This document shows positions 1 through 64,000 of a stretch of DNA of 64,000 nucleotides, piece by piece. The notes under the pieces were generated by a model that saw nothing but the letters and a program-made list of their open reading frames with translations, did no database searches and was not told the DNA's origin. This DNA is from Dawidia soli (GTDB taxonomy: Bacteria; Bacteroidota; Bacteroidia; Cytophagales; Cyclobacteriaceae): assembly GCF_018598185.1 (NCBI RefSeq), contig NZ_JAHESC010000003.1, positions 124,001 to 188,000 of the forward strand, given 5' to 3'. The translations under genes and the position numbers were made by a program. The first letter of the stretch is position 1. Each line of letters opens with the position of its first letter.

Positions 1-1
1 C

Positions 2-1498
2 GACACCGAAGGCGACGGCACCTACATCCCGTCGGCCAGCGCTTCGCTGTCCAACAACCTGAACTACGATCAGAACGTTGTGTCGGGGTATCTGTCTTAC
101 ACCTACACGACGCCCAGCAATTATAGTTTCAAGGGCGGCGCCCGCTACGAGTATACCACGATCGACGCCTATACGCAGACCGAGGACAACATCGACATTC
201 CCGCGTATGGCTCGCTGGTGCCCAGCATTAACGTATCGAAGAAATTTGCCAATGGCAAGACGGTCAAGGCGGCCTACAACCGCCGGATCCAGCGGCCGTC
301 GATCCGGTTCCTGAACCCCAACATCCAGGCGTCAAACCCGTACGATATCACGGAGGGTAACCCGGCGCTGGACCCGGAGTATACCAACAACTACGAGTTA
401 TCGTATAGCACCTTTATCGGCGGTACGTCGCTTAACTTCTCGACCTTCTGGCGTAACACCAACAACGCTATCCAGGATGTACGCAACGTGATCGGTAATG
501 ATCCTTCCGACCCCGATACGGTTCGCACTACGTACCGCAACATCGGTCAGGAAGATGCCGTCGGTCTGAACTTCTTTGCGAACGTAAACATCGGCAAGCT
601 GTCGTTGAACGGTGGCACGGACCTGTTCTATTCCATGTTGAAAAACCGGACCAACGACGCGCAGTCGAATGCTACCAACTCGGGTTGGGTGATGGGCTAT
701 CGCTTATTCGGGAGCTATAATCTTTCCAAAGGGTGGGGCTTCCAGTTCTTTGGTTTCTACCGCGGACGTCAGGTACAGCTGCAAGGCACCCAGGGTGGCT
801 TCGGGATCTATAGCCTGGGTATGAAGAAGGAGTTCAACAACAAGAAGGGAAGCGTGGGCTTTGGTGCCGAGAACTTCTTTACGCCGGAGTTTAAGATTCG
901 CAGCGAAGTGCATACACCTACGATCGACCGCAACAGCATGACCAGCATGCGCAACATGAGCTTCCGCGTCAACTTCAGCTACCGCATCGGCAAGATGAGC
1001 GTGGATGCGAGACCGAAACGCCGTCGTTCGATCAATAACGACGACCTGAAAGAAGGTGGTGGCGGCGACGGTGGCATGGGTGGTGGCGGCATGCAAGGTG
1101 GTGGCGGCGGCGGCCAGGGTGGCGCCCAGCGTGGTGGTGGCAACGTAAGCGCAGCTCCGGCTAAGCCGCTGGCGCCGGTCGATACGGCTGCGAAAGTAGA
1201 TGCCACGGGTACGTGGAACTATACCGTTGAATCTCCGCAGGGGGGCGAGGGCACGCTGGTGATCAAGAAAGAGGGCGAGGTGTATAGCGGTACGATCAAT
1301 AACAAACGATTCAATAAAGAGCTGCCGTTGTCTTCGGTGAAGGTGAATGGTAATGAGCTTTCGTTTGAATATGAAGTTTCGTTTGGGGGAAATACGATGA
1401 TGGTGCTGGTGAAGGCGATCATTAACGGTGATGCTTTTAGCGGGAATATGGCTGTGGGGCAGTTTGGGACTTTTCCGATTCAGGGGAAGAAGAATTAA
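2..1498 (+). CDS. TonB-dependent receptor family outer membrane protein, C-terminal part (5' end outside window)
   Basis: The reading frame is open from base 2, so this is the C-terminal ~498 residues of a larger gene. An internal GTG at 80 is not the true start. Alternating aromatic and polar beta-strands (YELSYSTFIGG, FNFSTFW-like segments, then MSFRVNFSYRIGKM) match the outer-membrane beta-barrel family found in Bacteroidota TonB-dependent receptors with an N-terminal carboxypeptidase-like plug. After the last barrel strand comes a basic RRR segment, a long Gly-rich linker (about 1054-1143) and then a separate ~95-residue beta-rich domain beginning TGTWNYTVESPQGGEG. That tail resembles lipocalin-like add-on domains of secreted Bacteroidota proteins. 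Substrate unknown. Confidence 0.85.
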   Translation, partial: DTEGDGTYIPSASASLSNNLNYDQNVVSGYLSYTYTTPSNYSFKGGARYEYTTIDAYTQTEDNIDIPAYGSLVPSINVSKKFANGKTVKAAYNRRIQRPSIRFLNPNIQASNPYDITEGNPALDPEYTNNYELSYSTFIGGTSLNFSTFWRNTNNAIQDVRNVIGNDPSDPDTVRTTYRNIGQEDAVGLNFFANVNIGKLSLNGGTDLFYSMLKNRTNDAQSNATNSGWVMGYRLFGSYNLSKGWGFQFFGFYRGRQVQLQGTQGGFGIYSLGMKKEFNNKKGSVGFGAENFFTPEFKIRSEVHTPTIDRNSMTSMRNMSFRVNFSYRIGKMSVDARPKRRRSINNDDLKEGGGGDGGMGGGGMQGGGGGGQGGAQRGGGNVSAAPAKPLAPVDTAAKVDATGTWNYTVESPQGGEGTLVIKKEGEVYSGTINNKRFNKELPLSSVKVNGNELSFEYEVSFGGNTMMVLVKAIINGDAFSGNMAVGQFGTFPIQGKKN

Positions 1499-1517
1499 GC
1501 TGCTCGGCTTATCCAAT

Positions 1518-1554
1518 AAAAAAGCGGTGTCGATCTATTCGGCACCGCTTTTTT
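1518..1554. terminator. Bidirectional intrinsic terminator between convergent genes
   Basis: An A-run and GCGGTG(T)C arm pairs with GGCACCGC and a T-run, with a loop of about 9 nt. A-tract on one side and T-tract on the other let it serve both the TonB receptor gene (+) and the convergent cutC (-). Confidence 0.8.
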
Positions 1555-1574
1555 ATTGTTGGCATTTCGGAAGA

Positions 1575-1644
1575 GACGGCAGTTGCAAACTGCCGACAGT
1601 CGCGGCACAAGTTTCCGTCCCGAGACGGGACTCAAACTTGCGCC
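1575..1644. repeat. Dispersed palindromic (REP-like) repeat, copy 1
   Basis: It holds two adjacent hairpins. The first is CGGCAGTT-GCA-AACTGCCG (1577-1595). The second is a longer one at about 1604-1644, with CAAGTTT/AAACTTG and GTCCCG/CGGGAC arms around an AGA loop. The first hairpin with its GAC/AGT flanks and the CTGGCGCAAGTTT element recur in inverted orientation at 34064-34167. It lies in the cutC 3' intergenic region. Confidence 0.7.
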
Positions 1645-1649
1645 AGGTG

Positions 1650-2390
1650 CTATACTTTCTCCGCCAGTGTGCGGAGGTTGCGGACGATTTTGGGGTCGAC
1701 GGTGCGGAGTTTGAATTCGGAGCCTTCTTCGGAGCCCATGCCGGCAATGGCTTCGTTGCGATATTCCATGGCGCTGCTGGTGTAAGCTACGGCAGCGGAA
1801 TGGATCTCCTGTGCGCCGGATTTGCGTACGATGTCTTGTACGGTCTCTTCATTTACGCCGGAGCCGGGCATGATGGCTATGCGGCCTACTGCACGTTTTA
1901 CCAGCTCACCGATGAGGTCCGCGCCCTGCCAGGCCTTGGGTTGCTGGCCCGATGTAAGGATCCGATCGAAGCCTGCTTCGATACAATCTTCGAGCGCCTG
2001 AAAAGGATCGCGGGTCATGTCGAATGCACGGTGACATGTTACCTTGAGCGGCCGTGCTTTTTCAATCAGCTCGCGGCAGCGTTTTTTGTCGATGGTGCCG
2101 TCGGGGTTCAGGATACCGAATACAACGCCATCGACACTGAGCTTCTGGCATTGGGAGATATCGCGCTTCATGGCGTGGTACTCGTAGCTGTTGTAGTGGA
2201 AGTCGCCGCCGCGCGGGCGGATCATGACAAACACGTCGATACTCACGTGCTGGCGTACTACTTCGATGGTTCCGTATGACGGCGTGGTTCCTCCATCGCC
2301 CGGGCTGTCGCACAGCTCAATGCGGTCGGCGCCGCCTTCCTGCGCCTTGAGGGCAGAATCAATATTGTATACTACGATCTCGATCTTCAT
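1650..2390 (-). CDS. cutC: Copper homeostasis protein CutC
   Basis: This is a 246-residue TIM-barrel protein of normal CutC length. The family signature is clear: N-terminal GGADRIELCDSPGDGGTTPS, then VMIRPRGGDFHY, then a central VTCHRAFDMTRDP and RILTSGQ, and a PGSGVNEETV segment near the C-terminus. CutC proteins are linked to copper handling in bacteria and human, but the exact biochemical role is unsettled. It stands alone on the minus strand, convergent with the TonB receptor gene; its 3' side carries a terminator and a palindromic repeat. The ATG at 2390 is the natural start since conservation begins at the first residues. Confidence 0.95.
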   Translation of the reverse strand: MKIEIVVYNIDSALKAQEGGADRIELCDSPGDGGTTPSYGTIEVVRQHVSIDVFVMIRPRGGDFHYNSYEYHAMKRDISQCQKLSVDGVVFGILNPDGTIDKKRCRELIEKARPLKVTCHRAFDMTRDPFQALEDCIEAGFDRILTSGQQPKAWQGADLIGELVKRAVGRIAIMPGSGVNEETVQDIVRKSGAQEIHSAAVAYTSSAMEYRNEAIAGMGSEEGSEFKLRTVDPKIVRNLRTLAEKV

Positions 2391-2441
2391 ATATGTCGTT
2401 TTGCTGGGGTGCGAAAATAGGGAAAAGCGGGCAGGCTGGAC

Positions 2442-2476
2442 AAAAAAATAAGAGTCCCCGGTTACGGAGACTCTCT
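2442..2476 (-). terminator. Intrinsic terminator on the minus strand
   Basis: Read on the minus strand, AGAGTC...GACTCT arms are followed by TTATTTTTTT. It lies about 150 nt downstream of the glycosylasparaginase stop and just upstream of cutC, so it probably ends the glycosylasparaginase transcript. Confidence 0.6.
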
Positions 2477-2622
2477 ATAGAACTAGGTTTAGGTAAAACG
2501 AAATTTTGACTGGCGCTACTTTCGATGAGCCAGTGTTCGTTTGGTTTCTAACGAACTTTACCAAAGATATTTCTTTTACCGTTACCTTCAAACTCCCGCA
2601 CCGGATTTTTAAGGCTCCTCGG

Positions 2623-3585
2623 TTAAAAGTGGCTCTGTCCGTCAAAAAGCTTATTGCCTTCCTGGGTGTGGACGGCGTAGGTGAAGCCTTTTTGCAAACA
2701 GTATGCGCCGTATTCGCCTTGCTTGTTCAAGGCGAGAAATCCTACCTGCACCTGTTTTGCCTTCTCGGGATTCTTTTTGAGAATGCGCTCTACGGCCAGG
2801 CGGCATGCATCCTGCGGCGAATTGCCTTGCCGCATAAGCTCTACCACCAGGTGACAGCCCACGATGCGGATCACCTCCTCGCCTACGCCCGTGGCGGTAG
2901 CAGCACCCACTTCGTTGTCGACGTACAAGCCCGCGCCGATGATGGGCGAGTCGCCCACGCGGCCGTGTAATTTATAGGCCATGCCACTGGTGGTGCAGGC
3001 GCCGGACAGGTTGCCGGCGGCGTCCAGGGCGATGATGCCGATGGTATCGTGGTTTTCGATGTTGACTACGGGCTTATATTCTGCTTTTTTCAACCATTCC
3101 TTCCACGCTTTTTCCGACTCTTTTGTCAGGAGCTTTTCTTTCTTGAAGCCATTGGCCAGGGCGAACTGCAGCGCGCCTTCACCGACCAGCATGACGTGTG
3201 GCGTCTTTTCCATGACCTTGCGCGCAACGGAAATGGGATGCACGATGTGTTCCAGGCCGGCGACAGAACCGCAGTTGCCGTGCTCGTCCATGATGCAGGC
3301 GTCGAGTGTTACGTGACCGTCGCGGTCGGGTAATCCACCCAGGCCGACGGAGGTTTCTTTGGGGTCAGCTTCGGGCACCCAGGCGCCGGCCTCTACGGCG
3401 TCGAGCGCGCGGCCTCCGGCGGAGAGGATCTTCCAGGCTTCCACGTTGGCGCCCAGGCCGAAGTTCCAGGTCGAGAGTACAATGGGCTTTGCGCCGGCGG
3501 TCGGTTGGGCCAGGGCGGTTTTTGCAAACGGCAGGGTGGCTGCCCCGAGGGCCGTCAGTTTAATGAATTTTCTACGTGAGGTCAT
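2623..3585 (-). CDS. N4-(beta-N-acetylglucosaminyl)-L-asparaginase (glycosylasparaginase), Tat-exported
   Basis: A 320-residue Ntn-hydrolase of the glycosylasparaginase family (peptidase family T2). These enzymes cut the GlcNAc-Asn bond of N-glycan remnants and mature by autocleavage before a catalytic Thr. The Thr is visible in NHDTIG (about residue 181), followed by GNLSGACTTSGMAYKLHGR and GRVGDSPIIGAGLYVDN, which form the substrate pocket in the family. The N-terminus MTSRRKFIKL... followed by a hydrophobic stretch and ALAQ is a twin-arginine signal, so the enzyme acts in the periplasm. It fits functionally with the GH92 mannosidase at the other end of the window, though the two are not linked. 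Confidence 0.93.
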   Translation of the reverse strand: MTSRRKFIKLTALGAATLPFAKTALAQPTAGAKPIVLSTWNFGLGANVEAWKILSAGGRALDAVEAGAWVPEADPKETSVGLGGLPDRDGHVTLDACIMDEHGNCGSVAGLEHIVHPISVARKVMEKTPHVMLVGEGALQFALANGFKKEKLLTKESEKAWKEWLKKAEYKPVVNIENHDTIGIIALDAAGNLSGACTTSGMAYKLHGRVGDSPIIGAGLYVDNEVGAATATGVGEEVIRIVGCHLVVELMRQGNSPQDACRLAVERILKKNPEKAKQVQVGFLALNKQGEYGAYCLQKGFTYAVHTQEGNKLFDGQSHF

Positions 3586-3647
3586 AGACTCTTGTTTCAG
3601 TATAGGATTCGTATGTTCAAAACGACTGACGCCCTGCGGTTATAACC

Positions 3648-5219
<1,572 letters not shown>

Positions 5220-5309
5220 GTGCGTAGGTTAATTCCCTTAAAGATAGAAAAAGTAGTGTGTCCAAGCGTATAACCGGAAATTCGTATCTTCACGCGCTTC
5301 TAACCAGCC

Positions 5310-6251
5310 ATGTACGCAAAAATTGCGATTATCGATATGGGAACGAACACGTTCCACCTGCTTATGGCGGGGGCGGACGACCGCGGCTACCATATTCTCT
5401 CGCGCGACCGGCTGGCCGTGAAGATCGGCATGGGCGGCATCAACGAGGGTTACATTACCGAAGCCGGCATTCACCGCGCCCTGCTCGCCATGCAAAGCTT
5501 CAAGAATATTATCGACGAAGCGGGTGTGCAAAAAGTGTATGCCTTTGGCACCAGCGCGTTGCGCAATGCCCGCAACAACCACGAGGTGGTGGCCCGTATC
5601 AAAGCGCTGACGGACCTGGACGTAGACATTATTTCCGGCGACCGCGAGGCGGAGTTTATTTACTATGGTGTGAAGTCGGCGCTGCACCTGGAGCGCGAGA
5701 AGTCGCTCATTGTTGATATCGGGGGCGGCAGCGTAGAATTTATCATCGGTGACAACGATACGATCTTCTGGAAGAAAAGCCTGGAGATCGGCGCGCAACG
5801 CCTGCTGGAGAAGTTTCATCAACACGACCCTATCACTCCTGCCGATATACAAGCGCTCGATGTTTATTTCGACACGATGCTGGCGCCGTTATTTGAAGCC
5901 CTGGAGGAATACCCTACCCGCGTGCTCGTCGGATCGTCGGGCACCTTTGACACGTTGAGCGATATTTTCTGCATCCGCCACGAGATCCATAAAACCGCGG
6001 AAGAGATTGAAACACCTTTGTCCCTGGAGGGCTTCTGGGAGATCTATGACGAGCTGATCCATAAAGACCGCGCGGCGCGTATGCAGATGCCCGGCATGAT
6101 CGATATGCGGGTGGATATGATCGTGGTGGCTTGCTGCCTGATTCGCTATTTGCTGGAGCGTCATGACTTTAACCGCATTCGAGTTTCGACGTATTCGTTG
6201 AAGGAAGGGGTGCTGGCGTCGTTGATTCAGGAGATGAAACTGTTAGCGTAA
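5310..6251 (+). CDS. Ppx/GppA family phosphatase (single-domain exopolyphosphatase-like)
   Basis: A 313-residue ASKHA-fold protein. The phosphate and metal loops are present: IDMGTNTFHLL at the N-terminus, FGTSALRNARN, IISGDREAEFIYYG, and LIVDIGGGSVEFI. It is about 200 residues shorter than E. coli Ppx because it lacks the C-terminal HD-like domains. Such short forms are common in Bacteroidota and may hydrolyse polyphosphate or pppGpp; the specific substrate is not decidable here. It is divergent from the acyl-CoA carboxylase gene and convergent with the toxin remnant. Confidence 0.92.
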   Translation: MYAKIAIIDMGTNTFHLLMAGADDRGYHILSRDRLAVKIGMGGINEGYITEAGIHRALLAMQSFKNIIDEAGVQKVYAFGTSALRNARNNHEVVARIKALTDLDVDIISGDREAEFIYYGVKSALHLEREKSLIVDIGGGSVEFIIGDNDTIFWKKSLEIGAQRLLEKFHQHDPITPADIQALDVYFDTMLAPLFEALEEYPTRVLVGSSGTFDTLSDIFCIRHEIHKTAEEIETPLSLEGFWEIYDELIHKDRAARMQMPGMIDMRVDMIVVACCLIRYLLERHDFNRIRVSTYSLKEGVLASLIQEMKLLA

Positions 6252-6266
6252 GCTATTGCTATCAAA

Positions 6267-6638
6267 CTAAGCTATCTTCTTGATAACATATGTATCAAAC
6301 CATTGAGGCACTTCGCTTAGAATAGCTCCCAGATATCCATAAGCTATCTTCCCTGCCCGAATTATCAGTGTATTCTTCCGGATTATTAAATGGTTGGCCA
6401 ATTCAGAAACGTCTTCCTTAAGACTAAATCCCGAGTTTATAATGGATTGCTTGAGTTCAGATGTCGTTATTGTAATCCCATAAGGGTCAAAACTCATTTG
6501 TCCCTTTTCCCGAAGCGTCTGCTCGATCACATCGGCGTTGATCAGATTTCCTATATTATATCTCTCAGAAACTAATTTCTCAATACTAGATTTCCCAGAT
6601 CCGTTCGGGCCTGCAAAAAGGCGTAGTCTTTTTGTCAC
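6267..6638 (-). CDS. Zeta-toxin-like P-loop kinase with internal deletion (probably inactive)
   Basis: The 123-residue product starts like a zeta-type toxin: RLRLFAGPNGSGKSS is the Walker A loop and LINADVIEQTLREKG the following Asp segment. Its last residues (SEVPQWFDTYVIKKI) match the usual C-terminal end of these proteins. The middle is missing: after LANHLIIRKNTLII the sequence jumps almost directly to the C-terminal strand. About 70-90 residues including the expected catalytic and nucleotide-lid region are lost in frame. The start is a GTG sharing one base (TAGTG) with the upstream gene's stop, so the two are translationally coupled. I infer a relic of a toxin-antitoxin module. Confidence 0.7.
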   Translation of the reverse strand: MTKRLRLFAGPNGSGKSSIEKLVSERYNIGNLINADVIEQTLREKGQMSFDPYGITITTSELKQSIINSGFSLKEDVSELANHLIIRKNTLIIRAGKIAYGYLGAILSEVPQWFDTYVIKKIA

Positions 6639-6907
6639 TACATTTTGATGATTCGTTTTACTACTCGTACTTCGTCAGGAAGCCGAGCTAAACGTTCTTT
6701 ACGGCCATCGGGGTATATTTTATACACAAACCCTCGTTCTGCTATCGCTACGGGAATATTGTTGTCAGTGGCCTTTTTAATTGCCCATTGACCTGTTTTT
6801 GTTGCAAATGTCGCTACATTCTTTTCGCGGATAGCACTGGCAGGCACCTTTCCTTTGTTTTTCCTGGTCTTCCCCCTCATTCTCGCTTTTTTATTTGCCA
6901 CTTCCAT
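6638..6907 (-). CDS. Small basic protein, putative antitoxin partner of the zeta-like toxin
   Basis: It has 89 residues with a strongly basic N-terminus (KKARMRGKTRKNKGK) and a compact C-terminal half ending YKIYPDGRKERL...VVKRIIKM. I do not recognise a characterised family. Position supports an antitoxin role: it lies immediately upstream of the zeta-like gene, shares one base with it and is of typical antitoxin size. The basic N-terminus could bind DNA or RNA. It appears intact although its presumed toxin is shortened. Confidence 0.6.
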   Translation of the reverse strand: MEVANKKARMRGKTRKNKGKVPASAIREKNVATFATKTGQWAIKKATDNNIPVAIAERGFVYKIYPDGRKERLARLPDEVRVVKRIIKM

Positions 6908-6969
6908 ACAACAATCTTTATTATCTCCACTAATTTAACATTATTTCACCAATCTGTCAATGCCAGCTC

Positions 6970-7533
6970 CTACGGCGTGTGCATCTCGCGCATGGCGAGA
7001 CGCTTTACCGTGTAGCCCACCAGCAGTCCAAAGGCTGCGAAACCCAGCACGATAAAAAGTATATTCTCTTCAAATGCCTCGGTAGTAAGATTTAAAAAAC
7101 GGCCCACGAGGTAGCCCACGGTACTCACCGTTGTAGCCCATAATAAGCCGCTCAGGACGCTATATAGCAGGAACTGCGCGGGACGAACGTGGCTCATGCC
7201 GATGACGACGGGGATCAACACGCGGAAGCCGTAGAGGAAACGATATGTCAATAAGATCTGGAACTTATGCCGGGCAAAGAATCTCTGTACGGGGGCAAAA
7301 CGCTCCTGGAGCTTGGGGCGGTGGGCGATGAAGTATTTGCCGTTCAATCTTCCGATCATATAGTATACCCAGTCGCTGATGAAGGAACCGGCAAAACCGA
7401 AGAACATGGTATAGGGACCGGCGAAGAGACCTTTGTGAATGAGCGACGAGGCGACGAGTATAGCGGTCTCGCCTTCAAAGAAGGTGCCGATGGTCAGGGC
7501 CAGGTATCCGTATTTGTCTAAGAACTCCTCCAC
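6970..7533 (-). CDS. DedA family integral membrane protein
   Basis: A 187-residue protein with several hydrophobic helices and the DedA (SNARE-associated/VTT) signature: FFEGETAILVASSLIHKG near the N-terminus, a DWVYYMIGR segment, and RFLYGFRVLIPVVIGMSH. The family is implicated in lipid scrambling and flipping, including undecaprenyl phosphate and phosphatidylethanolamine. It is the last gene of a minus-strand operon: its start is one base past the stop of the M14 deacylase gene. Why it travels with the RimK-type genes is unknown. Confidence 0.88.
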   Translation of the reverse strand: MEEFLDKYGYLALTIGTFFEGETAILVASSLIHKGLFAGPYTMFFGFAGSFISDWVYYMIGRLNGKYFIAHRPKLQERFAPVQRFFARHKFQILLTYRFLYGFRVLIPVVIGMSHVRPAQFLLYSVLSGLLWATTVSTVGYLVGRFLNLTTEAFEENILFIVLGFAAFGLLVGYTVKRLAMREMHTP

Positions 7534-7534
7534 G

Positions 7535-8506
7535 TCAGTCGTCTCCTATGCTCTCCAGCTTACAGAATGTATCGGTGCCGATGTGCATCAACGCATCGCC
7601 GGCGTTGATGACGGGTATATTGTTCAGGCCAATGACGTAGCCGGTCTCGATGGCCAGGATCTTTTCCTGGAACTCGCCAAACGGGTCGGTCACGGTTCCT
7701 ACCCAGTCGCCCTTTTGTACCTGTTGTCCGCAGATGACGTTGGGTTGAAAGAGGCCCGGCGTTTTCGCGCGGATCCATCCGGTGCTCCAGATGACTTTGT
7801 TCTCTACTTCGGGGTTCGGCGCCTCGTCGATCATGTTGAGGTGCTTCATCAACCGCAGCGTGCCGGCAATGCCTTCTTTGATGGCATGCTGATCAAACCG
7901 CAGCGACTCGCCGCCTTCGTATACAATAATGTTCTTGCCTTTGCGCGAGGCTTCCTTGCGCAGCGAGTTGGGCCGGAACGGTGCGTCGATCGTAAAGGGC
8001 GCGCTGAACGCCTGGGCCAGCTCGAAGTTGATCTTGTCTTTCAGCTCGGCGCGTACCTGCGGGTAGTTGGCGCGCATGGCGCCACCGGTATGGAAATCGA
8101 TACCGTAGTCGATGATCGGCACGACTTCGCGCATCATGTGATAGGCCACGCGGCTGGCCAGGGAACCGTTGCGGCTGCCGGGGAACGACCGGTTTATATC
8201 CTTTCCGTCGGGCACTTCGCGCGAGTAGTTCAGGAAGCCGTACATGTTGATGATGGGGATACACACCACGGTGCCACGTTTGGGCTGATGTAAACCGCTT
8301 TCCAGCATCCGGCGGACAATCTCCATACCGTTTATCTCGTCACCGTGCATACCGGCCATCAGCGCCAGCACGGGCCCTTCTTCGAGGGCGCGCGATACAT
8401 AGATGGGCGTGTTGATGACGGTGTGCGACGGAAGCCGGGCGATGTTGATGTTGATGGTCTTTGATTCGCCCGCCGGAATGGTATGGTCTGCTATTGTGAT
8501 GTCCAT
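7535..8506 (-). CDS. Succinylglutamate desuccinylase/aspartoacylase family (M14-type) zinc deacylase
   Basis: This AstE/AspA-family zinc enzyme has the metal ligands in GMHGDEINGMEIV (His and Glu) and DFHTGG (His). The C-terminal part is a beta-rich domain with GYVIG.NN.PVI. I place the start at the ATG at 8506 because family similarity begins at once (ITIADHTIPAGESKTININ). A GTG at 8557 would add 17 poorly supported residues. It sits 53 nt after rimK. In rimB-rimK-M14 clusters the enzyme is assumed to remove or process an acyl or glutamyl group, but the true substrate is not known. Confidence 0.88.
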   Translation of the reverse strand: MDITIADHTIPAGESKTININIARLPSHTVINTPIYVSRALEEGPVLALMAGMHGDEINGMEIVRRMLESGLHQPKRGTVVCIPIINMYGFLNYSREVPDGKDINRSFPGSRNGSLASRVAYHMMREVVPIIDYGIDFHTGGAMRANYPQVRAELKDKINFELAQAFSAPFTIDAPFRPNSLRKEASRKGKNIIVYEGGESLRFDQHAIKEGIAGTLRLMKHLNMIDEAPNPEVENKVIWSTGWIRAKTPGLFQPNVICGQQVQKGDWVGTVTDPFGEFQEKILAIETGYVIGLNNIPVINAGDALMHIGTDTFCKLESIGDD

Positions 8507-8559
8507 CGACCGTAAGATAGCAAATATTAGCGACTCACCCCCCGTTATGGGGCACACGG

Positions 8560-9471
8560 TCAGGCGTTCACGCGATCTTTCTGGATCTTCTTCTTGAGTG
8601 CATTCTTCTCCAGGTAATGAAAGATCTTACCGGCGATGTCTACTTTGGTAGCACCTTCGATGCCTTCCAGTCCGGGTGAAGAGTTCACTTCGATGATGAG
8701 CGGCCCCCGGTCGGAGGGCAACAGGTCTACACCGGCTACGCCCAGTCCCATCTTTTTGGCGGCCTTGAGCGCCGCCGATTTCTCGGCGCGTGTGAGCTTT
8801 ACCACGGTGGCTACACCGCCGCGGTGGAGGTTGGAGCGAAACTCGTCTTTGCGTGTTGCCTGGCGGCGCATGGCCCCTACCACTTCGCCGTCTACGACGA
8901 ACGCGCGGATATCGATGCCGCGGGCTTCTTTGATGAATTCCTGTACGATGATGCGGGCATGCAAGCCATGGAACGCTTCGATGACCGATTGCGCTGCCTT
9001 TTCATTTTCGGCCAGTACAACGCCCAGGCCCTGCGTACCTTCCAGCAGCTTGATCACCACGGGCGCACCGCCCACGGCTTCCAGGATGCCTTCTGTGTCG
9101 CGCGAGTAGTCCATGAAGATGGTCTTGGGCAAATCGAGCCCCGCCCGCGAAAGAATCTGCAGGCTGCGCAGTTTATCGCGCGAGCGGATGAGCGCCTGTG
9201 ACTCCACGGCGGTGAATACTTTCATCATTTCGAAGTGTCGTACAACGGCTGCGCCATAGAATGTCACGGAGGCGCCGATGCGGGGAATGATCGCGTCAAA
9301 ATAATCGAGGCGGCGCCCCTGGTATAACACCACCGGTTTTTTCTTTTCGATGAACAGCACGCATTTCATGTGGTCGATGATCTCGACTTTGTGCCCGCGT
9401 GCTTCCCCGGCCTGTTTGAGGCGTATGGTGGAATACAACTTCGGGTTGCGCGACAATATGGCAATATTCAT
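8560..9471 (-). CDS. rimK: RimK-family alpha-L-glutamate ligase (ATP-grasp)
   Basis: 303 residues, the same size as E. coli RimK, which adds glutamates to the C-terminus of ribosomal protein S6. The start [18 protein letters not shown] is typical. The ATP-grasp core is visible: [38 protein letters not shown], and the Mg-binding [20 protein letters not shown]. It follows rimB by 26 nt and precedes the M14 deacylase gene, giving the known association of RimK with a retropepsin-like partner and a deacylase. The target could be S6 or another protein. Confidence 0.95.
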
Positions 9472-9497
9472 AGGGGGAATCGGTCTAAAAAAGGAAA

Positions 9498-9950
9498 CTA
9501 GTCGTTTTTCTTCTGCTTCAGGGCACGTTGCAATCGCCGCTTTTCACGGTACGAAACATTCTTTTGTTTAACGTCTATCAGAAAGCGGTCGCGCAGGATC
9601 TTTCTTCCTATCAAGATCGGAAATTTAAGCGAACCCCGATTGCTCAGGGAGAACTCGGTTGTTATTTCTTCGTTAAAAATTTTAAGCGTTGTAACAATCA
9701 CAAAACGTCGTTCCAGGTCGCCAAAAGAATTTTTGATGTCACGTTCCTCGAAGTCGGCCATTGAAAATTTCATGCCCGTAAATTCGGGGTGTTCTTCGTC
9801 GAGGAGAATAAATTCCAGTCGTCCGTCTACCACGCGTGCCTGGTGACAATGCAGGCAACTGGTATACGCACCGGTGTCGATCTTCGCATGAATGTTGGTC
9901 AGTCCTAACAGGGGTAGGTCGACGCGATCATAGCGGCCCAGAATCTTCAT
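9498..9950 (-). CDS. rimB: RimB-like retropepsin-fold ATP-dependent zinc protease family protein (DUF615/RimK-associated)
   Basis: 150 residues from the ATG at 9950 ([16 protein letters not shown]). Longer upstream reading frames run through a terminator and are not credible. The [11 protein letters not shown] segment carries the retropepsin-like Asp-Thr-Gly motif, followed by [18 protein letters not shown], a hallmark of this family. Proteins of this type are encoded beside rimK and modulate or reverse its activity in Pseudomonas (RimB). It is the first gene of the rimB-rimK-M14-DedA operon. The minus-strand upstream sequence TATATTTA is one base off a TAnnTTTG promoter box. Confidence 0.88.
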
Positions 9951-9990
9951 GTATAATTGTACTGGCTTAAATATAGCGGGGTTGCCGGAT

Positions 9991-10021
9991 AAAAAAAAAG
10001 CCCGGAGCGTGTGCTCCGGGC
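9991..10021 (-). terminator. Intrinsic terminator of the DUF2911 gene
   Basis: A perfect 9-bp stem, GCCCGGAGC / GCTCCGGGC, with a GTGT loop. On the minus strand it is followed by nine T. It lies 33 nt downstream of the DUF2911 stop codon. Confidence 0.9.
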
Positions 10022-10054
10022 CGTGAATTTGTCTGGTTGTCGGAAGGGCCGGTG

Positions 10055-10558
10055 TTAGCCTTTCACTTTTACGGGAACAGCTGTGTTTTCCCACTTCAAT
10101 ACGATCTCGTCCTTGCCTGTGCTGATGTTGAAGGTCTCTACAAAGGCCGGTGTTTTGGTCGGCTTTACTTTTACGCGCAACAGGTCGTCTTTTTCGTTAT
10201 ACTTATACGCTCCCCATTGCTTGGTTTCCTTGTTCAGGATAACGGTCCATTCGTTTTCACCGGGGATGGTGAACAATGCATACTTGCCGGCGGGTACGTC
10301 CTTGCCTTCGAATTTTACAGGCTTGTCAAACTCCACGGTAGTTGCCTCGTTCGCACCGGTTCTCCAAACTTCACCATACGGAACAAGACCACCCATAATC
10401 TTGCGGTTGCGGGCAGAGGGTTGGCAGTATGTAATTTTTACGGTGGCGGCACCTACCTTACCAGAAGTTTCTGCCTTGGGGCTGGCAGGCTTGTCCTGCG
10501 CGCACGCAAGGGACACGACGGAAAGGAAAGTGATCATTAAAAATGCTGCTCGTTTCAT
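10055..10558 (-). CDS. DUF2911 domain-containing secreted protein
   Basis: 167 residues with an N-terminal signal peptide ending SLACAQ. It could be signal peptidase I processed after Ala-Cys-Ala or, less likely, a lipoprotein. The mature part has the DUF2911 features: VKITYCQPSARNRKIMGGL, VPYGEVWRTGANEATTVEF, and GKYALFTIPGENEWTVILNK. The domain is common and abundant in Bacteroidota exoproteomes with no proven function. It is monocistronic, with its own terminator downstream and the ffh terminator upstream. Confidence 0.9.
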   Translation of the reverse strand: MKRAAFLMITFLSVVSLACAQDKPASPKAETSGKVGAATVKITYCQPSARNRKIMGGLVPYGEVWRTGANEATTVEFDKPVKFEGKDVPAGKYALFTIPGENEWTVILNKETKQWGAYKYNEKDDLLRVKVKPTKTPAFVETFNISTGKDEIVLKWENTAVPVKVKG

Positions 10559-10611
10559 AAAGCTGTAGTTTTTGGTGGGTAAAGGGTTTAAAACTCGGTT
10601 TCAAATATGTA

Positions 10612-10640
10612 AAAATGCCCCCGCTAAGCGGAGGCATTTT
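10612..10640 (-). terminator. Intrinsic terminator downstream of ffh
   Basis: AAAATGCC-c-CCGC-taa-GCGG-a-GGCATTTT forms a 12-bp stem with one C/A mismatch and a TAA loop, followed on the minus strand by TTTTTA. It is about 120 nt past the ffh stop. Confidence 0.8.
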
Positions 10641-10759
10641 CTTAACTATTATAGAAATATTACCTGTAAACTATTTTAGAGAACGCGATGTGCGCGTAAA
10701 AGTTTCCCTAAGCGGTTAATTTAATATGTTAATTTATGTTAAATCTCCGCGGTCAATGT

Positions 10760-12091
10760 CTACCGTCCGAATGGATTCAGGGCTGAAAGCGCCCGTTTGC
10801 CACCGCCCATTTTGTTCATGGTCTTCATCATTTTGCGCATGTCGCTGAACTGCTTCAGCAACTGGTTGACCTGCTGCACCGATGTGCCGCTGCCCACGGC
10901 GATGCGGTTCTTGCGGCTGGCGTTGATGATGTCGGGGTTCTCGCGCTCGCTCAACGTCATGGAGCGGATGATGGCTTCGATGGGTTTAAAGGAATTATCG
11001 TCGATGTCGATGTCTTTAATGGCTTTGCCCATGCCCGGGATCATTCCCAGCAGGTCCTTCATATTACCCATTTTCTTAACCTGCTCGAGCTGCGACAGGA
11101 AGTCGTTAAAATCGAACTGGTTCTTGCGGATCTTTTTGTTGAGGCGGGCGGCTTCTTCCTGGTCAAAGGCTTGCTGCGCTTTTTCCACGAGGGTCACCAC
11201 GTCACCCATGCCGAGGATCCGGCTGGCCATACGATCGGGATAGAAGCGGTCGATCGCATCCATCTTTTCACCGGTGCTGATGAACTTGATGGGTTTATCT
11301 ACCACGCGGCGGATGGACAGGGCGGCTCCCCCGCGGGTATCGCCGTCCAGCTTGGTCAATACCACGCCGTTGAAGTTCAGGCGGTCATTGAAGGCCTTGG
11401 CGGTATTTACCGCATCCTGACCCGTCATGGAGTCGACGACGAACAGGGTCTCGGCGGGGTTGAGGGCTTCCTTCAACCGCGCGATCTCATCCATCATCTG
11501 CTCGTCTACGGCCAAACGGCCGGCGGTATCGACAATGACTATGCGGTGGTTGTTCTTTTTGGCGTGCTCGATGGCCGCCTTCGCAATTTTCACTGCGTCT
11601 TTGTTTTCAGGCTCGGCATACACCTCCACCCCTACCTGCTCGCCCAGCACTTTCAGCTGGTCGATCGCGGCGGGACGATAGATGTCGCAGGCGGTCAGCA
11701 TGACCGAGCGGCCCTGGCGCTTCAGGTAGCTGGCCAGCTTGCCGGAGAATGTGGTCTTACCCGAACCTTGCAGACCGGCGATCAGGATGATGGCGGGCGA
11801 GCCGTCGACCTTGATGTCTTCGCTCTGGCCGCCCATGAGGCCGGTCAGCTCGTCGTTCGTGATCTTCACCAGCAACTGCCCGGGCGACAGCGAGGTCAGC
11901 ACGTCCTGGCCCATGGCCTTTTCCTTGATCTCGTCTGTTACTTCCTTGGCTACTTTATAGTTAACGTCGGCATCGATCAGGGCCTTGCGGATCTCCTTCA
12001 CGGTGGCTGCTACGTTGATTTCAGTGATCTGGCCCTGCCCTTTCAGGGTCTGAAAGGCTTTATCGAGTTTGAAACTTAAATTATCAAACAT
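10760..12091 (-). CDS. ffh: Signal recognition particle protein Ffh (SRP54)
   Basis: 443 residues with the N, G and M domains. G-domain loops are GLQGSGKTTFSGKLA, DTAGRLAVDEQMMDEI and TKLDGDTRGGAALS. The Met-rich M domain ends SDMRKMMKTMNKMGGGKRAL. It binds 4.5S RNA and signal sequences and delivers ribosomes to FtsY. The sequence is canonical. TACCTTAG about 50 nt upstream resembles the TAnnTTTG promoter box with one mismatch. Confidence 0.98.
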   Translation of the reverse strand: MFDNLSFKLDKAFQTLKGQGQITEINVAATVKEIRKALIDADVNYKVAKEVTDEIKEKAMGQDVLTSLSPGQLLVKITNDELTGLMGGQSEDIKVDGSPAIILIAGLQGSGKTTFSGKLASYLKRQGRSVMLTACDIYRPAAIDQLKVLGEQVGVEVYAEPENKDAVKIAKAAIEHAKKNNHRIVIVDTAGRLAVDEQMMDEIARLKEALNPAETLFVVDSMTGQDAVNTAKAFNDRLNFNGVVLTKLDGDTRGGAALSIRRVVDKPIKFISTGEKMDAIDRFYPDRMASRILGMGDVVTLVEKAQQAFDQEEAARLNKKIRKNQFDFNDFLSQLEQVKKMGNMKDLLGMIPGMGKAIKDIDIDDNSFKPIEAIIRSMTLSERENPDIINASRKNRIAVGSGTSVQQVNQLLKQFSDMRKMMKTMNKMGGGKRALSALNPFGR

Positions 12092-12153
12092 GGAGGTATC
12101 GTTTTACAATTAAATCGGGGGGCTAAGGTAAGCAAAATGTTGGGGAGTCCGCA

Positions 12154-13347
12154 TCAGGCGCGAAAAGGCCAATACGGAAATACTTCTCCTGCCTCAAACC
12201 GGGTCTGTTCGAGCGGCAGCTCCAGGAAGCCCGTCACGTTCTTGAGGTTGGCAAAGTCGCCCGAGCCGCCACCGGCGTCGGGGTAGGCCATCAGCCGCCC
12301 CTGCTCGTTGCGCACGCTCACTTGCAAAAAGTGCGTCAGCCTGGGCGGGAACGAAAACGGCTCTGCCAGCACGGCATAGGCCGGTGCCTCCTGCACTCCG
12401 AGGCTTTGCAACAGCCAGGGTCTGACATACCGCTGAAAACACAGAAAGGTCGACACGGGGTTGCCCGGCAACGCAAAGACCGTTTTGCCGCTGGCCGACG
12501 CCCCGAACCAGAACGGTTTGCCCGGCCGCTGGCTTACCTGGTGAACATGTTTCACGACGCCCAGCGACCCGAGCACCTCGGGTACAAAGTCGAACTTGCC
12601 CTTCGACACGCCACCCGACAAGATCATGACATCGTTCGCCTCCACCATGTCGCGAAGCTTCGTCTGCAACACATCTTTATTGTCGGGCAAATGCGAAAGC
12701 GATGCATGTACCCCGAGTGATTCGAGCGCCGCCACCAGCGCATGGCCGTTCGAGCGCCGTACCTGGTGCGGCAGCGGCGTTTCCACTACGTCCACCAGCT
12801 CGTCGCCGGTAGAGACCACCGCCGCGCGCGGCGGCGCAAAGACGTTTACAAAAGGCTTTCCCACCGAGGCTAGTACAGCCACTTCTGCGGGTGACAGGAC
12901 GAGGCCGGGTTCGAGCAAGCACGAATTCTGGCGGGCATCGCTGCCCTGGTAGTGAATGTTCTGTCCGCGTTCCACCGTCGGGGCGTTGATGGTCGCCGTG
13001 CCATCCTGAATTGTTATGTCTTCGTAGCGCACCACGGTATCGGTACCGCCGGGCAGCACGGCGCCGGTCATTACTTCCACGGCGTGTGTGGCATTCTGAA
13101 GCGCCTGGGGGGGCATGCCGGCAGCCTGCAGGCCGGTTACGGCAAAGGTACGCCGGCCTTCGTACCACGCCTGATAGGTTATGGCAATGCCGTCCATGGT
13201 GGCGCGGTCAAATGGCGGCAGGTCGCGGTCGGCCGTGATCTTTTCGGCCAGCACGCGGCCGTTGGCCTGCGCCAGGGGAATGCTTTCGACGCGCGGTGTA
13301 TACAGTGCCTGCAAAATGCGGGCGGTGGCTTCCTGAACAGTTACCAT
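12154..13347 (-). CDS. moeA: Molybdopterin molybdenumtransferase MoeA
   Basis: 397 residues from the ATG at 13347 (MVTVQEATARILQAL), the usual MoeA N-terminus. An upstream extension of 94 residues is the antisense of moaC and is discarded. MoeA inserts molybdate into adenylated molybdopterin. Motifs: PPFDRATMDGIAI, MTGAVLPGGTDTVVRYED, VVSTGDELVD, MILSGGVSKGKFDFV, and VFALPGNPVSTFLCFQRY. It diverges from moaC across a 39-bp spacer, so the two may be co-regulated. Confidence 0.96.
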   Translation of the reverse strand: MVTVQEATARILQALYTPRVESIPLAQANGRVLAEKITADRDLPPFDRATMDGIAITYQAWYEGRRTFAVTGLQAAGMPPQALQNATHAVEVMTGAVLPGGTDTVVRYEDITIQDGTATINAPTVERGQNIHYQGSDARQNSCLLEPGLVLSPAEVAVLASVGKPFVNVFAPPRAAVVSTGDELVDVVETPLPHQVRRSNGHALVAALESLGVHASLSHLPDNKDVLQTKLRDMVEANDVMILSGGVSKGKFDFVPEVLGSLGVVKHVHQVSQRPGKPFWFGASASGKTVFALPGNPVSTFLCFQRYVRPWLLQSLGVQEAPAYAVLAEPFSFPPRLTHFLQVSVRNEQGRLMAYPDAGGGSGDFANLKNVTGFLELPLEQTRFEAGEVFPYWPFRA

Positions 13348-13359
13348 AGCAATTATCGT

Positions 13360-13367
13360 TACCTTTG
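13360..13367 (+). promoter_or_regulatory. Candidate -7 promoter element (TACCTTTG) for moaC
   Basis: It exactly matches the Bacteroidota TAnnTTTG box, in the 39-bp moeA/moaC intergenic spacer, 19 nt before the moaC ATG. No convincing -33 element was seen. Confidence 0.6.
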
Positions 13368-13386
13368 TTTTCGATCCGAAAGTTAC

Positions 13387-13863
13387 ATGCCTAAAAAACA
13401 ATTTACACATATCGATGATGCGGGCAACCCGCAGATGGTTGACGTCAGCGCCAAAGCGGTGACCCGCCGCACCGCCCGTGCCCAGGCCGTGATCACGGTG
13501 GGCAGCGCCATTCTCAAACAGATCAGGAACAACGAGCTGATCACCAAGAAGGGGCCGGTGTTCCAGACGGCCATCCTCGCCGGCGTCATGGGCGCCAAGA
13601 AGACCTCCGAGCTCATACCTTTCTGTCACCCGCTGGGCCTGGAGGACTGCCAGGTAAAGATCACCACCGCCAGGAACAAGATCGTGATCACGACAGAAGC
13701 CACCGTTACCGCCAAGACCGGTGTCGAAATGGAAGCGCTCACCGCGGCGTCGGTAGCGGCGCTTACCGTATACGATATGTGCAAGGCGCTGTCACACGAC
13801 ATGGTCATCGGCGAAGTACAACTGCTCGAAAAAACGGGTGGGAAGAAGGACTTCCGCCGCTGA
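13387..13863 (+). CDS. moaC: Cyclic pyranopterin monophosphate synthase MoaC
   Basis: 158 residues, the standard MoaC size. MoaC converts the MoaA product into cPMP. Conserved segments are FTHIDDAGNPQMVDVS, KKTSELIPFCHPLGLEDC, GVEMEALTAASVAALTVYDM and CKAL..DMVI, which include the catalytic Lys and Asp regions of the family. The ATG at 13387 gives the typical N-terminus; the open frame continues upstream into the moeA antisense and is not used. Confidence 0.97.
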   Translation: MPKKQFTHIDDAGNPQMVDVSAKAVTRRTARAQAVITVGSAILKQIRNNELITKKGPVFQTAILAGVMGAKKTSELIPFCHPLGLEDCQVKITTARNKIVITTEATVTAKTGVEMEALTAASVAALTVYDMCKALSHDMVIGEVQLLEKTGGKKDFRR

Positions 13864-14318
13864 TGCAGAAGTGTCGGTCTTTGCAGGAGAAAACCAGCAA
13901 GTCTTTTCGGTGATTTTATAGTAAAAAATGCTCGCCTCCCGGGTGACCTTACGTCTCCTTTCCGGAATGTATGCCGCGACCGTACAACGCCCCTCAAAAT
14001 TCAGGTCTGCAAAATGCCGCGCCGGAAAACGAAAAAAACATCGTTCGGAAATACTTTTTATCGCATTCGCTAAACAACTATAAATCAGCCACTGATCCAC
14101 TACGGGATACGTTGCAGCGCTGGGGTATGGCTACCATTGATCGAAACAAGCTATCGGCGTCGCGCACATTTTCAGCAACCCGGGTGCAACATTTCAGAAG
14201 GCCGTGATCATGAAAAGAAATATTTATGGGGAATTATTACGCGCCTGGCCGGGATAACTTTTTACCAAACTTTTATCGCGATGCGTACAGTACCTTGGGG
14301 CTATAATTTTACTGTGTC
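13864..14318. other. Intergenic region with no recognisable gene
   Basis: This is 455 nt between moaC and the small ORF at 14319. Short open frames on both strands show no plausible protein. No terminator-like hairpin with a T-run and no molybdenum cofactor riboswitch-like layout was recognised. Confidence 0.4.
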
Positions 14319-14438
14319 ATGAAACCGCTTATCAAGCTTAGCATCAATCCGATTCATCGCGACCTGGCCATTGTGCTGCTGGCGAGTTTGCTCGTCGCCG
14401 TACTGATGGTATCGATGGCCATTATGATCTTCGGGTAA
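14319..14438 (+). CDS. Candidate 39-residue single-pass membrane protein
   Basis: ATG at 14319 to TAA at 14436-14438. The peptide has a short basic N-terminus (MKPLIKLSINPIHRD) followed by an uninterrupted hydrophobic helix (LAIVLLASLLVAVLMVSMAI) and ends MIFG. That is the pattern of a small inner-membrane protein. No homologue is known to me. It is transcribed toward the convergent moaE, whose stop lies about 20 nt past its end. An A/T-rich TATAATTTTAC sequence lies just upstream. It could be a chance frame. Confidence 0.45.
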   Translation: MKPLIKLSINPIHRDLAIVLLASLLVAVLMVSMAIMIFG

Positions 14439-14457
14439 TACCGGGGTAACCTGCCGG

Positions 14458-14868
14458 TCAGGGATGTGCCGAGATCCACTCTTCGCCGTCTTCCAGCACT
14501 TCCTTTTTCCAGATAGGAACGGTCTCTTTCAGGGTATCGATTATATACTCACAGGCAGCAAACGAGTCGGCCCGATGCGGTGTCGACACGGCCACCACGA
14601 CAGCCGCTTCGCCCGGCTGCAACACGCCCACCCGGTGGCTGATGGCCCATCCTTGTAACGGCCATTTCGCTGCCGCGGCCTCCACGATCTTTTTTATTTC
14701 GGCGATCGCCATGGGTTCATATGCTTCGTACTCCAGGCGCAGTACGGCCTTGCCTTTGGCGTTGTCGCGTACGGTGCCCACAAAGACGTTTACCGCGCCG
14801 GCTTTTAAACGGGTGGCGGTTTGTATGGCTTGCTGTACATCCAGGGACGTTTCAGAAAGGGTGATCAT
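14458..14868 (-). CDS. moaE: Molybdopterin synthase catalytic subunit MoaE
   Basis: 136 residues. MoaE with MoaD inserts the dithiolene sulfurs into cPMP. Signatures: GAVNVFVGTVRDNAKGK, LEYEAYEPMAIAEIKKI, ISHRVGVLQPGEAAVVVAVS, HRADSFAACEYIIDTLKE, and the C-terminal catalytic Lys pair in VPIWKKEVLEDGEEWI. Its partner moaD is about 1 kb further on the same strand, separated by a toxin-antitoxin pair on the plus strand. Confidence 0.96.
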   Translation of the reverse strand: MITLSETSLDVQQAIQTATRLKAGAVNVFVGTVRDNAKGKAVLRLEYEAYEPMAIAEIKKIVEAAAAKWPLQGWAISHRVGVLQPGEAAVVVAVSTPHRADSFAACEYIIDTLKETVPIWKKEVLEDGEEWISAHP

Positions 14869-14922
14869 GTTTCAAAAATGCAAAAAGGTTATGAGAGGGA
14901 AATGGGGTGTTGGAATTTTAAG

Positions 14923-14930
14923 TATCTTTG
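14923..14930 (+). promoter_or_regulatory. Candidate -7 promoter element (TATCTTTG) for the antitoxin/toxin operon
   Basis: Exact TAnnTTTG match 35 nt upstream of the 14966 ATG, in the spacer shared with the divergent moaE gene. Confidence 0.55.
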
Positions 14931-14965
14931 GTTTGTTAAGGTCATAGAGTAAAAACAAACGTTAT

Positions 14966-15166
14966 ATGGAAGCTAATCCGCCGATTGATCCGAACTTTGA
15001 ACCAAAGGAAGCCGAAATTGATCCCACGAAACTGGAAGGTATCGAGTTGTTCCTTTATCAAACGAGGGAGGCAAATAAGATTGCATCCAAGCTCAGGCAT
15101 AAGCCAGTAGATCATATAGTTCTACCTACCCCAGAGGAGTGCGAACCTTATCTTTCACCACTCTGA
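14966..15166 (+). CDS. Putative antitoxin of a zeta-type toxin module
   Basis: 66 residues, acidic and Pro-rich at the N-terminus (MEANPPIDPNFEPKEAEIDP), then a probable helix (LEGIELFLYQTREANKIASKL). No family recognised. It precedes the zeta-like kinase gene by 77 nt on the same strand and is preceded by a good promoter box. Small size, acidic nature and position make antitoxin the natural inference. It bears no resemblance to the basic partner at 6638, so the two modules are not recent duplicates. Confidence 0.6.
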   Translation: MEANPPIDPNFEPKEAEIDPTKLEGIELFLYQTREANKIASKLRHKPVDHIVLPTPEECEPYLSPL

Positions 15167-15243
15167 GCAGGGCCATTTTCCTTAAAATTTTACACCTTTC
15201 CAGTAATCCTTGAAATCGTTGTTCCAATTTAATCTTACTACCG

Positions 15244-15852
15244 TTGGCTACTCTTTCGATTATTGCCGGTCCCAATGGGGCTGGAAAATCTACTTATAGC
15301 AAAAATCTCCTTGCCGAACTTGGAATTGACGCCTTTGACTTTGACAAAGAGTTCGATCAACGATGGCGTGTCTTCTCGTATGACCCAATCGTAAAACAAG
15401 GCATTCGAGACGCTACGCAAGAGTTTTTTATCACGCAAAGAGAAACGGCCCTTTTTACACGGTCCAACTTCGCTTTTGAAACAAATTATCATGCCGAAGC
15501 CATTATAGCTACCATTGAAGCTTTTAAGGAGCACGGTTTTAAGACTAAGCTACATTATATCTTTTTGGAAAATATCGACCTCTCCATTCAAAGGGTAAAG
15601 CAACGAGTTCTTGAGGGCGGACTGGGCGTAGATAATAACACTATTCGGAAGCGATTTGTAAACGGTTTGCGTTTGTTAAACACAACCTTTCAGTTATTTG
15701 ATACAGTTTCATTACGCTGCTCTTCCGAAGGTATTCTGAGAAATATCGCTGACATCCAACCGAAAACAAAAAGAGCTATTTTATTTAACGAGATACCCGC
15801 AGCGCTCACCCCATTCATTCCAGACCTTTATCAATTTATACATCAGAAATAA
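15244..15852 (+). CDS. Zeta-toxin family P-loop kinase
   Basis: 202 residues, full length for small zeta-type proteins. Walker A is SIIAGPNGAGKSTYSK; an Asp segment (DAFDFDKEFDQR) follows; FAFETNYHAEA is the substrate-binding region; and RVKQRVLEGGLGVDNNTIRKR supplies the arginines of the lid. Zeta toxins phosphorylate UDP-GlcNAc or related nucleotide sugars. The start is odd: there is no ATG or GTG between the in-frame stop at 15211 and the P-loop, so the TTG at 15244 is the only standard choice. It is inserted between moaE and moaD and probably arrived by transfer. Confidence 0.82.
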   Translation: MATLSIIAGPNGAGKSTYSKNLLAELGIDAFDFDKEFDQRWRVFSYDPIVKQGIRDATQEFFITQRETALFTRSNFAFETNYHAEAIIATIEAFKEHGFKTKLHYIFLENIDLSIQRVKQRVLEGGLGVDNNTIRKRFVNGLRLLNTTFQLFDTVSLRCSSEGILRNIADIQPKTKRAILFNEIPAALTPFIPDLYQFIHQK

Positions 15853-15872
15853 TCACTGCCCGGATAATATTC

Positions 15873-16115
15873 TTACCCCCCGCTTACCGGCGGTATCAAC
15901 GCGATCTCATCCCGCTCCTCGAGCAACACGCCATCCCCGGCGTATTCGCTGTTCACCGCGATCATCAATGACCGCAGTCCGGCCAGCGCGGGATACCGGC
16001 TTACCAGGGCCGTGCGAAGGGCAGCCACCGTGTTGCCCGGTAGCTCGATCTCGCACTGCCGTCCGCCCAGGATGTCTTTGGCGATGCCAAACGCCAGTAC
16101 GGTGTATTTTTTCAT
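15873..16115 (-). CDS. moaD: Molybdopterin synthase sulfur carrier subunit MoaD
   Basis: 80 residues from the ATG at 16115 (MKKYTVLAFGIAKDILGG). A 45-residue upstream extension is not family-like. The ubiquitin-fold ends with the required diglycine (IALIPPVSGG), which is adenylated and thiocarboxylated before sulfur transfer in MoaE. VNSEYAG and LEERDEIALIPP are typical. It diverges from moaA over about 115 nt. Confidence 0.93.
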   Translation of the reverse strand: MKKYTVLAFGIAKDILGGRQCEIELPGNTVAALRTALVSRYPALAGLRSLMIAVNSEYAGDGVLLEERDEIALIPPVSGG

Positions 16116-16229
16116 ATTAGTGTTCTTTTTTATGCTGTTGGACCGTTTCAGATCGTTTTCCAGCCGGATCCCTACTGGAACCGATCGTATCCACAAATTT
16201 GTTCGTAATTTGAGCTTTTCTTTTGACAT

Positions 16230-17222
16230 CTGACACTGTACGACAACCATAACAGGCCCCTGACCTACGTACGGCTGGCTGTAACCGACCGGTGCAACCT
16301 GCGCTGCTTTTATTGCATGCCGGCAGAGGGAATTCAGTACCTGCCCAAGCGGGAGCTGCTAACGTTTGAGGAGATCAAACGGACCATCGCCCTGCTGGCA
16401 CGCCTCGGCATCAGCAAGGTGCGCCTGACCGGCGGCGAACCTTTCGTGCGCATGGACCTGATGCGCCTCATCCGCAACCTGGTGGAGATCCCGGGGGTCA
16501 ACGACCTGCACATCACCACCAACGGGGTGCTGACCGCGCCCCACGTAGCCGAGCTTAAACGCCTCGGTATTGCTTCCGTAAATCTCAGCCTGGATACACT
16601 CGATGCGGAGCGGTTTAAGCTCATCACCCGGCGCGCCGAGTTCGGCCCCGTGATGCGCACGCTCGAGCTGCTGCTGAAGCACGACATTCCGACGAAGATC
16701 AATGCGGTGGTCATGGAGGGAAAGAACATTGACGACATTCTCCCGCTCGTTCAGCTGACGCAGCAACACGCCGTAGATGTGCGTTTTATTGAAGAGATGC
16801 CCTTTAACGGCGAAGGCAGCCACTACCCTACGCTGCACTGGAACTACGCGCGCATCCTGTCATACCTGAAAGAACACCATCCCGGCCTGTACAAGATACC
16901 TGACCCCGCCAACGCCACGGCTACGGAATACGCCGTTCCAGGCTATAAAGGTACGGTGGGCATCATCGCGGCGTTCAGTCGTACCTTCTGCGGCACCTGC
17001 AACCGCATACGCATTACGGCGCAGGGCACGCTGAAGACCTGCCTGTACGACGAGGGCGTACTCGACATCCGGCAGCTGTTACGGTCGGGCGCGAGCGACG
17101 ACGTTATTACCGAAAAACTTTTACAGGCCTTTCGCCAGCGCCCCAAAGACGGCTTCGAGGCCGAGGCGTCGCGCAGCAACCACCTGCCCGCGCACGAATC
17201 TATGTCAACCATCGGTGGATAG
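16230..17222 (+). CDS. moaA: GTP 3',8-cyclase MoaA (non-canonical start codon)
   Basis: A radical SAM enzyme of the first Moco step. The first ATG (16317) lies after the [4Fe-4S] motif, so it cannot be the start. In-frame sequence upstream reads LTLYDNHNRPLTYVRLAV then TDRCNLRCFYC, the usual MoaA N-terminus, and opens at a TGA at 16224. No ATG, GTG or TTG lies in that stretch. A CTG at 16230 gives 330 residues, matching family length, with CTG 16236 as the alternative. The second cluster motif (FCGTCNRIRI...CL) and the C-terminal catalytic GG are intact. It is followed after 8 nt by a TSUP permease gene. Confidence 0.9.
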   Translation: MTLYDNHNRPLTYVRLAVTDRCNLRCFYCMPAEGIQYLPKRELLTFEEIKRTIALLARLGISKVRLTGGEPFVRMDLMRLIRNLVEIPGVNDLHITTNGVLTAPHVAELKRLGIASVNLSLDTLDAERFKLITRRAEFGPVMRTLELLLKHDIPTKINAVVMEGKNIDDILPLVQLTQQHAVDVRFIEEMPFNGEGSHYPTLHWNYARILSYLKEHHPGLYKIPDPANATATEYAVPGYKGTVGIIAAFSRTFCGTCNRIRITAQGTLKTCLYDEGVLDIRQLLRSGASDDVITEKLLQAFRQRPKDGFEAEASRSNHLPAHESMSTIGG

Positions 17223-17230
17223 ACCGCACC

Positions 17231-17986
17231 ATGGACAGCAACATCCTCGTTCTCACGACTGCTTTTTTTCTCATTGCCCTCATCTATGCCTCCGTCGGCT
17301 TTGGCGGTGGCTCCAGTTACCTGGCGCTGCTGGCACAACCGCTTTTTATGCTGACGCCGGAGGTTATACGCCCCACGGCCTTGCTTTGTAATGTCATTGT
17401 CGTGACGGGTGGTGCGCTGATCTTTTATCGCGAGAAGCAAATTGTCTGGAAGGAGGTCTGGCCGTTCCTGGTGGCCAGCATCCCCCTGGCCTATCTCGGC
17501 GGCGTGTGGAAGTTGAAAGACGACACGTTCTTTATCATCCTGGGCGTCACGCTGTTCATTGCTTCGGTATTATTGTGGATCCAGCCGGAAGAAATACCGA
17601 CGGACAAACGGAAGCATAACACTACCCCCTCGAATATTCTACTGGGTGGAGGCATCGGCTTTCTTTCGGGGCTGGTCAGTATCGGTGGCGGGATTTTCCT
17701 CTCTCCCATTCTCCATTTACTACGGTGGGGCGATGTGCGGCGCATTTCGGCGCTGGCCAGTTTGTTTATCCTCGTCAACTCGGTCAGCGGCCTGGCCGGC
17801 CAGTTCTCCCAGGGTGTGCCCGACATCCAGCTGCGCTTTCTCGTTCCTTTGCTGTTGGCCGTGGGCGTGGGCGGGCAGATCGGCTCGCGGCTTGGGGCAC
17901 AGCGATTCAATCCGATCTATATCAAACGGATCACGGCCGTGCTCATTTTACTCGCCAGCATCAACATCCTGCGCGATCATCTGTAA
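17231..17986 (+). CDS. TSUP (TauE/SafE) family membrane permease
   Basis: 251 residues with about eight hydrophobic segments in two repeats. The repeats are marked by SVGFGGGSSYLALLAQP near the N-terminus and GFLSGLVSIGGGIFLSPIL in the second half, the typical Gly-rich TSUP motif. Members carry sulfite, sulfonates, sulfoacetate or related anions across the inner membrane. It begins 8 nt after moaA and is likely co-transcribed, so it could move a sulfur compound or oxyanion relevant to Moco work; this is inference. It is convergent with the next gene 16 nt away. Confidence 0.9.
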   Translation: MDSNILVLTTAFFLIALIYASVGFGGGSSYLALLAQPLFMLTPEVIRPTALLCNVIVVTGGALIFYREKQIVWKEVWPFLVASIPLAYLGGVWKLKDDTFFIILGVTLFIASVLLWIQPEEIPTDKRKHNTTPSNILLGGGIGFLSGLVSIGGGIFLSPILHLLRWGDVRRISALASLFILVNSVSGLAGQFSQGVPDIQLRFLVPLLLAVGVGGQIGSRLGAQRFNPIYIKRITAVLILLASINILRDHL

Positions 17987-18002
17987 CGCCGCCGGTGCCG
18001 GT

Positions 18003-19313
18003 CTAATAGGTGCCGTCGGAAAAAGGACGTGAGCCTAAGAAGAAGAACGACGCCAGGATATAGCGACGGCCGCGTGTGATGGGGCGGGCGCCATGCAAAT
18101 AGCCCAACAACCCGGGGTGTACGGACGCATAGCCCACCTGTTCAGGCTTGATCAGTTTTTTATACTTGGGAAAGAACGTTCCGCCGCCGTCGTAGTCGAG
18201 GTTCAGCGTCACGATCAGCGATACATAGCTACCATCGTTATGCAGCCCGAGGTGTCCCTGGCGCTCGGCCAGGTACCGTACGATGAAGTTCTGTGACGTG
18301 AGGTTTTCCCAGCCTTGTCCGTGTAGGTGGTATTTATGAAACAGCAACGGATGCAGGTATTTGCGGAGGGCCTGGTTGAACACCTCGTCCAGCCCGAACG
18401 AGCTTAGCTTGATGTCGATGGGATCGCCGTCTTTTTCGCGGTAGTTAGTCCACTCGCCAAAGTGCTCGGCTTCCTCGATCACCTCCTGGCAAAACGCCGG
18501 CGTGAAGAACGGAAAGGCGTAGACGTTGTCGATCGGCTCGTCGCAGATCAGGTCGAACTCGCGGTGCACCAGCTGGGGGTTGACATACCGTTTTACCCAG
18601 GCTGCCTCGTGCTCGCCGAACGCCTGGTATAACTGCGGATGCAACGGTATATATCCACCGGCGGCTTGCAGCGATGCGTGCCAGTTGCCGTCCGGCGATA
18701 TAAAGTTCTTCATCGGCGCCAGCACGTCGAGCCGCCCGGTATACGCTTCCTTCACTTCACGGTCGGGGTGCTGGCCGCTGAGGGCGCTGAACAGTTCGCC
18801 CGCGGGTATGATCTGTTCGGCAAAACCTGAAGCGGTCAGGATCTCGAGGCCGCGTCGGTTGAGCCGGTAGGCGAAGGCGCCCTGGCTATACCCCGGACGT
18901 ACCAGGCCACCGGTGTTGGCCGGTCGGTCGCCGTCGCTGGCATACCGCCCCAGGTACAGCAGGTCTGCTGTCTCGTCGGTGTCTAAAATATGATAGTGCG
19001 TGCCGGTGGGCACAAAGTCTTCTTCCAGCACCACGACAGACTGTCTTCCTTCCTGCAACGCCTGGTGCCACACGCGCCAGTGGCCCATGGCCAGACTTAC
19101 ATCTCGCTTGTCGTCGGGATTATACCCTTCCATCAGTTTCAGACCGGCTGCATTCAGTGCGGCCAGGGCATCGATCTCGCGCGGCACCTCCACGACTTCG
19201 AGGGGTGTATTTTCCGGCAGTGGCAGCAACCGCAAGCGCTCGGCAAAGAGCTTTTCTTTGTTCGCGTCGTTGCCGGGAAATGCGAGGATATAGACTTTCT
19301 CTGTCGTGATCAT
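18003..19313 (-). CDS. GT25 glycosyltransferase fused to a procollagen-lysyl-hydroxylase-like Fe(II)/2OG dioxygenase
   Basis: 436 residues from the ATG at 19313. Residues ~5-240 look like a GT25 (LPS/collagen galactosyltransferase) domain: VYILAFPGNDANKEKLF, a SLAMGHWRVWHQAL donor-site helix, and VVVLEEDFVP as the acidic metal motif. Residues ~255-436 look like the catalytic end of animal lysyl hydroxylases (PLOD): H358-x-D360 in GLHNDGSYVSL, YDGGGTFFPKYKKLIKP, VHPGLLGYLHGARPITRGRR with H407 as third iron ligand and an Arg ten residues later for 2-oxoglutarate. The order GT then hydroxylase is that of animal PLODs. It ends an operon after two small membrane proteins. No collagen-like substrate is in the window. 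Confidence 0.85.
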   Translation of the reverse strand: MITTEKVYILAFPGNDANKEKLFAERLRLLPLPENTPLEVVEVPREIDALAALNAAGLKLMEGYNPDDKRDVSLAMGHWRVWHQALQEGRQSVVVLEEDFVPTGTHYHILDTDETADLLYLGRYASDGDRPANTGGLVRPGYSQGAFAYRLNRRGLEILTASGFAEQIIPAGELFSALSGQHPDREVKEAYTGRLDVLAPMKNFISPDGNWHASLQAAGGYIPLHPQLYQAFGEHEAAWVKRYVNPQLVHREFDLICDEPIDNVYAFPFFTPAFCQEVIEEAEHFGEWTNYREKDGDPIDIKLSSFGLDEVFNQALRKYLHPLLFHKYHLHGQGWENLTSQNFIVRYLAERQGHLGLHNDGSYVSLIVTLNLDYDGGGTFFPKYKKLIKPEQVGYASVHPGLLGYLHGARPITRGRRYILASFFFLGSRPFSDGTY

Positions 19314-19323
19314 AACGGGTGTA

Positions 19324-19641
19324 TTATGCCGCTGCACGAACCGAAAACAACCTGTAGGCAAACATAAAGAAGCCTACCATGAAGGCGACGGCACCCAGAT
19401 ACGCCAGAATCTGAAAAGGCACTCCCACCATCGCATACCGCTCATAGTCGTTGTCAAAGAAAAAGACGCCGACGGCAAAAAACAGACCACACACGAGTCG
19501 CGCAAAACCACCAAACACCATCAGCCCCGTGGCAATCGACGGTTGCCGGCTGATGGCATACACGGCAGTGCCCAGGATCACCACGTTTGCGAGGGAGCCG
19601 ATCAGCTGCGGGAGAAGCATAAGAAGTTGATAACTATCCAT
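19324..19641 (-). CDS. Small multi-pass membrane protein (paralogue of the next gene)
   Basis: 105 residues from the ATG at 19639-19641 (MDSYQLLMLLPQL). Four hydrophobic stretches fill most of the protein. The pattern VVILGTAVYAISRQPSIATGLMVFGG resembles VPIYCISKRPTAPAYLMLIGA of the neighbour at 19653, showing ancient duplication. I do not recognise a family. It lies 10 nt before the GT25-dioxygenase gene and 11 nt after its paralogue, so the three form an operon. It may anchor or help the glycosyl/hydroxyl-transfer enzyme at the membrane, which is inference. Confidence 0.65.
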   Translation of the reverse strand: MDSYQLLMLLPQLIGSLANVVILGTAVYAISRQPSIATGLMVFGGFARLVCGLFFAVGVFFFDNDYERYAMVGVPFQILAYLGAVAFMVGFFMFAYRLFSVRAAA

Positions 19642-19652
19642 AATATGTGTTG

Positions 19653-19988
19653 TTAGAAGGAGGCCCGTTTTCTCAGAGCACCGTATACGAAGAGTAAAAA
19701 ACCAAAGGCAAACGCCAGCGAGGCCAGGAACGAAATGGCACCGAAGAGCATAAAGTAACGGGTGATATTTTCTGCGGGCATATTTAAATTTATACCCCAG
19801 AGATTCCACCACGTCGAGAAAAACACACCCGGCAAGCCCAGCACCGCACCGATCAGCATCAAATAAGCTGGAGCTGTCGGCCGTTTGGAGATACAATATA
19901 TCGGAACGATCAACATCGCCAGCTGCAGCACGACATTAAAAAGCACCGGCAACATGCTCAACACACCTTCTGAAATAATTTCTTCCAT
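19653..19988 (-). CDS. Small multi-pass membrane protein, first gene of the GT25-dioxygenase operon
   Basis: 111 residues with about four transmembrane segments (LPVLFNVVLQLAMLIVPIYC; AYLMLIGAVLGLPGVFF; YFMLFGAISFLASLAFAFGF). It is a paralogue of the 19324 gene: the two share the CISKRP/AISRQP turn after helix 1 and an aromatic-rich loop. Function unknown. The minus-strand promoter should lie between 19989 and 20129, which it shares with the divergent yfhO-like gene. Confidence 0.65.
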   Translation of the reverse strand: MEEIISEGVLSMLPVLFNVVLQLAMLIVPIYCISKRPTAPAYLMLIGAVLGLPGVFFSTWWNLWGINLNMPAENITRYFMLFGAISFLASLAFAFGFLLFVYGALRKRASF

Positions 19989-20129
19989 AACGAAATATTG
20001 ACATTCGGGCGAATATAACGAAAACCCCTAATGTACCCACGACCAATAGGCAAACCCATCCGACGAACCTGTCAACGGGGGCTGGGTTTTTAGCTAATCC
20101 TTCCTATTTTGCACCGATAATCCGCCTGC

Positions 20130-22568
20130 ATGAAAAAAATCAACTTCGCCCGGCACGTTCTTCCACATCTCGTTGCCATCGCGGCATTCCTACTGGTTAC
20201 GGTCGTGTTCTTCAGTCCGTTCTTCTTTGACAACAAGGTCTTGTCGCAATACGACATCCAGCAATGGGAGGGCTCATCCAAAACCCTGCGCGACTATCGC
20301 GAAGCCACCGGCCAGGAAGGACTCTGGGCCGACAATATGTTCAGCGGGATGCCGGCATACCTCATCAACCTGCATTGGAGTAACTACGGCATCGGCCTCT
20401 TAAAAAGAGTGCTGTCGCTCGGACTGGCGCACCCCTATGCCAACATCTTCATAGCATTCATTTCCTATTACATCATGCTGCTGGCTTTCCGCGTACGGCC
20501 CTACCTCGCCATCGGCGCGGCCATTGCGTTCGGGCTTTCATCGTATATGATCGTCGGGCTCGCGGCCGGCCACAACGGCCGCATCGGCGCTATCGCGTTT
20601 ATGCCCCTGGTCATCGCCGGTATACACCTGGCCTACTCCGGCCGGCGCCTGCTGGGCCTGGGCATCACCACGGCCGCCGTGGCCCTGCAACTGAAAGAGA
20701 ATCACCTGCAGGTAACATTTTACCTCCTGCTCATTGTGCTGATCTACGGACTGGTTCAATTCATCTACGCCCTGCGTGAAAAGAAAGTAGCGGGCTTCTT
20801 TGCCACAACGGCCATGCTCCTCCCCGCGGCCATCATCGGTGCCTGCACTTTTATCGGCCAGCTGTGGGGCGTTACCGAGTATGGCGCGTATACCATTCGC
20901 GGTAAGTCAGACCTTGCAGCCCCCTCGCAAGCTGTCAACGGTCTTCCCCGCAGCTATGCGTTCGACGCCAACAACGGCGTCTGGGAACCGTTCATGATGC
21001 TGATGCCCAACTTCTACGGAGGCAGTGCCGCAAACTACCTGGTGCGCGATCAAAAGAGCGAAGTATACCAGGCGTTGACCCGCTCGGGAGACGAGCAGAC
21101 CGCCAATCAACTGGCCCAGTTCACCTCTGCTTACTGGGGGCCGCAGTCGTATACCGTTCCCTATTACGCCGGGGCGACCATCATCTTTTTGTTTGCCGTC
21201 GGCCTGGCCTTTGCCGACCGCAAATACATCTGGTGGCTGGTGCCGGCTGCCGCCCTCGGCATTATGCTGAGCTGGGGCGCGAACTTTTCTGCATTCAATT
21301 ACTTCCTGTTCGACCACGTGCCCGGCTTTAACAAGTTCCGGTCCGTGACCTTCGCATTGATCATCACGCTCTTTACGCTGCCCCTGCTGGGTGTGCTGGG
21401 TGTTGAAAAGCTCATGGATACCGGCCTGGACAAAGCGGCCAAAAAGAAACTGCTCATCGTCTTTGGCGCCACGGGGGGGCTGTGCCTGCTATTCCTCCTG
21501 TTCGCCGGCGCGTTTGACTTTACCCGCGAGGGCGAAGAACAACTGCCTTCGTGGTTCATCGGCGCGCTGATCGACGACCGCAAGAGCCTGTTCCGCGGCG
21601 ATGCATTCCGGTCGCTCGCGTTTATTGCCGCGCTCTTTATCATGCTATACTTTGCCGTATGGAAAAAAGTGCCGGCCGGCTTTTATGCGTTCGTCGCCAT
21701 CATGATCGTGTTTGACGTCAGCCTGGTAGACCGCCGTTATCTCACAAAAGACAACTACGTGCGCAAGCGCGAAACCACAGCTCCCGAAATGACACCGGCC
21801 GACCAGGCCATCCGGCAGGACACATCGTATTACCGCGTGTACAACATTCAGCCGGGCGCCTTCACCAGCGAAGCGCGTACCGCCCATTATCATTACTCCG
21901 TAGGCGGTTACCACGGCGCCAAGCTGCGCCGCTACCAGGACCTGTACGACTCTTGCTTGTCGCAACAAACCGTCGCGTTGATCCAGGGCATCCGGGCCGG
22001 TGATTTGAACTTCCGCCCGTACGGTGTCATCAACATGCTGAACATAAAATATATGATGTACGGCCAACAGGCCAACCAGGTCATACCCAACGGTAGTGCT
22101 AATGGGCCGGCATGGTTTGTTCGCGAGGTAAAGAAGACCAGCTCTCCGGCCGAAGAACTGGCGACACTGTGCGATACCGACACCAAGGTTACCGCGGTGG
22201 TCAATACCGCGGCCGTTACCGTGCCGGAGTTTGGATACGACAGTGCGGCCACCATTTCCATCGTCACACACAAGCCGCCCTATCTCAAATATCAAAGCCA
22301 CGCTGCGCAAAACGGCCTGGCCGTATTCTCGGAAATATATTATGCCAAGGGCTGGCGCGCCTTTATCGATGGTAAAGAAGCTCCCATCCTGCCCGTGAAC
22401 TATGTGCTGCGCGCGCTGGCCGTACCCGCGGGTGATCACACCATCGAATTCCGCTATGAACCCGCTCCTTATGTGGTCGGTAACAAAGTGATGATGGCCT
22501 CTACCTGGCTAACGGTATTGATACTGCTCGGCAGTCTGGGCTGGAGCCTGCGCCGCGAAGATGTATAA
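20130..22568 (+). CDS. YfhO family large integral membrane protein (GT-C-like)
   Basis: 812 residues. The first ~500 hold a dozen or so transmembrane helices and the motifs expected for the YfhO/GT-C-fold family: FDNKVLSQYDIQQWEG in the first periplasmic loop, LWADNMFSGMPAYLI, and a GLAAGHNGRIGAIAFMPL region. The last part, with ILPVNYVLRALAVPAGDHTI, is a C-terminal beta domain followed by one more helix. Relatives are used in lipid-linked glycosyl transfer, such as lipoteichoic acid glycosylation in Firmicutes. The role in Bacteroidota is unproven. CCTATTTTGCACC upstream resembles a -7 box. Confidence 0.85.
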   Translation: MKKINFARHVLPHLVAIAAFLLVTVVFFSPFFFDNKVLSQYDIQQWEGSSKTLRDYREATGQEGLWADNMFSGMPAYLINLHWSNYGIGLLKRVLSLGLAHPYANIFIAFISYYIMLLAFRVRPYLAIGAAIAFGLSSYMIVGLAAGHNGRIGAIAFMPLVIAGIHLAYSGRRLLGLGITTAAVALQLKENHLQVTFYLLLIVLIYGLVQFIYALREKKVAGFFATTAMLLPAAIIGACTFIGQLWGVTEYGAYTIRGKSDLAAPSQAVNGLPRSYAFDANNGVWEPFMMLMPNFYGGSAANYLVRDQKSEVYQALTRSGDEQTANQLAQFTSAYWGPQSYTVPYYAGATIIFLFAVGLAFADRKYIWWLVPAAALGIMLSWGANFSAFNYFLFDHVPGFNKFRSVTFALIITLFTLPLLGVLGVEKLMDTGLDKAAKKKLLIVFGATGGLCLLFLLFAGAFDFTREGEEQLPSWFIGALIDDRKSLFRGDAFRSLAFIAALFIMLYFAVWKKVPAGFYAFVAIMIVFDVSLVDRRYLTKDNYVRKRETTAPEMTPADQAIRQDTSYYRVYNIQPGAFTSEARTAHYHYSVGGYHGAKLRRYQDLYDSCLSQQTVALIQGIRAGDLNFRPYGVINMLNIKYMMYGQQANQVIPNGSANGPAWFVREVKKTSSPAEELATLCDTDTKVTAVVNTAAVTVPEFGYDSAATISIVTHKPPYLKYQSHAAQNGLAVFSEIYYAKGWRAFIDGKEAPILPVNYVLRALAVPAGDHTIEFRYEPAPYVVGNKVMMASTWLTVLILLGSLGWSLRREDV

Positions 22569-22655
22569 CAGTCATCAGACCGCCGTTTTGTACAACTGAA
22601 CTCCAAATATGTACAAATGACGTTTTCATTACATACGGCAGGTGAGGTTTGTTAA

Positions 22656-22692
22656 GACAAAAATATAGCCCTTCACGGGCTATATCTTTGTC
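22656..22692. promoter_or_regulatory. Long inverted repeat overlapping a -7 promoter element
   Basis: Arms GACAAAAATATAGCCC and GGGCTATATCTTTGTC pair over 16 bp with one mismatch around a TTCAC loop. The right arm contains TATCTTTG (22683-22690), an exact TAnnTTTG box, 31 nt before the lipoprotein ATG. It could be an operator, or a hairpin ending the yfhO-like transcript; the lack of a clean T-run argues against a plain terminator. Confidence 0.6.
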
Positions 22693-22721
22693 CTATAACC
22701 AAATAAACACTTTATCCTGTC

Positions 22722-23201
22722 ATGAAAAAATTCTATTCAATCCTCTCTATTGCAATCGCATTCTCTATGCTTGCTCTTACGACTTCGTGTAGCGATGACG
22801 ATGACAAGGGTGTCAACAAAACAGAGCTCCTAACCGCTAAAAAATGGTCGAAAACAAAACATGAGATCGAACTTCAAGGCCAACGCGAAGATTTTGGCGA
22901 TATCGACGAATGCGACGAAACCAGCTACAGCACATTCTCGACAGACAAAGTATATACTTTCGTAGACATTTGCTACGGTGATGAAGACAAGATTGTCGGT
23001 ACATGGGAATGGAAGAACGGCGAGAAAACGCTGTCATGGACTGAAGATTGGGGCGCTGACGGCATCGACACAGAAGAATTCGAGCTGGTTAGTATCACTG
23101 CCACAGAGCTTGTGCTGAAGAAACTCAACGAGGATTTCAGCATGGAGATCGACGGAAAAACATATAATGCTTACGACATTTATACGCTCACTGGCAAATA
23201 A
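22722..23201 (+). CDS. Surface-exposed lipocalin-like lipoprotein
   Basis: 159 residues. The signal peptide ends in a lipobox with Cys at LTTSC, followed at once by SDDDDK. Such an acidic stretch after the lipid-bearing Cys acts as a lipoprotein export signal to the cell surface in Bacteroidota. The mature part (LLTAKKWSKTKHEIE, VGTWEWKNGEKTLSWTED, VSITATELVLKK) matches the calycin/lipocalin-like domains of small Bacteroidota lipoproteins. Ligand unknown. It is a single-gene unit with its own promoter palindrome and terminator. Confidence 0.8.
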   Translation: MKKFYSILSIAIAFSMLALTTSCSDDDDKGVNKTELLTAKKWSKTKHEIELQGQREDFGDIDECDETSYSTFSTDKVYTFVDICYGDEDKIVGTWEWKNGEKTLSWTEDWGADGIDTEEFELVSITATELVLKKLNEDFSMEIDGKTYNAYDIYTLTGK

Positions 23202-23221
23202 CTCGCTAAGCGATTCTAATC

Positions 23222-23249
23222 AAAAGGTCCTTGAAAGGGCCTTTTTTTT
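23222..23249 (+). terminator. Intrinsic terminator of the lipoprotein gene
   Basis: AAGGTCC / GGGCCTT arms (one G-T pair), TTGAAA loop and an eight-T run, starting 21 nt past the stop codon. Confidence 0.88.
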
Positions 23250-23256
23250 AGACAAT

Positions 23257-23286
23257 AAAAAAGGAGGCTTGATGACCTCCTTTTTT
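23257..23286. terminator. Bidirectional intrinsic terminator upstream of the mdh 3' end
   Basis: A perfect 11-bp stem AAAAAAGGAGG / CCTCCTTTTTT with an 8-nt loop, 21 nt past the mdh stop. It serves mdh on the minus strand and backs up the lipoprotein terminator. Confidence 0.88.
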
Positions 23287-23307
23287 TTATGACCAATACT
23301 GGCAGTA

Positions 23308-24237
23308 TTAGCCCAATTTCTCCAGCACGTCCATCACCTCTTTCACCGCCTTGCGGCTGGCTTCGAGCAATGCTTTTTCTTCGCCGTTCAGGTCGAGCTC
23401 GAGAACTTTCTCAACACCGTTCTTACCGAGGATCACCGGTACGCCCAGGTAGCAATCTTTAATGCCATACTCGCCTTCCAGCTTGATACAAACCGGGAAT
23501 ACGCGACGCTGATCTTTTACAATGGCTTCTACCATTTGTGCAGCCGCCGAACCGGGTGCATACCAGGCCGAAGTGCCCATCAGCTTCACCAGCTCGCCAC
23601 CACCCACTTTTGTGCGCTCCAGGATAGCGTGCAGCTTGTCTTTGTCGATCAGCTCGGTTACCGGAATACCGGCTACGGTAGTATAGCGGGGCAGCGGCAC
23701 CATGGTATCGCCGTGGCCACCCATCAGGATCGCCTGGATATCTTTCGGCGATACGTTCAGGGCTTCCGCCAGGAAGGCACGATAACGCGCTGTATCCAGG
23801 ATTCCGGCCATACCGATCACGCGGTTGCGGGGGAATTTCGAGGTGAGGTGTGCCTGGTATGTCATAACGTCCAGCGGGTTGCTGACCACGATAATGATGG
23901 CATTGGGTGAATGCTTCACGACATTCTCCGTTACCGACTTCACGATGCCGGCGTTGGTTCCGATAAGGTCGTCGCGGCTCATGCCCGGTTTGCGCGGCAG
24001 ACCGGAAGTGATCACGACCACGTCCGAGTTAGCCGATTTCGAATAATCGTTGGTGGCGCCGATCGTGCGGCTGTCATACAGGTCGATCGGAGCTTTCTGC
24101 CAGATATCCAGGGCCTTGCCTTCGGCAAAACCTTCTTTGATATCTATCAGCACGATCTCGTTAGCCACCTCGCGGTAGGCCAGCACATCGGCACACGTAG
24201 CGCCCACATTGCCAGCGCCTACTACTGTTACTTTCAT
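23308..24237 (-). CDS. mdh: Malate dehydrogenase (LDH-like type)
   Basis: 309 residues. The NAD-binding Rossmann loop is VVGAGNVGATCADVLA and an acidic residue (IDIKEG) favours NAD. Substrate Arg residues lie in GLPRKPGMSRDDL and the catalytic His in ILMGGHGDTMVPLPRY. It oxidises malate to oxaloacetate in the TCA cycle. It is of the LDH-like malate dehydrogenase type found in Bacteroidota. Monocistronic with a strong terminator. Confidence 0.96.
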   Translation of the reverse strand: MKVTVVGAGNVGATCADVLAYREVANEIVLIDIKEGFAEGKALDIWQKAPIDLYDSRTIGATNDYSKSANSDVVVITSGLPRKPGMSRDDLIGTNAGIVKSVTENVVKHSPNAIIIVVSNPLDVMTYQAHLTSKFPRNRVIGMAGILDTARYRAFLAEALNVSPKDIQAILMGGHGDTMVPLPRYTTVAGIPVTELIDKDKLHAILERTKVGGGELVKLMGTSAWYAPGSAAAQMVEAIVKDQRRVFPVCIKLEGEYGIKDCYLGVPVILGKNGVEKVLELDLNGEEKALLEASRKAVKEVMDVLEKLG

Positions 24238-24421
24238 ATGAATATAAATTTTAGTGTTGGAAAATCGATGAGATCCACGCCGCTGATCCGGGTGTGAAAC
24301 GGGGATTGATGAACCAATATCGCTTTGAGGGTCAGCACGTTCAGGGATAAAGGCAGGAATTATGCTCTAAATAAACCGGGGGCGAATTTATCACTCCACG
24401 CGCCAAAAGAAAAAGGTTATT

Positions 24422-25747
24422 CTATAAAATGTGCGGGCGGATCGTAAACGTCAGCACCTGCCGGGTAGCCGTCGTCACTTTAAACCGGTCGTCCAGCCGG
24501 TGGCCCGCCACCCAAACGATCTGTCCGCCGGCCTCCAGCACGGTTACATCAGCCTTGTCTGCTCGCGCTACCTTGCGGTCGATCAGAAAGTCGCTGATCT
24601 TTTTACCCTGACTCATACCCAACGGATGGAACACGTCGCCGGCCCGCCACCGGCGCCAGGTGATGGGAAACGTTATACGGTCGGCATCCACCGTAGCCTG
24701 CCACACTCCACCGGCAAGGAGCTGGCCCGCGTCACGTCTCTCTACGGCCAGTACCCAATCGCCTAATATTACCTGGTCGTGCTCCGTCGCCAATGTTACC
24801 GCCTGCCAGTCCGCTGTGCGCGGAAGCAGGATCAGCTCTTCGCGATCGATCATGATCGTATAGCCCGCTGCCAGGAACTGCTTGCCGGGCTGTCCTGTCA
24901 ATGCCCGCACCATGTCCTCACACTGCCCGTAGTGAAAGCCGAAGGGACGCAGGTAACGCGCCAGGATGGCGGTGGCGTGAGGCGCCGTCGCGAACGTTTT
25001 GCGTATAGCGATACGGTTTCCTTTTACGGATGTATACATTTCCTTCCAACGTTCGAGGCCATCCCCGGCCAGTGACAACACTCCCTCCATACCGGCCAAC
25101 CCGCGCTGCACCGTCTGCTCCAGCGATGGATTTAATTCTTTCAGACGCGGCACTACCTGGTGCCGTATAAAGTTGCGTGCATAATCGTCCGTCTGATTGC
25201 TGGCATCCTCGCGCCAGGGAAAGCCTTGGGAGGCAGCATATACTTCTATGGCCGCGCGCGTGGCAAACAACAGCGGCCGGATGACGACACCCTGCCGTAC
25301 CGGTATACCGGCCAGACCGTCGGGGTTCGCGCTCCGGGTCCAGTTCAGCAAGACCGTTTCCAGGGCGTCGTTCAGGTGATGCGCCGTGGCGATACGGTCA
25401 AACCCCTCGCCTCTCCGTACCTCCTCGAACCACGCATACCGCAGCGCCCGGGCGGCCAGCTGGATCGACAGGCCTTCTGCTTCCGCATAGGCGGTCGTGT
25501 CCATACGTTTTACAAAACAGGGCACCGCCAGGTCGCGGCACAGGGACTCTACAAATCGCTGGTCACCGTCCGAAGCCTCGCCCCGCAGTTGAAAATTGCA
25601 GTGTGCCACGGCCACGGGCTGCCCGGCTTCGTGAAAAAGCCGTAGCATGGCAACCGAGTCAATTCCCCCGCTTACCGCCAGCAAAATGCGATCGGTCGGG
25701 CCGCATAGACGGTATTCGTGAATATGGTTCAGAAATTGCTCTAGCAT
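24422..25747 (-). CDS. tilS: tRNA(Ile)-lysidine synthase TilS
   Basis: 441 residues with the PP-loop ATPase motif ILLAVSGGIDSVAMLRLF, then HCNFQLRGEASDGDQRFVE and IATAHHLNDALETVLLNWTR, which define TilS. The C-terminal domain (DVFHPLGMSQGKKISDFLID) binds the tRNA acceptor stem. It converts C34 of the CAU-anticodon isoleucine tRNA to lysidine, an essential step for decoding AUA. A TACCTTTG box lies only 7 nt upstream of the ATG, so the mRNA may be leaderless. Confidence 0.96.
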   Translation of the reverse strand: MLEQFLNHIHEYRLCGPTDRILLAVSGGIDSVAMLRLFHEAGQPVAVAHCNFQLRGEASDGDQRFVESLCRDLAVPCFVKRMDTTAYAEAEGLSIQLAARALRYAWFEEVRRGEGFDRIATAHHLNDALETVLLNWTRSANPDGLAGIPVRQGVVIRPLLFATRAAIEVYAASQGFPWREDASNQTDDYARNFIRHQVVPRLKELNPSLEQTVQRGLAGMEGVLSLAGDGLERWKEMYTSVKGNRIAIRKTFATAPHATAILARYLRPFGFHYGQCEDMVRALTGQPGKQFLAAGYTIMIDREELILLPRTADWQAVTLATEHDQVILGDWVLAVERRDAGQLLAGGVWQATVDADRITFPITWRRWRAGDVFHPLGMSQGKKISDFLIDRKVARADKADVTVLEAGGQIVWVAGHRLDDRFKVTTATRQVLTFTIRPHIL

Positions 25748-25754
25748 GGAAACT

Positions 25755-25762
25755 CAAAGGTA
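25755..25762 (-). promoter_or_regulatory. Candidate -7 promoter element (TACCTTTG) for tilS
   Basis: Exact TAnnTTTG match on the minus strand, ending 7 nt before the tilS ATG, which places the transcript start at or next to the start codon. Confidence 0.6.
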
Positions 25763-25812
25763 CGATTATAGTTATTCGTGCCCATATGACAGATCATTTG
25801 TAGCTTGCACCC

Positions 25813-27567
25813 ATGAAAAACTCGGAAAGCGTCGCCCGCAGCGGGTCCCGGATCGTCTGGTTACTGATAGCAGGATTCCTGCTGGCCGGCGGACCGCTGC
25901 TGGCCCAAAAACGCGTCCACCTCAAACAGGCCGACAAGCTCCGCGGTGGTCGCATGGGCGACGAACGTTTTGACCGTCTGCTGGGCAATGTCATCATGAC
26001 CCAGAACAACACCACCATCTATTGCGACTCGGCCTACTTCTTCAAGAAACGAAACTTTGTAGAGGCCTTCGGCCGCGTGCGCATCCTGGAAGGCGACTCC
26101 GTTACCATCACCGGCCGCAAGCTGGAATACGACGGCAACACCAAGCTGGCGCGCCTGCGCAACAATGTAGTCTTCACGAAGCTGGCAACCGCCACGCTAT
26201 ACACCGAGTACCTCGACTTCGATCGCAACCGGAACCTGGCCTACTACAAAACCGGCGGCCGCCTGGTCGACAGCGTCAACACCCTTACCAGCGTGCGTGG
26301 GTATTACAACGTCAGCAACAACCTGGCGTCGTTCAAAAAGAACGTAGACGTTAAGAACCCCGATTATACCATGACGGCGGACAGCCTCCAGTATAATTCG
26401 CGAAGCAAGATCATCTACTTCGTCAGCCCCACCAACGTGGTGCGGAGCGACAGCAGCACCATTGTATACGAAAGCGGTTTTTACGAAACCATCACCAAAC
26501 GCTCGGACCTCAAGCTCGGCCAGGCCGAGACGCAGGACTATACCCTCGATGCCGAAGACTATAAGCTCGACGACTTTCGCAAACGCTACCTCTTCCGGCG
26601 CAACGTGGTCATGACCTATAAAAAGGAAAGCCTCGTCATTTACGGGCAGGCCGCCGATTATTATCGAACCAAAGGTATCGCCAAAGTATATAACAACGCC
26701 TACCTCGCCAAAGTGGCCGACAACGGCGACACTCTTTTTATGTCAGCCGACACGTTGGTATCGATCGACAGCCCCGATCCTTCCAAAAAAAGACTGCTGG
26801 CCTACAACAACGTCAAAATCTACAAGCGCGACATGCAGGGCCTGGCCGACTCGGTCGAGTATCGCTCTATCGATTCTACCCTCTACTTTTATGAAAAGCC
26901 GGTACTCTGGTCGGAAGGCAACCAGATGACGGCAGACTCCATCCGCGCATTGATGAAGAACAACACCATCGACCGCATCTACATGGTGGCGAACTCGTTC
27001 GTGATCTCGCGCGATACGTTGATAAACTTCAACCAGATCAAGGGGCGGCTCATGACCACGTACTTCCGCAACCAGCAGATCAGTCACGTCTACGTCGAGG
27101 GCAATGGCGAAAGTCTTTATTTCCTGCTGGACGAGAAGACCAACAAATCCTCGGGCATGAACAAGATCATCTGCAGTAACATCATGATCCGCTTCAAAGA
27201 GGGTAAAGTGAATAATCTCACGTTTTACAAAAAGCCCGAGGCGAGCGTCATTCCGCCCCACGAGCTCAAGATCGAGGACACCAAGCTGAAGGGCTTTCAA
27301 TGGCGCGGCGACGAGAAGCCTACGCGCGAAGACGTGGTAAAACCACAGGTACCGTCCACCAATAACAAAAAGACGACCAGTGCCAGCAAAAAAGAATGGG
27401 TGAAACCCGGAACCGAACGCGACACGACGGGAACAACAGGCAAAAACCCGATGCGCGACGGCATGCTCAAACTCCCGGCAGACTCCGTTGTGAACAAAAT
27501 AGACGTGATAAAGCCACACTCCCAACCTGACACTACTGCGACGACAGACGACCGAAAACGTTTGTAA
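25813..27567 (+). CDS. OstA-like (LptA/LptD N-domain-like) LPS transport-related protein
   Basis: 584 residues with an N-terminal signal sequence ending LLAQ. Repeated short beta segments such as LLGNVIMTQNNTTIYCDSAYFF, VEAFGRVRILEGDSVTITG and KLARLRNNVVFTK form the OstA/beta-jellyroll fold that carries LPS across the periplasm. The C-terminal ~100 residues are Lys-, Thr- and Pro-rich and probably disordered. There is no outer membrane barrel, so it is not LptD itself; in Bacteroidota this OstA-like protein is regarded as a periplasmic partner. It diverges from tilS. Confidence 0.9.
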   Translation: MKNSESVARSGSRIVWLLIAGFLLAGGPLLAQKRVHLKQADKLRGGRMGDERFDRLLGNVIMTQNNTTIYCDSAYFFKKRNFVEAFGRVRILEGDSVTITGRKLEYDGNTKLARLRNNVVFTKLATATLYTEYLDFDRNRNLAYYKTGGRLVDSVNTLTSVRGYYNVSNNLASFKKNVDVKNPDYTMTADSLQYNSRSKIIYFVSPTNVVRSDSSTIVYESGFYETITKRSDLKLGQAETQDYTLDAEDYKLDDFRKRYLFRRNVVMTYKKESLVIYGQAADYYRTKGIAKVYNNAYLAKVADNGDTLFMSADTLVSIDSPDPSKKRLLAYNNVKIYKRDMQGLADSVEYRSIDSTLYFYEKPVLWSEGNQMTADSIRALMKNNTIDRIYMVANSFVISRDTLINFNQIKGRLMTTYFRNQQISHVYVEGNGESLYFLLDEKTNKSSGMNKIICSNIMIRFKEGKVNNLTFYKKPEASVIPPHELKIEDTKLKGFQWRGDEKPTREDVVKPQVPSTNNKKTTSASKKEWVKPGTERDTTGTTGKNPMRDGMLKLPADSVVNKIDVIKPHSQPDTTATTDDRKRL

Positions 27568-27657
27568 TTTAAAATTTCGCAAAGCCCAACGAAAAAGTTG
27601 TCCGGCTAGTATGAGATTCCCGTATAATGTTTAACTTTTGTAGACGATGCGGGGCCT

Positions 27658-28365
27658 ATGAGAAAATTTCTATTGCTGACGACCTGTGTGCTGCTTGTCC
27701 GGTTTGCCGCCGGCCAAAGCTTTGAGGTTGTCGCCCTGCAAGAAACATATCGCGGCCTTATCGGCGAAACCATCAAAGCGCCCATCCGTTTCAAGAACAC
27801 TTCCGACAAGCCTATTACCCTGATCATCAGAAAGATCGACAGCCAGATCGGCAGCACCCAGAAAAACTTCTTTTGCGTCGGTGAAAACTGCCTCGAACAA
27901 AAGGTTGAAGACTACATCATCAAAGTCGAGCCGGGCCAGACCCTTGGCAGCCTGCAGGTTGCGCTGGAAGCCGGACTCGTGCCGGGGATCAGCTCCGTAC
28001 ATTACCTGGCCTTCAGCCGTTCCAACCCCAGCCATACAGTCGAGTTTCGCGTCAACTTCGCCGTAGACGAAAAGCCCGAGAAGCAGGACCTGTATTCATC
28101 CCATTTTATCACGATCCATGACGTCTACCCCAATCCCGTTACCGACAACAACGCCTATATCGAGTACAGCCTCGTCAGCGAGCAGGTAAAAGCCAAGATC
28201 ATCATGCACAACCTGCTGGGCAACCCGGTAGGCAACTACCCCCTCTCCAGCGCAGAGAACCGCCTCCGATTGCGCACCGACGAGCTGAGCGCCGGTATCT
28301 ACTTCATCACGCTCTACCTGGAAAACGAGAGCGTCATGACCCGCAAGCTGATCGTGAAGAAGTGA
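27658..28365 (+). CDS. Secreted protein with T9SS C-terminal sorting domain
   Basis: 235 residues. An N-terminal signal peptide (LLVRFAAGQ) is followed by an Ig-like beta domain with IKAPIRFKNTSDKPITLIIRK, reminiscent of DUF1573-type folds, and two Cys (FFCVGENCLEQ). The last ~80 residues are a type A T9SS sorting domain: VYPNPVTDNNAYIEYSL, then IIMHNLLGNPVG, ELSAGIYFITLY and a C-terminal KLIVKK. It should be secreted or surface-attached through the type IX system, consistent with porD nearby. Function otherwise unknown. Confidence 0.88.
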   Translation: MRKFLLLTTCVLLVRFAAGQSFEVVALQETYRGLIGETIKAPIRFKNTSDKPITLIIRKIDSQIGSTQKNFFCVGENCLEQKVEDYIIKVEPGQTLGSLQVALEAGLVPGISSVHYLAFSRSNPSHTVEFRVNFAVDEKPEKQDLYSSHFITIHDVYPNPVTDNNAYIEYSLVSEQVKAKIIMHNLLGNPVGNYPLSSAENRLRLRTDELSAGIYFITLYLENESVMTRKLIVKK

Positions 28366-28380
28366 TCCGGGACAGAGATT

Positions 28381-28468
28381 ACCCGTATCAACCCCCAGGA
28401 TTACCCGTATCAAAGCCATACCAAAGCCGTACATCACCCGTATCAAAGCCATACTAAAGCCGTACACT
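28381..28468. repeat. Tandem repeat of a ~33-nt unit
   Basis: Two near-identical copies of ACCCGTATCAAAGCCATAC followed by YAAAGCCGTACAT (28403-28435 and 28436-28468), preceded by a truncated copy at 28381-28391. A further TACCCGTATCA occurs near 28640. Each unit contains an inner repeat AAAGCC[A/G]TAC. It lies directly after the stop of the T9SS cargo gene. Confidence 0.7.
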
Positions 28469-28525
28469 ATCCCATCTGGCGATTTCTATGGTTTATACAA
28501 GGGGATCGGCCAGGGCGTAATACAA

Positions 28526-28590
28526 CAGCCCAGGCTGAAGGCCTGGGGATTCCAGTGCATCCAAAAGCCCAGTCCTGAAGGGGCGTAACA
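28526..28590. repeat. REP-like palindromic element
   Basis: CCCAGGC-TGAAG-GCCTGGG forms a clean 7-bp hairpin (28529-28547). About 20 nt further on is a second, weaker GCCC...GGGC palindrome around AGTCCTGAAG. Both are flanked by GGGCGTAA direct repeats (near 28514 and 28581). The layout is that of bacterial REP elements mobilised by Y1/RAYT transposases. No such transposase is present in the window. Confidence 0.5.
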
Positions 28591-28818
28591 ATTCAAGGCG
28601 CGCACCGGCGCTGGTCTTATCTGGTCCAAGATGCTGTCATACCCGTATCATACCTATCCCAAAACCGGGGCTGACTTATGGTAGCCTCCTGGTAAAGCCA
28701 TCCTGATCGCCGCTGAAACATCACAAATCTGTAAAATCGCTTCAAAAAGAACTTTTTCCCGTTTTCCCACATCTTAAAACGGGCGGAAAAGGCGTTTTTC
28801 TGTTCTGATCACTTGTAT

Positions 28819-28826
28819 TATATTTG
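28819..28826 (+). promoter_or_regulatory. Candidate -7 promoter element (TATATTTG) for the bamD-recN operon
   Basis: Exact TAnnTTTG match ending 7 nt before the bamD ATG, the same spacing as for tilS. This suggests a leaderless or nearly leaderless transcript for the operon. Confidence 0.6.
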
Positions 28827-28833
28827 CGGGCTT

Positions 28834-29646
28834 ATGCGAAAACTATCAGTAGCGTCATACTTTCTCGTCATTCTTCTGGCCACTGCGGCATGTAGCAAGT
28901 TCCGGAAAATTGAAAAAAGCCCGGACTGGCGGGTGAAGTACGAGGCCGCCATGGTTTATTATGACAAGAAAGAATACTACAGGGCTTCGGTGCTGTACGA
29001 ACAGATCCTGCCGGTAGTACGGGGTCTACCCGAAGGCGAAAAAGTGCAGTTCTACCTGGCCTATTGCCAGTTTTATGACAAACTGTACCTTCTGGCCTCC
29101 GAGCAGTTCAAGACCTTTTACGAGACCTACGGCCGAAGCACGCTGGCGGAAGAGGCGCGATACATGTACGCCTATTCGCAATACGCCTCCTCGCCCGATG
29201 CGAACCTGGACCAGACCAGCTCGGTCAACGCCATGGCCGCCATGCAGGAGTTCCTGAACCGGTATCCCAACAGCGCGTTCCGCGACAAGGCCGTAGAGGT
29301 GATCTTCACCACGCAGGCCAAGCTGGAAACCAAAGGCTTTAACAACGCGTACCAGTACTACCGCATGCGCAGCTACAAGGCCGCGATCGTGGCACTGAAC
29401 AACTTTAAAAACAACTTTCCCGATTCGCACTACCTGGAGCAGGCTTCGTTCCTGGTCGTTTCGGCCGAATACAAACTGGCGCAGCAAAGTATCACCTCCA
29501 AGCAGGCGGAACGGTACAAGGCCGTGGTCGAGCACTACAAAGAGTATATCGACAAGTATCCCGAGGGCAAATACCTGCGCGATGCCGAAAAGCTCTACAC
29601 CGACAGCCTCGAAAAACTTAGCAAATTCAAAAATACAAATACGTAA
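28834..29646 (+). CDS. bamD: Outer membrane protein assembly factor BamD
   Basis: 270 residues from the ATG at 28834 (MRKLSVASYF). A TTG at 28813 falls inside the promoter and is rejected. The signal peptide ends in a lipobox (LLATAAC), so this is a periplasm-facing outer membrane lipoprotein. TPR-like helices follow (AAMVYYDKKEYYRASVLYEQI; AYCQFYDKLYLLASEQF), with LNRYPNSAFRDKAVEVI typical of BamD. It works with BamA to insert barrel proteins. It heads the bamD-rpoZ-coaBC-porD-recN cluster. Confidence 0.95.
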   Translation: MRKLSVASYFLVILLATAACSKFRKIEKSPDWRVKYEAAMVYYDKKEYYRASVLYEQILPVVRGLPEGEKVQFYLAYCQFYDKLYLLASEQFKTFYETYGRSTLAEEARYMYAYSQYASSPDANLDQTSSVNAMAAMQEFLNRYPNSAFRDKAVEVIFTTQAKLETKGFNNAYQYYRMRSYKAAIVALNNFKNNFPDSHYLEQASFLVVSAEYKLAQQSITSKQAERYKAVVEHYKEYIDKYPEGKYLRDAEKLYTDSLEKLSKFKNTNT

Positions 29647-29650
29647 TACT

Positions 29651-29974
29651 ATGGCAGTTCAATCATCCATCATTACCCGCGACGTAGAAAAGATCGCTGC
29701 ACCGACCGGCAACCTGTACGAGTCTGTAGTAGTTATTTCGAAACGCGCCCGTCAGATCGCCATAAACATGAAAGAAGAGCTCAACAACAAGCTTGCTGAG
29801 TTTGCGACGACCGTAGACAACCTCGAAGAAGTGTTCGAAAACCGCGAGCAGATCGAGATCTCCAAGTTCTACGAGCGCATGCCGAAGCCGACCAACATCG
29901 CTACCGACGAGTTCCTCGATGGCGACCTGAGCTTCCGTCGTCGTGGCAGTGACGCTGACTTGAAACTAGACTAA
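29651..29974 (+). CDS. rpoZ: DNA-directed RNA polymerase omega subunit (RpoZ-like)
   Basis: 107 residues from the ATG at 29651, only 4 nt after bamD. The fold signature is NLYESVVVISKRARQIAINM, matching the omega region that clamps the beta' subunit, followed by a helical tail (KEELNNKLAEFATTVDNLEE). Bacteroidota omega proteins are annotated at this position between bamD and coaBC. It promotes assembly and stability of RNA polymerase. Divergence from E. coli RpoZ is strong, so identification rests partly on context. Confidence 0.85.
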   Translation: MAVQSSIITRDVEKIAAPTGNLYESVVVISKRARQIAINMKEELNNKLAEFATTVDNLEEVFENREQIEISKFYERMPKPTNIATDEFLDGDLSFRRRGSDADLKLD

Positions 29975-29983
29975 GCGCGAGCC

Positions 29984-30041
29984 GTTAATCGTTATCTGTT
30001 GATTGTAACACAATAGCAGCCGTTAACGGATAACGGTCAAC
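29984..30041. repeat. Inverted repeat in the rpoZ-coaBC spacer
   Basis: GTTAATCGTTATC (29984-29996) and GATAACGGTCAAC (30029-30041) are inverted copies matching at 11 of 13 positions, with the palindrome CCGTTAACGG next to the right arm. The spacer is the only sizeable one inside the operon. It could be an RNA processing or attenuation hairpin. Confidence 0.4.
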
Positions 30042-30060
30042 CTGTAACGAGACCTGGCGC

Positions 30061-31260
30061 ATGCAAGGCAAAAAAATTGTACTCGGCGTGAGCGGCAGCA
30101 TCGCCGCCTATAAATCGGCGATGCTTACACGCCTGCTGGTGAAGGCCGGCGCAACGGTAAAGGTCGTCATGACCCCAGCCGCCGGCGATTTCATCACCCC
30201 CCTGACGCTCTCCACGCTCTCCAAAAACCCCGTTCTCACGAGCTTCGTTCGTGACGAGACCGGTCAGTGGAACAACCACGTCGACCTGGGCCTGTGGGCT
30301 GACGCCCTCGTCATCGCCCCCGCCAGCGCCAACACCGCAGCCAAAATGGCCCACGGTATCTGCGACAACCTGCTGCTGGCGGTATACCTCTCCGCACGCT
30401 GTCCCGTCTTCCTGGCCCCTGCCATGGACCTGGACATGCTGCAGCACCCCGCTACACAAGGCAACCTCGACAAGCTCCGCTCCTATGGCAATATCATTCT
30501 CGCACCGGGCTATGGCGAGCTCGCCAGCGGCCTGACGGGGCACGGCCGCATGGCCGAACCCGAAGAGATCTTCGACGCGCTGCAAAAGTTCTTTCAGGCT
30601 ACGGGCCGTCTCCATGGCAAATCCGTGCTGATCACTGCCGGCCCGACCCAGGAGGCGCTCGACCCCGTGCGGTTCATCAGCAACCACTCTACCGGTAAAA
30701 TGGGCTTCTCCCTGGCGGAAGTCTTCGCCCGTGAAGGTGCCCGTGTAAACCTGGTCAGTGGGCCCACCCAGCAACGCGCGCAACATTCCAACATCAACGT
30801 AATACCGGTTGTATCGGCAGAAGAGATGTACCAGGCCAGCGCCTCGCTTTTTTCCGAAAGTGACATAGCCGTGCTGGCCGCGGCCGTGGCGGACTACCGT
30901 CCCGTAGAGAAGGCTGAACAGAAAATCAAGAAGACCGACGGAAACCTCACCCTCGCCCTGACCAAAACGCGCGATATTGCAGCGTCGCTGGGAAAGGTAA
31001 AACGCCCCGGGCAAGTCATGGCCGGTTTTGCGCTGGAAACCGAAAATGAGCAGCAGAACGCTTTGAAAAAGCTCGACGCCAAGAATTTTGACCTCATTGT
31101 GTTAAATTCACTCAACGACAAAGGCGCCGGCTTCGGACACGACACGAACAAAGTCACCATTCTCGATCATAAACACGGGGTGCGAACGTTCGAATTGAAG
31201 GATAAGAAGGATGTAGCGCGGGACATTGTCAATGCCATTATTGAAAAGCTGCATGATTAA
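30061..31260 (+). CDS. coaBC: Bifunctional phosphopantothenoylcysteine decarboxylase/phosphopantothenate-cysteine ligase CoaBC
   Basis: 399 residues in two domains. The CoaC half is a flavoprotein with GVSGSIAAYKSAML, the active-site His in NNHVDLGLWADALVIAPASA and LAPAMDLDM. The CoaB half has SVLITAGPTQEALDPVRFIS then NHSTGKMG, and VLAAAVADYRP. It performs two sequential steps of coenzyme A synthesis. It overlaps porD by 8 nt at its 3' end. Confidence 0.97.
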   Translation: MQGKKIVLGVSGSIAAYKSAMLTRLLVKAGATVKVVMTPAAGDFITPLTLSTLSKNPVLTSFVRDETGQWNNHVDLGLWADALVIAPASANTAAKMAHGICDNLLLAVYLSARCPVFLAPAMDLDMLQHPATQGNLDKLRSYGNIILAPGYGELASGLTGHGRMAEPEEIFDALQKFFQATGRLHGKSVLITAGPTQEALDPVRFISNHSTGKMGFSLAEVFAREGARVNLVSGPTQQRAQHSNINVIPVVSAEEMYQASASLFSESDIAVLAAAVADYRPVEKAEQKIKKTDGNLTLALTKTRDIAASLGKVKRPGQVMAGFALETENEQQNALKKLDAKNFDLIVLNSLNDKGAGFGHDTNKVTILDHKHGVRTFELKDKKDVARDIVNAIIEKLHD

Positions 31261-32152
31261 AAAAGCACTCCTGGCAGGTTGTATTCTTTGGGCCGTTGTC
31301 GCACAAGGCCAGGAACTGGACTGTACCGTCGCCGTTAACGCCACGCAGATCCAGACCAACGACCGCACCATTTTTCCCGACATGAAAAAAGCGATCGAGC
31401 AGTTCATGAACACCCGCAAGTGGACAAACGATACATACAAGAACTACGAACGCATCGCCTGCAACATTCTCATTACGATCACAAAAATGAACTCACCGAC
31501 CAGCTTCGCAGCCTCGGTACAAGTACAGTCGGCCCGCCCTGTATACAATTCCAACTACTCGTCGCTGGTCTTCAACTTTGCCGACCGCGACTGGGAGTTT
31601 GAATACGTCGAGTCGCAGCCCCTGGAATACAACGACAATACCTTTACCAACAACCTCACCTCCATGCTGGCGGTGTATGCATACCTCATCATCGGCATCG
31701 ACTACGATACCTTTAGCGAGATGGGCGGCACGCCGTTCTTCCAGCAGGCACGCCAGGCCGTGAACAACGCGCAGCAATCCAACCGCCCGGGGTGGGACGC
31801 CATGGGCAGCAACCGGAACCGCTACTGGATCGTCGAGAACCTCAACAATCCGCAGATGAACGACCTGCGCAAAGCGGTATACGCCTACCACCGCCTGGCC
31901 CTCGACATCTTCGACAAAGACCCTGACAAAAGCCGGGAGATCATTCTCAAAGGGTTAAAAGATATTAAAAAGGTACGCGACGTAAACCCCACGGCCGTGC
32001 TGCTGACCAGCTTCTTCGACGCCAAGGGCAAAGAGCTGGTGAACATCTTCTCGTCCGGCAACCTGCCCGTGCGCCGCGAGGCATACGACGTCATCCAAAC
32101 GCTCGACCCCTCTTCTACACGAGCCGACTACGCCAAGATCATCCAGAACTAA
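31253..32152 (+). CDS. porD: DUF4835 family protein, PorD-like type IX secretion component
   Basis: 299 residues from the ATG at 31253, which lies inside the last codons of coaBC (translational coupling). The signal peptide (LLAGCILWAVVAQGQ) is followed by ELDCTVAVNATQIQTNDRTIF, the hallmark start of DUF4835 proteins. The rest (YNSNYSSLVFNFADRDWEF, DLRKAVYAYHRLALDIFD) matches as well. In Porphyromonas PorD is needed for type IX secretion, and this coaBC-porD-recN neighbourhood is conserved in Bacteroidota. It fits the T9SS cargo gene upstream. Confidence 0.9.
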   Translation: MIKKALLAGCILWAVVAQGQELDCTVAVNATQIQTNDRTIFPDMKKAIEQFMNTRKWTNDTYKNYERIACNILITITKMNSPTSFAASVQVQSARPVYNSNYSSLVFNFADRDWEFEYVESQPLEYNDNTFTNNLTSMLAVYAYLIIGIDYDTFSEMGGTPFFQQARQAVNNAQQSNRPGWDAMGSNRNRYWIVENLNNPQMNDLRKAVYAYHRLALDIFDKDPDKSREIILKGLKDIKKVRDVNPTAVLLTSFFDAKGKELVNIFSSGNLPVRREAYDVIQTLDPSSTRADYAKIIQN

Positions 32153-32171
32153 GCCATCCGCGCCGACATCC

Positions 32172-32396
32172 ATGGGGACCAAACAACTTCGCCTGAGCGA
32201 TCCGGAGCAAATCCGGAAAAGAATCGATGAATTTGTGGGCAAACAAATTAATATTGTGCTGACGGACAGCACGGTTGTATTCGGCACCGTAGAGCACGTA
32301 AACGCCACCGGCATCACGCTGCGAAACATGCGCCAGAAGAAGACCACCCATCCGTTTGTTACCCTGACAGAAATCTACTTCGATACGAACGCCTGA
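32172..32396 (+). CDS. Small Sm-like (Hfq/LSm-fold candidate) protein
   Basis: 74 residues. After a short helix (SDPEQIRKRIDEFVG) comes a five-strand pattern, KQINIVLTDSTVVFGTVEHV - NATGITLRNM - KKTTHPFVTLTEIYFD. This follows the Sm1/Sm2 layout: a Gly in strand 2 where Sm proteins have xGxV, and a final strand that would pair with the next subunit. I recognise no named family. It sits 19 nt after porD and its stop overlaps the recN ATG (TGATG), so it is fully embedded in a conserved operon. RNA binding is only an inference from the fold. Confidence 0.7.
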   Translation: MGTKQLRLSDPEQIRKRIDEFVGKQINIVLTDSTVVFGTVEHVNATGITLRNMRQKKTTHPFVTLTEIYFDTNA

Positions 32397-34051
32397 TGCT
32401 GAAGCACCTGACCATTAAAAATTACGCCCTTATCCGCCACCTGGAGCTCGAGCCGTCTGCCCACCTCAACGTGATCACCGGCGAAACCGGCGCGGGCAAG
32501 TCCATTATGCTGGGTGCCCTCGGCCTGCTCATGGGCAACCGTGCCGAAAGCAAAGTGCTGTGGGACGAGCAGGAGAAATGCGTGACCGAAGGCGTCTTCG
32601 ACATCCGCCATTACCGGCTCAAGTCATTTTTCAAAGCCGAAGACCTCGACTACGACGATACCACGGTGATCCGCCGCGAGATCAGCCCCGGCGGCAAGTC
32701 CCGGGCATTCATCAACGACACCCCCGTTACGCTCGAAGTCATGAAGAAGCTGGGCGGCCTGCTCATGGACGTGCACTCCCAGCACGAAACCCTGGCGCTG
32801 GGCAACCAGGCCTTTCAACTGCGGTTGATCGATGCCTATGCCGAGAACACCACCCTCACCGACAAATACGCCGAGGACTGGTCCGCCTATACCAAAGCAA
32901 AAAAAGCATACGAAAACCTGCGCGACGAGGCAGACACCCTGCGCCAGGAAGCCGACTATATCCGCTTCCAGCTGGAAGAGCTGAACAAAGCAGCGCTGGA
33001 CGAGGACAACGAGCAGGAAAAGCTCGAGTCAGAGCTCAAGATCATGGAGCATGCCGAAGAGATCAAGAGCCGCTTCCAGGGTATCCTGTCCGTGCTCTCG
33101 ACATCCGAGTATGCCTCGCGCAACGGCCTGCGTGACGCCCGCGGCCACCTGCAGCACATCGCCTCCTACTCCGAGTCGTATAACGCACTGTTGCAACGCC
33201 TCGACAGCGTCATCATCGAGCTGGACGACATCTTAAACGAAGTAGAACGCGAAGAGGAGAACATCGAATTCGATCCCGAGCGCTCCGAGCTCATCAAAGA
33301 GCGTTTGAGCCTGTTCTATCGCCTGCTCAAAAAGCATGGCGCGGCCGATGTACCGGCGCTCATCGCCTTGCGCAATGGTCTCGAAGAAAAGAACAGCATT
33401 ACCGGCAACCTCGACGAAGCACTGGCCAAAGCCAAAGCAGCCTTTGAAGCGGCTGAAAAGAACGTGCGGGCTACCGGCGCCAAGCTGAGCGAGTCACGCC
33501 AGAAAGTATTCACACCGCTGACAACACAACTTGTCAAGCTGCTCCAGGAGGTCGGCATTCTCAATGCCACGCTCGCCGTAGACCGTCAGCCGGCCGAGCC
33601 CACGCCCGCCGGCATGGATAAGATCGAGCTGCTCTTCAGCGCCAACAAAGGCATAGCACCGCGCCCGCTCGCCCAGGTAGCGTCGGGCGGCGAATTCTCG
33701 CGCCTCATGTTCTGCATCAAATACGTCATGGCCGAAAAGACGGCCATGCCCACACTGGTGCTCGACGAGATCGACACCGGTATCTCCGGCGAAGTGGCCA
33801 TCAAGTTGGGCAATCTCATGAAGAGCATGTCCAAGAAACACCAGCTCATCACCATCAGCCACCTGCCCCAGGTAGCCGCCAAGGGCGACGCACATTACTT
33901 CGTGTATAAAGATCACTCGGCCGCCAAAACCATGAGCAGCATCCGCGAGCTTAAAGCCCAGGACCGCGTACAAGAGATCGCCAAGATGATCGGTGGTGAA
34001 AAGCCTTCTAAGATTGCACTCGAAAACGCCCAGGAGCTGCTAACGCAGTAA
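32396..34051 (+). CDS. recN: DNA repair protein RecN
   Basis: 551 residues, SMC-like. The N-terminal half has the start MLKHLTIKNYALIRHLELE and Walker A GETGAGKSIMLGALGLLMG, then LLMDVHSQHETLALG. A long coiled coil spans roughly residues 150-370. The C-terminal half has the signature ASGGEFSRLMFCIKYV and Walker B MPTLVLDEIDTGISGEV. It acts in double-strand break repair. Last gene of the bamD operon, followed by a REP-like repeat. Confidence 0.97.
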   Translation: MLKHLTIKNYALIRHLELEPSAHLNVITGETGAGKSIMLGALGLLMGNRAESKVLWDEQEKCVTEGVFDIRHYRLKSFFKAEDLDYDDTTVIRREISPGGKSRAFINDTPVTLEVMKKLGGLLMDVHSQHETLALGNQAFQLRLIDAYAENTTLTDKYAEDWSAYTKAKKAYENLRDEADTLRQEADYIRFQLEELNKAALDEDNEQEKLESELKIMEHAEEIKSRFQGILSVLSTSEYASRNGLRDARGHLQHIASYSESYNALLQRLDSVIIELDDILNEVEREEENIEFDPERSELIKERLSLFYRLLKKHGAADVPALIALRNGLEEKNSITGNLDEALAKAKAAFEAAEKNVRATGAKLSESRQKVFTPLTTQLVKLLQEVGILNATLAVDRQPAEPTPAGMDKIELLFSANKGIAPRPLAQVASGGEFSRLMFCIKYVMAEKTAMPTLVLDEIDTGISGEVAIKLGNLMKSMSKKHQLITISHLPQVAAKGDAHYFVYKDHSAAKTMSSIRELKAQDRVQEIAKMIGGEKPSKIALENAQELLTQ

Positions 34052-34063
34052 AGTATGCTGTTG

Positions 34064-34167
34064 CTGGCGCAAGTTTAGCACCGATCCGCCAACCGGCGGA
34101 GAAGGTGCGTAACCCCGATAGCTATCGCGGGTGCCTGGAACTGTCGGCAGTTTGTAACTGCCGTCGG
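34064..34167. repeat. Dispersed palindromic (REP-like) repeat, copy 2
   Basis: CTGGCGCAAGTTT (34064-34076) and the hairpin CGGCAGTT-TGT-AACTGCCG (34145-34163) match the inverted copy at 1575-1644. The ACTGTCGG...CCGTC flanks match with a single base change in the loop. Between them are other palindromes, TCCGCC-AACC-GGCGGA and CCCGATAGCTATCG. It occupies the recN/ydcF convergent spacer. Confidence 0.7.
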
Positions 34168-34189
34168 CTTCCTCTGCCCGCCAGCCACG

Positions 34190-34876
34190 TCACTGGCCCT
34201 TCTTCGCTTCCTCCTCCTGACGAACTTCTTCCTTAATACGTTTACCCATCGTTCCCCGGAAGCGTTTCCAAAAAGACTCCCGCTCCATAATCGAAACAAA
34301 GTCGGGCACATACAACGTAGCCGTGTCGATGACCGGCAACGTCTTACCTTCCAGGTCAAGAATCTCCGTCACCACGGGCACCGACTTCACCCCCGGACAA
34401 TATTTCCGAATAAAGCTCTTCAACATAGCCGACTGAAACGGATCAGTCGCCAGTGCAATCTTCTGAAAACCCATCCCCTTCGCCAGCTTCCATGAATAGT
34501 ATATATTTTCTGTACTATGCTCAGCTTTCGTCTCCGCAAAAGTGTGCTCTGGCGGAACACCCAGCGAGTCGGCAATCATCTTCATAGCTTTGCCTTCTAC
34601 AAAGTGGCTGTACACGGCAGACCCCGAAAAGATAATGTTGCGGGTATAGCCGCTGTCGTATAAATGCTTGGCCCAGAAAATGCGCATGTTCATCACGCGC
34701 GTCGTGCGCTCCTTCTCATACGGCACACCGGGCACGATCACTACATCAAAGGGTTTCTCTTTGGCCGCTTCCGCATAGAGCTTACGCGCCTGTCGTTTAA
34801 AAGAGCAATGCGTCAGCAACATGGTGATACCGAGAAATACCGGTAGTGTTAATGCGATCTTGAGAAGTCTTTTCAT
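34190..34876 (-). CDS. YdcF/SanA/ElyC family protein (DUF218), membrane-anchored
   Basis: 228 residues. The N-terminus (LLKIALTLPVFLGITMLLTHC) is a hydrophobic anchor or possible lipoprotein signal. The DUF218 core has FDVVIVPGVPYEKER, IIFSGSAVYSHFVEGKAM and FAETKAEHSTENIYYSWKLA, where the acidic and Asn residues are conserved. Relatives affect envelope integrity and peptidoglycan precursors, but no reaction is known here. The C-terminus is highly charged (EEVRQEEEAKKGQ). A TACATTTG box ends 5 nt before its ATG. Confidence 0.88.
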   Translation of the reverse strand: MKRLLKIALTLPVFLGITMLLTHCSFKRQARKLYAEAAKEKPFDVVIVPGVPYEKERTTRVMNMRIFWAKHLYDSGYTRNIIFSGSAVYSHFVEGKAMKMIADSLGVPPEHTFAETKAEHSTENIYYSWKLAKGMGFQKIALATDPFQSAMLKSFIRKYCPGVKSVPVVTEILDLEGKTLPVIDTATLYVPDFVSIMERESFWKRFRGTMGKRIKEEVRQEEEAKKGQ

Positions 34877-34881
34877 GCATT

Positions 34882-34889
34882 CAAATGTA
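34882..34889 (-). promoter_or_regulatory. Candidate -7 promoter element (TACATTTG) for the ydcF-like gene
   Basis: Exact TAnnTTTG match on the minus strand in the 17-bp gap between recQ and this gene, 5 nt before the ATG. Confidence 0.5.
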
Positions 34890-34893
34890 ATCG

Positions 34894-36804
34894 TTACCGC
34901 GCGTGGCGCAGTTTCCAGGCCTCGTCATACACCAGTCTGCCGCCGTCCACCAGTTCGCGCACGATATCGACGAACAGCTCGCGGTCGCGTGGGGCAATGC
35001 GCTCTTCCAGCTCTTCCATGCTCATCGGCGCGGCGCGGAGTACGTTCAGAACTTCCTCGTGCAGCTCTTCCACCGCCGAGGCATCCTGCTCCTTGCGCTG
35101 TGCCAGGCAGACATCACACAGACCACATACGCCGATAGCTTCTTCACCAAAGTACTCCTGCATGACCACCATGCGGCAACGCTCGGTCTGCTGGGCATAG
35201 TGCGTGATGGCCTGCACCTTGTCCAGCGCCAATTTCTTACGCGTCTCTAACCGCCCGAGGTCGAGCGGCAGACGGTCCGCATCCTGGCGCGGCAAAATGA
35301 ACGTTACCTGCGGCTTATCCTTCAACGGTTGGTATATCACCACCTTCAGCGAATCGAGGTGTTGCAATACCGCCCGTGTATCTCCTTCGCGGGCGCTCAT
35401 GGCCCGGGCCACGAACGCTTCGGATATACGCACAAAGCCTGTGAACAGCTCGCCGCCGTAAAGCCGCAATAACATCTTGATAAACGGATCAAACCGCGCG
35501 TTGGCGATCTGAAACTCATACAACCGCGTCTTATCCATCAGGAAGTGGAGGTGCGACGGGTTGTAAAAGCTCTCCGTAAACTGGATCAACCCCTCCTCTT
35601 CCAGCTTTTTCAACGCCACATATACCTCCGCCTGCTGAAATTGAAAGCGGTCTGCAAAGTCGTGCAGGTCAAAGTCATAGCTCTGTCCCTCACCGCTCCC
35701 GATCGCCAGCTGGTAATAATTCGCCAGCGCCTGGTATGTACGGCGAAGCACTTCCGGCGGCGGATGGTTCTGCGTCACCTTAAACTGCAAACTCGTCATG
35801 TCACCATCCTGGTACAATATGGTGGCGAACGAGCGCTGCCCGTCGCGGCCGGCACGGCCGGCTTCCTGGTAATACGACTCGATGTTCTCCGGCAGGTCCA
35901 GGTGCACGACCAGCCGCACGTCGGGCTTGTCAATGCCCATACCAAAGGCGTTGGTCGCCACGATCACCCGCGTACGATTCTTGATCCAATCATCCTGCCG
36001 GCGACCGCGCTCCTCAAAGTCCAGCCCGGCATGGTAATACGACGCCGAAATGTTCCGCCGCACCAGCCACTCGCTGATCTCCTGCGTCGCCTTGCGCGAG
36101 CGTACGTATAAGATGGCCGGACCCGGCACCTTTCGCAAGATTTCCAACAGCTTCTGCTCTTTGTTTTCTGCCTTCCGCACAACCAGCGACAGGTTGGCCC
36201 GGGCAAAGGACTGTTGAAAGACACCCATCGGCTGCCGGAAGGCCAGCTTCTCTACAATGTCCTGCCGCACGATGGGCGTAGCCGTAGCCGTCAGCGCAAT
36301 GACGGGCACCTGGGGCAACAGCTCCCGCAAACCCGTGATACGCATATATGACGGACGAAAATCATACCCCCACTGCGAAATACAATGGGCCTCGTCCACC
36401 GCGATCAGCGAGACCTTCATTTGTTTCACCCGCGCCACGAAAAGCTCGGTATGCAACCGCTCCGGCGAAACATATAAAAATTTGATCTGCCCGTAAATAC
36501 AGTTATCCAACAATATATCGATCTCCGCCTTCCGCAGGCCCGAGTGAATGGCAACTGCCTGGATCTCGCGCTTCCGCAGCTGCTCCACCTGGTCCTTCAT
36601 CAACGCGATCAGCGGCGTGATGACAATACAGATGCCGTCGAGTACCAGCGCCGGCACCTGAAAGCAGATAGACTTGCCGCCACCCGTCGGCAAGAGGGCC
36701 AGCGTATCGCGTCCCTCCAGCACCGAGGCAATGATCTCCTCCTGCCCCGGGCGAAAACCGGGGTACTGCCAGTACTGTTGTAATATGGAAAGAGCTTGTT
36801 CCAC
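34894..36804 (-). CDS. recQ: ATP-dependent DNA helicase RecQ
   Basis: 636 residues with helicase motifs FRPGQEEIIASVL (motif 0), LALLPTGGGKSICFQVPAL (I), VDEAHCISQWGYDFRPSY (II), IALTATATP (III), and ATNAFGMGIDKPDVR then QEAGRAGRDG (V, VI). The RecQ-Ct zinc site is visible in CRMVVMQEYFGEEAIGVCG and CDVC. A winged helix follows, but an HRDC domain was not identified. The start is GTG at 36804, with TATATTTC (one mismatch to TAnnTTTG) just 5 nt upstream. Confidence 0.96.
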   Translation of the reverse strand: MEQALSILQQYWQYPGFRPGQEEIIASVLEGRDTLALLPTGGGKSICFQVPALVLDGICIVITPLIALMKDQVEQLRKREIQAVAIHSGLRKAEIDILLDNCIYGQIKFLYVSPERLHTELFVARVKQMKVSLIAVDEAHCISQWGYDFRPSYMRITGLRELLPQVPVIALTATATPIVRQDIVEKLAFRQPMGVFQQSFARANLSLVVRKAENKEQKLLEILRKVPGPAILYVRSRKATQEISEWLVRRNISASYYHAGLDFEERGRRQDDWIKNRTRVIVATNAFGMGIDKPDVRLVVHLDLPENIESYYQEAGRAGRDGQRSFATILYQDGDMTSLQFKVTQNHPPPEVLRRTYQALANYYQLAIGSGEGQSYDFDLHDFADRFQFQQAEVYVALKKLEEEGLIQFTESFYNPSHLHFLMDKTRLYEFQIANARFDPFIKMLLRLYGGELFTGFVRISEAFVARAMSAREGDTRAVLQHLDSLKVVIYQPLKDKPQVTFILPRQDADRLPLDLGRLETRKKLALDKVQAITHYAQQTERCRMVVMQEYFGEEAIGVCGLCDVCLAQRKEQDASAVEELHEEVLNVLRAAPMSMEELEERIAPRDRELFVDIVRELVDGGRLVYDEAWKLRHAR

Positions 36805-36837
36805 CGCAGGAAATATAGCAAATGAGGCGCGTACGCG

Positions 36838-37614
36838 CTACCAGAGGATCTTCTCCTTGTTCAAAAAGGCGTCGATGCCGCGCCGGCAGTCGGCCGTTGC
36901 CCGGGCATCGGCATTGCGTTCCGCCGCAAAGGCCAGGGCCGCCTCCAGGGGCATCTCGGGCACCCGGGCCATCATCTGCTTGGTCAGGGCCATGGCGCTC
37001 GCAGAGTTCGTCCGACACAAATGCTGCGCCAGCGCCATCACCTCTCCCGCCAACTGATCGGCCGATGGCACCACCGTTGTCACCAGGCCCACGCGACGCG
37101 CCTCTTCGGCACTGATCAGATCACCCCGCAACAACAACTGACGGGCCTGCGCCTCGCCCAGCTTGCGAAGCAGGAACACCATGACGATGGCCGGTATAAA
37201 TCCTATTTTCACTTCCGTATAACCAAACCTCGCTTCCGGCACGGCATAAACAAAGTCACAGACACCCGCCAGTCCACAGCCACCCGCCAGCGCGTGCCCC
37301 TGCACCTGCGCAATGATCACCTTGGGCAAGGTATACATCTGCAGGTATAGTTCCTTCAGGTGTGTGGAGTCGGCCACATTCTCGGCATGTGTGAAGTTCC
37401 GCAGCTGTTGCAAATACGCCAGGTCGGCACCCGCGCAAAACGCCTCGCCGGCAGCCCGGAGAATGATGACCTTGACAGCGTCATCACCTTCCGCCTGTCG
37501 AAACGAATCCTTTAATTCAGTGATCAGCTCACGGCTTAGCGCATTGCGCTTGTCGGGCCGGTTCAGGGTGATCGTTGCGATACGATCGGCAACCGAGTAG
37601 TCTACATACTGCAT
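36838..37614 (-). CDS. Enoyl-CoA hydratase/isomerase family protein
   Basis: 258 residues, crotonase fold. The oxyanion-hole segments are EAFCAGADLAYLQQ and GHALAGGCGLAGVCDFVYA. The N-terminal ITLNRPDKRNALSRELI is typical. One of the usual catalytic glutamates is not obvious (GCGLAGVCDF where hydratases have E), so it may be an isomerase or a methylglutaconyl-CoA hydratase-like enzyme. Substrate unknown. It is 33 bp upstream of recQ. Confidence 0.9.
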   Translation of the reverse strand: MQYVDYSVADRIATITLNRPDKRNALSRELITELKDSFRQAEGDDAVKVIILRAAGEAFCAGADLAYLQQLRNFTHAENVADSTHLKELYLQMYTLPKVIIAQVQGHALAGGCGLAGVCDFVYAVPEARFGYTEVKIGFIPAIVMVFLLRKLGEAQARQLLLRGDLISAEEARRVGLVTTVVPSADQLAGEVMALAQHLCRTNSASAMALTKQMMARVPEMPLEAALAFAAERNADARATADCRRGIDAFLNKEKILW

Positions 37615-37633
37615 AAGTATAGAGGTGAGTGGT

Positions 37634-39712
37634 TTATCCTGTTATCTCCTGAAATGCGCCGCGATGCCACACCGAGTGCACCCGCAACCCGAGCGGCACA
37701 GCATCCTGCAGGAGCCTGGCAGCAAAATAATACGTATTGCTGCTGTCCAGCAAGATCTGCCCGGCATCGATATGCGCCGCCAGCAATTTTATATCTTTTA
37801 TGGCATTATTGGAAATGATCAGGTAATCGACCGACAGGTGCCCCGGCATCCGGAACTCCGGCCCCTTGATCTGCAGGATAGTTTTTTTGCGCCACACCAG
37901 CAGCCGCGCACCCGGCACCGCGTCGTTCCGCTCCACAACGTCGGCTACTACCTCGCCTGTCGCCCCACAACGTTGATGATTGGGTTGTATATGGAACCGC
38001 CGCTTCCGCTCGTCTAACGCAGCGTCGGCATACAAACGCACACGTCCGTCGGCCGCCAGGTCCCAGGCACTGTGTCCCGGCACCTTGTAAACGGTCATCC
38101 GCGCCGGCCGTACTTCGCGAAAGATATAGTGCCAGCGGCTCGCCGAGAACAGCATGGCCAGGCATAGCATCGCCACCCCATAACCATAGTGCCGATGCTG
38201 CAGCCACACCGCCCCGAAAATACCCATTGCCAATAACAGCCAGCATTGCAGGGGCGTGAGGTATACATTGTTCCATACGCTGAAAGGAAACGCTGCCACC
38301 GTCGTCACGATACCATTCAGCACATGGATACACCCCGTCAGAATATATCCCAGGACGCCGGCCACTCCGGGCACTGCGCTGCACGCCAGCAACACCAGCC
38401 CACCCACCAGCACGATCGAAGACCCCGGCACCAGCAGGAGATTCACAAGCAAAAAGTAATTCGGAAATTGATGAAAGTAAAATAATACCACTGCCGTCGT
38501 CGCCAGCTGTGCCGCCAGTGTCACGCAGGTCATCTTCCAAAGCTCATCCCACACCCGGCTGGAGGGCTCCCACAGATTGTACAACCAGGGCTGCAGGTAT
38601 ACAATGCCCAGCACCGCCAGGTAGGAAAGCTGAAAGCCAACCGACATGATCAGATACGGATTGTATAACAACAGAAAGAAGGCCGACGCTGCCAGCATAT
38701 TATATACGTTCCCCTGCCGGTAAAAAGCCTGCCCCACTACCACGAACGAGAACATCGTCACCGCCCGCAGCACCGACGGCGACAATCCCGTCACAAAAGC
38801 ATACCCCCACAGCACAATCAGGCTCACCGCCGCCAGCACCACGCGCCCATAACGGAATGCCTGTACGGGCTTCAATGCCCACCCGAGAATAAGAAAAAGA
38901 ATAGAAACGTGCAGTCCCGAAACCGCCAGCACATGCACGACCCCGGTGGCAGAATAGGCGTCGAGCAGATCGCGGTCCAGATCGTCGGTCATACCCAGCA
39001 CCAGCGCCGAGGCAACCGCTTGTTCCTCCCGGCCGTCGATATAGGTTGCCAGTATGCCGGCCGCCCATCCGCGCACCCGTAAGGCATACGCCCAGACCCA
39101 TGACGGCGGAGCATGTCCCATGTACATTACCTGTCCCTTTTGTAAAAATTGCTGGAGGTGGATATTCTGAAATTGCAGATACCGCCGATAGTCAAACTCA
39201 CCGGGATTCGCCGGCGGCGGCACAGCGGCTGGAGTGCCTTTTACCAATAACACATCGCCGTACGTCGGCGTCGCCGGCAGCACATCCGGCCGAAGGTATA
39301 ACAACACTTTCCCCGTACGGGGGCGCCATACGCCGGTATAGGCCCGGTCCACCTCCACCGTTACTTTCCACGCCCGCTCACGCGGCACGGGCTGGCGCAC
39401 CACCCGGCATTGATAATATTGCACGGAGTCACCTGCCTGCCACACATGGTCGTCCCGGCGGCTTTCGGTTTTATACCCTACCTGTAAATAGCCCGTCAGA
39501 AAGAGCGCCAGCATCGCCAGCACACCCTGCCAGGTGGGGCGAAAGGAAGCGCCGGGCCAATACAGAAAAAGGAGATAGGCAAAGACTACCCCTACCAGGG
39601 TTGCCAGGGCAAGGCCGGTAGTGATACAGTCGGGCACATGGATCGCCAGCAAGATACCTACCGACAAAAACACAACCATTCGTACGAATGCATACGGAAT
39701 CCAACGGTACAT
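37634..39712 (-). CDS. ComEC/Rec2 family competence membrane protein
   Basis: 692 residues. The N-terminal helices precede the DUF4131-type beta domain (VYLRPDVLPATP, PANPGEFDYRRYLQFQNIHLQ), then the Competence domain with ALVLGMTDDLDRDLLDAYSA, TGVVHVLAVSGLHVSILFL and GLSPSVLRAVTMFSFV. It forms the inner membrane channel for single-stranded DNA uptake. The C-terminal ~170 residues do not show the HxHxDH site of a functional metallo-beta-lactamase domain, unlike Bacillus ComEC. This is common for shorter Bacteroidota versions, but worth noting. Confidence 0.93.
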   Translation of the reverse strand: MYRWIPYAFVRMVVFLSVGILLAIHVPDCITTGLALATLVGVVFAYLLFLYWPGASFRPTWQGVLAMLALFLTGYLQVGYKTESRRDDHVWQAGDSVQYYQCRVVRQPVPRERAWKVTVEVDRAYTGVWRPRTGKVLLYLRPDVLPATPTYGDVLLVKGTPAAVPPPANPGEFDYRRYLQFQNIHLQQFLQKGQVMYMGHAPPSWVWAYALRVRGWAAGILATYIDGREEQAVASALVLGMTDDLDRDLLDAYSATGVVHVLAVSGLHVSILFLILGWALKPVQAFRYGRVVLAAVSLIVLWGYAFVTGLSPSVLRAVTMFSFVVVGQAFYRQGNVYNMLAASAFFLLLYNPYLIMSVGFQLSYLAVLGIVYLQPWLYNLWEPSSRVWDELWKMTCVTLAAQLATTAVVLFYFHQFPNYFLLVNLLLVPGSSIVLVGGLVLLACSAVPGVAGVLGYILTGCIHVLNGIVTTVAAFPFSVWNNVYLTPLQCWLLLAMGIFGAVWLQHRHYGYGVAMLCLAMLFSASRWHYIFREVRPARMTVYKVPGHSAWDLAADGRVRLYADAALDERKRRFHIQPNHQRCGATGEVVADVVERNDAVPGARLLVWRKKTILQIKGPEFRMPGHLSVDYLIISNNAIKDIKLLAAHIDAGQILLDSSNTYYFAARLLQDAVPLGLRVHSVWHRGAFQEITG

Positions 39713-39736
39713 GCTGGAAGGTACGCAAAAAATGCG

Positions 39737-40696
39737 TTACTGCGGCTCGTCGCGGCGATAGGCCTCGATGATGTCGCGCACCAGGCGGTGACGCACCACG
39801 TCCTTTTCGTTCAGCTCGAGGATACCGATGCCCTTTACATCCGCCAGGATGCGGGTCGCCTCTTTTAAGCCGGACTTCTGCCTGGACGGCAGGTCGATCT
39901 GCGACACGTCGCCGGTAACGATCATCTTCGAATCCGGCCCCATACGCGTCAGGAACATCTTCATCTGCATGGGCGTAGTGTTCTGCGCTTCGTCCAATAG
40001 GATAAAAGCGTTGTTCAGGGTCCGGCCGCGCATGTAGGCCAGGGGGGCGATCTCGATGATCTCGCGCTCCATGTAATACCGCAGCTTTTCAAACGGGATC
40101 ATGTCGTGCAGGGCGTCGTAGATCGGCCGCAGGTAGGGATCGATCTTCTCCTTCAGGTCACCCGGCAAAAAGCCCAGGTTCTCTCCCGCCTCCACCGCCG
40201 GCCGCGTGATGATCAACTTTTTGACCTGCTTATTCTTAAGCGCCCGCACCGCCATGGCCACGGAAATATAGGTCTTGCCGGTACCCGCCGGCCCCAGCGC
40301 AAAGACCAGGTCATTATCCCTTGCCAGGTCGACCAGTTTCTGCTGGTTGACCGTTTTCGGCTTGATCGGTGCCCCCTTGGTGCCGTACACAATGACGTCG
40401 TCCCCATTGCCATTGGCGGAATGTTCCGGAAGCATACGCTCCTGCTCGTGGTCGATATAGTTCTGCACGTTCTCTTCGGTCACCTTGCCGTATTTATGGT
40501 AATGCTCGACCAGGGAATTCAGGATATCATCGATCTGCACGATTTCGGAGGTCGTGCCTTTGATATGGATCTGGTTTCCACGCGACACAATACGGCTCTT
40601 GGGAAAAGCCGCCGCCAGCGAATCAATGGTTTTGTTCTCTACCCCGAGAAAATCGATCAGGGAAATATTATCAAGAGTTACTGTTTTTTCGATCAA
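39737..40696 (-). CDS. PhoH family protein (PhoH-like ATPase)
   Basis: 319 residues. Walker [40 protein letters not shown], and Walker [21 protein letters not shown] are the PhoH core. The start is TTG at 40696 (IEKTVTLDN), because no ATG or GTG lies upstream in frame within reach; an ATT at 40702 is the alternative. Family members are linked to RNA processing and ribosome work with YbeY/YbeZ. No ybeY is adjacent. Confidence 0.94.
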
Positions 40697-40822
40697 ATGA
40701 AATCTGGTGTTTAAGTACTAACAATACAGGAATTGTCCGAGCAAAGTTCATTTCCGCGATATGCGGTAAAAATGCTTACTTTGCCTCATCAAATTTAACG
40801 AATATCCGCCGCAGCATCAACC

Positions 40823-41596
40823 ATGGCCATCGTCACCCTTCTTACAGATTCAGGCGAAAGTGACCATTACGTGGCGGCGATCAAGGCACGCATTATCAGC
40901 GTCAACCCTGGCGTGCGCATCGAAGACATCAGCCATAAGATCAAACCGGCCGACATCGGCCACGCCGCCTTTGTGCTCCGCGCAGTCTTCCGCGATTTCC
41001 CCAAAGGCACCGTCCACCTCGTCGGCGTCGACGCTACCGGCAACCGGGGCGACGTTCCCATCGCTCTTCAGCTCGAAGACCACTTCTTCGTCGGGTGTGA
41101 TAACGGGCTGTTCGGCCTCGTTACCGACAAGTCGCACCAGCAGCTGGTCGAGCTGAACGCGATCAATACTATCAGCACCACCTTTCCCGAGCGCGACATC
41201 TTCGCCCCCACCGCCGCCAAACTGGCCAGTGGGGTGTCGATCACCAACCTGGGCAAGCCCCTGGCGGCATTTAAAAGGATGATCGACCGCCAGGTAAAGG
41301 CTACCAAAAAGCAGATCTCCGGCAGCGTGATCCGCGTCGATGGCATGGGCAACCTCATTACCAACATCCCGCGCGAGGCCTTCGAGATCCTCAGCCGCGA
41401 CAAGGTATATACTATCCAGTTCGGCGGTGAAAAATTCCGCCGCATCCACACCCAGTACAACCAGGCCGACGACGGCGAGTGTTTTCTGGTATTCAACAGC
41501 CTTGGCCTGCTGGAGATCGGCATTTATAAAGGCAACGCATCCGAGCTGCTCGGCCTGGAGTACGACAGCGCCGTCAACATTATCTTCGAGGAATAA
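40823..41596 (+). CDS. SAM hydroxide adenosyltransferase (DUF62 family)
   Basis: 257 residues of the SAM hydrolase/chlorinase/fluorinase superfamily. The start MAIVTLLTDSGESDHYVAAI has the catalytic Asp region; NPGVRIEDISHKIKPADIGHA and VDGMGNLITNIP follow. Hydrolases use an Asp-Arg-His triad to split S-adenosylmethionine with water. The halogenase-specific loop was not seen, so simple hydrolysis is the best call. The plus strand begins here and continues to the ABM gene 17 nt on. Confidence 0.92.
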   Translation: MAIVTLLTDSGESDHYVAAIKARIISVNPGVRIEDISHKIKPADIGHAAFVLRAVFRDFPKGTVHLVGVDATGNRGDVPIALQLEDHFFVGCDNGLFGLVTDKSHQQLVELNAINTISTTFPERDIFAPTAAKLASGVSITNLGKPLAAFKRMIDRQVKATKKQISGSVIRVDGMGNLITNIPREAFEILSRDKVYTIQFGGEKFRRIHTQYNQADDGECFLVFNSLGLLEIGIYKGNASELLGLEYDSAVNIIFEE

Positions 41597-41613
41597 CCCC
41601 CCAAGCGTCTGCC

Positions 41614-41907
41614 ATGATCATCCGCATTGTCCGCATGCACTTTACGGAAGCCGGCGTCGCCGAGTTTCTGGAAATTTTTAATCAGAACAAGGAAGCCATC
41701 CGCCATTTCCCCGGCTGCCGCCACCTCGAGCTGCTCAAAGACGCCACCAGCCCCCACATATTCACCACGTTGAGCCATTGGCAGGAAGCCGCCGACCTGG
41801 AGCGATATCGCACCTCCGACCTCTTTGCCAACGTCTGGAGACGGGTAAAACCGTTGTTTTCAGGGCGTACGGAAGCATTTTCACTCGAAAAATTTATCAC
41901 GGTCTGA
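41614..41907 (+). CDS. Antibiotic biosynthesis monooxygenase (ABM) domain protein
   Basis: 97 residues with the ABM dimeric alpha/beta barrel pattern: IIRIVRMHFTEAGVAEFLEI, NKEAIRHFPGCRHLELLKD and FTTLSHWQEAADLERYRTS. These small enzymes are cofactor-free monooxygenases or signal-like proteins. It is adjacent to the SAM hydrolase and probably co-transcribed. Substrate unknown. Confidence 0.9.
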   Translation: MIIRIVRMHFTEAGVAEFLEIFNQNKEAIRHFPGCRHLELLKDATSPHIFTTLSHWQEAADLERYRTSDLFANVWRRVKPLFSGRTEAFSLEKFITV

Positions 41908-42002
41908 CAGGTTGCATCCCAGGGAAAGATTCCACATATTTGCAACCCATTTGCCAAAAGGGTGTAGGGAACAGGCATTAAAGTCTAGGCCCATCACGGA
42001 AT

Positions 42003-42087
42003 GCCTGAGTGGCGGAATTGGTAGACGCGCTCGACTCAAAATCGAGTGCCGCAAGGCGTGCCGGTTCGAGTCCGGCCTCGGGTACCA
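42003..42087 (+). tRNA. tRNA-Leu (anticodon CAA)
   Basis: 85 nt folding as a class II tRNA. The acceptor arms GCCTGAG and CTCGGGT pair with one G-T at each of two positions. The D-arm is GGCGGAATTGGTAGACGC, the anticodon stem CTCGA/TCGAG holds loop CTCAAAA (anticodon CAA at 42037-42039), there is a variable arm and T-arm GGTTCGAGTCC, and CCA is encoded. It reads UUG codons. Confidence 0.95.
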
Positions 42088-42089
42088 AA

Positions 42090-42116
42090 GGGCTTGTCAG
42101 CGACAAGCCCTTTTTT
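42090..42116 (+). terminator. Intrinsic terminator of tRNA-Leu
   Basis: Perfect 9-bp stem GGGCTTGTC / GACAAGCCC with AGC loop and a six-T run, 2 nt after the CCA end. Confidence 0.93.
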
Positions 42117-42122
42117 GCTTTT

Positions 42123-42415
42123 ATGGCCTCTGTTTACATCCTCTTTTCCAGAAAGCTGGATCGATTTTATATGGAAAGTTGTAACGATCTCAGTATAGGG
42201 TCGAGCAACATCTCCATAAGGAATTTGCTAAAAGCTTTACGGCTCAGGCTGATGACGGGGTGTTATTCTTCTTTGTCGATCATCTGCAGCATGCCCAGGC
42301 AAGAGCGATAGAGGAGCATATTAAAAAAATGAAGAGCAGGGTCTACATTCAAAATCTGAAAAAATACCCTGAGATCTTCCAGAAGCTTGTTACGAGATAT
42401 TTTCTAAGAATTGAC
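42123..42415 (+). pseudogene. Frameshifted GIY-YIG endonuclease (UvrC N-domain-like)
   Basis: Frame 1 from the ATG at 42123 reads ASVYILFSRKLDRFYMESCNDLSIG, the start of a short GIY-YIG nuclease. There the usual YIGS motif has become YMES. At about 42200 the match moves to the next frame (VEQHLHKEFAKSFTAQADDG, then FFVDHLQHAQARAIEEHIKKMKSRVYIQNLKKYPEIF split over two stretches), so one base is missing there. Near 42404 a second indel in TTTT would restore a stop; instead the frame runs into the next gene. Small GIY-YIG genes often sit near tRNA genes. I judge it non-functional. Confidence 0.8.
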
Positions 42416-43099
42416 ATGCGTCCTATTTTACTACTTCATGGAGCACTAGGCTCAAAAAACCAGCTTGATCCGTTGAAAACCGCTTTGGAAGAAAGTGGAC
42501 ACAAGGTTTATGCTCTGAATTTCTCCGGTCATGGTGGTAAGCCCTTCCGTGATCCTTTTGGTATTGAAGGTTTTGCGGAAGATGTTTTGCATTTTCAAAA
42601 AGAAAACGGATTAAGGATCACGGAAGTTTTCGGCTACAGCATGGGGGGCTATGTAGCCCTCTGGCATGCGCATAGACATCCGGATAGTGTAGGCAAGATT
42701 GTAACGTTAGGTACAAAGTTTGACTGGTCTCCGGGCGCTGCAGAGCGGGAAGTCAAGAAGGTGAATCCGGATAAGATAGAGGAAAAAATACCAGCGTTTG
42801 CGCGAGTATTGCAGGACCGTCATGCTCCTAATGACTGGAAAGAGCTCCTCCATAAAACCGCTCAAATGATGACGCAACTGGGGGCCAGACCTTCGCTGAC
42901 AATTGAGATATTGAAAAACATTCCGCATCAGGTATCTATCCTCCTGGGGGATCTCGATGACACTGCAGACTTGACATTCTCTCAAAGCGTAGCCGAAGCT
43001 CTTCCCTACGGAAAATTCTCATTGCTTGAAAAAACTCCTCACCCGCTTGAGAGGGTGGACGTAAAGTTGCTAGAGAAGAGAATACTCGATATTTTTTAA
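42416..43099 (+). CDS. Alpha/beta hydrolase
   Basis: 227 residues from the ATG at 42416 (MRPILLLHGALGSKNQL), which is where hydrolase similarity begins; the open frame upstream is the GIY-YIG remnant. The oxyanion loop is LLHGALG, the nucleophile Ser in GYSMGGYVALWHA, the acid in GDLDD and the base His in TPHPLE near the C-terminus. Substrate is not predictable. The lower GC of this stretch hints at transfer. Confidence 0.88.
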   Translation: MRPILLLHGALGSKNQLDPLKTALEESGHKVYALNFSGHGGKPFRDPFGIEGFAEDVLHFQKENGLRITEVFGYSMGGYVALWHAHRHPDSVGKIVTLGTKFDWSPGAAEREVKKVNPDKIEEKIPAFARVLQDRHAPNDWKELLHKTAQMMTQLGARPSLTIEILKNIPHQVSILLGDLDDTADLTFSQSVAEALPYGKFSLLEKTPHPLERVDVKLLEKRILDIF

Positions 43100-43279
43100 T
43101 CCCCTTTGGTTTCCTGGTAATGCGCCGGGCTTTACCCTTTCTTTCTTCAAGGGTCGTGATGTCGTCCGTGATTAATACATTTACCGCATCGCTCACGCCC
43201 TGAATGGTCTGTCCGGTCAGAGGTATGATTGTCGTCTTTCACGCGCCCGAATAATTTTGGATACTATCCGCAAAAAAGG

Positions 43280-44179
43280 TCATTGAGTTTTCTGTTTGAT
43301 CCGGGCGCAGTCTTTAGAAACGGCACGGTGATCCTGGGACAGTTTATGCCTCCTAAAGAATTGGTCCAACGCCAGGAGCCTTTCAGGCACATCGAAGCCC
43401 AGGTTCCAGCATAACTTCATATGACATTCCGAGCACAGGCGGTTCGGGCGCCCATCGGACTCCGACAGACTATTCGATCCATTCATCACACAAATGGCAT
43501 GAGTGCAATGCTGACAGGAGAACATATGACCGATCTCGTGCGAGGAGGTCTTGATCAAACGCTCGAGGCATACAGGATACGTCATTGAATCCATCACCGT
43601 ATCCGTAAATCGATAAATAGACGACACCCCTACCCGTTTCTTCGTTGAAGCCTGACCAAATACAAAATTCCAGGAATCGGACGGGTAAAGGTCTTTTGCT
43701 GTCACAGCCATCACCACGATAGCATCTGACGGTATGTTTTTCTCCAATATATCGTATAGAATATAGCTGGTGAGCAGTTGCTCCCCTGTTTCCCGGTCCC
43801 GGCGTGCACGTGCCGGTATGACGCTGTCGCTTATCGGTTCGGCAATGATCGTTTTCAGTCCAAAGAAGATCTGCAGGTATTCGGCGGTATATCGCAACAC
43901 CTCCTCCTGTATAGGTGTCAGCGCACCGATGGGCTGGAGATAAATATACCTGCGGGTTCCATCCGGCGACACCGGCTTGGATTGCCTGTAGGCCTCAAAT
44001 GTCTGACCCGGTTCAGGATGCTCAAAAAGCCACTCACCGGATCGGGGCTTTTCGAGAACGACGTCCAATGGCTCCAAATACCGGATCAGCGCTAAATTTT
44101 GTTCGAGCTGATCTCCGGGTGAGCATCCGAAGACGAAAAATATAATAAGCAGCAACAACCGCAAACAAATAAAACGCAT
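43280..44179 (-). CDS. Archaemetzincin-family zinc metallopeptidase, lipoprotein
   Basis: 299 residues. The N-terminus LLLLIIFFVFGCSPGDQ is a lipobox signal. The zinc site is SSHEIGHMFSCQHCTHAICVM, an archaemetzincin HExxHxxGxxHC...CxM pattern in which the usual Gly is Ser, followed 17 residues later by a second Cys pair (CSEC). Family members are small zinc peptidases with ill-defined substrates; most are cytosolic, so a lipoprotein form is unusual. It is a single gene on the minus strand. Confidence 0.85.
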   Translation of the reverse strand: MRFICLRLLLLIIFFVFGCSPGDQLEQNLALIRYLEPLDVVLEKPRSGEWLFEHPEPGQTFEAYRQSKPVSPDGTRRYIYLQPIGALTPIQEEVLRYTAEYLQIFFGLKTIIAEPISDSVIPARARRDRETGEQLLTSYILYDILEKNIPSDAIVVMAVTAKDLYPSDSWNFVFGQASTKKRVGVSSIYRFTDTVMDSMTYPVCLERLIKTSSHEIGHMFSCQHCTHAICVMNGSNSLSESDGRPNRLCSECHMKLCWNLGFDVPERLLALDQFFRRHKLSQDHRAVSKDCARIKQKTQ

Positions 44180-44734
44180 GAGACTTTGATCCGTCTCAAT
44201 TTACGATTCTCACCTCCAACAACCAACAAACGCCCCCCATGCTTCTGGCTCGATCATTATTCTTATAATCTTAACGGGGCTTTATTTCTACGTTCTGGTA
44301 GAAACTCGTAACTTGTATACAGGACTGCGCCATCAGCCCATCCTGGCGCCCCAACCGTCGTGGGGGGTGTTTTGGAAAATAGATGCGCACGCTGCCAAGT
44401 TAGTTACCCGAACTAATCTCCGTTTCGACTTTTGAGGATTGTGAATCAATCTCTACCGGAGGATTTGATCCTCATTCAAAAATCCCCAACCAGATCTTTT
44501 CGCATGATACATCGGACAGCCTAGTGGTAGCCTCCAACCCGTAGGTTACAGGTTGTTCATATACAAAAGCATAAAAATCATTTATACACTTTACCGGCGA
44601 TACATCTGCCACAAGGTGGATAGTTCGAATTTTGTTTTCTGAAATTATTAAAATCCATTATCTTAAATGTCGTACCAGCCGGTACGCTTGCAAAGTCTGT
44701 TTACCTGAATAACCGTTGAATTCTCACTTAATCC
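44180..44734. other. Intergenic region with no recognisable gene
   Basis: 555 nt between the archaemetzincin and FIST genes, AT-rich, with no open frame of credible length. It includes a short CCCCCC...GGGGGG pairing possibility (about 44230-44370) and a tRNA-like fragment near 44515 that does not fold. It must contain promoters for both divergent genes, but no TAnnTTTG box was found. Confidence 0.4.
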
Positions 44735-45892
44735 ATGAAATACCATTTTATGAAGATCAAGCAATACCAATACATGGGCGGGCAATGGAAAAACAATTTT
44801 ACCACGTCCGGCTTTGATGCGAAACAAGCACAACTGATCCTTGTTTTCGGCGAGCCGGGGTTGATCACCCGGCAGGCATCGTTCGATGAGATCCGGAAAT
44901 TCTTTCCGAAGGGAAACATTGTTTCCTGCTCTACCGCGGGGGAGATCATGGACGAAGACGTATACGACAACAGCATTGCCGTTACGGCCATTCAATTTGA
45001 AAAGACGGCCATCAAATGCTGTGCTACCCACATCGACCAGCATGACAACAGCTACGAAACGGGTAAATACCTGATGCGGGAATTGCTGGCTGACGGTCTG
45101 AATACGGTGCTGGTGATTTCCGATGGCACGTATGTCAACGGAAGCGAGCTGGTGAGCGGCCTCAACGAGAATAACCCGGACAACATTCCCGTCACCGGCG
45201 GGCTGGCGGCCGATGGTGACCGGTTTAACAAAACCTTTGTAGGCCTCGACCAGGTGCCGGAAGAAGGCACGGTCATTGCCATCGGTTTTTACGGCAACGA
45301 TCTCCACATCGGTCACGGCTATTTCGGCGGCTGGGATGAGTTCGGCCCCCTGAAGAAGATCACCCGCGCGGAAAAGAATGTGCTCTATGAGATAGATGGA
45401 AAAAATGCCCTCGACCTGTACAAGGAATACCTGGGGCCCTATAAGGACGAGCTGCCCGGCTCAGCGTTGCTGTTTCCACTTTCGATGCAGGAAGAAGGCT
45501 CGAATGAGCCTGTGGTGCGAACGATCCTCAGCATCAATGAACAAGATAAATCGATGGTGTTTGCCGGCAATCTGCCTCAGGGCAGCACGGTACGACTCAT
45601 GAAAGCCAACTTCGACAAATTGATTGATGGATCGTCGCTCGCCGCCCAAAGTGCTTTTACAAACCTCGCCGGAAGTAATCCCGAGCTGGCCTTATTCATC
45701 AGCTGCGTGGGTCGCAAGCTCATTCTGCAGGCGCGCACAAACGAAGAAGTAGCCGCGGCCAAAGATATATTCGGCGAAAACATTCCCGTAGCCGGCTTTT
45801 ATTCTTACGGGGAGATCTCACCCTTTGCCCCGCTGACACGCTGTGAGCTGCACAATCAAACGATGACCATCACTACATTCTCCGAATCATAA
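44735..45892 (+). CDS. FIST domain sensory protein
   Basis: 385 residues. The FIST N-domain covers roughly residues 25-210 ([64 protein letters not shown]) and FIST C from about 225 to 365 ([43 protein letters not shown]). These domains are predicted ligand-binding sensors. The start is 44735 or the second Met at 44750. It ends one base before the hybrid kinase gene, so it is almost surely the input module of that kinase. Confidence 0.93.
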
Positions 45893-45893
45893 A

Positions 45894-47693
45894 ATGTATC
45901 ATAGTCTGCTCGAGAAACAGATCAAGAAATTACTGACGGAACAACAACTGCAGGACGAGTCGTTATGTCAATTGCTGAACGTGGTCAGCAACACGTACCA
46001 GGCTTTCGAACGCGACAAAAAAATTTCAGAGCATGCCTTCGAAGTAAGCGAAAAAGAATATCGGGAGCTGAGCGAGGCGTTGCTTCGTGCCAAGGAAGAG
46101 GCCGACAGGGCCAATAATGCTAAAACAGTATTCCTGGCCACAATGAGCCACGAAATACGTACCCCGATGAACGGCATGCTGGGCATGGCCTCGTTGCTGG
46201 CCGGAACAATGCTGACCGCAGAGCAGCGCGAATACACCGATACGATCATCACCAGCGGCGATGCACTGCTGACGGTGATCAATGACATCCTGGATTTTTC
46301 AAAGATCGAATCCGGTAACCTGGAACTGGACTTCCAGACTTTCGACCTGCGGCAATGCATAGAGGAAGTGATGGATGTATTCTCCATGAAGGCCGCGCAA
46401 AAAGGACTGGACCTCGTCTACCAGATCGATTACCAGGTATCGGCACAGATCATATCAGATCGGTACCGCCTGCGCCAGGTATTGCTCAACCTCATCGGCA
46501 ACGCCATGAAGTTTACACACCAGGGCGAGATCTTCGTGCGGATAGACCTGATGAGCGTAGCCGGCAGCGAGATCGAGCTGGCGTTCAGCGTTAAGGATAC
46601 GGGCATCGGTATACCCGAAGACAAGGTTTCGAAATTATTCAAGCCTTTTTCGCAGGTCGACTCTTCCACCACACGCCGGTATGGCGGCACCGGCCTGGGC
46701 CTGGCGATCAGCCAGCGCCTGGTAGAGCTGATGGGCGGCACGATAGACGTAGAGAGCCAGCCCGGCGTCGGCACCACCTTCAGCTTTATGATCAAGGGCA
46801 GGATCAGCCAGGAATCCGTGCGGCAATATGTGCACTGCAACACCGTGGGCAACGAAGGCAAAACGGTGCTGGTCATCGATGACAACGCGACCAACCTCAC
46901 CATCTTGAAAACGCAGCTCGAACAATGGAAACTTACGCCAACCCTGGCGATCTCTGCCCACAAGGCGTTGGAGATCCTATCGTATCACGACGAGTTCGAC
47001 CTGGTGATCACCGATATGCAAATGCCGGATATGGACGGCACGCAGCTGGCGCAACGCATCAAAGCCAGGCATTCGCGCCTCCCGATCATTTTATTGAGCT
47101 CGATCGGCGACGAAAGCAAAAAGAAATACCCCGACCTGTTTAACGAGGTGCTGAATAAACCGGTAAAGCAACAGCAGCTATGCCGGGCCATACAGGCATC
47201 GCTCAGACCGGGCATCGTGAAAGTGCCTGTGGTCGCCACAAGGCCTGACCAGGTACTGTCTGAAGAGTTCGCCAACAAATATCCACTCAGGATCCTGATC
47301 GCCGAAGACAACGCCGTAAATCAGAAACTCGCCCTGCGTGTGCTCGACAAGCTGGGCTACCACAACGTCGAGATAGGTCAAAACGGACTGGAGACCGTTC
47401 AGAAATTTTCCAGCGGGTTTTACGACGTGATCCTGATGGATGTACAGATGCCCGAAATGGACGGTCTGGAGGCAACGAGGCGCATACGGGCCATGAGCGG
47501 GCGGCAGCCGGTCATTATCGCTATGACAGCCAACGCTATGCAGGGCGACCGTGAGGAGTGTTTGAACGCAGGTATGGACGACTACGTCAGCAAGCCGGTC
47601 AAGTTGGAAGTAGCCGTGAACGTGCTTGAACGGTGGGCACTGGAGATCCAGGCAAAACGGGAGGAGGTCCACCCCGATATCAAACCCCGGTAA
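45894..47693 (+). CDS. Hybrid sensor histidine kinase/response regulator with two receiver domains
   Basis: 599 residues. A short N-terminal coiled coil (about 1-75) replaces a sensor domain. HisKA carries the phospho-His in [18 protein letters not shown] (His86). HATPase_c has [21 protein letters not shown] and [10 protein letters not shown]. Receiver 1 (about 310-430) has [11 protein letters not shown], receiver 2 (about 465-585) [12 protein letters not shown] and KPVK. There is no transmembrane helix, so it is cytosolic and likely reads the state of the FIST protein. The output partner is not evident; no HPt domain is fused. Confidence 0.95.
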
Positions 47694-47742
47694 CCCAGGT
47701 CAGAGGTAAGCCGTTTAGACGTCTATACCATCACGCACTCTT

Positions 47743-48561
47743 TTGAAATACATAGTCTTTCTAGCCGTACTCACAGCAGCCGTGTTCCTGACCGTTGCCA
47801 CCCAGGTCGGCGGCATCATCTATTTAGTATCGTGGATAATCTATCTCCTGGTCCGCAAACGCATGGCCAAACGATACTGGAGGATCGCCACGCGGTACGC
47901 CATCTTCATCGGTCTATACCTGATCACCATTTTCCTGGTAATGCCGCCCATCGCTAAAAAGTACGGGCGAGTGCCACTTCCCTTTACCGAGACCCACCAC
48001 GTAAAGCCCTTAACGATTTGGACGGCCTTACTCAACCGGAACTACGTACGCCCCGAGCTGCGGACCATCACGTACGCGGTAGGCGACGAAATGAACAAAA
48101 AGTATCCAGGCACCGTCGTTAACTATATGGATGCCAACTTCCCCTTCCGCAACGGGTACCCACTCCTGCCCCACATCAGCCACAACGACGGCCGGAAGCT
48201 GGACGTCGCCTTCCTCTACACCGACAAGACTACCGGCAGGCAAAGCAACGACAACCCTTCTCCCATCGGCTATGGCGGTTCAGAGCCGCCACACAAAGGC
48301 GAACCCGACAGACCGTCTATCTGCGCGCCACAACATTGGCAATATAGCTTTATGTATGGGTGGATGCCGCTGTCCGACCATTTGGAATTCGACCGGGCTC
48401 GAACGCAAGCCATGATCAATGCCTTTATAAACCAACAAGGCATTAACACGCTCTACCTCGAGCCACACCTGAAAAAACGCCTCCGCCTCAAGAGTAAAAA
48501 GATCCGGCTGCACGCGTGCTACTCCGTGCGCCACGACGACCACGTACACGTGCAACTCTGA
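47743..48561 (+). CDS. Membrane-anchored putative LAS-type peptidase
   Basis: 272 residues starting with TTG at 47743. Two to three transmembrane helices fill the first ~75 residues. The C-terminal part carries HNDGRKLDVAFLYTD and ends HACYSVRHDDHVHVQL. That His...Asp followed by a final HxH is the metal-site layout of LAS peptidases (VanY/MepA-like), which cleave peptidoglycan peptides. The overall sequence is not a family I know, so function is inferred from motifs only. It lies 49 nt past the hybrid kinase gene. Confidence 0.6.
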   Translation: MKYIVFLAVLTAAVFLTVATQVGGIIYLVSWIIYLLVRKRMAKRYWRIATRYAIFIGLYLITIFLVMPPIAKKYGRVPLPFTETHHVKPLTIWTALLNRNYVRPELRTITYAVGDEMNKKYPGTVVNYMDANFPFRNGYPLLPHISHNDGRKLDVAFLYTDKTTGRQSNDNPSPIGYGGSEPPHKGEPDRPSICAPQHWQYSFMYGWMPLSDHLEFDRARTQAMINAFINQQGINTLYLEPHLKKRLRLKSKKIRLHACYSVRHDDHVHVQL

Positions 48562-48666
48562 TTCCAAAACGAAAACACCGGTACCCAGCGTTGCTTTTAA
48601 GAGCCCATCTATGAAGCCATCCGCTGAGACCGGAGTAATCGTTTAAAAGGGTCGTATAGTCAACTA

Positions 48667-50196
48667 CTAATCTTCGTCGCTATCCTTCTTCAATCCCAGC
48701 AAATCACTGATGACAGCCGGCCGGAACGTTAATGCAAAAAACCATTTTGCATCGCCATACTTCTTGTTGGATAGCTTCAGCGCGTCCTTCACTGAAGTGA
48801 TTTCACCGATATCGATCTTACCACTTTGTATAGTGTTGTTCCATGTCGCGCCACCGTTGATCGTAAAATTCTTAGAAAGGTCATAAGCAGCTCCCAAGTA
48901 TATATTATCCAGTGGTGCCAGCGATAGGTTCATCCCCACAAACACACTCAACCGCCGCAGGAAACTATTCTCCTTGTCGTACTTGAACATCTCTGGGCTA
49001 TAGTCCCCCGTGCGATACCACGGATTCAGGTTGAACGTCAGGATCAGATGCTGTTTCCACTCCTCTTTGTCGGCGCTATCAAGCTCGATCACCAGTTGTT
49101 TATTATCGATCTTAAACATCTTCCGGTCGATCAAAGCACTTGAAACACCTACACGAAAAGACAGATTTACCTTCTCTTTAATCTTGATTTTCACCGTATC
49201 GTTCTTGGCTTCACCATTGGCATCTTCACCTGGAAAAAGTGCCACTACGTTCACAGGAGCATTCATCTTCTTCTTCTCAAGTTCAATAAAGGTGGCCTTT
49301 GCCGTCATGGTAGCCAATCCGACTTTTCCGGCCGGCCCCATTGACAAAATGCCGGCATCCTTCACAATACCGATGACGTCATTAAATTCCTGCAAAACAA
49401 CTGACTTCTGCGTCTCCGCGTAAAAGTTCGCCGCTGCCAATTTTCCCGAGCCATCGATCAACACCATTAGTATCTTGTCGCAAGCAACTAGGTCCTCGTC
49501 CCACGTCCTTCCGTCTGTAGAATGAAGAATGGCCGTATTCGTCGTCTCTGTTGTATTGTATATCAAAGTGTAAAGCTCCTTGTATTTTTCGATCTGAAAG
49601 GCTCGAACATCCGAGAGCGTTTCGATAAGTGCTGATATGGCTTCGGCTGCACTGTCCCGGGTGGTCTGGCCCAGGGAAACGTCAATGTGTTTGACAATGT
49701 CAGCGCGCACAGTTTGATAAGGCGCCCTTTGGCTTTCCTGATTGATTCTAGCCAACTCCCCATCGATGACCGCTATCGCACGCTTTGCCGACAAAATAGG
49801 CATCGCATCATACTTTTGTATTTCCACTAATATTGCTTCCGTATAGGCTTCGATATCTTGCTTGACCAGGAGCAGGTCTGCAATCTTGTCTGTTTGTTTT
49901 GGATTGACATTGGTAAACACGAAGATCGCCTGTCTTTTCAACATCTGTTTTTCAATCTTGCTTTTCCACCAATCATTGAACGTACCCGCACGGCCCATCG
50001 CAGGCACACCGATATCATTGATAAAAGTCAGTAATTTTGTCGTATCCAGACCAGCGAGCTTATCGCTGACCGCCTTGTCCAGGTTTACATCAACTGATGT
50101 TTTGGCGTGAATAATTCTCTTCTCCATCTTTTGCGCCACGGCACAGTAGCACATCAGAACGGCTATCGGCAATATGATCAGGCACTTCGAATTCAT
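48667..50196 (-). CDS. Secreted protein of unknown function, possible outer membrane partner of the caspase-like gene
   Basis: 509 residues with a signal peptide (LIILPIAVLMCYCAVAQ). The middle is helical (about residues 60-220, TLSDVRAFQIEKYKELYTL) and contains FINDIGVPAMGRAG and DAGILSMGPAGKVG, two similar short segments. The end (VFVGMNLSLAPLDNIYLGAA, NFTINGGATWNN, WFFALTFRP) has alternating strands as in outer membrane barrels. I recognise no family. Its ATG overlaps the end of the caspase-like gene by 4 nt, so the two are translated together. Confidence 0.6.
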   Translation of the reverse strand: MNSKCLIILPIAVLMCYCAVAQKMEKRIIHAKTSVDVNLDKAVSDKLAGLDTTKLLTFINDIGVPAMGRAGTFNDWWKSKIEKQMLKRQAIFVFTNVNPKQTDKIADLLLVKQDIEAYTEAILVEIQKYDAMPILSAKRAIAVIDGELARINQESQRAPYQTVRADIVKHIDVSLGQTTRDSAAEAISALIETLSDVRAFQIEKYKELYTLIYNTTETTNTAILHSTDGRTWDEDLVACDKILMVLIDGSGKLAAANFYAETQKSVVLQEFNDVIGIVKDAGILSMGPAGKVGLATMTAKATFIELEKKKMNAPVNVVALFPGEDANGEAKNDTVKIKIKEKVNLSFRVGVSSALIDRKMFKIDNKQLVIELDSADKEEWKQHLILTFNLNPWYRTGDYSPEMFKYDKENSFLRRLSVFVGMNLSLAPLDNIYLGAAYDLSKNFTINGGATWNNTIQSGKIDIGEITSVKDALKLSNKKYGDAKWFFALTFRPAVISDLLGLKKDSDED

Positions 50197-50921
50197 ATAA
50201 AGTTGAGTTTGTGGTTTTGAGTACGATTAAAAAGAATAATACTTTCTTGTCTGGGCAACAGCCGCCGCAGATTTTCCTGTGTTTTCTGCCGCAAGCCCGC
50301 CAGTTGTGTGCTTTCGCCCGATGCCATAAGTAAAGCCTCGGTAAAAAAACTCGTGTCACTATTGGCAAACGATCGTTCTTCCTCGGTGCTGCTGGCAAAT
50401 AACGCCATCGGCGCATCACCGACTATGAACTGCTCGGCGCGATCAATCATGCCGGCAGCGTGACAGCAGTCAAGTATCACTGTAAGGGCTACCTCGCGAT
50501 TCAGGATGTCCTGCACAATTCCGGTCAGTTCGTCATCGGTAAGAAAAAAATCCCTAAAAGCAGCTCCAATATTACCTGCACGGAATTCCAAGCGCTGATG
50601 ATATAGCACCAGGAACTCATCAGGAATATTGCTGCCAGATTCTCCCTGCCCATCTACACTTGAGAAGTCACCATGCCCACAATAGTAAAAGAGTATCTCC
50701 CGACTCCGGCTAAGCGCAGGCTTGTCAAAAAATTGCAACACATTTTCCTTTGTCGCCTTCTCATCCTGTAAGCATTGAATACTCCAGTTCTTATCAACCA
50801 GTTTGCGATTCATACGTTCTACGTTAAATCCCGAAAAGCTCAGTGGAGTATACCATCCCCGTTGAAGGGTTTTATACACATTTCCAGGAGCTACCAGCAA
50901 CGCTTGCTTTTCCATGCGCAT
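50193..50921 (-). CDS. Caspase-like (peptidase C14/metacaspase) protein
   Basis: 242 residues made only of a caspase-fold domain. The catalytic His is in ILFYYCGHGDF (about His83) and the Cys in LTVILDCCHAAGM (about Cys153, metacaspase-type DxCHxG). The S1-pocket surroundings (DEFLVLYHQ, FFLTDDELTGI) fit. Bacterial homologues act in stress and antiviral responses or cleave partner proteins. There is no signal peptide. It overlaps the membrane protein gene upstream by one base (TGATG) and the secreted protein gene downstream by four. Confidence 0.88.
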   Translation of the reverse strand: MRMEKQALLVAPGNVYKTLQRGWYTPLSFSGFNVERMNRKLVDKNWSIQCLQDEKATKENVLQFFDKPALSRSREILFYYCGHGDFSSVDGQGESGSNIPDEFLVLYHQRLEFRAGNIGAAFRDFFLTDDELTGIVQDILNREVALTVILDCCHAAGMIDRAEQFIVGDAPMALFASSTEEERSFANSDTSFFTEALLMASGESTQLAGLRQKTQENLRRLLPRQESIILFNRTQNHKLNFI

Positions 50922-51691
50922 CAGGCAGCAATCAGCCGGGTAAGTCTGTTTTTCAGTATCTGAATCTCGCTTTCGAGCTGTTTACGATGATCTGCGTCTG
51001 CGTGTGGCAGCAAAGAAGCCTTATTGTCCATTTGCAAGCGTATCAGCTGCGCTTCGTTCCCTTTTGTAGCCTGATTCAGATTCCGCTTTTGGTTCTTAAC
51101 CTCCAGCAACAGGTCCAGCAAGTCATGAAAGAACTTAGAGCCAAACGTGAGAAAGAAACCCGTGAGGAGGAAGCCAAGCACCACCATGGGCTTAATGCTG
51201 GTGACAACAAACTGAAAGTTGGTAAGATCCACCGGCACTGCTGTGGTCAACTCAATTTTGTCCGACTTGGCCTGGATCAACTCAACAAGGTTGATATCGA
51301 AAATGACGGCTACAACCAGACCCAGCAATAGGCTCAATAAAGTTATCTCCTGTTCTTGCGCCGTTTTATCACCGCTATTCTTTTGAATATTCTGAAAGGC
51401 CACCAGCGCTACCTTTTCTTTTGTAAAAGGGTTAGTGAACCAGAACTTGCCGATAACCAATACTACCGTGATGACGCTTATAAGAATAGTAAGCCATATC
51501 AGGCTATTATCCAGGTTCCCCCAGGATTTCACCAACGCGATAACAAGAAAGGCATTTATCACGAGGGTGAGCCACTTGAATTGCGTTGGATACTGGCGAA
51601 CCAGTTGTGTAAGCTTTTCCGTGATCACACTCAGGGTAAAAAGCACGGTCACGACGTATACCCAGAGGTCGGTTGTATTAGAGAGTTCCAT
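50921..51691 (-). CDS. Multi-pass membrane protein with C-terminal coiled coil, partner of the caspase-like gene
   Basis: 256 residues from the ATG at 51691 (MELSNTTDLWVYVVTVLF); the longer frame upstream has no support. About five hydrophobic segments span residues 8-200 (WLTLVINAFLVIALVK, LIWLTILISVITVVLVIG, LLSLLLGLVVAVIF, MVVLGFLLTGFFLTFGS). A charged helical tail follows (LLLEVKNQKRNLN, HRKQLESEIQILKNRLTRL). No family recognised. It could anchor the protease or act as its effector. The sequence TAAAACCCCAA lies just before its start. Confidence 0.65.
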   Translation of the reverse strand: MELSNTTDLWVYVVTVLFTLSVITEKLTQLVRQYPTQFKWLTLVINAFLVIALVKSWGNLDNSLIWLTILISVITVVLVIGKFWFTNPFTKEKVALVAFQNIQKNSGDKTAQEQEITLLSLLLGLVVAVIFDINLVELIQAKSDKIELTTAVPVDLTNFQFVVTSIKPMVVLGFLLTGFFLTFGSKFFHDLLDLLLEVKNQKRNLNQATKGNEAQLIRLQMDNKASLLPHADADHRKQLESEIQILKNRLTRLIAA

Positions 51692-51700
51692 AGATAATTT

Positions 51701-51711
51701 TTGGGGTTTTA
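51701..51711 (-). promoter_or_regulatory. Shared leader motif, copy 1
   Basis: On the minus strand TAAAACCCCAA ends 9 nt before the ATG of the caspase-cluster membrane protein. The same 11-mer precedes the clostripain-like gene (53716-53726). Confidence 0.45.
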
Positions 51712-51937
51712 TTGATTCAAATTTCTCCTGTTCAGTCCTCGTATTCAATGTGAAAAAGAACCAATCCGTACCGGGAAATTTCACGTGGGCACGCGACTTG
51801 AAAAGAACCGGCCCACCGTGAAAAATCCCGTTCTGCGACAGTCTTCCATGCACCAATATTGTAGCGTGAATAAACAGTGACGATTCGCTGGACCTCACGA
51901 AAAAAATTCAATTACACAATCCAAAAACATCAGCACT

Positions 51938-52252
51938 ATGGAAAGAAGATTCCGACTCGGAAGTGAAATTGTCGATTTCAATGCCGAGAGCGCTCCGACG
52001 CTCACGTATTCAGAAGATCAAACACGCATGATCCTGTCATTCCCGATCATCTCTGAGCCAAGACCTGCTACGGAAAATCCGGAGGCAAGCAACCCACGGC
52101 GTCACACCTACCGCGATGTATTCGAGCTCACCGGTGGCAGTGCCTTTGGCACCGAACTAACAGCTTCCCTATCCAGTATCGGACAAAACGCCACGGTACT
52201 CAATGTGAGCATGCGCGTTAATTCAAAAGTTCCTGGCACAGGCGCGGCATAG
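51938..52252 (+). CDS. Small orphan protein inside the protease cluster
   Basis: 104 residues, no signal peptide, no family recognised. It has strand-like segments (RFRLGSEIVDFNAESAPTL, TRMILSFPIISEP), a Pro/Asn/Arg-rich linker (RPATENPEASNPRRHT) and a Gly/Ser/Thr-rich C-terminal half ending SKVPGTGAA. It is divergent from the membrane protein-caspase operon and convergent with the clostripain-like gene, and it has its own strong terminator. It could be a protease substrate or a bacteriocin-like precursor; both are inference. Confidence 0.6.
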   Translation: MERRFRLGSEIVDFNAESAPTLTYSEDQTRMILSFPIISEPRPATENPEASNPRRHTYRDVFELTGGSAFGTELTASLSSIGQNATVLNVSMRVNSKVPGTGAA

Positions 52253-52279
52253 ACTGCCGCCGAACCAAAGCGCGAAACG

Positions 52280-52314
52280 AAGGAGGCTGTATCGATAAGA
52301 CACAGCCTCCTTTT
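52280..52314. terminator. Bidirectional intrinsic terminator
   Basis: Perfect 11-bp stem AAGGAGGCTGT / ACAGCCTCCTT with an 11-nt loop and TTTT on the plus side, between the orphan gene and the clostripain-like gene. Confidence 0.88.
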
Positions 52315-52317
52315 GTA

Positions 52318-53709
52318 TTATGCCACTTTTTTAACATTTGCGACAGATGCCGGAGCAGCGGGTGCCATCCGGGCCGACGGTTGGATGAATTGATAGATAA
52401 ACATTTCCCAGCTAAATCTTTTCACGAACAACGTCGGAGACAAGGACGTCTCAAGCATAAAATTACTAAGAAAAGACGTTCTATAATCGCTCAGTTTCTT
52501 GGGCAGATACATCGAAAAACAAGACGGTGCCCTGAACCGTATATCCATCTCATTTACAAAATCATGTCCAATATGAGAGGCCGTTACCAATTCGCGCAGT
52601 ATGGTTTCAAAATATTCATAGGGTATCACGCTGAATAACGATGGCAGTTCATTGTGCAGGCAGCGCAAGAAATTCCGAAAATCAATTAAACAGAACGCTG
52701 GAATATTCGGAGAAATATATTCACACTCCTCGATCGCCTTCATAATACGGTCGCGATAGCGCGGCATCTCGCGTATAAGGTCGATCGCCAGTTGGTCAAT
52801 GAGCTTCGCCACAACAGGATACCACGACAGGTTATTTGCAAACAGGGCAACCGAATTCATCGATTCCTGGTTCCTTTGTGTCCGCTGCAGGGCATATGAC
52901 GACACAATGGCTTTTGAAAGATTTTCAGGCATAACCAGCGGATCATTGCTGATAGCCTCCAGGATCATGGTGTAATCAAAAGCGTCGCGGAAAAACATTT
53001 CAGTCTGGAAGGCGATCAGGTAATCCACACAGCTACTTAATTCATAGCCGGTATCGAAAAACTGCAGGTAACAATTGGCCATCACCAGCACGTCGATCTT
53101 GTCATCGCCAAAGGCCCACTCGATAGCCTGGCGCAGCTCGGTGATCGTCAGAATGGGCAAGTCGTCCTCTGTAGCCGTGGCCGCCGCACGCCGCATATTT
53201 TTTTGAGATTTGCCTTCCTGTTCCAGCTGCTCCAGTAAACGGAAGTGGAATGTCGCAGGGGTTGTCTTCGCTTTCGCCTCCGCGGTTACGGCCGCCATAA
53301 GATTTTTACCGGTATCCGGAAAAATGCCAAAAGGCTGGCCATGATCCCACGTGAAGAGAATATAACGATCGGCCATATACAAAGAAAGCACACTATTCTT
53401 AAAAAAGTCAGCAACATCGGCTTGGACAGCCAGCTTGAACGTTTGCTTTTCACATATAAACCTGAAGCGGCAGCCATTCCCGACGGCTTCAAGCGAGTAG
53501 AATAACGTTGTCCAACCAACCGCCGTGGTAATGCCCGGGTCTTGCAACGACAAGGGTATATTCTCCGCCCGGATATTGATACCGACGATCACGGCTACCT
53601 CGGCCGACTTCTTGACGGCCTGCAATTGCTGCAACAACTGGAGAAGCTCCAGGGAATTATCGGCGGCACCTTTCACCAGAAAGATCGCCGTCCATTTAAA
53701 TTTATTCAT
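52318..53709 (-). CDS. Clostripain-like cysteine peptidase (family C11)
   Basis: 463 residues from the ATG at 53709 (MNKFKWTAIFLVKGAADN), the usual C11 start. The catalytic His is in YILFTWDHGQPFGIF (about His123) and Cys in KIDVLVMANCYLQFFDTGYE (about Cys213), followed by SCVDYLIAFQTEMFF. There is no signal peptide, so it should be cytosolic, unlike secreted clostripain. The C-terminal ~200 residues are helical with no named domain and end in an Ala/Pro tail. It is a second clan CD protease next to the caspase-like gene. Confidence 0.85.
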   Translation of the reverse strand: MNKFKWTAIFLVKGAADNSLELLQLLQQLQAVKKSAEVAVIVGINIRAENIPLSLQDPGITTAVGWTTLFYSLEAVGNGCRFRFICEKQTFKLAVQADVADFFKNSVLSLYMADRYILFTWDHGQPFGIFPDTGKNLMAAVTAEAKAKTTPATFHFRLLEQLEQEGKSQKNMRRAAATATEDDLPILTITELRQAIEWAFGDDKIDVLVMANCYLQFFDTGYELSSCVDYLIAFQTEMFFRDAFDYTMILEAISNDPLVMPENLSKAIVSSYALQRTQRNQESMNSVALFANNLSWYPVVAKLIDQLAIDLIREMPRYRDRIMKAIEECEYISPNIPAFCLIDFRNFLRCLHNELPSLFSVIPYEYFETILRELVTASHIGHDFVNEMDIRFRAPSCFSMYLPKKLSDYRTSFLSNFMLETSLSPTLFVKRFSWEMFIYQFIQPSARMAPAAPASVANVKKVA

Positions 53710-53715
53710 AATAAA

Positions 53716-53726
53716 TTGGGGTTTTA
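53716..53726 (-). promoter_or_regulatory. Shared leader motif, copy 2
   Basis: TAAAACCCCAA on the minus strand, ending 6 nt before the clostripain-like ATG; identical to the motif at 51701-51711. Confidence 0.45.
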
Positions 53727-53911
53727 GGTGAATAGTTGACCAAAGTTGCCATCTCCCCGGGCACTCCCGCAACGAGAAAAGATTCGCGGGAATACGGGAA
53801 AAATCCCATTATATAGAGTCCCGCAAATGAATAATATTGCCCAGATGACCATAAGCTCGTATATTGACTATACAAGGATGGTCGCTATTGTTAACCCCAT
53901 AAACAAACGCT

Positions 53912-54550
53912 ATGAAAGTGACGATCGGAATAGCAGATGACCAGCAATTGTTTCTCAAATCGCTAGCCACGCTTATCAATACCTTTAACCGGTTCAACAC
54001 CGTGCTCGACGCCCTCAACGGCGAAGACCTGCTCAAAAAGCTCGAACGCGCGGAAGAAAAACCCGAGATCATATTACTCGATGTAAACATGCCCCATGTA
54101 GACGGACTCCACGCCGCCAAAGAGATCTCGACCCGTTACCCCGGCATCAAGCTCATTGCCCTTTCGATGAACGATGATGATACCACGATCATCTCCATGC
54201 TCAAGGCAGGATGTTGCGCGTACCTGATCAAAGACATTCACCCCAATGAGCTGGAAAAAGCCCTGGAGGAAGTAAGTCAGAAAGGATATTATAACGCCGA
54301 TGCCGTGAACATCAACTTCAGGAGATTACTGCTGCGCGGAGACACCAACGAGGTAAAGATCTCGGACCGCGAACTGGCATTCCTGAAGCTCGCCTGCACC
54401 GACCTGACCTATAAACAGATCGCGTCGCAGATGAGCCTGGCCGAGCGTACAATTGACGGTTATCGCGAGTCACTGTTCGAAAAACTGAATGTGCAAAGCC
54501 GCGTGGGCATGGCGATGGAGGCGATTAGAAGAAAATTGGTGACGGTGTAA
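53912..54550 (+). CDS. LuxR/NarL-type response regulator
   Basis: 212 residues. The receiver domain has the acidic pair in GIADDQQLFL, phospho-Asp in IILLDVNMPHVDG and Lys in AYLIKDIHP. The C-terminal HTH is of LuxR type (ISDRELAFLKLACTDLTYKQ, IASQMSLAERTIDGYR). It lies 78 nt before the propeller histidine kinase on the same strand and is likely its partner. Its target genes are unknown. Confidence 0.95.
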   Translation: MKVTIGIADDQQLFLKSLATLINTFNRFNTVLDALNGEDLLKKLERAEEKPEIILLDVNMPHVDGLHAAKEISTRYPGIKLIALSMNDDDTTIISMLKAGCCAYLIKDIHPNELEKALEEVSQKGYYNADAVNINFRRLLLRGDTNEVKISDRELAFLKLACTDLTYKQIASQMSLAERTIDGYRESLFEKLNVQSRVGMAMEAIRRKLVTV

Positions 54551-54628
54551 AACGAAGTTTAGTAGCAACCAAAGAAAATAGCCCGTTCTCGTTTCTTTTG
54601 AGACTTCATTTTTGTAGTTTTCTCAGCG

Positions 54629-57600
54629 GTGAGATCGATCTGTTTTATACTAACCCTGGCCGTTGGATTATTGCTGCAGGCTCCCGCTTACAGCCAGGAG
54701 GCAAGGTTTGTCACGCCTGCTCAATACACACAAACCGACGGCCTCACCAGCTATTATATTACAAAAATAGTCCAGGACCACTACGGCTTTCTCTGGATCG
54801 GAACCCAGGAAGGGCTCAACCTGTTCGACGGTGTAAAATTCCAGACCTTTACCAAGTGGTCGCCCGACAACCAGCGCATTCACGGCAGCTTCATCTCCGA
54901 CCTGATAGAAGATAAAAAACGAAACTGTCTCTGGGTGCTCCTCTCCTATGGAGATGTATATGCCATCGATCTTCAAACCCGCACCGTCACCACCCGGGTG
55001 TCACTCGACACCAGCAACCCCGACAACGTAAAATGGAAACGATGCCTGGCCATACAAGGCGACACCCTCTGGATCGGCGGATTCGATTTCGCCGCTGCGT
55101 ATCATATACCCACCCATAAGCTCACACCGGTAGACTTTAAAGGCAAAAGCACCCTCGGCAAAGACGAGCTGAACATCGCCATGTTATTTATTGACCGGTA
55201 TGGCCGGGTGATCATCTTCGCCGACGGCCAGGGGGTGATCGTACTGGACAAGCATTTCACCCCGCTGCAGATGATTCACCAGCAAGCCCTCCACAAACCG
55301 GAGAACGACACAAAACTTCGGTTTTGGGATGCCGCTATAAAGAATGACGCGCTATACATCGCCAGCAGCTGGGGGCTTCAACAATTTGAAATAACACCCA
55401 CCGCCATAACACACCTACCGGCGATCAACTACCCGGATACACGCGCGGAACTGCTCAGTATTACGATCTCGTCCGATAGTACGATCCTCTTCTCCGCCCA
55501 CCACGGCGTTTTTGAGTTTAACTTTCGTCGCCTCAAAAGCACAGCGTTCAAAGATGTAAATCCCGACCGGAACCTCTTCACATCCACCTACGACATCTTT
55601 TACGACAGCGCTACACGCCGCGCCTGGGTGGGCACGCTGGCGGGCTTTGCTTCTTTCCCGACCAGGCTGGATCACTTCAAAATGTTCTCCAAGTCCACCA
55701 CCACCAAGATCCAGCATTTATTCTCCGTTCAGCCCAAATCAGAGAACGAAATATACGCCGGCGATGAGAACGGAATTTACTATGTCGATACCCGCACAAA
55801 TGAAATCACCAAAATTGATGAAACCGGCTCCAACCTCATGTTATTTAAGGATGCGTCAGGTCATATATTTGTTTCGAATAAAAAAGGCCTTCTTCTGATC
55901 GAAGGCAAACAGCTCAAGCCCGCCCGCACCGTATTTCCCGAGTTAAGTCCGCTCGATGCCGACCATCTGAGCTGCGGCATTCAGTATAACGACTCCCTGG
56001 TAATTTTCGGTAGCATCATTCAAAAGGGCCTGACAGTATGGAATACCAACGCAGGCAAGCTCAACGTCTACCAGCAGTATTCGAAGACACACGCCATCAC
56101 AGGGCTCACGATCATCAACTACCTGCACAAAACAACGTCCGGCGAGGTAATGATCCTCACCGAGCGATCGATCATCGCATTCAACCCGCTCACCGGCCAT
56201 CACACCACGCATACGATCCGCAACACCGCCACGGGCGAAGTGATCAGTAACTTCATGGACATGGGTGAAACAAACGAGCATTATTACATCGGAACCTACG
56301 GCGACGGGTTGATCGAGACCACCAAACAATTTGAGGTAAAACGAATCATCGGCGCAAAAGAGGGGTTGAACAATACCTGCATTTACCGCGTATTCCCCTA
56401 CCGGAACCGTTCCATCATCGCAACGACCAACGACGGCTTATCGGTTGTACACCTCAACCCATTCAAGATCAAAAATTACTTCCAGACAGATGGCCTGCAT
56501 TCAAACGCCTTCGAGCAACTGTGCGGCTATCAGGATGACCATCGGATCATCACCGGGGGTGTAGACGGGTTTACGATCATCGACCCCTCGCAACTGCCCG
56601 TCAACCCCCATCCCCCCAGGTTGTTTTTAAAAAGCCTCCGCATTAATACGGCTGACGGCCTGATCGACACCAGCCACATCGCATTGCAGAAAATGACCAT
56701 CCCCACCAACACGCTTCGCACGACCATTACATTCTCGGCCCTGAACTATAAAAATCCGAAAGCCACTACCTACGCCTACAAGATCCAGGAGCTAAACAGC
56801 GACTGGATCAACATCGGCCGGCAGGACTTTGTAGACCTTATCGGTCTGGCACCGGGCGACTATACCTTTCAGGTCCGTGCAGCCAACGAAGACGGCGTCT
56901 GGAACGACACCCCTCTCACGGTGAAGCTCAATTACCTGCCCCAGTGGTATCAAACCACAATCTTCAAAATAACGCTGGTCTTCGTGTGTATGTTCATGAT
57001 CTACGCCCTGCTGCGGTATCGCATCGCACAGCTTCACAAGCAACAAAAGATCCGCAAGGAGATCGGCAACGACTTGCACGACGACATCGGCAGCACCCTC
57101 AACACGCTCAAAATGTTCACCCACCTGGCGATCCGCGACCCCGACAACAAAAGCCACCTCGCGCAGATCGAAGAGTCCCTCACGCAAGCCACGGTCGGCT
57201 TGCGCGACATGATCTGGGTACTCGAAGACTCCGAAGACTCAGTGTTTGAGCTGGCCGAACGCATTAAAAAATTTGCCCTTCCCATTTGCGTGGCGCAGGG
57301 CATCAAGCTCACCGTAGACGTTCACGCCGACAACGGCAGCAAGCCCCTGCTCAAAACCGAAAAACGAAACCTGCTGCTCATCGCCAAGGAAGCGGTCAAC
57401 AACAGCATCAAGTATGCAAAGTGTAAAACGATCGATGTATCCCTGGTGCAGAAAAAAAAAGAAATAATCATGATCGTAAAAGATGATGGACAGGGGTTTG
57501 ACAGGCATGCCATCGACCACGGCAACGGCCTCTTGAATATGGGCTACCGTACACAACAGATCGGATACGCGTTCGATCTTCAATCCGGTCTGAAACACGG

Positions 57601-57685
57601 CACCCGGATCGAAGTACGAAAACGCATCCCGCTCTTCGCCCGGAACAACTTCCGGGCGCACTCCGCATCACCCGATACCCGTTAA
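54629..57685 (+). CDS. Two-component regulator propeller/Y_Y_Y sensor histidine kinase
   Basis: 1018 residues with a GTG start and signal sequence (FILTLAVGLLLQAPAYSQ). The periplasmic part is a beta-propeller with reg_prop repeats (ITKIVQDHYGFLWIGTQEGL, NLFDGVKFQTF) followed by a Y_Y_Y domain (ALNYKNPKATTYAYKIQELN, LAPGDYTFQVRAANEDG). One transmembrane helix (IFKITLVFVCMFMIYALL) leads to a HisKA_3-type dimerisation domain with NDLHDDIGSTLNTLK and HATPase_c (LLLIAKEAVNNSIKYAK, GNGLLNMGYR). It usually senses glycans in Bacteroidota. It is not a hybrid kinase, unlike many relatives, and signals to the upstream regulator. Confidence 0.95.
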   Translation: MRSICFILTLAVGLLLQAPAYSQEARFVTPAQYTQTDGLTSYYITKIVQDHYGFLWIGTQEGLNLFDGVKFQTFTKWSPDNQRIHGSFISDLIEDKKRNCLWVLLSYGDVYAIDLQTRTVTTRVSLDTSNPDNVKWKRCLAIQGDTLWIGGFDFAAAYHIPTHKLTPVDFKGKSTLGKDELNIAMLFIDRYGRVIIFADGQGVIVLDKHFTPLQMIHQQALHKPENDTKLRFWDAAIKNDALYIASSWGLQQFEITPTAITHLPAINYPDTRAELLSITISSDSTILFSAHHGVFEFNFRRLKSTAFKDVNPDRNLFTSTYDIFYDSATRRAWVGTLAGFASFPTRLDHFKMFSKSTTTKIQHLFSVQPKSENEIYAGDENGIYYVDTRTNEITKIDETGSNLMLFKDASGHIFVSNKKGLLLIEGKQLKPARTVFPELSPLDADHLSCGIQYNDSLVIFGSIIQKGLTVWNTNAGKLNVYQQYSKTHAITGLTIINYLHKTTSGEVMILTERSIIAFNPLTGHHTTHTIRNTATGEVISNFMDMGETNEHYYIGTYGDGLIETTKQFEVKRIIGAKEGLNNTCIYRVFPYRNRSIIATTNDGLSVVHLNPFKIKNYFQTDGLHSNAFEQLCGYQDDHRIITGGVDGFTIIDPSQLPVNPHPPRLFLKSLRINTADGLIDTSHIALQKMTIPTNTLRTTITFSALNYKNPKATTYAYKIQELNSDWINIGRQDFVDLIGLAPGDYTFQVRAANEDGVWNDTPLTVKLNYLPQWYQTTIFKITLVFVCMFMIYALLRYRIAQLHKQQKIRKEIGNDLHDDIGSTLNTLKMFTHLAIRDPDNKSHLAQIEESLTQATVGLRDMIWVLEDSEDSVFELAERIKKFALPICVAQGIKLTVDVHADNGSKPLLKTEKRNLLLIAKEAVNNSIKYAKCKTIDVSLVQKKKEIIMIVKDDGQGFDRHAIDHGNGLLNMGYRTQQIGYAFDLQSGLKHGTRIEVRKRIPLFARNNFRAHSASPDTR

Positions 57686-57714
57686 AATCACTTTACGACC
57701 CTAAAATTTCCGAA

Positions 57715-57725
57715 TTGCGACGCAA
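57715..57725. promoter_or_regulatory. Candidate LacI operator palindrome
   Basis: TTGCG-A-CGCAA is a perfect inverted repeat 64 nt upstream of the LacI gene ATG at 57790, of a size and CG-centred style seen in LacI-family operators. Confidence 0.35.
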
Positions 57726-57789
57726 ATCGCTTATTTTCACCGGCAGCATCTAAATTGCCGCGCCAGACCCGCACGTTTTACGCCCAGAC

Positions 57790-58821
57790 ATGAAAAAGAG
57801 CAAAGTTTCGATAACCGATATTGCCGCCCAGCTCAAGATCTCCACGACCACGGTGTCCTTCATTCTCAATGGAAAAGCCAAGGAAAAGAGGATCAGCGAC
57901 GAGCTGGCGGAAAGGGTTTTAAAGCTCGTGGAAAAGGTGGGCTACCGGCCCAACCACTTTGCACAAACGCTGCGCACCGGTAAGACCAACATCATCGGGC
58001 TTATGGTCGAAGATATTTCAGACCCGTTCTTTGCCAGCCTGGCCAAACATATCGAAGACGTTGCCCTGCAGCGCGGCTATAAAATCCTATACTGTAGTAC
58101 CGAGAACGGAAAGAAACGGGCCCAGGAATTCCTCCGCATGTTCGACCAGCTCGGCGTCGACGGCTACATCGTCACCCCTCCGGCCGGAATAGAAGACGAC
58201 CTCAGTGCGCTCATAGCAAATGGCAAAGAAATAATACTGTTCGACCGCTATTTCAAAAATGTAGCAACCGACTACGTCATCACCGATAACGCAGAAAGCG
58301 CCTATGAAGGCGTTAACCACCTCGTAAAGCAAGGCTATAAAAAAATCGCCTTTATAACGCTCTCGTCACGTCAGCAGCAAATGACCGGCCGCCTCAAGGG
58401 CTACGAGCGCGCTATGCGCAAATATGATCTACCGGCGGTAGTCCACAAACTTGCCTATTCCGCCAACCGGGCCGAGTACATCGAAAAGATAACAGACATC
58501 GTCAAACAGGATCCCTCCATCGACGCCATACTCTTCAGCACCGGCTCGCTGGGCCTGAGCGGCGTCGAAGCACTCACCCACCTCGACATCAACATCCCCG
58601 ACCAGATCGGCGTGGCATCATACGATGACCCCGACCTGTTCCGCATCAACCGTCCGACCATCACCGCCATTGCCCAGCCCATCGAACAACTCGCCCAGGC
58701 ATTGATCACCCGACTCCTGAACAAAATAGCCGAGCCCTCCAAAAAGGCCCGTAAAGAAAAACAGGAGATCATTATACCCGCCACATTGATCCCGCGCGAG
58801 TCCTCACGCCGAAAGGCCTGA
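57790..58821 (+). CDS. LacI family transcriptional regulator
   Basis: 343 residues. The N-terminal HTH is VSITDIAAQLKISTTTVSFI, followed by the hinge VGYRPNHFAQTLRTGKTNII. The periplasmic-binding-like domain follows (LMVEDISDPFFASLAKHIED, KEIILFDRYF, IPDQIGVASYDD). Its closest partner is the LacI gene at 60207, with which it shares LRTG.(I/T)NIIGLMVEDIS and YCSTEN; the two are paralogues. It converges with the MFS sugar porter gene 6 bp away, so it may regulate that locus. Confidence 0.94.
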   Translation: MKKSKVSITDIAAQLKISTTTVSFILNGKAKEKRISDELAERVLKLVEKVGYRPNHFAQTLRTGKTNIIGLMVEDISDPFFASLAKHIEDVALQRGYKILYCSTENGKKRAQEFLRMFDQLGVDGYIVTPPAGIEDDLSALIANGKEIILFDRYFKNVATDYVITDNAESAYEGVNHLVKQGYKKIAFITLSSRQQQMTGRLKGYERAMRKYDLPAVVHKLAYSANRAEYIEKITDIVKQDPSIDAILFSTGSLGLSGVEALTHLDINIPDQIGVASYDDPDLFRINRPTITAIAQPIEQLAQALITRLLNKIAEPSKKARKEKQEIIIPATLIPRESSRRKA

Positions 58822-58827
58822 GCTTCG

Positions 58828-60153
58828 TTACTTCACAGAAAGCGTCTCTTCCAACTCCTCCAGTGAAACTCCTTTTGTCTCCGGCATGATAAACGCCGTA
58901 AACAACAGCTGCAGCACCATCAGGAAAGCAAAGCCGCCAAAGATCATCCAGGACTGGAAAGCGTTGATCAAAATGGCCCCCAACAACGTGATCAGCGCCG
59001 CTAACCCGTTGAGCACGCCCATACCCCAGGCCTGCCCGTAGGCCCTGACGGCGGTCGGGAAGATCTCGGACATATACACAAAGATCACCGCGCCCTGCCC
59101 CACAGCATGAGAAGTAATGAACAGTAGCATAAAGACCAGCATAAAGACCGCCGGCGCGCCGATATAGAATCCATACGCAACCATGGTCAAACTAATAATA
59201 TACCCAAGCGATCCCACATACATAAGCCGTCGCCGCCCGATCCGATCGATCAGATAAATACCCACCAACGTAAACACCACATTAACCACGCCAATGGCAA
59301 CGGAGCTCAACAGTGATTGCGCCATACCGGAACCCGCTTTTGCCAGCACCTCCGGCGCATAGAACAGAATAAAACTGATCCCCGAAAACTGGTTAAAGAA
59401 GGACATCAAAAAAGACAATACCAGCACGCGCGTATACTTGCGGGAGAAAAGCCGTTCCGCATGAACACGGGAAGGCTCTTCCATATGGATCGCGTGAAGC
59501 AACCGATCGGCCTCTTCCCGGGTGCTGATCCGGTCCAATACACGAAGTGCCGTCGCGGTATCACCCTTGCGCAAGATCAACCACCGGGGACTTTCGCTGA
59601 TACTAAAAAGCAATAACGTGAAAAGGCTGTACGGCACAACCATGATCCCCAACATCCACCGCCAGTTGCCCGCGCCAAAAGAAATCGCAAAGAAATAGTT
59701 AGAGAGGAACGCCAGTAAAATGCCCAGTACAAGATTTAGTTGAAACAACATGCCCATCCGGCCCCGGTGCCGCGGATCGGCAACCTCCGATATATAGGTT
59801 GGCGCGGCAATCGAGCCTATACCCGCACCAAGCCCGCCGACAAACCGGAAAAAAGAGAACATATACGGATTCACGGCAAGCGCCGTACCAAGCGCCGACG
59901 CAACAAACAAACCGCCTACCAGGATCAACGTCTTCTTCCGACCCAGCTTTTCCGTAGGGTACCCTCCCAACAACGACCCGGTAACACTCCCCCAGAGCAC
60001 CATGGAAATAATAAATGTTCCATGAAACCAGTCCGAGGTGTGCCACAATTGTTTCAGCGGAAGATTGATCCCCGATATAATAACCGAGTCAAACCCAAAA
60101 AGAAAGCCCGTGATGGAGACGATTAAAACACACAGAAGCCCCTTACGTTTCAT
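58828..60153 (-). CDS. MFS sugar porter (sugar/H+ symporter family)
   Basis: 441 residues, 12 helices. Signatures: GFLFGFDSVIISGINLPLK, GYPTEKLGRKKTLILVGGL, GLGAGIGSIAAPTYISEVAD with PRHRG after it, DRIGRRRLMYVGSL, and PETKGVSLEELEETL at the C-terminus. It takes up a monosaccharide, probably mannose or a related hexose given the GH92 gene nearby. It is 53 nt after the LacI gene at 60207 on the same strand. Confidence 0.93.
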   Translation of the reverse strand: MKRKGLLCVLIVSITGFLFGFDSVIISGINLPLKQLWHTSDWFHGTFIISMVLWGSVTGSLLGGYPTEKLGRKKTLILVGGLFVASALGTALAVNPYMFSFFRFVGGLGAGIGSIAAPTYISEVADPRHRGRMGMLFQLNLVLGILLAFLSNYFFAISFGAGNWRWMLGIMVVPYSLFTLLLFSISESPRWLILRKGDTATALRVLDRISTREEADRLLHAIHMEEPSRVHAERLFSRKYTRVLVLSFLMSFFNQFSGISFILFYAPEVLAKAGSGMAQSLLSSVAIGVVNVVFTLVGIYLIDRIGRRRLMYVGSLGYIISLTMVAYGFYIGAPAVFMLVFMLLFITSHAVGQGAVIFVYMSEIFPTAVRAYGQAWGMGVLNGLAALITLLGAILINAFQSWMIFGGFAFLMVLQLLFTAFIMPETKGVSLEELEETLSVK

Positions 60154-60206
60154 AGCACATACAAGATACAGGCGTTTTCAGGGTAATTCAACGGTTACGC
60201 CGTGTG

Positions 60207-61217
60207 TCAGGAAGAATTTCTGGCGATCAGGAGCGTCGGCAGCGTGATATTCTTGACAGAGGGCTGCTCACTGTTTTGCATGCGCGCCAGCAATGTATCG
60301 ATCGCCGTCTGGGCAATCTCTTCAATGGGCTGTGCAACGACCGTAATATTGGGTTTATAGATCCGGAAAAGATCGTGATCGTCAAAAGACACCACCGCAA
60401 GGTCGTCCGGGATCTTCAACTCCAGCCGGCTGATGGCCTGCAGGCCGCTAATGCCCAAATAGTTCGTACCGAACACCACTGCATCCAGCTGCCGGTTCTT
60501 GTCCAGGAACGCCTCGATCTCGCCGACATAGCTCAGGTAATGCTCCCGGAAAGGCAACGGAAAAACGCAGGGCGTCAGACCGTGATCGGCAATAGCCTCG
60601 TTATACCCGATGACCCGTTCCTCCTTCTCCGGCTTGTCCAGTGCCAGTGCCACCAGGCCGATATTGGTAAAGCCCCGATCGATCAAATGCTTTACCGCTT
60701 CGTACATACCACCCCGGTTGTCCACCATAACCGAGTCCGTAACCTTGTTCCCAAACTTCCGGTCAAAGAGTACGACATTCATCCCGCGTTCCACCATCTC
60801 CTTGATCTCCTTCTCCATGCCGCGGGTGGGAGCGATAATACAGCCGTCGACCCCCATCGTGGTAAACATCGACAGGAACTCCTTGCCGCGCTGTTTGTCG
60901 TTCTCCGTGCTGCAATACGCGATCTTATAGCCGTTTTGATAGACCTTCTCTTCGATCCGTTTGGCGATGCTGGCATAGAATGGGTTCGAGATATCCTCCA
61001 CCATCAGACCGATGATGTTGATTCTGCCCGTCCGCAACCCCTGCGCAAATTGGTTGGGGTGGTAGCCCGACTTCTCCGCGGCACTCCGTACCCGCTTGAT
61101 CAGCTTGTCGCTGAACCGGCTTGCCTGCGCCTCACCGTTCAAAATGATCGAGACCGCCGTTTTTGAAACGCTCAGCTTCTTTGCTAAATCTCCAATAGAC
61201 GGTCTGGCCTTTTTCAT
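60207..61217 (-). CDS. LacI family transcriptional regulator
   Basis: 336 residues from the ATG at 61217 (MKKARPSIGDLAKKLSVSKT); a GTG-like extension to 61244 is less likely. HTH and hinge as in the LacI at 57790 (AAEKSGYHPNQFAQGLRTGR). Effector domain motifs are GLMVEDISNPFYASIAKRIE, DGCIIAPTRGM and IPDDLAVVSFDDHD. It sits between GH92 and the MFS gene, all minus strand, and is the most likely regulator of this mannoside locus. An exact TAnnTTTG box (TATTTTTG, 61265-61272) precedes it. Confidence 0.94.
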   Translation of the reverse strand: MKKARPSIGDLAKKLSVSKTAVSIILNGEAQASRFSDKLIKRVRSAAEKSGYHPNQFAQGLRTGRINIIGLMVEDISNPFYASIAKRIEEKVYQNGYKIAYCSTENDKQRGKEFLSMFTTMGVDGCIIAPTRGMEKEIKEMVERGMNVVLFDRKFGNKVTDSVMVDNRGGMYEAVKHLIDRGFTNIGLVALALDKPEKEERVIGYNEAIADHGLTPCVFPLPFREHYLSYVGEIEAFLDKNRQLDAVVFGTNYLGISGLQAISRLELKIPDDLAVVSFDDHDLFRIYKPNITVVAQPIEEIAQTAIDTLLARMQNSEQPSVKNITLPTLLIARNSS

Positions 61218-61264
61218 GCTGATCTCCAATATCCCCGGGCACATAACAGGGGATCTTTACCTGC

Positions 61265-61272
61265 CAAAAATA
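61265..61272 (-). promoter_or_regulatory. Candidate -7 promoter element (TATTTTTG) for lacI-MFS
   Basis: Exact TAnnTTTG on the minus strand, 47 nt upstream of the LacI ATG and 26 nt downstream of the GH92 stop, so lacI and MFS can be transcribed apart from GH92. Confidence 0.5.
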
Positions 61273-61298
61273 TAAATTAAGTTGACATCACGCATTCC

Positions 61299-63635
61299 CT
61301 AGCGCGCATCCGCACCAAAATGTTCGTTGGGCTTGTCCCCCATCACCAGGTGCAGCTCGCCTCCCTTTACAATATCTGCAAAGTCGATAAAAGTCTTGTT
61401 ATAGTCAGCGCCATTTAACGTGGCCCGCTGAATATAGACATTGGTGGGACTATTGTTCTCCGCCACGATGGTAAACTGCTTACCGTCATAGTACTTCGGA
61501 TCCAAAGCAATCGACACTTTGTCAAAAACCGGGCTGGTAATATCGTACTGGCTCTTTCCCGGGCACACCTGGTACAAACCGGACGCCGCCAGCACATACC
61601 AGGCCGACATCTGCCCTACGTCCTCATTCCCCACCAATCCCTCCACCGAATTCTGATACGCCCGGCCGCAGATCTGCCGCGTCCACTTTTGTGTGAGCCA
61701 GGGCGCTTTTACATAATTGAACAGGAACGGAACGTGGTGCACCGGCTCGTTGGCGTGATTGTAATACAGGTTCCAGAGAAAATCCTTGGGCGCCTGCTCA
61801 AAGAAATGAACAAGATCATCCTTCACCCGGGCGTCGCCCCCCATAAGCGCTACCATACCCGGTATATCCTGTGGCACAAACCAGCCTTGCTGATACGGGT
61901 TGCTTTCAATCGAACCCAACCACTCTTTCAAACGCCCCTCTTTGGGCCACGCTTCCCACGAGCCATCCTCCTTGCGCGGCCGGAACCAATTCACCGAGTC
62001 ATTAAAAATGTTACGGTAATTTTGGCCCTTTGCCAGGTAAACCTTCGCCAGGCTGTCCTTGCCCATTGCAGAGGCCAGCACACCCGTGCACCATTCGGTA
62101 TACGCATACTCCAGCGTGTTGGAAATTCCCAGCGACTGGTAGAAGTAACCTTTGTCACCGTTGCCGAACCGCTCGCTGGTCTTCACCGCCAGGTCGAGCA
62201 ACGCCTTGTCGTCCACTTTTAAGATCCCCTTGTTATAAGCATCCGCCATAACCGAAATCGCCGGGTTACCGATCATACAGCCGCTGTAAGCATTCAGCAG
62301 TTCCCAACGTTCCAGGTAGTCACGATTGGATTCATGCGCCAGCGCGATCAGTGAATTGGACATATCGTTCACCAACGATGGGTTGATGATCGTCTGCAAC
62401 GGAAACTGGCTGCGGAACACGTCCCACCCACTAAAGATCGTACGGCGCGTATAGCCCGATGCCTGGTGTACTTTCCCGTCACCCCCTGTAAAGCTGCCGT
62501 CCACATCGGCGAATGCCCGCGGGTCGATCATCGTGTGATACAGGGCTGTATAAAAGATAGACTTCTCGTCATCGGTGCCACCGCTCACCGTCATTTTGCC
62601 CAGCGCGTCATTCCACACATCAACAGCACGCTGACGTACCGCATCAAAGTTCCAATCCGTAATCTCAGACTCCAGGTTGTGCTGAGCCCCTTCCATGCTG
62701 ACAAAGGAAATACCCGCCCGGAGCATGACCTGCTCGTTCGCCGTACTCGGAAACTCGCTAAAGAAACCCAGGTGCTTACCCTCCGCTTCCGTCGCCGAAT
62801 CGAGGACGTTGGCTTCTGCCACCCGTTGCTGATACCGGTCGCTCTCGACATCCTCGCGCTTGCGCGTCCACTGGTCCGGAATATCGGCACTCCACACACC
62901 AAATTTCCGGAACGGCTTATTGAACTGCGCATAGAAATAAACCGTATAGTTCGCATGACCGTCACCATTACCCCAGCCACCGCCGTCCGGCGTGCATTGC
63001 ATCCAGCCCTTGATCGTATGATCATCGACCACCTTCACGTACTGGCGCACGGACGTACCACCCACCCGCCGGGCAAGGTCGATTTGAATACGGGCCTGGT
63101 CGTGTTGCGGAAAGGTAAACCGCAGCATGCCGCTGTGCGGTGCCGCCGTCGCTTCAGCCCGAACGTTGTAGTCACTTAACAAAGTGGAGTAATATCCCGC
63201 CGAGGCTTGCTCCTGGTCTTTCGCATAATGCGAACGGTAGCCTGTATTTGGACCACCTTCTTTACCGCGACTGGTTTTGAGCGGCCCCGTGGTAGGCATC
63301 ACCAAAAAGTTACCCAGGTCGCCGTACCAGCCGATCCCGCTCATCTGGGTAAAAGCAAAACCCTCGATCGTAGTATGCTCATAACTATAGCCGGAGCCGT
63401 TATCCCCCCCTGTAATGGTATTGGGGCTCACCTGTACCAATCCATAAGGCGTCGTAGCCCCCGGAAAGGTCTTCCCGAGGCCATGATAGGTACCGGCCTT
63501 ACCCGTACTGGTGCTGGCCCCGATAAAAGGCCGCACATACGCGGCCGGTAGATCTCCGCCCGTATCCGGTGTTGAAGTTGACTTACAACCTGTCAGCAGT
63601 GTGATGACAAAACACCATTGCGCTATCCGTCCCAT
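61299..63635 (-). CDS. GH92 family alpha-1,2-mannosidase, lipoprotein
   Basis: About 778 residues from the ATG at 63635 (MGRIAQWCFVITLLTGC), a lipoprotein signal; a GTG at 63644 shares the TAGTG stop/start with the preceding gene. GH92 features are GAYT-like start STGKAGTYHGLGKTFPGATT, YGLVQVSPNT, ALYHTMIDPRAFADVDGSF, and near the end GNEDVGQMSAWYVLAASGL then YQVCPG. These calcium-dependent exo-mannosidases trim mannose from N-glycans or mannan. Family length fits. It anchors the locus as outer membrane-facing enzyme. Confidence 0.93.
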   Translation of the reverse strand: MGRIAQWCFVITLLTGCKSTSTPDTGGDLPAAYVRPFIGASTSTGKAGTYHGLGKTFPGATTPYGLVQVSPNTITGGDNGSGYSYEHTTIEGFAFTQMSGIGWYGDLGNFLVMPTTGPLKTSRGKEGGPNTGYRSHYAKDQEQASAGYYSTLLSDYNVRAEATAAPHSGMLRFTFPQHDQARIQIDLARRVGGTSVRQYVKVVDDHTIKGWMQCTPDGGGWGNGDGHANYTVYFYAQFNKPFRKFGVWSADIPDQWTRKREDVESDRYQQRVAEANVLDSATEAEGKHLGFFSEFPSTANEQVMLRAGISFVSMEGAQHNLESEITDWNFDAVRQRAVDVWNDALGKMTVSGGTDDEKSIFYTALYHTMIDPRAFADVDGSFTGGDGKVHQASGYTRRTIFSGWDVFRSQFPLQTIINPSLVNDMSNSLIALAHESNRDYLERWELLNAYSGCMIGNPAISVMADAYNKGILKVDDKALLDLAVKTSERFGNGDKGYFYQSLGISNTLEYAYTEWCTGVLASAMGKDSLAKVYLAKGQNYRNIFNDSVNWFRPRKEDGSWEAWPKEGRLKEWLGSIESNPYQQGWFVPQDIPGMVALMGGDARVKDDLVHFFEQAPKDFLWNLYYNHANEPVHHVPFLFNYVKAPWLTQKWTRQICGRAYQNSVEGLVGNEDVGQMSAWYVLAASGLYQVCPGKSQYDITSPVFDKVSIALDPKYYDGKQFTIVAENNSPTNVYIQRATLNGADYNKTFIDFADIVKGGELHLVMGDKPNEHFGADAR

Positions 63636-63643
63636 AACTATCA

Positions 63644-64000
63644 CTATTTTGTTTTTCCTGTACCTACCGCAACGATTTCGATCCGGTGACTCTTGGGTTT
63701 ATTCATATCGTAGATCATATCCACCAGCAGCTTCATCTGGTCCACATACGACTGACGCACCGCGGGAAACCGAAGGCTTTCATAGGCACCGATCTTTCCG
63801 GCAACCGTCCAGTCTTTCTTCGCCTGCTTACTGGCGAGATCGTATGCCGCCTGGTCATCTTGAAAGAGCATGCCGCGCGACAGGAAAAAATTGAATTGCA
63901 GGCCGTAATAATCGCGCAGTTTACCCTCGATCTCTTTACGCGCCTGATTCAGATTCGCCACCTGCACCGCTTGTTTATATTGAGGCGTTCTTACGACCAG
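63644..64000 (-). CDS. Unidentified protein, C-terminal fragment (5' end outside window)
   Basis: The frame is open to the window edge, giving at least 118 residues. The fragment is rich in helices, with LVVRTPQYKQAVQVANLNQ, RDYYGLQFNFFLSRGMLF and QSYVDQMKLLVDMIYDMNKP. I do not recognise the family. The GH92 GTG/ATG start is coupled to its stop (TAGTG), so it belongs to the same operon and perhaps the same glycan pathway. Confidence 0.6.
   Translation of the reverse strand: MVVRTPQYKQAVQVANLNQARKEIEGKLRDYYGLQFNFFLSRGMLFQDDQAAYDLASKQAKKDWTVAGKIGAYESLRFPAVRQSYVDQMKLLVDMIYDMNKPKSHRIEIVAVGTGKTK

What the first reader, a model, noticed from the sequence alone, without database searches (positions are those of the whole stretch)
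18003..19313. Bacterial GT25-lysyl hydroxylase-like fusion with animal PLOD domain order
One protein joins a GT25 domain (acidic LEED motif) to a dioxygenase whose H-x-D (GLHNDGSY), distal His (GYLHGARP) and Arg ten residues later copy the iron and 2-oxoglutarate site of collagen lysyl hydroxylases. GT25 is also the collagen galactosyltransferase family, so a hydroxylate-then-glycosylate enzyme for Lys residues is plausible. No collagen-like protein is in the window, so the substrate is open.
Basis: partly seen in the sequence, partly recalled or inferred. Interest (0 to 1): 0.78.

Follow-up and report, generated by a model that had tools for sequence, protein, structure and literature searches.

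The report
Bacterial collagen-type lysine hydroxylase fusion
A bacterium carries one gene that joins relatives of two animal collagen-modifying enzymes, and many viral contigs carry the same fusion near collagen-like genes rich in the lysines such enzymes modify, which suggests that collagen lysine modification may not be confined to animals and giant viruses.

Summary
Window 18003-19313 (-) is an intact 436-aa gene. Residues 223-424 match the human LH3 and mimivirus L230 lysyl hydroxylase domains (2.8e-28) with all iron/2-oxoglutarate residues. Residues 1-215 are a COLGALT1-type GT25 domain (7.5e-18 by a profile without the window clade).

The likely substrate is Gly-X-Lys of collagen-like proteins. 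Of 79 viral loci found, 77 carry the fusion. Of 29 non-redundant ones with 3 kb upstream, 23 have a collagen-like ORF there, against 0 of 30 at terminase; but only 4 of the 10 with the window's two-domain form do. The linked collagens hold 1682 Lys at Y, 3 at X. Cyanophages with a related three-domain protein show the same. The host genome encodes collagen-stalk lipoproteins with Gly-X-Lys.

Correction: in 3 of 3 window-clade proteins GT25 lost residues kept in 37 of 37 viral fusions, so glycosylation by this copy is doubtful. "PLOD domain order" is loose: no PLOD-type GT domain is present. No structure model could be obtained; nothing was tested at the bench.

The parts
18003..19313 (-). GT25-lysyl hydroxylase fusion gene, 436 aa
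   Evidence: relatives
18669..19313 (-). GT25 domain of COLGALT1 type (residues 1-215), probably catalytically degenerate in this clade
   Evidence: homology; lost motif residues
18042..18647 (-). collagen lysyl hydroxylase-type 2OG-Fe(II) oxygenase domain (residues 223-424)
19017..19025 (-). E97-E98-D99, at the place of the COLGALT1 metal site E435-D436-D437
   Evidence: COLGALT1 site from PMC13382579 section 5
19080..19103 (-). DVSLAMGH (71-78), at the place of the GExGCxxSH motif: G, C and S lost
18798..18800 (-). G172 at the place of the Asp of P-x-D-E, which is kept in 37/37 viral fusions
18273..18275 (-). Y347 = L230 Y814 (2OG side)
18234..18242 (-). H358-x-D360 iron ligands = L230 H825, D827
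18105..18107 (-). L403 = L230 L873, the dimer-locking leucine
18093..18095 (-). H407 distal iron ligand = L230 H877
18063..18065 (-). R417 2OG-binding arginine = L230 R887

Best explanation
It is a bacterial member of a bacterial and viral family of collagen lysine-modifying enzymes. The C-terminal domain is a collagen-type lysyl hydroxylase: with Fe(II), 2-oxoglutarate and O2 it hydroxylates Lys in the Y position of Gly-X-Lys in nascent collagen-like chains in the cytoplasm, before export. The likeliest substrates in this genome are lipoproteins with a short N-terminal collagen stalk (the five-gene C11 cluster, C50, C37). In viral and split forms the GT25 domain may then add a sugar to the hydroxylysine; in the window clade this domain is degenerate and more probably serves as a scaffold or substrate-recognition module, as inactive GT domains do in animal LH3 and COLGALT1 (PMC13382579 section 5). 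Shown: domain homology, intact LH residues, lost GT25 residues, purifying selection, linkage of viral relatives to Lys-rich collagens. Inferred: the reaction, the substrate in this cell, loss of transferase activity, the cytoplasmic site (no signal sequence seen by eye; no predictor run).
For: LH3/L230 are the best solved matches (2.8e-28; the next oxygenases, prolyl 4-hydroxylases, 0.03). Iron ligands, 2OG Tyr/Arg and the dimer leucine are conserved. Viral fusions: 77/79 loci, 37 clusters at 90% identity; of 29 clusters with at least 3 kb upstream 23 have a collagen-like ORF there, same strand; 0 of 32 downstream; terminase anchors 0 of 30 up and 0 of 50 down. Lys at Y 1682, at X 3 in 6907 linked triplets; 418 and 45 in 4992 triplets of 81 viral collagen loci without the enzyme in the stretch held (Fisher p 1.6e-27); Lys-Y share per locus, median 22% against 0.5% (27 and 81 loci, p 6.6e-9). 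Aureibacter plasmid pAT5 carries separate LH and GT25 genes beside collagen-like and tail-fibre genes. Own genome: collagen-stalk lipoproteins with GEKGDKGD-type stalks; stalks of the three genomes with the window-type fusion have 2, 2 and 4 Gly-X-Lys, against 2 of 9 further loci listed with any (a listed part only). Degenerate GT25; this half is less conserved (41% against 67% identity to C. histidini).
Against: The linkage is uneven: by the lengths it is 19 of 19 for the long viral forms (697-818 aa) but only 4 of 10 for the two-domain form (431-498 aa) that the window shares. In the window genome the gene is not beside a collagen gene, and its neighbours differ in C. histidini. Stalk lipoproteins occur in genomes without the enzyme: 24 of 196 family genomes match a C50-type query, 21 of them without the window-type fusion, one (G099, 4.3e-21) along most of the protein. 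Same-genus genomes without it also have Gly-X-Lys. PF01391 hits in the own genome are all below the curated cut-off, and the same loose search rings in 7 of 14 control genomes. Two of three dimer-pocket aromatics are not kept. Lys prefers Y in the control collagens too (about 9:1). No predicted structure, no biochemistry. The GT25 half is under purifying selection, so activity with a changed mechanism is not excluded.
Confidence: 0.54

Rival explanations
1. The window protein is fully bifunctional: it hydroxylates Lys and then glycosylates it with its own GT25 domain, whose departures are tolerated.
For: E97, D99 and the Glu of P-x-D-E are kept; purifying selection; EED is the form in 37/37 viral fusions.
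Against: G, C and S of GExGCxxSH and the Asp of P-x-D-E are lost in 3 of 3 window-clade proteins but kept in 37/37 viral fusions; one clade member has EEG; Pfam GT25 no longer recognises the domain.
Confidence: 0.22
2. A protein or peptide lysyl hydroxylase for a non-collagen substrate, for example a ribosomally made peptide.
For: The Aureibacter fusion (L011) has a C39-type N-terminal domain (PF03412) and lies beside ORFs that I read as lanthipeptide-type enzymes (this reading is recalled, not tested). Six of ten two-domain viral clusters with 3 kb upstream show no collagen gene there.
Against: No such cluster was seen beside the window gene; 23 of 29 viral clusters sit near collagen genes.
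Confidence: 0.15
3. An ordinary 2OG oxygenase with an LPS-type GT25, both unrelated in function to collagen.
For: Pfam gives only PF25238 OGFOD2-like; PHROGs name the family '2OG-Fe(II) oxygenase'.
Against: The GT25 profile matches COLGALT1 at 7.8e-32 and bacterial GT25 structures at 1.5e-4 and 8.7e-4; LH3 leads other oxygenases by about 26 orders of magnitude; linkage to Lys-rich collagens.
Confidence: 0.08

Closest known systems
Human LH3/PLOD3
   Same: LH domain, iron and 2OG residues, dimer leucine
   Different: PLOD has a GT_PLOD domain and an accessory GT domain before LH; the window protein has one COLGALT-type GT25 domain and lacks part of an LH loop
Human COLGALT1 (GLT25D1), C-terminal GT domain
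   Same: GT25 homology; place of the acidic metal motif
   Different: separate protein in animals; the window copy lost G, C, S of GExGCxxSH and the Asp of P-x-D-E
Mimivirus L230
   Same: one polypeptide with a glycosyltransferase and a collagen LH domain (activity as cited in PMC5802723 passages)
   Different: its glycosyltransferase is of another kind (recalled); giant virus, not bacterium or phage
PHROG_61 '2OG-Fe(II) oxygenase' (cyanophage S-CAM9 gp218)
   Same: GT25 and LH-type domains in one protein; near a collagen-containing tail fibre gene
   Different: also holds a GT_PLOD domain between the two (PF25342 7.5e-47)
Prolyl 4-hydroxylases of bacterial collagens (Bacillus type, recalled)
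   Same: 2OG oxygenase acting on Gly-X-Y
   Different: prolyl, far weaker match (0.03)

Membership tests
collagen lysyl hydroxylase (PLOD/L230 LH domain) | sequence homology nearer to LH than to other 2OG oxygenases | tested here: met
   2.8e-28 against 0.03 for prolyl hydroxylases
collagen lysyl hydroxylase (PLOD/L230 LH domain) | HxD...H iron triad, Tyr and Arg for 2OG | tested here: met
   H358, D360, H407, Y347, R417
collagen lysyl hydroxylase (PLOD/L230 LH domain) | dimer leucine in an aromatic pocket | tested here: inconclusive
   L403 kept; of Y798/Y801/Y831 only Y798 is kept (Y328), the others are H331 and V364
collagen lysyl hydroxylase (PLOD/L230 LH domain) | hydroxylates Lys of Gly-X-Lys | not testable with these tools
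   only genomic linkage of relatives
collagen lysyl hydroxylase (PLOD/L230 LH domain) | double-stranded beta-helix fold by prediction | not tested
   Structure prediction queue full in all 18 tries
GT25 / collagen galactosyltransferase | homology to the COLGALT1 GT25 domain | tested here: met
GT25 / collagen galactosyltransferase | Pfam PF01755 over its cut-off | tested here: not met
   relatives P0004, P0006, P0007 do pass
GT25 / collagen galactosyltransferase | acidic metal site EDD (E435-D437) | tested here: inconclusive
   EED in the window and in 37/37 viral fusions; EEG in C. histidini
GT25 / collagen galactosyltransferase | GExGCxxSH and Asp of P-x-D-E | tested here: not met
   G, C, S and the Asp lost in 3 of 3 window-clade proteins; that these residues matter for catalysis is my inference
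GT25 / collagen galactosyltransferase | D461-x-D463, found essential in GLT25D1 by mutation (PMC3244457 passages) | tested here: inconclusive
   the D463 column is D, N and E in the three window-clade proteins and D in only 14 of 37 viral fusions
animal PLOD architecture | N-terminal GT_PLOD domain (PF25342) | tested here: not met
   no hit in P0001 nor in the genome

The most novel reading that the evidence does not exclude
Phages and some bacteria hold a complete collagen-lysine pathway of their own, up to a single polypeptide with a COLGALT-type galactosyltransferase, a PLOD-type glucosyltransferase and a lysyl hydroxylase (cyanophage gp218), which modifies Gly-X-Lys of collagen-like tail fibres; Cytophagales took it up for surface lipoproteins, and the animal PLOD/COLGALT pair shares its origin with this family.
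Probability: 0.33. Interest if true: 0.93.

Novelty: new variant of a known kind. Interest (0 to 1): 0.81.

Why it matters
Hydroxylysine glycosylation is commonly treated as an animal trait shared with mimivirus. A bacterial and viral family with the same enzyme parts, often near collagen-like genes whose Lys sit almost only in Y, gives a directly testable prokaryotic system, a possible route to modified recombinant collagen in bacteria, and a lead on where the animal enzymes came from. It also suggests a function for PHROG_61, so far only '2OG-Fe(II) oxygenase'.

Tried and rejected
Rejected: two genes joined by a frame error (intact in relatives). Rejected: ordinary 2OG oxygenase. Defence gene: PADLOC gives only a generic 2OG domain at 2.5e-5. 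A co-occurrence argument for the host lipoproteins was tested and is weak: my cut at E 1e-30, at which C50-type relatives occur only in the three genomes with the window-type fusion, was chosen after seeing the list, and G099 follows at 4.3e-21; that searches drew the same 196 genomes is likely from the handles but was not checked. An LH-profile search over 390 order genomes gave 25 with a match; besides the own one (1.4e-101) the best was 2.2e-10, and no GT25 hit was found in the 26 loci fetched. The first viral scan with the window protein alone found nothing. Fusions without a collagen neighbour exist: 6 of 29 clusters with 3 kb upstream, all of the two-domain form; whole records of L048 and L049 have no PF01391 hit.

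Limits of the controls: the terminase query came from a cyanophage and its 80 best loci were 77-94% identical, so they are not kin-matched to the 37 clusters, and terminase lies outside the tail-fibre module; loci in which my script did not recognise the terminase ORF were dropped (80 held, 30 and 50 counted). The viral sample holds at most 80 loci and was drawn with the fused alignment; I did not classify these IMG/VR contigs as phages. The LH tree groups animal/mimivirus LH with the Cytophagales ones at SH-aLRT 87, with long branches and a midpoint root; I draw no firm conclusion from it.

Literature: ten full-text searches listed no paper that by title, opening abstract or the passages I read deals with a phage or bacterial GT25-LH fusion; many subscription journals are not in that library.

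Changed on recheck: confidence 0.57 to 0.54 and the peptide rival 0.13 to 0.15, because of the 4 of 10 linkage for the two-domain form and the G099 relative; novel case 0.35 to 0.33, because of the unconserved D463 and N-terminal columns.

Full report
What is there. The gene at 18003-19313 on the minus strand is one open frame of 436 codons. The window lies in a 7.48 Mb genome whose two named relatives with this gene are Parachryseolinea silvisoli (92% identical protein; Fulvivirgaceae, Cytophagales) and Chryseosolibacter histidini (53-54%). One match is found in the own genome. Of 196 family genomes 5 have a match at E<=0.001, 3 of them over the whole length (own, G156, G160); of 395 phylum genomes 2 have one, the own one and a partial one.

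The lysyl hydroxylase half. Against all solved structures the first hits are human LH3 and mimivirus L230 (2.8e-28, 3.5e-28); the next oxygenases are prolyl 4-hydroxylases at 0.03. By the printed alignment and residue numbers from PMC5802723 (passages read): H825/D827/H877 = H358/D360/H407, R887 = R417, Y814 = Y347, L873 = L403. In the aligned set of 46 rows the iron triad is complete wherever the stretch is present, and the L873 column is L, I or V in 45 with one gap. The R887 column is Lys in the cyanophage protein. Two of the three aromatic pocket residues are not kept in the window protein.

Relatives and what they sit beside. Aureibacter tunicatorum plasmid pAT5 has GT25 and LH as adjacent separate genes, in a replicon with three genes annotated collagen-like, a tail-fibre-domain gene and a long gene annotated hypothetical, of which I read a 1778-aa part with GSKGEAGPTG. 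In viral contigs a scan with the fused alignment gave 79 loci, 77 with both domains in one ORF, 37 clusters at 90% identity. Of 29 clusters with at least 3 kb upstream, 23 have a collagen-like ORF (at least 12 triplets) upstream on the same strand, the nearest 0.4 to 3.3 kb away; 0 of 32 have one downstream. By architecture this is 19 of 19 for the long forms (697-818 aa) and 4 of 10 for the two-domain forms (431-498 aa), the window's own type. Around terminase the counts are 0 of 30 and 0 of 50. Over the 27 clusters with an upstream collagen ORF, Lys stands at Y 1682 times and at X 3 times in 6907 triplets; in 81 viral collagen loci without the enzyme in the stretch held, 418 and 45 in 4992. 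26 of 27 linked loci and 41 of 81 controls have any Gly-X-Lys. Lys at Y is the position modified in animal collagens (PMC13382579, passage).

Cultured phages. Cyanophage S-CAM9 gp218 (PHROG_61, 3e-294) holds GT25 (PF01755, 6.3e-29), the PLOD glycosyltransferase domain GT_PLOD (PF25342, 7.5e-47) and an LH-type domain. 11 phage records cover at least 80% of it. I read one record each of five kinds: in S-CAM9, S-PRM1, S-8S55 and CRP-6 an upstream gene (annotated tail fibre in three, hypothetical in S-PRM1) has collagen with 22, 23, 24 and 26 Gly-X-Lys and no Gly-Lys-Y; in the cyanophages three small genes, two of them 2OG oxygenases, lie between. The fifth, the short record AG-345-L05 with 1.8 kb upstream, shows none. 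Three of the longer metagenomic forms that I scanned add a GT4/GT1-type domain before GT25-LH.

The host. The window has no Gly-X-Y run of five or more triplets. The genome has eight PF01391 matches at E<=10, none over the curated cut-off, and the same search rings in 7 of 14 control genomes. They include five neighbouring lipoprotein-like genes on C11 and single ones on C50 and C37; each begins with a signal/lipobox-like stretch (read by eye) followed by a short collagen stalk such as GATGAAGEKGDKGDKGDDG. Genus members without the enzyme have 2, 1 and 3 weaker matches and also hold Gly-X-Lys. C50-type relatives better than 1e-30 occur in three of 196 genomes, those with the window-type fusion, but 24 of 196 match at E<=0.001, one without the fusion along most of the length. 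This is a hint, not proof.

Mechanism. The LH domain probably hydroxylates Lys at Y on unfolded chains before export. In viral and split forms GT25 may add the first sugar; where GT_PLOD is present a second sugar is plausible. In the window clade GT25 is probably a non-catalytic module.

What is in print. Ten full-text searches led to animal and mimivirus enzymes, prolyl hydroxylase as an abundant viral gene together with remarks on collagen in tail fibres (PMC9301287, passages), collagen repeats in pelagimyophages (PMC7029224, passages), collagen-like domains in polinton-like viruses (PMC12220804, passages) and a review saying that bacterial collagens mostly lack hydroxylation and glycosylation (PMC8968730, passages); no listed paper was seen to describe a bacterial or phage GT25-LH fusion.

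Noticed in passing
L011:6737-8533 (genome G010, Aureibacter): A 598-aa version of the fusion with an N-terminal C39-peptidase-like domain (PF03412, 1.9e-5), beside ORFs that look like lanthipeptide enzymes and a C39 ABC transporter (read by eye); it may modify a ribosomal peptide bound through its leader.
   Followed up: partly
L013:6585-8037: A COLGALT-like GT25 gene just after a different 2OG oxygenase, with a lantibiotic-dehydratase-like ORF upstream (read by eye); a second pairing of GT25 and 2OG oxygenase in a possible peptide cluster.
   Followed up: partly
G160:C40:27135-27671 (L381): PLOD-type GT domain (PF25342, 5.6e-25) in a 274-aa frame of the C. histidini-like genome whose fusion has the EEG metal site.
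   Followed up: no
L052:4946-8291: A viral collagen-like ORF rich in Gly-Pro-Thr, no Lys in the printed run, followed after about 0.46 kb by a weak LH-like 2OG oxygenase (4.4e-6); perhaps a prolyl-type counterpart.
   Followed up: no
L093, L109, L130: Viral fusions of 760-818 aa carry a GT4/GT1-type glycosyltransferase domain before GT25-LH, so three enzymes in one chain by another route than cyanophages.
   Followed up: partly
L263: Viral collagen locus with 146 Gly-X-Lys in 307 triplets but no LH hit in the 8.6 kb held; the enzyme may lie outside or be of another kind.
   Followed up: no
L107, L124, L128, L133, L139, L141: Six two-domain viral fusions with 5.8-8 kb upstream and no collagen-like ORF there; five of them lie together in the LH tree and may have another substrate.
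   Followed up: no
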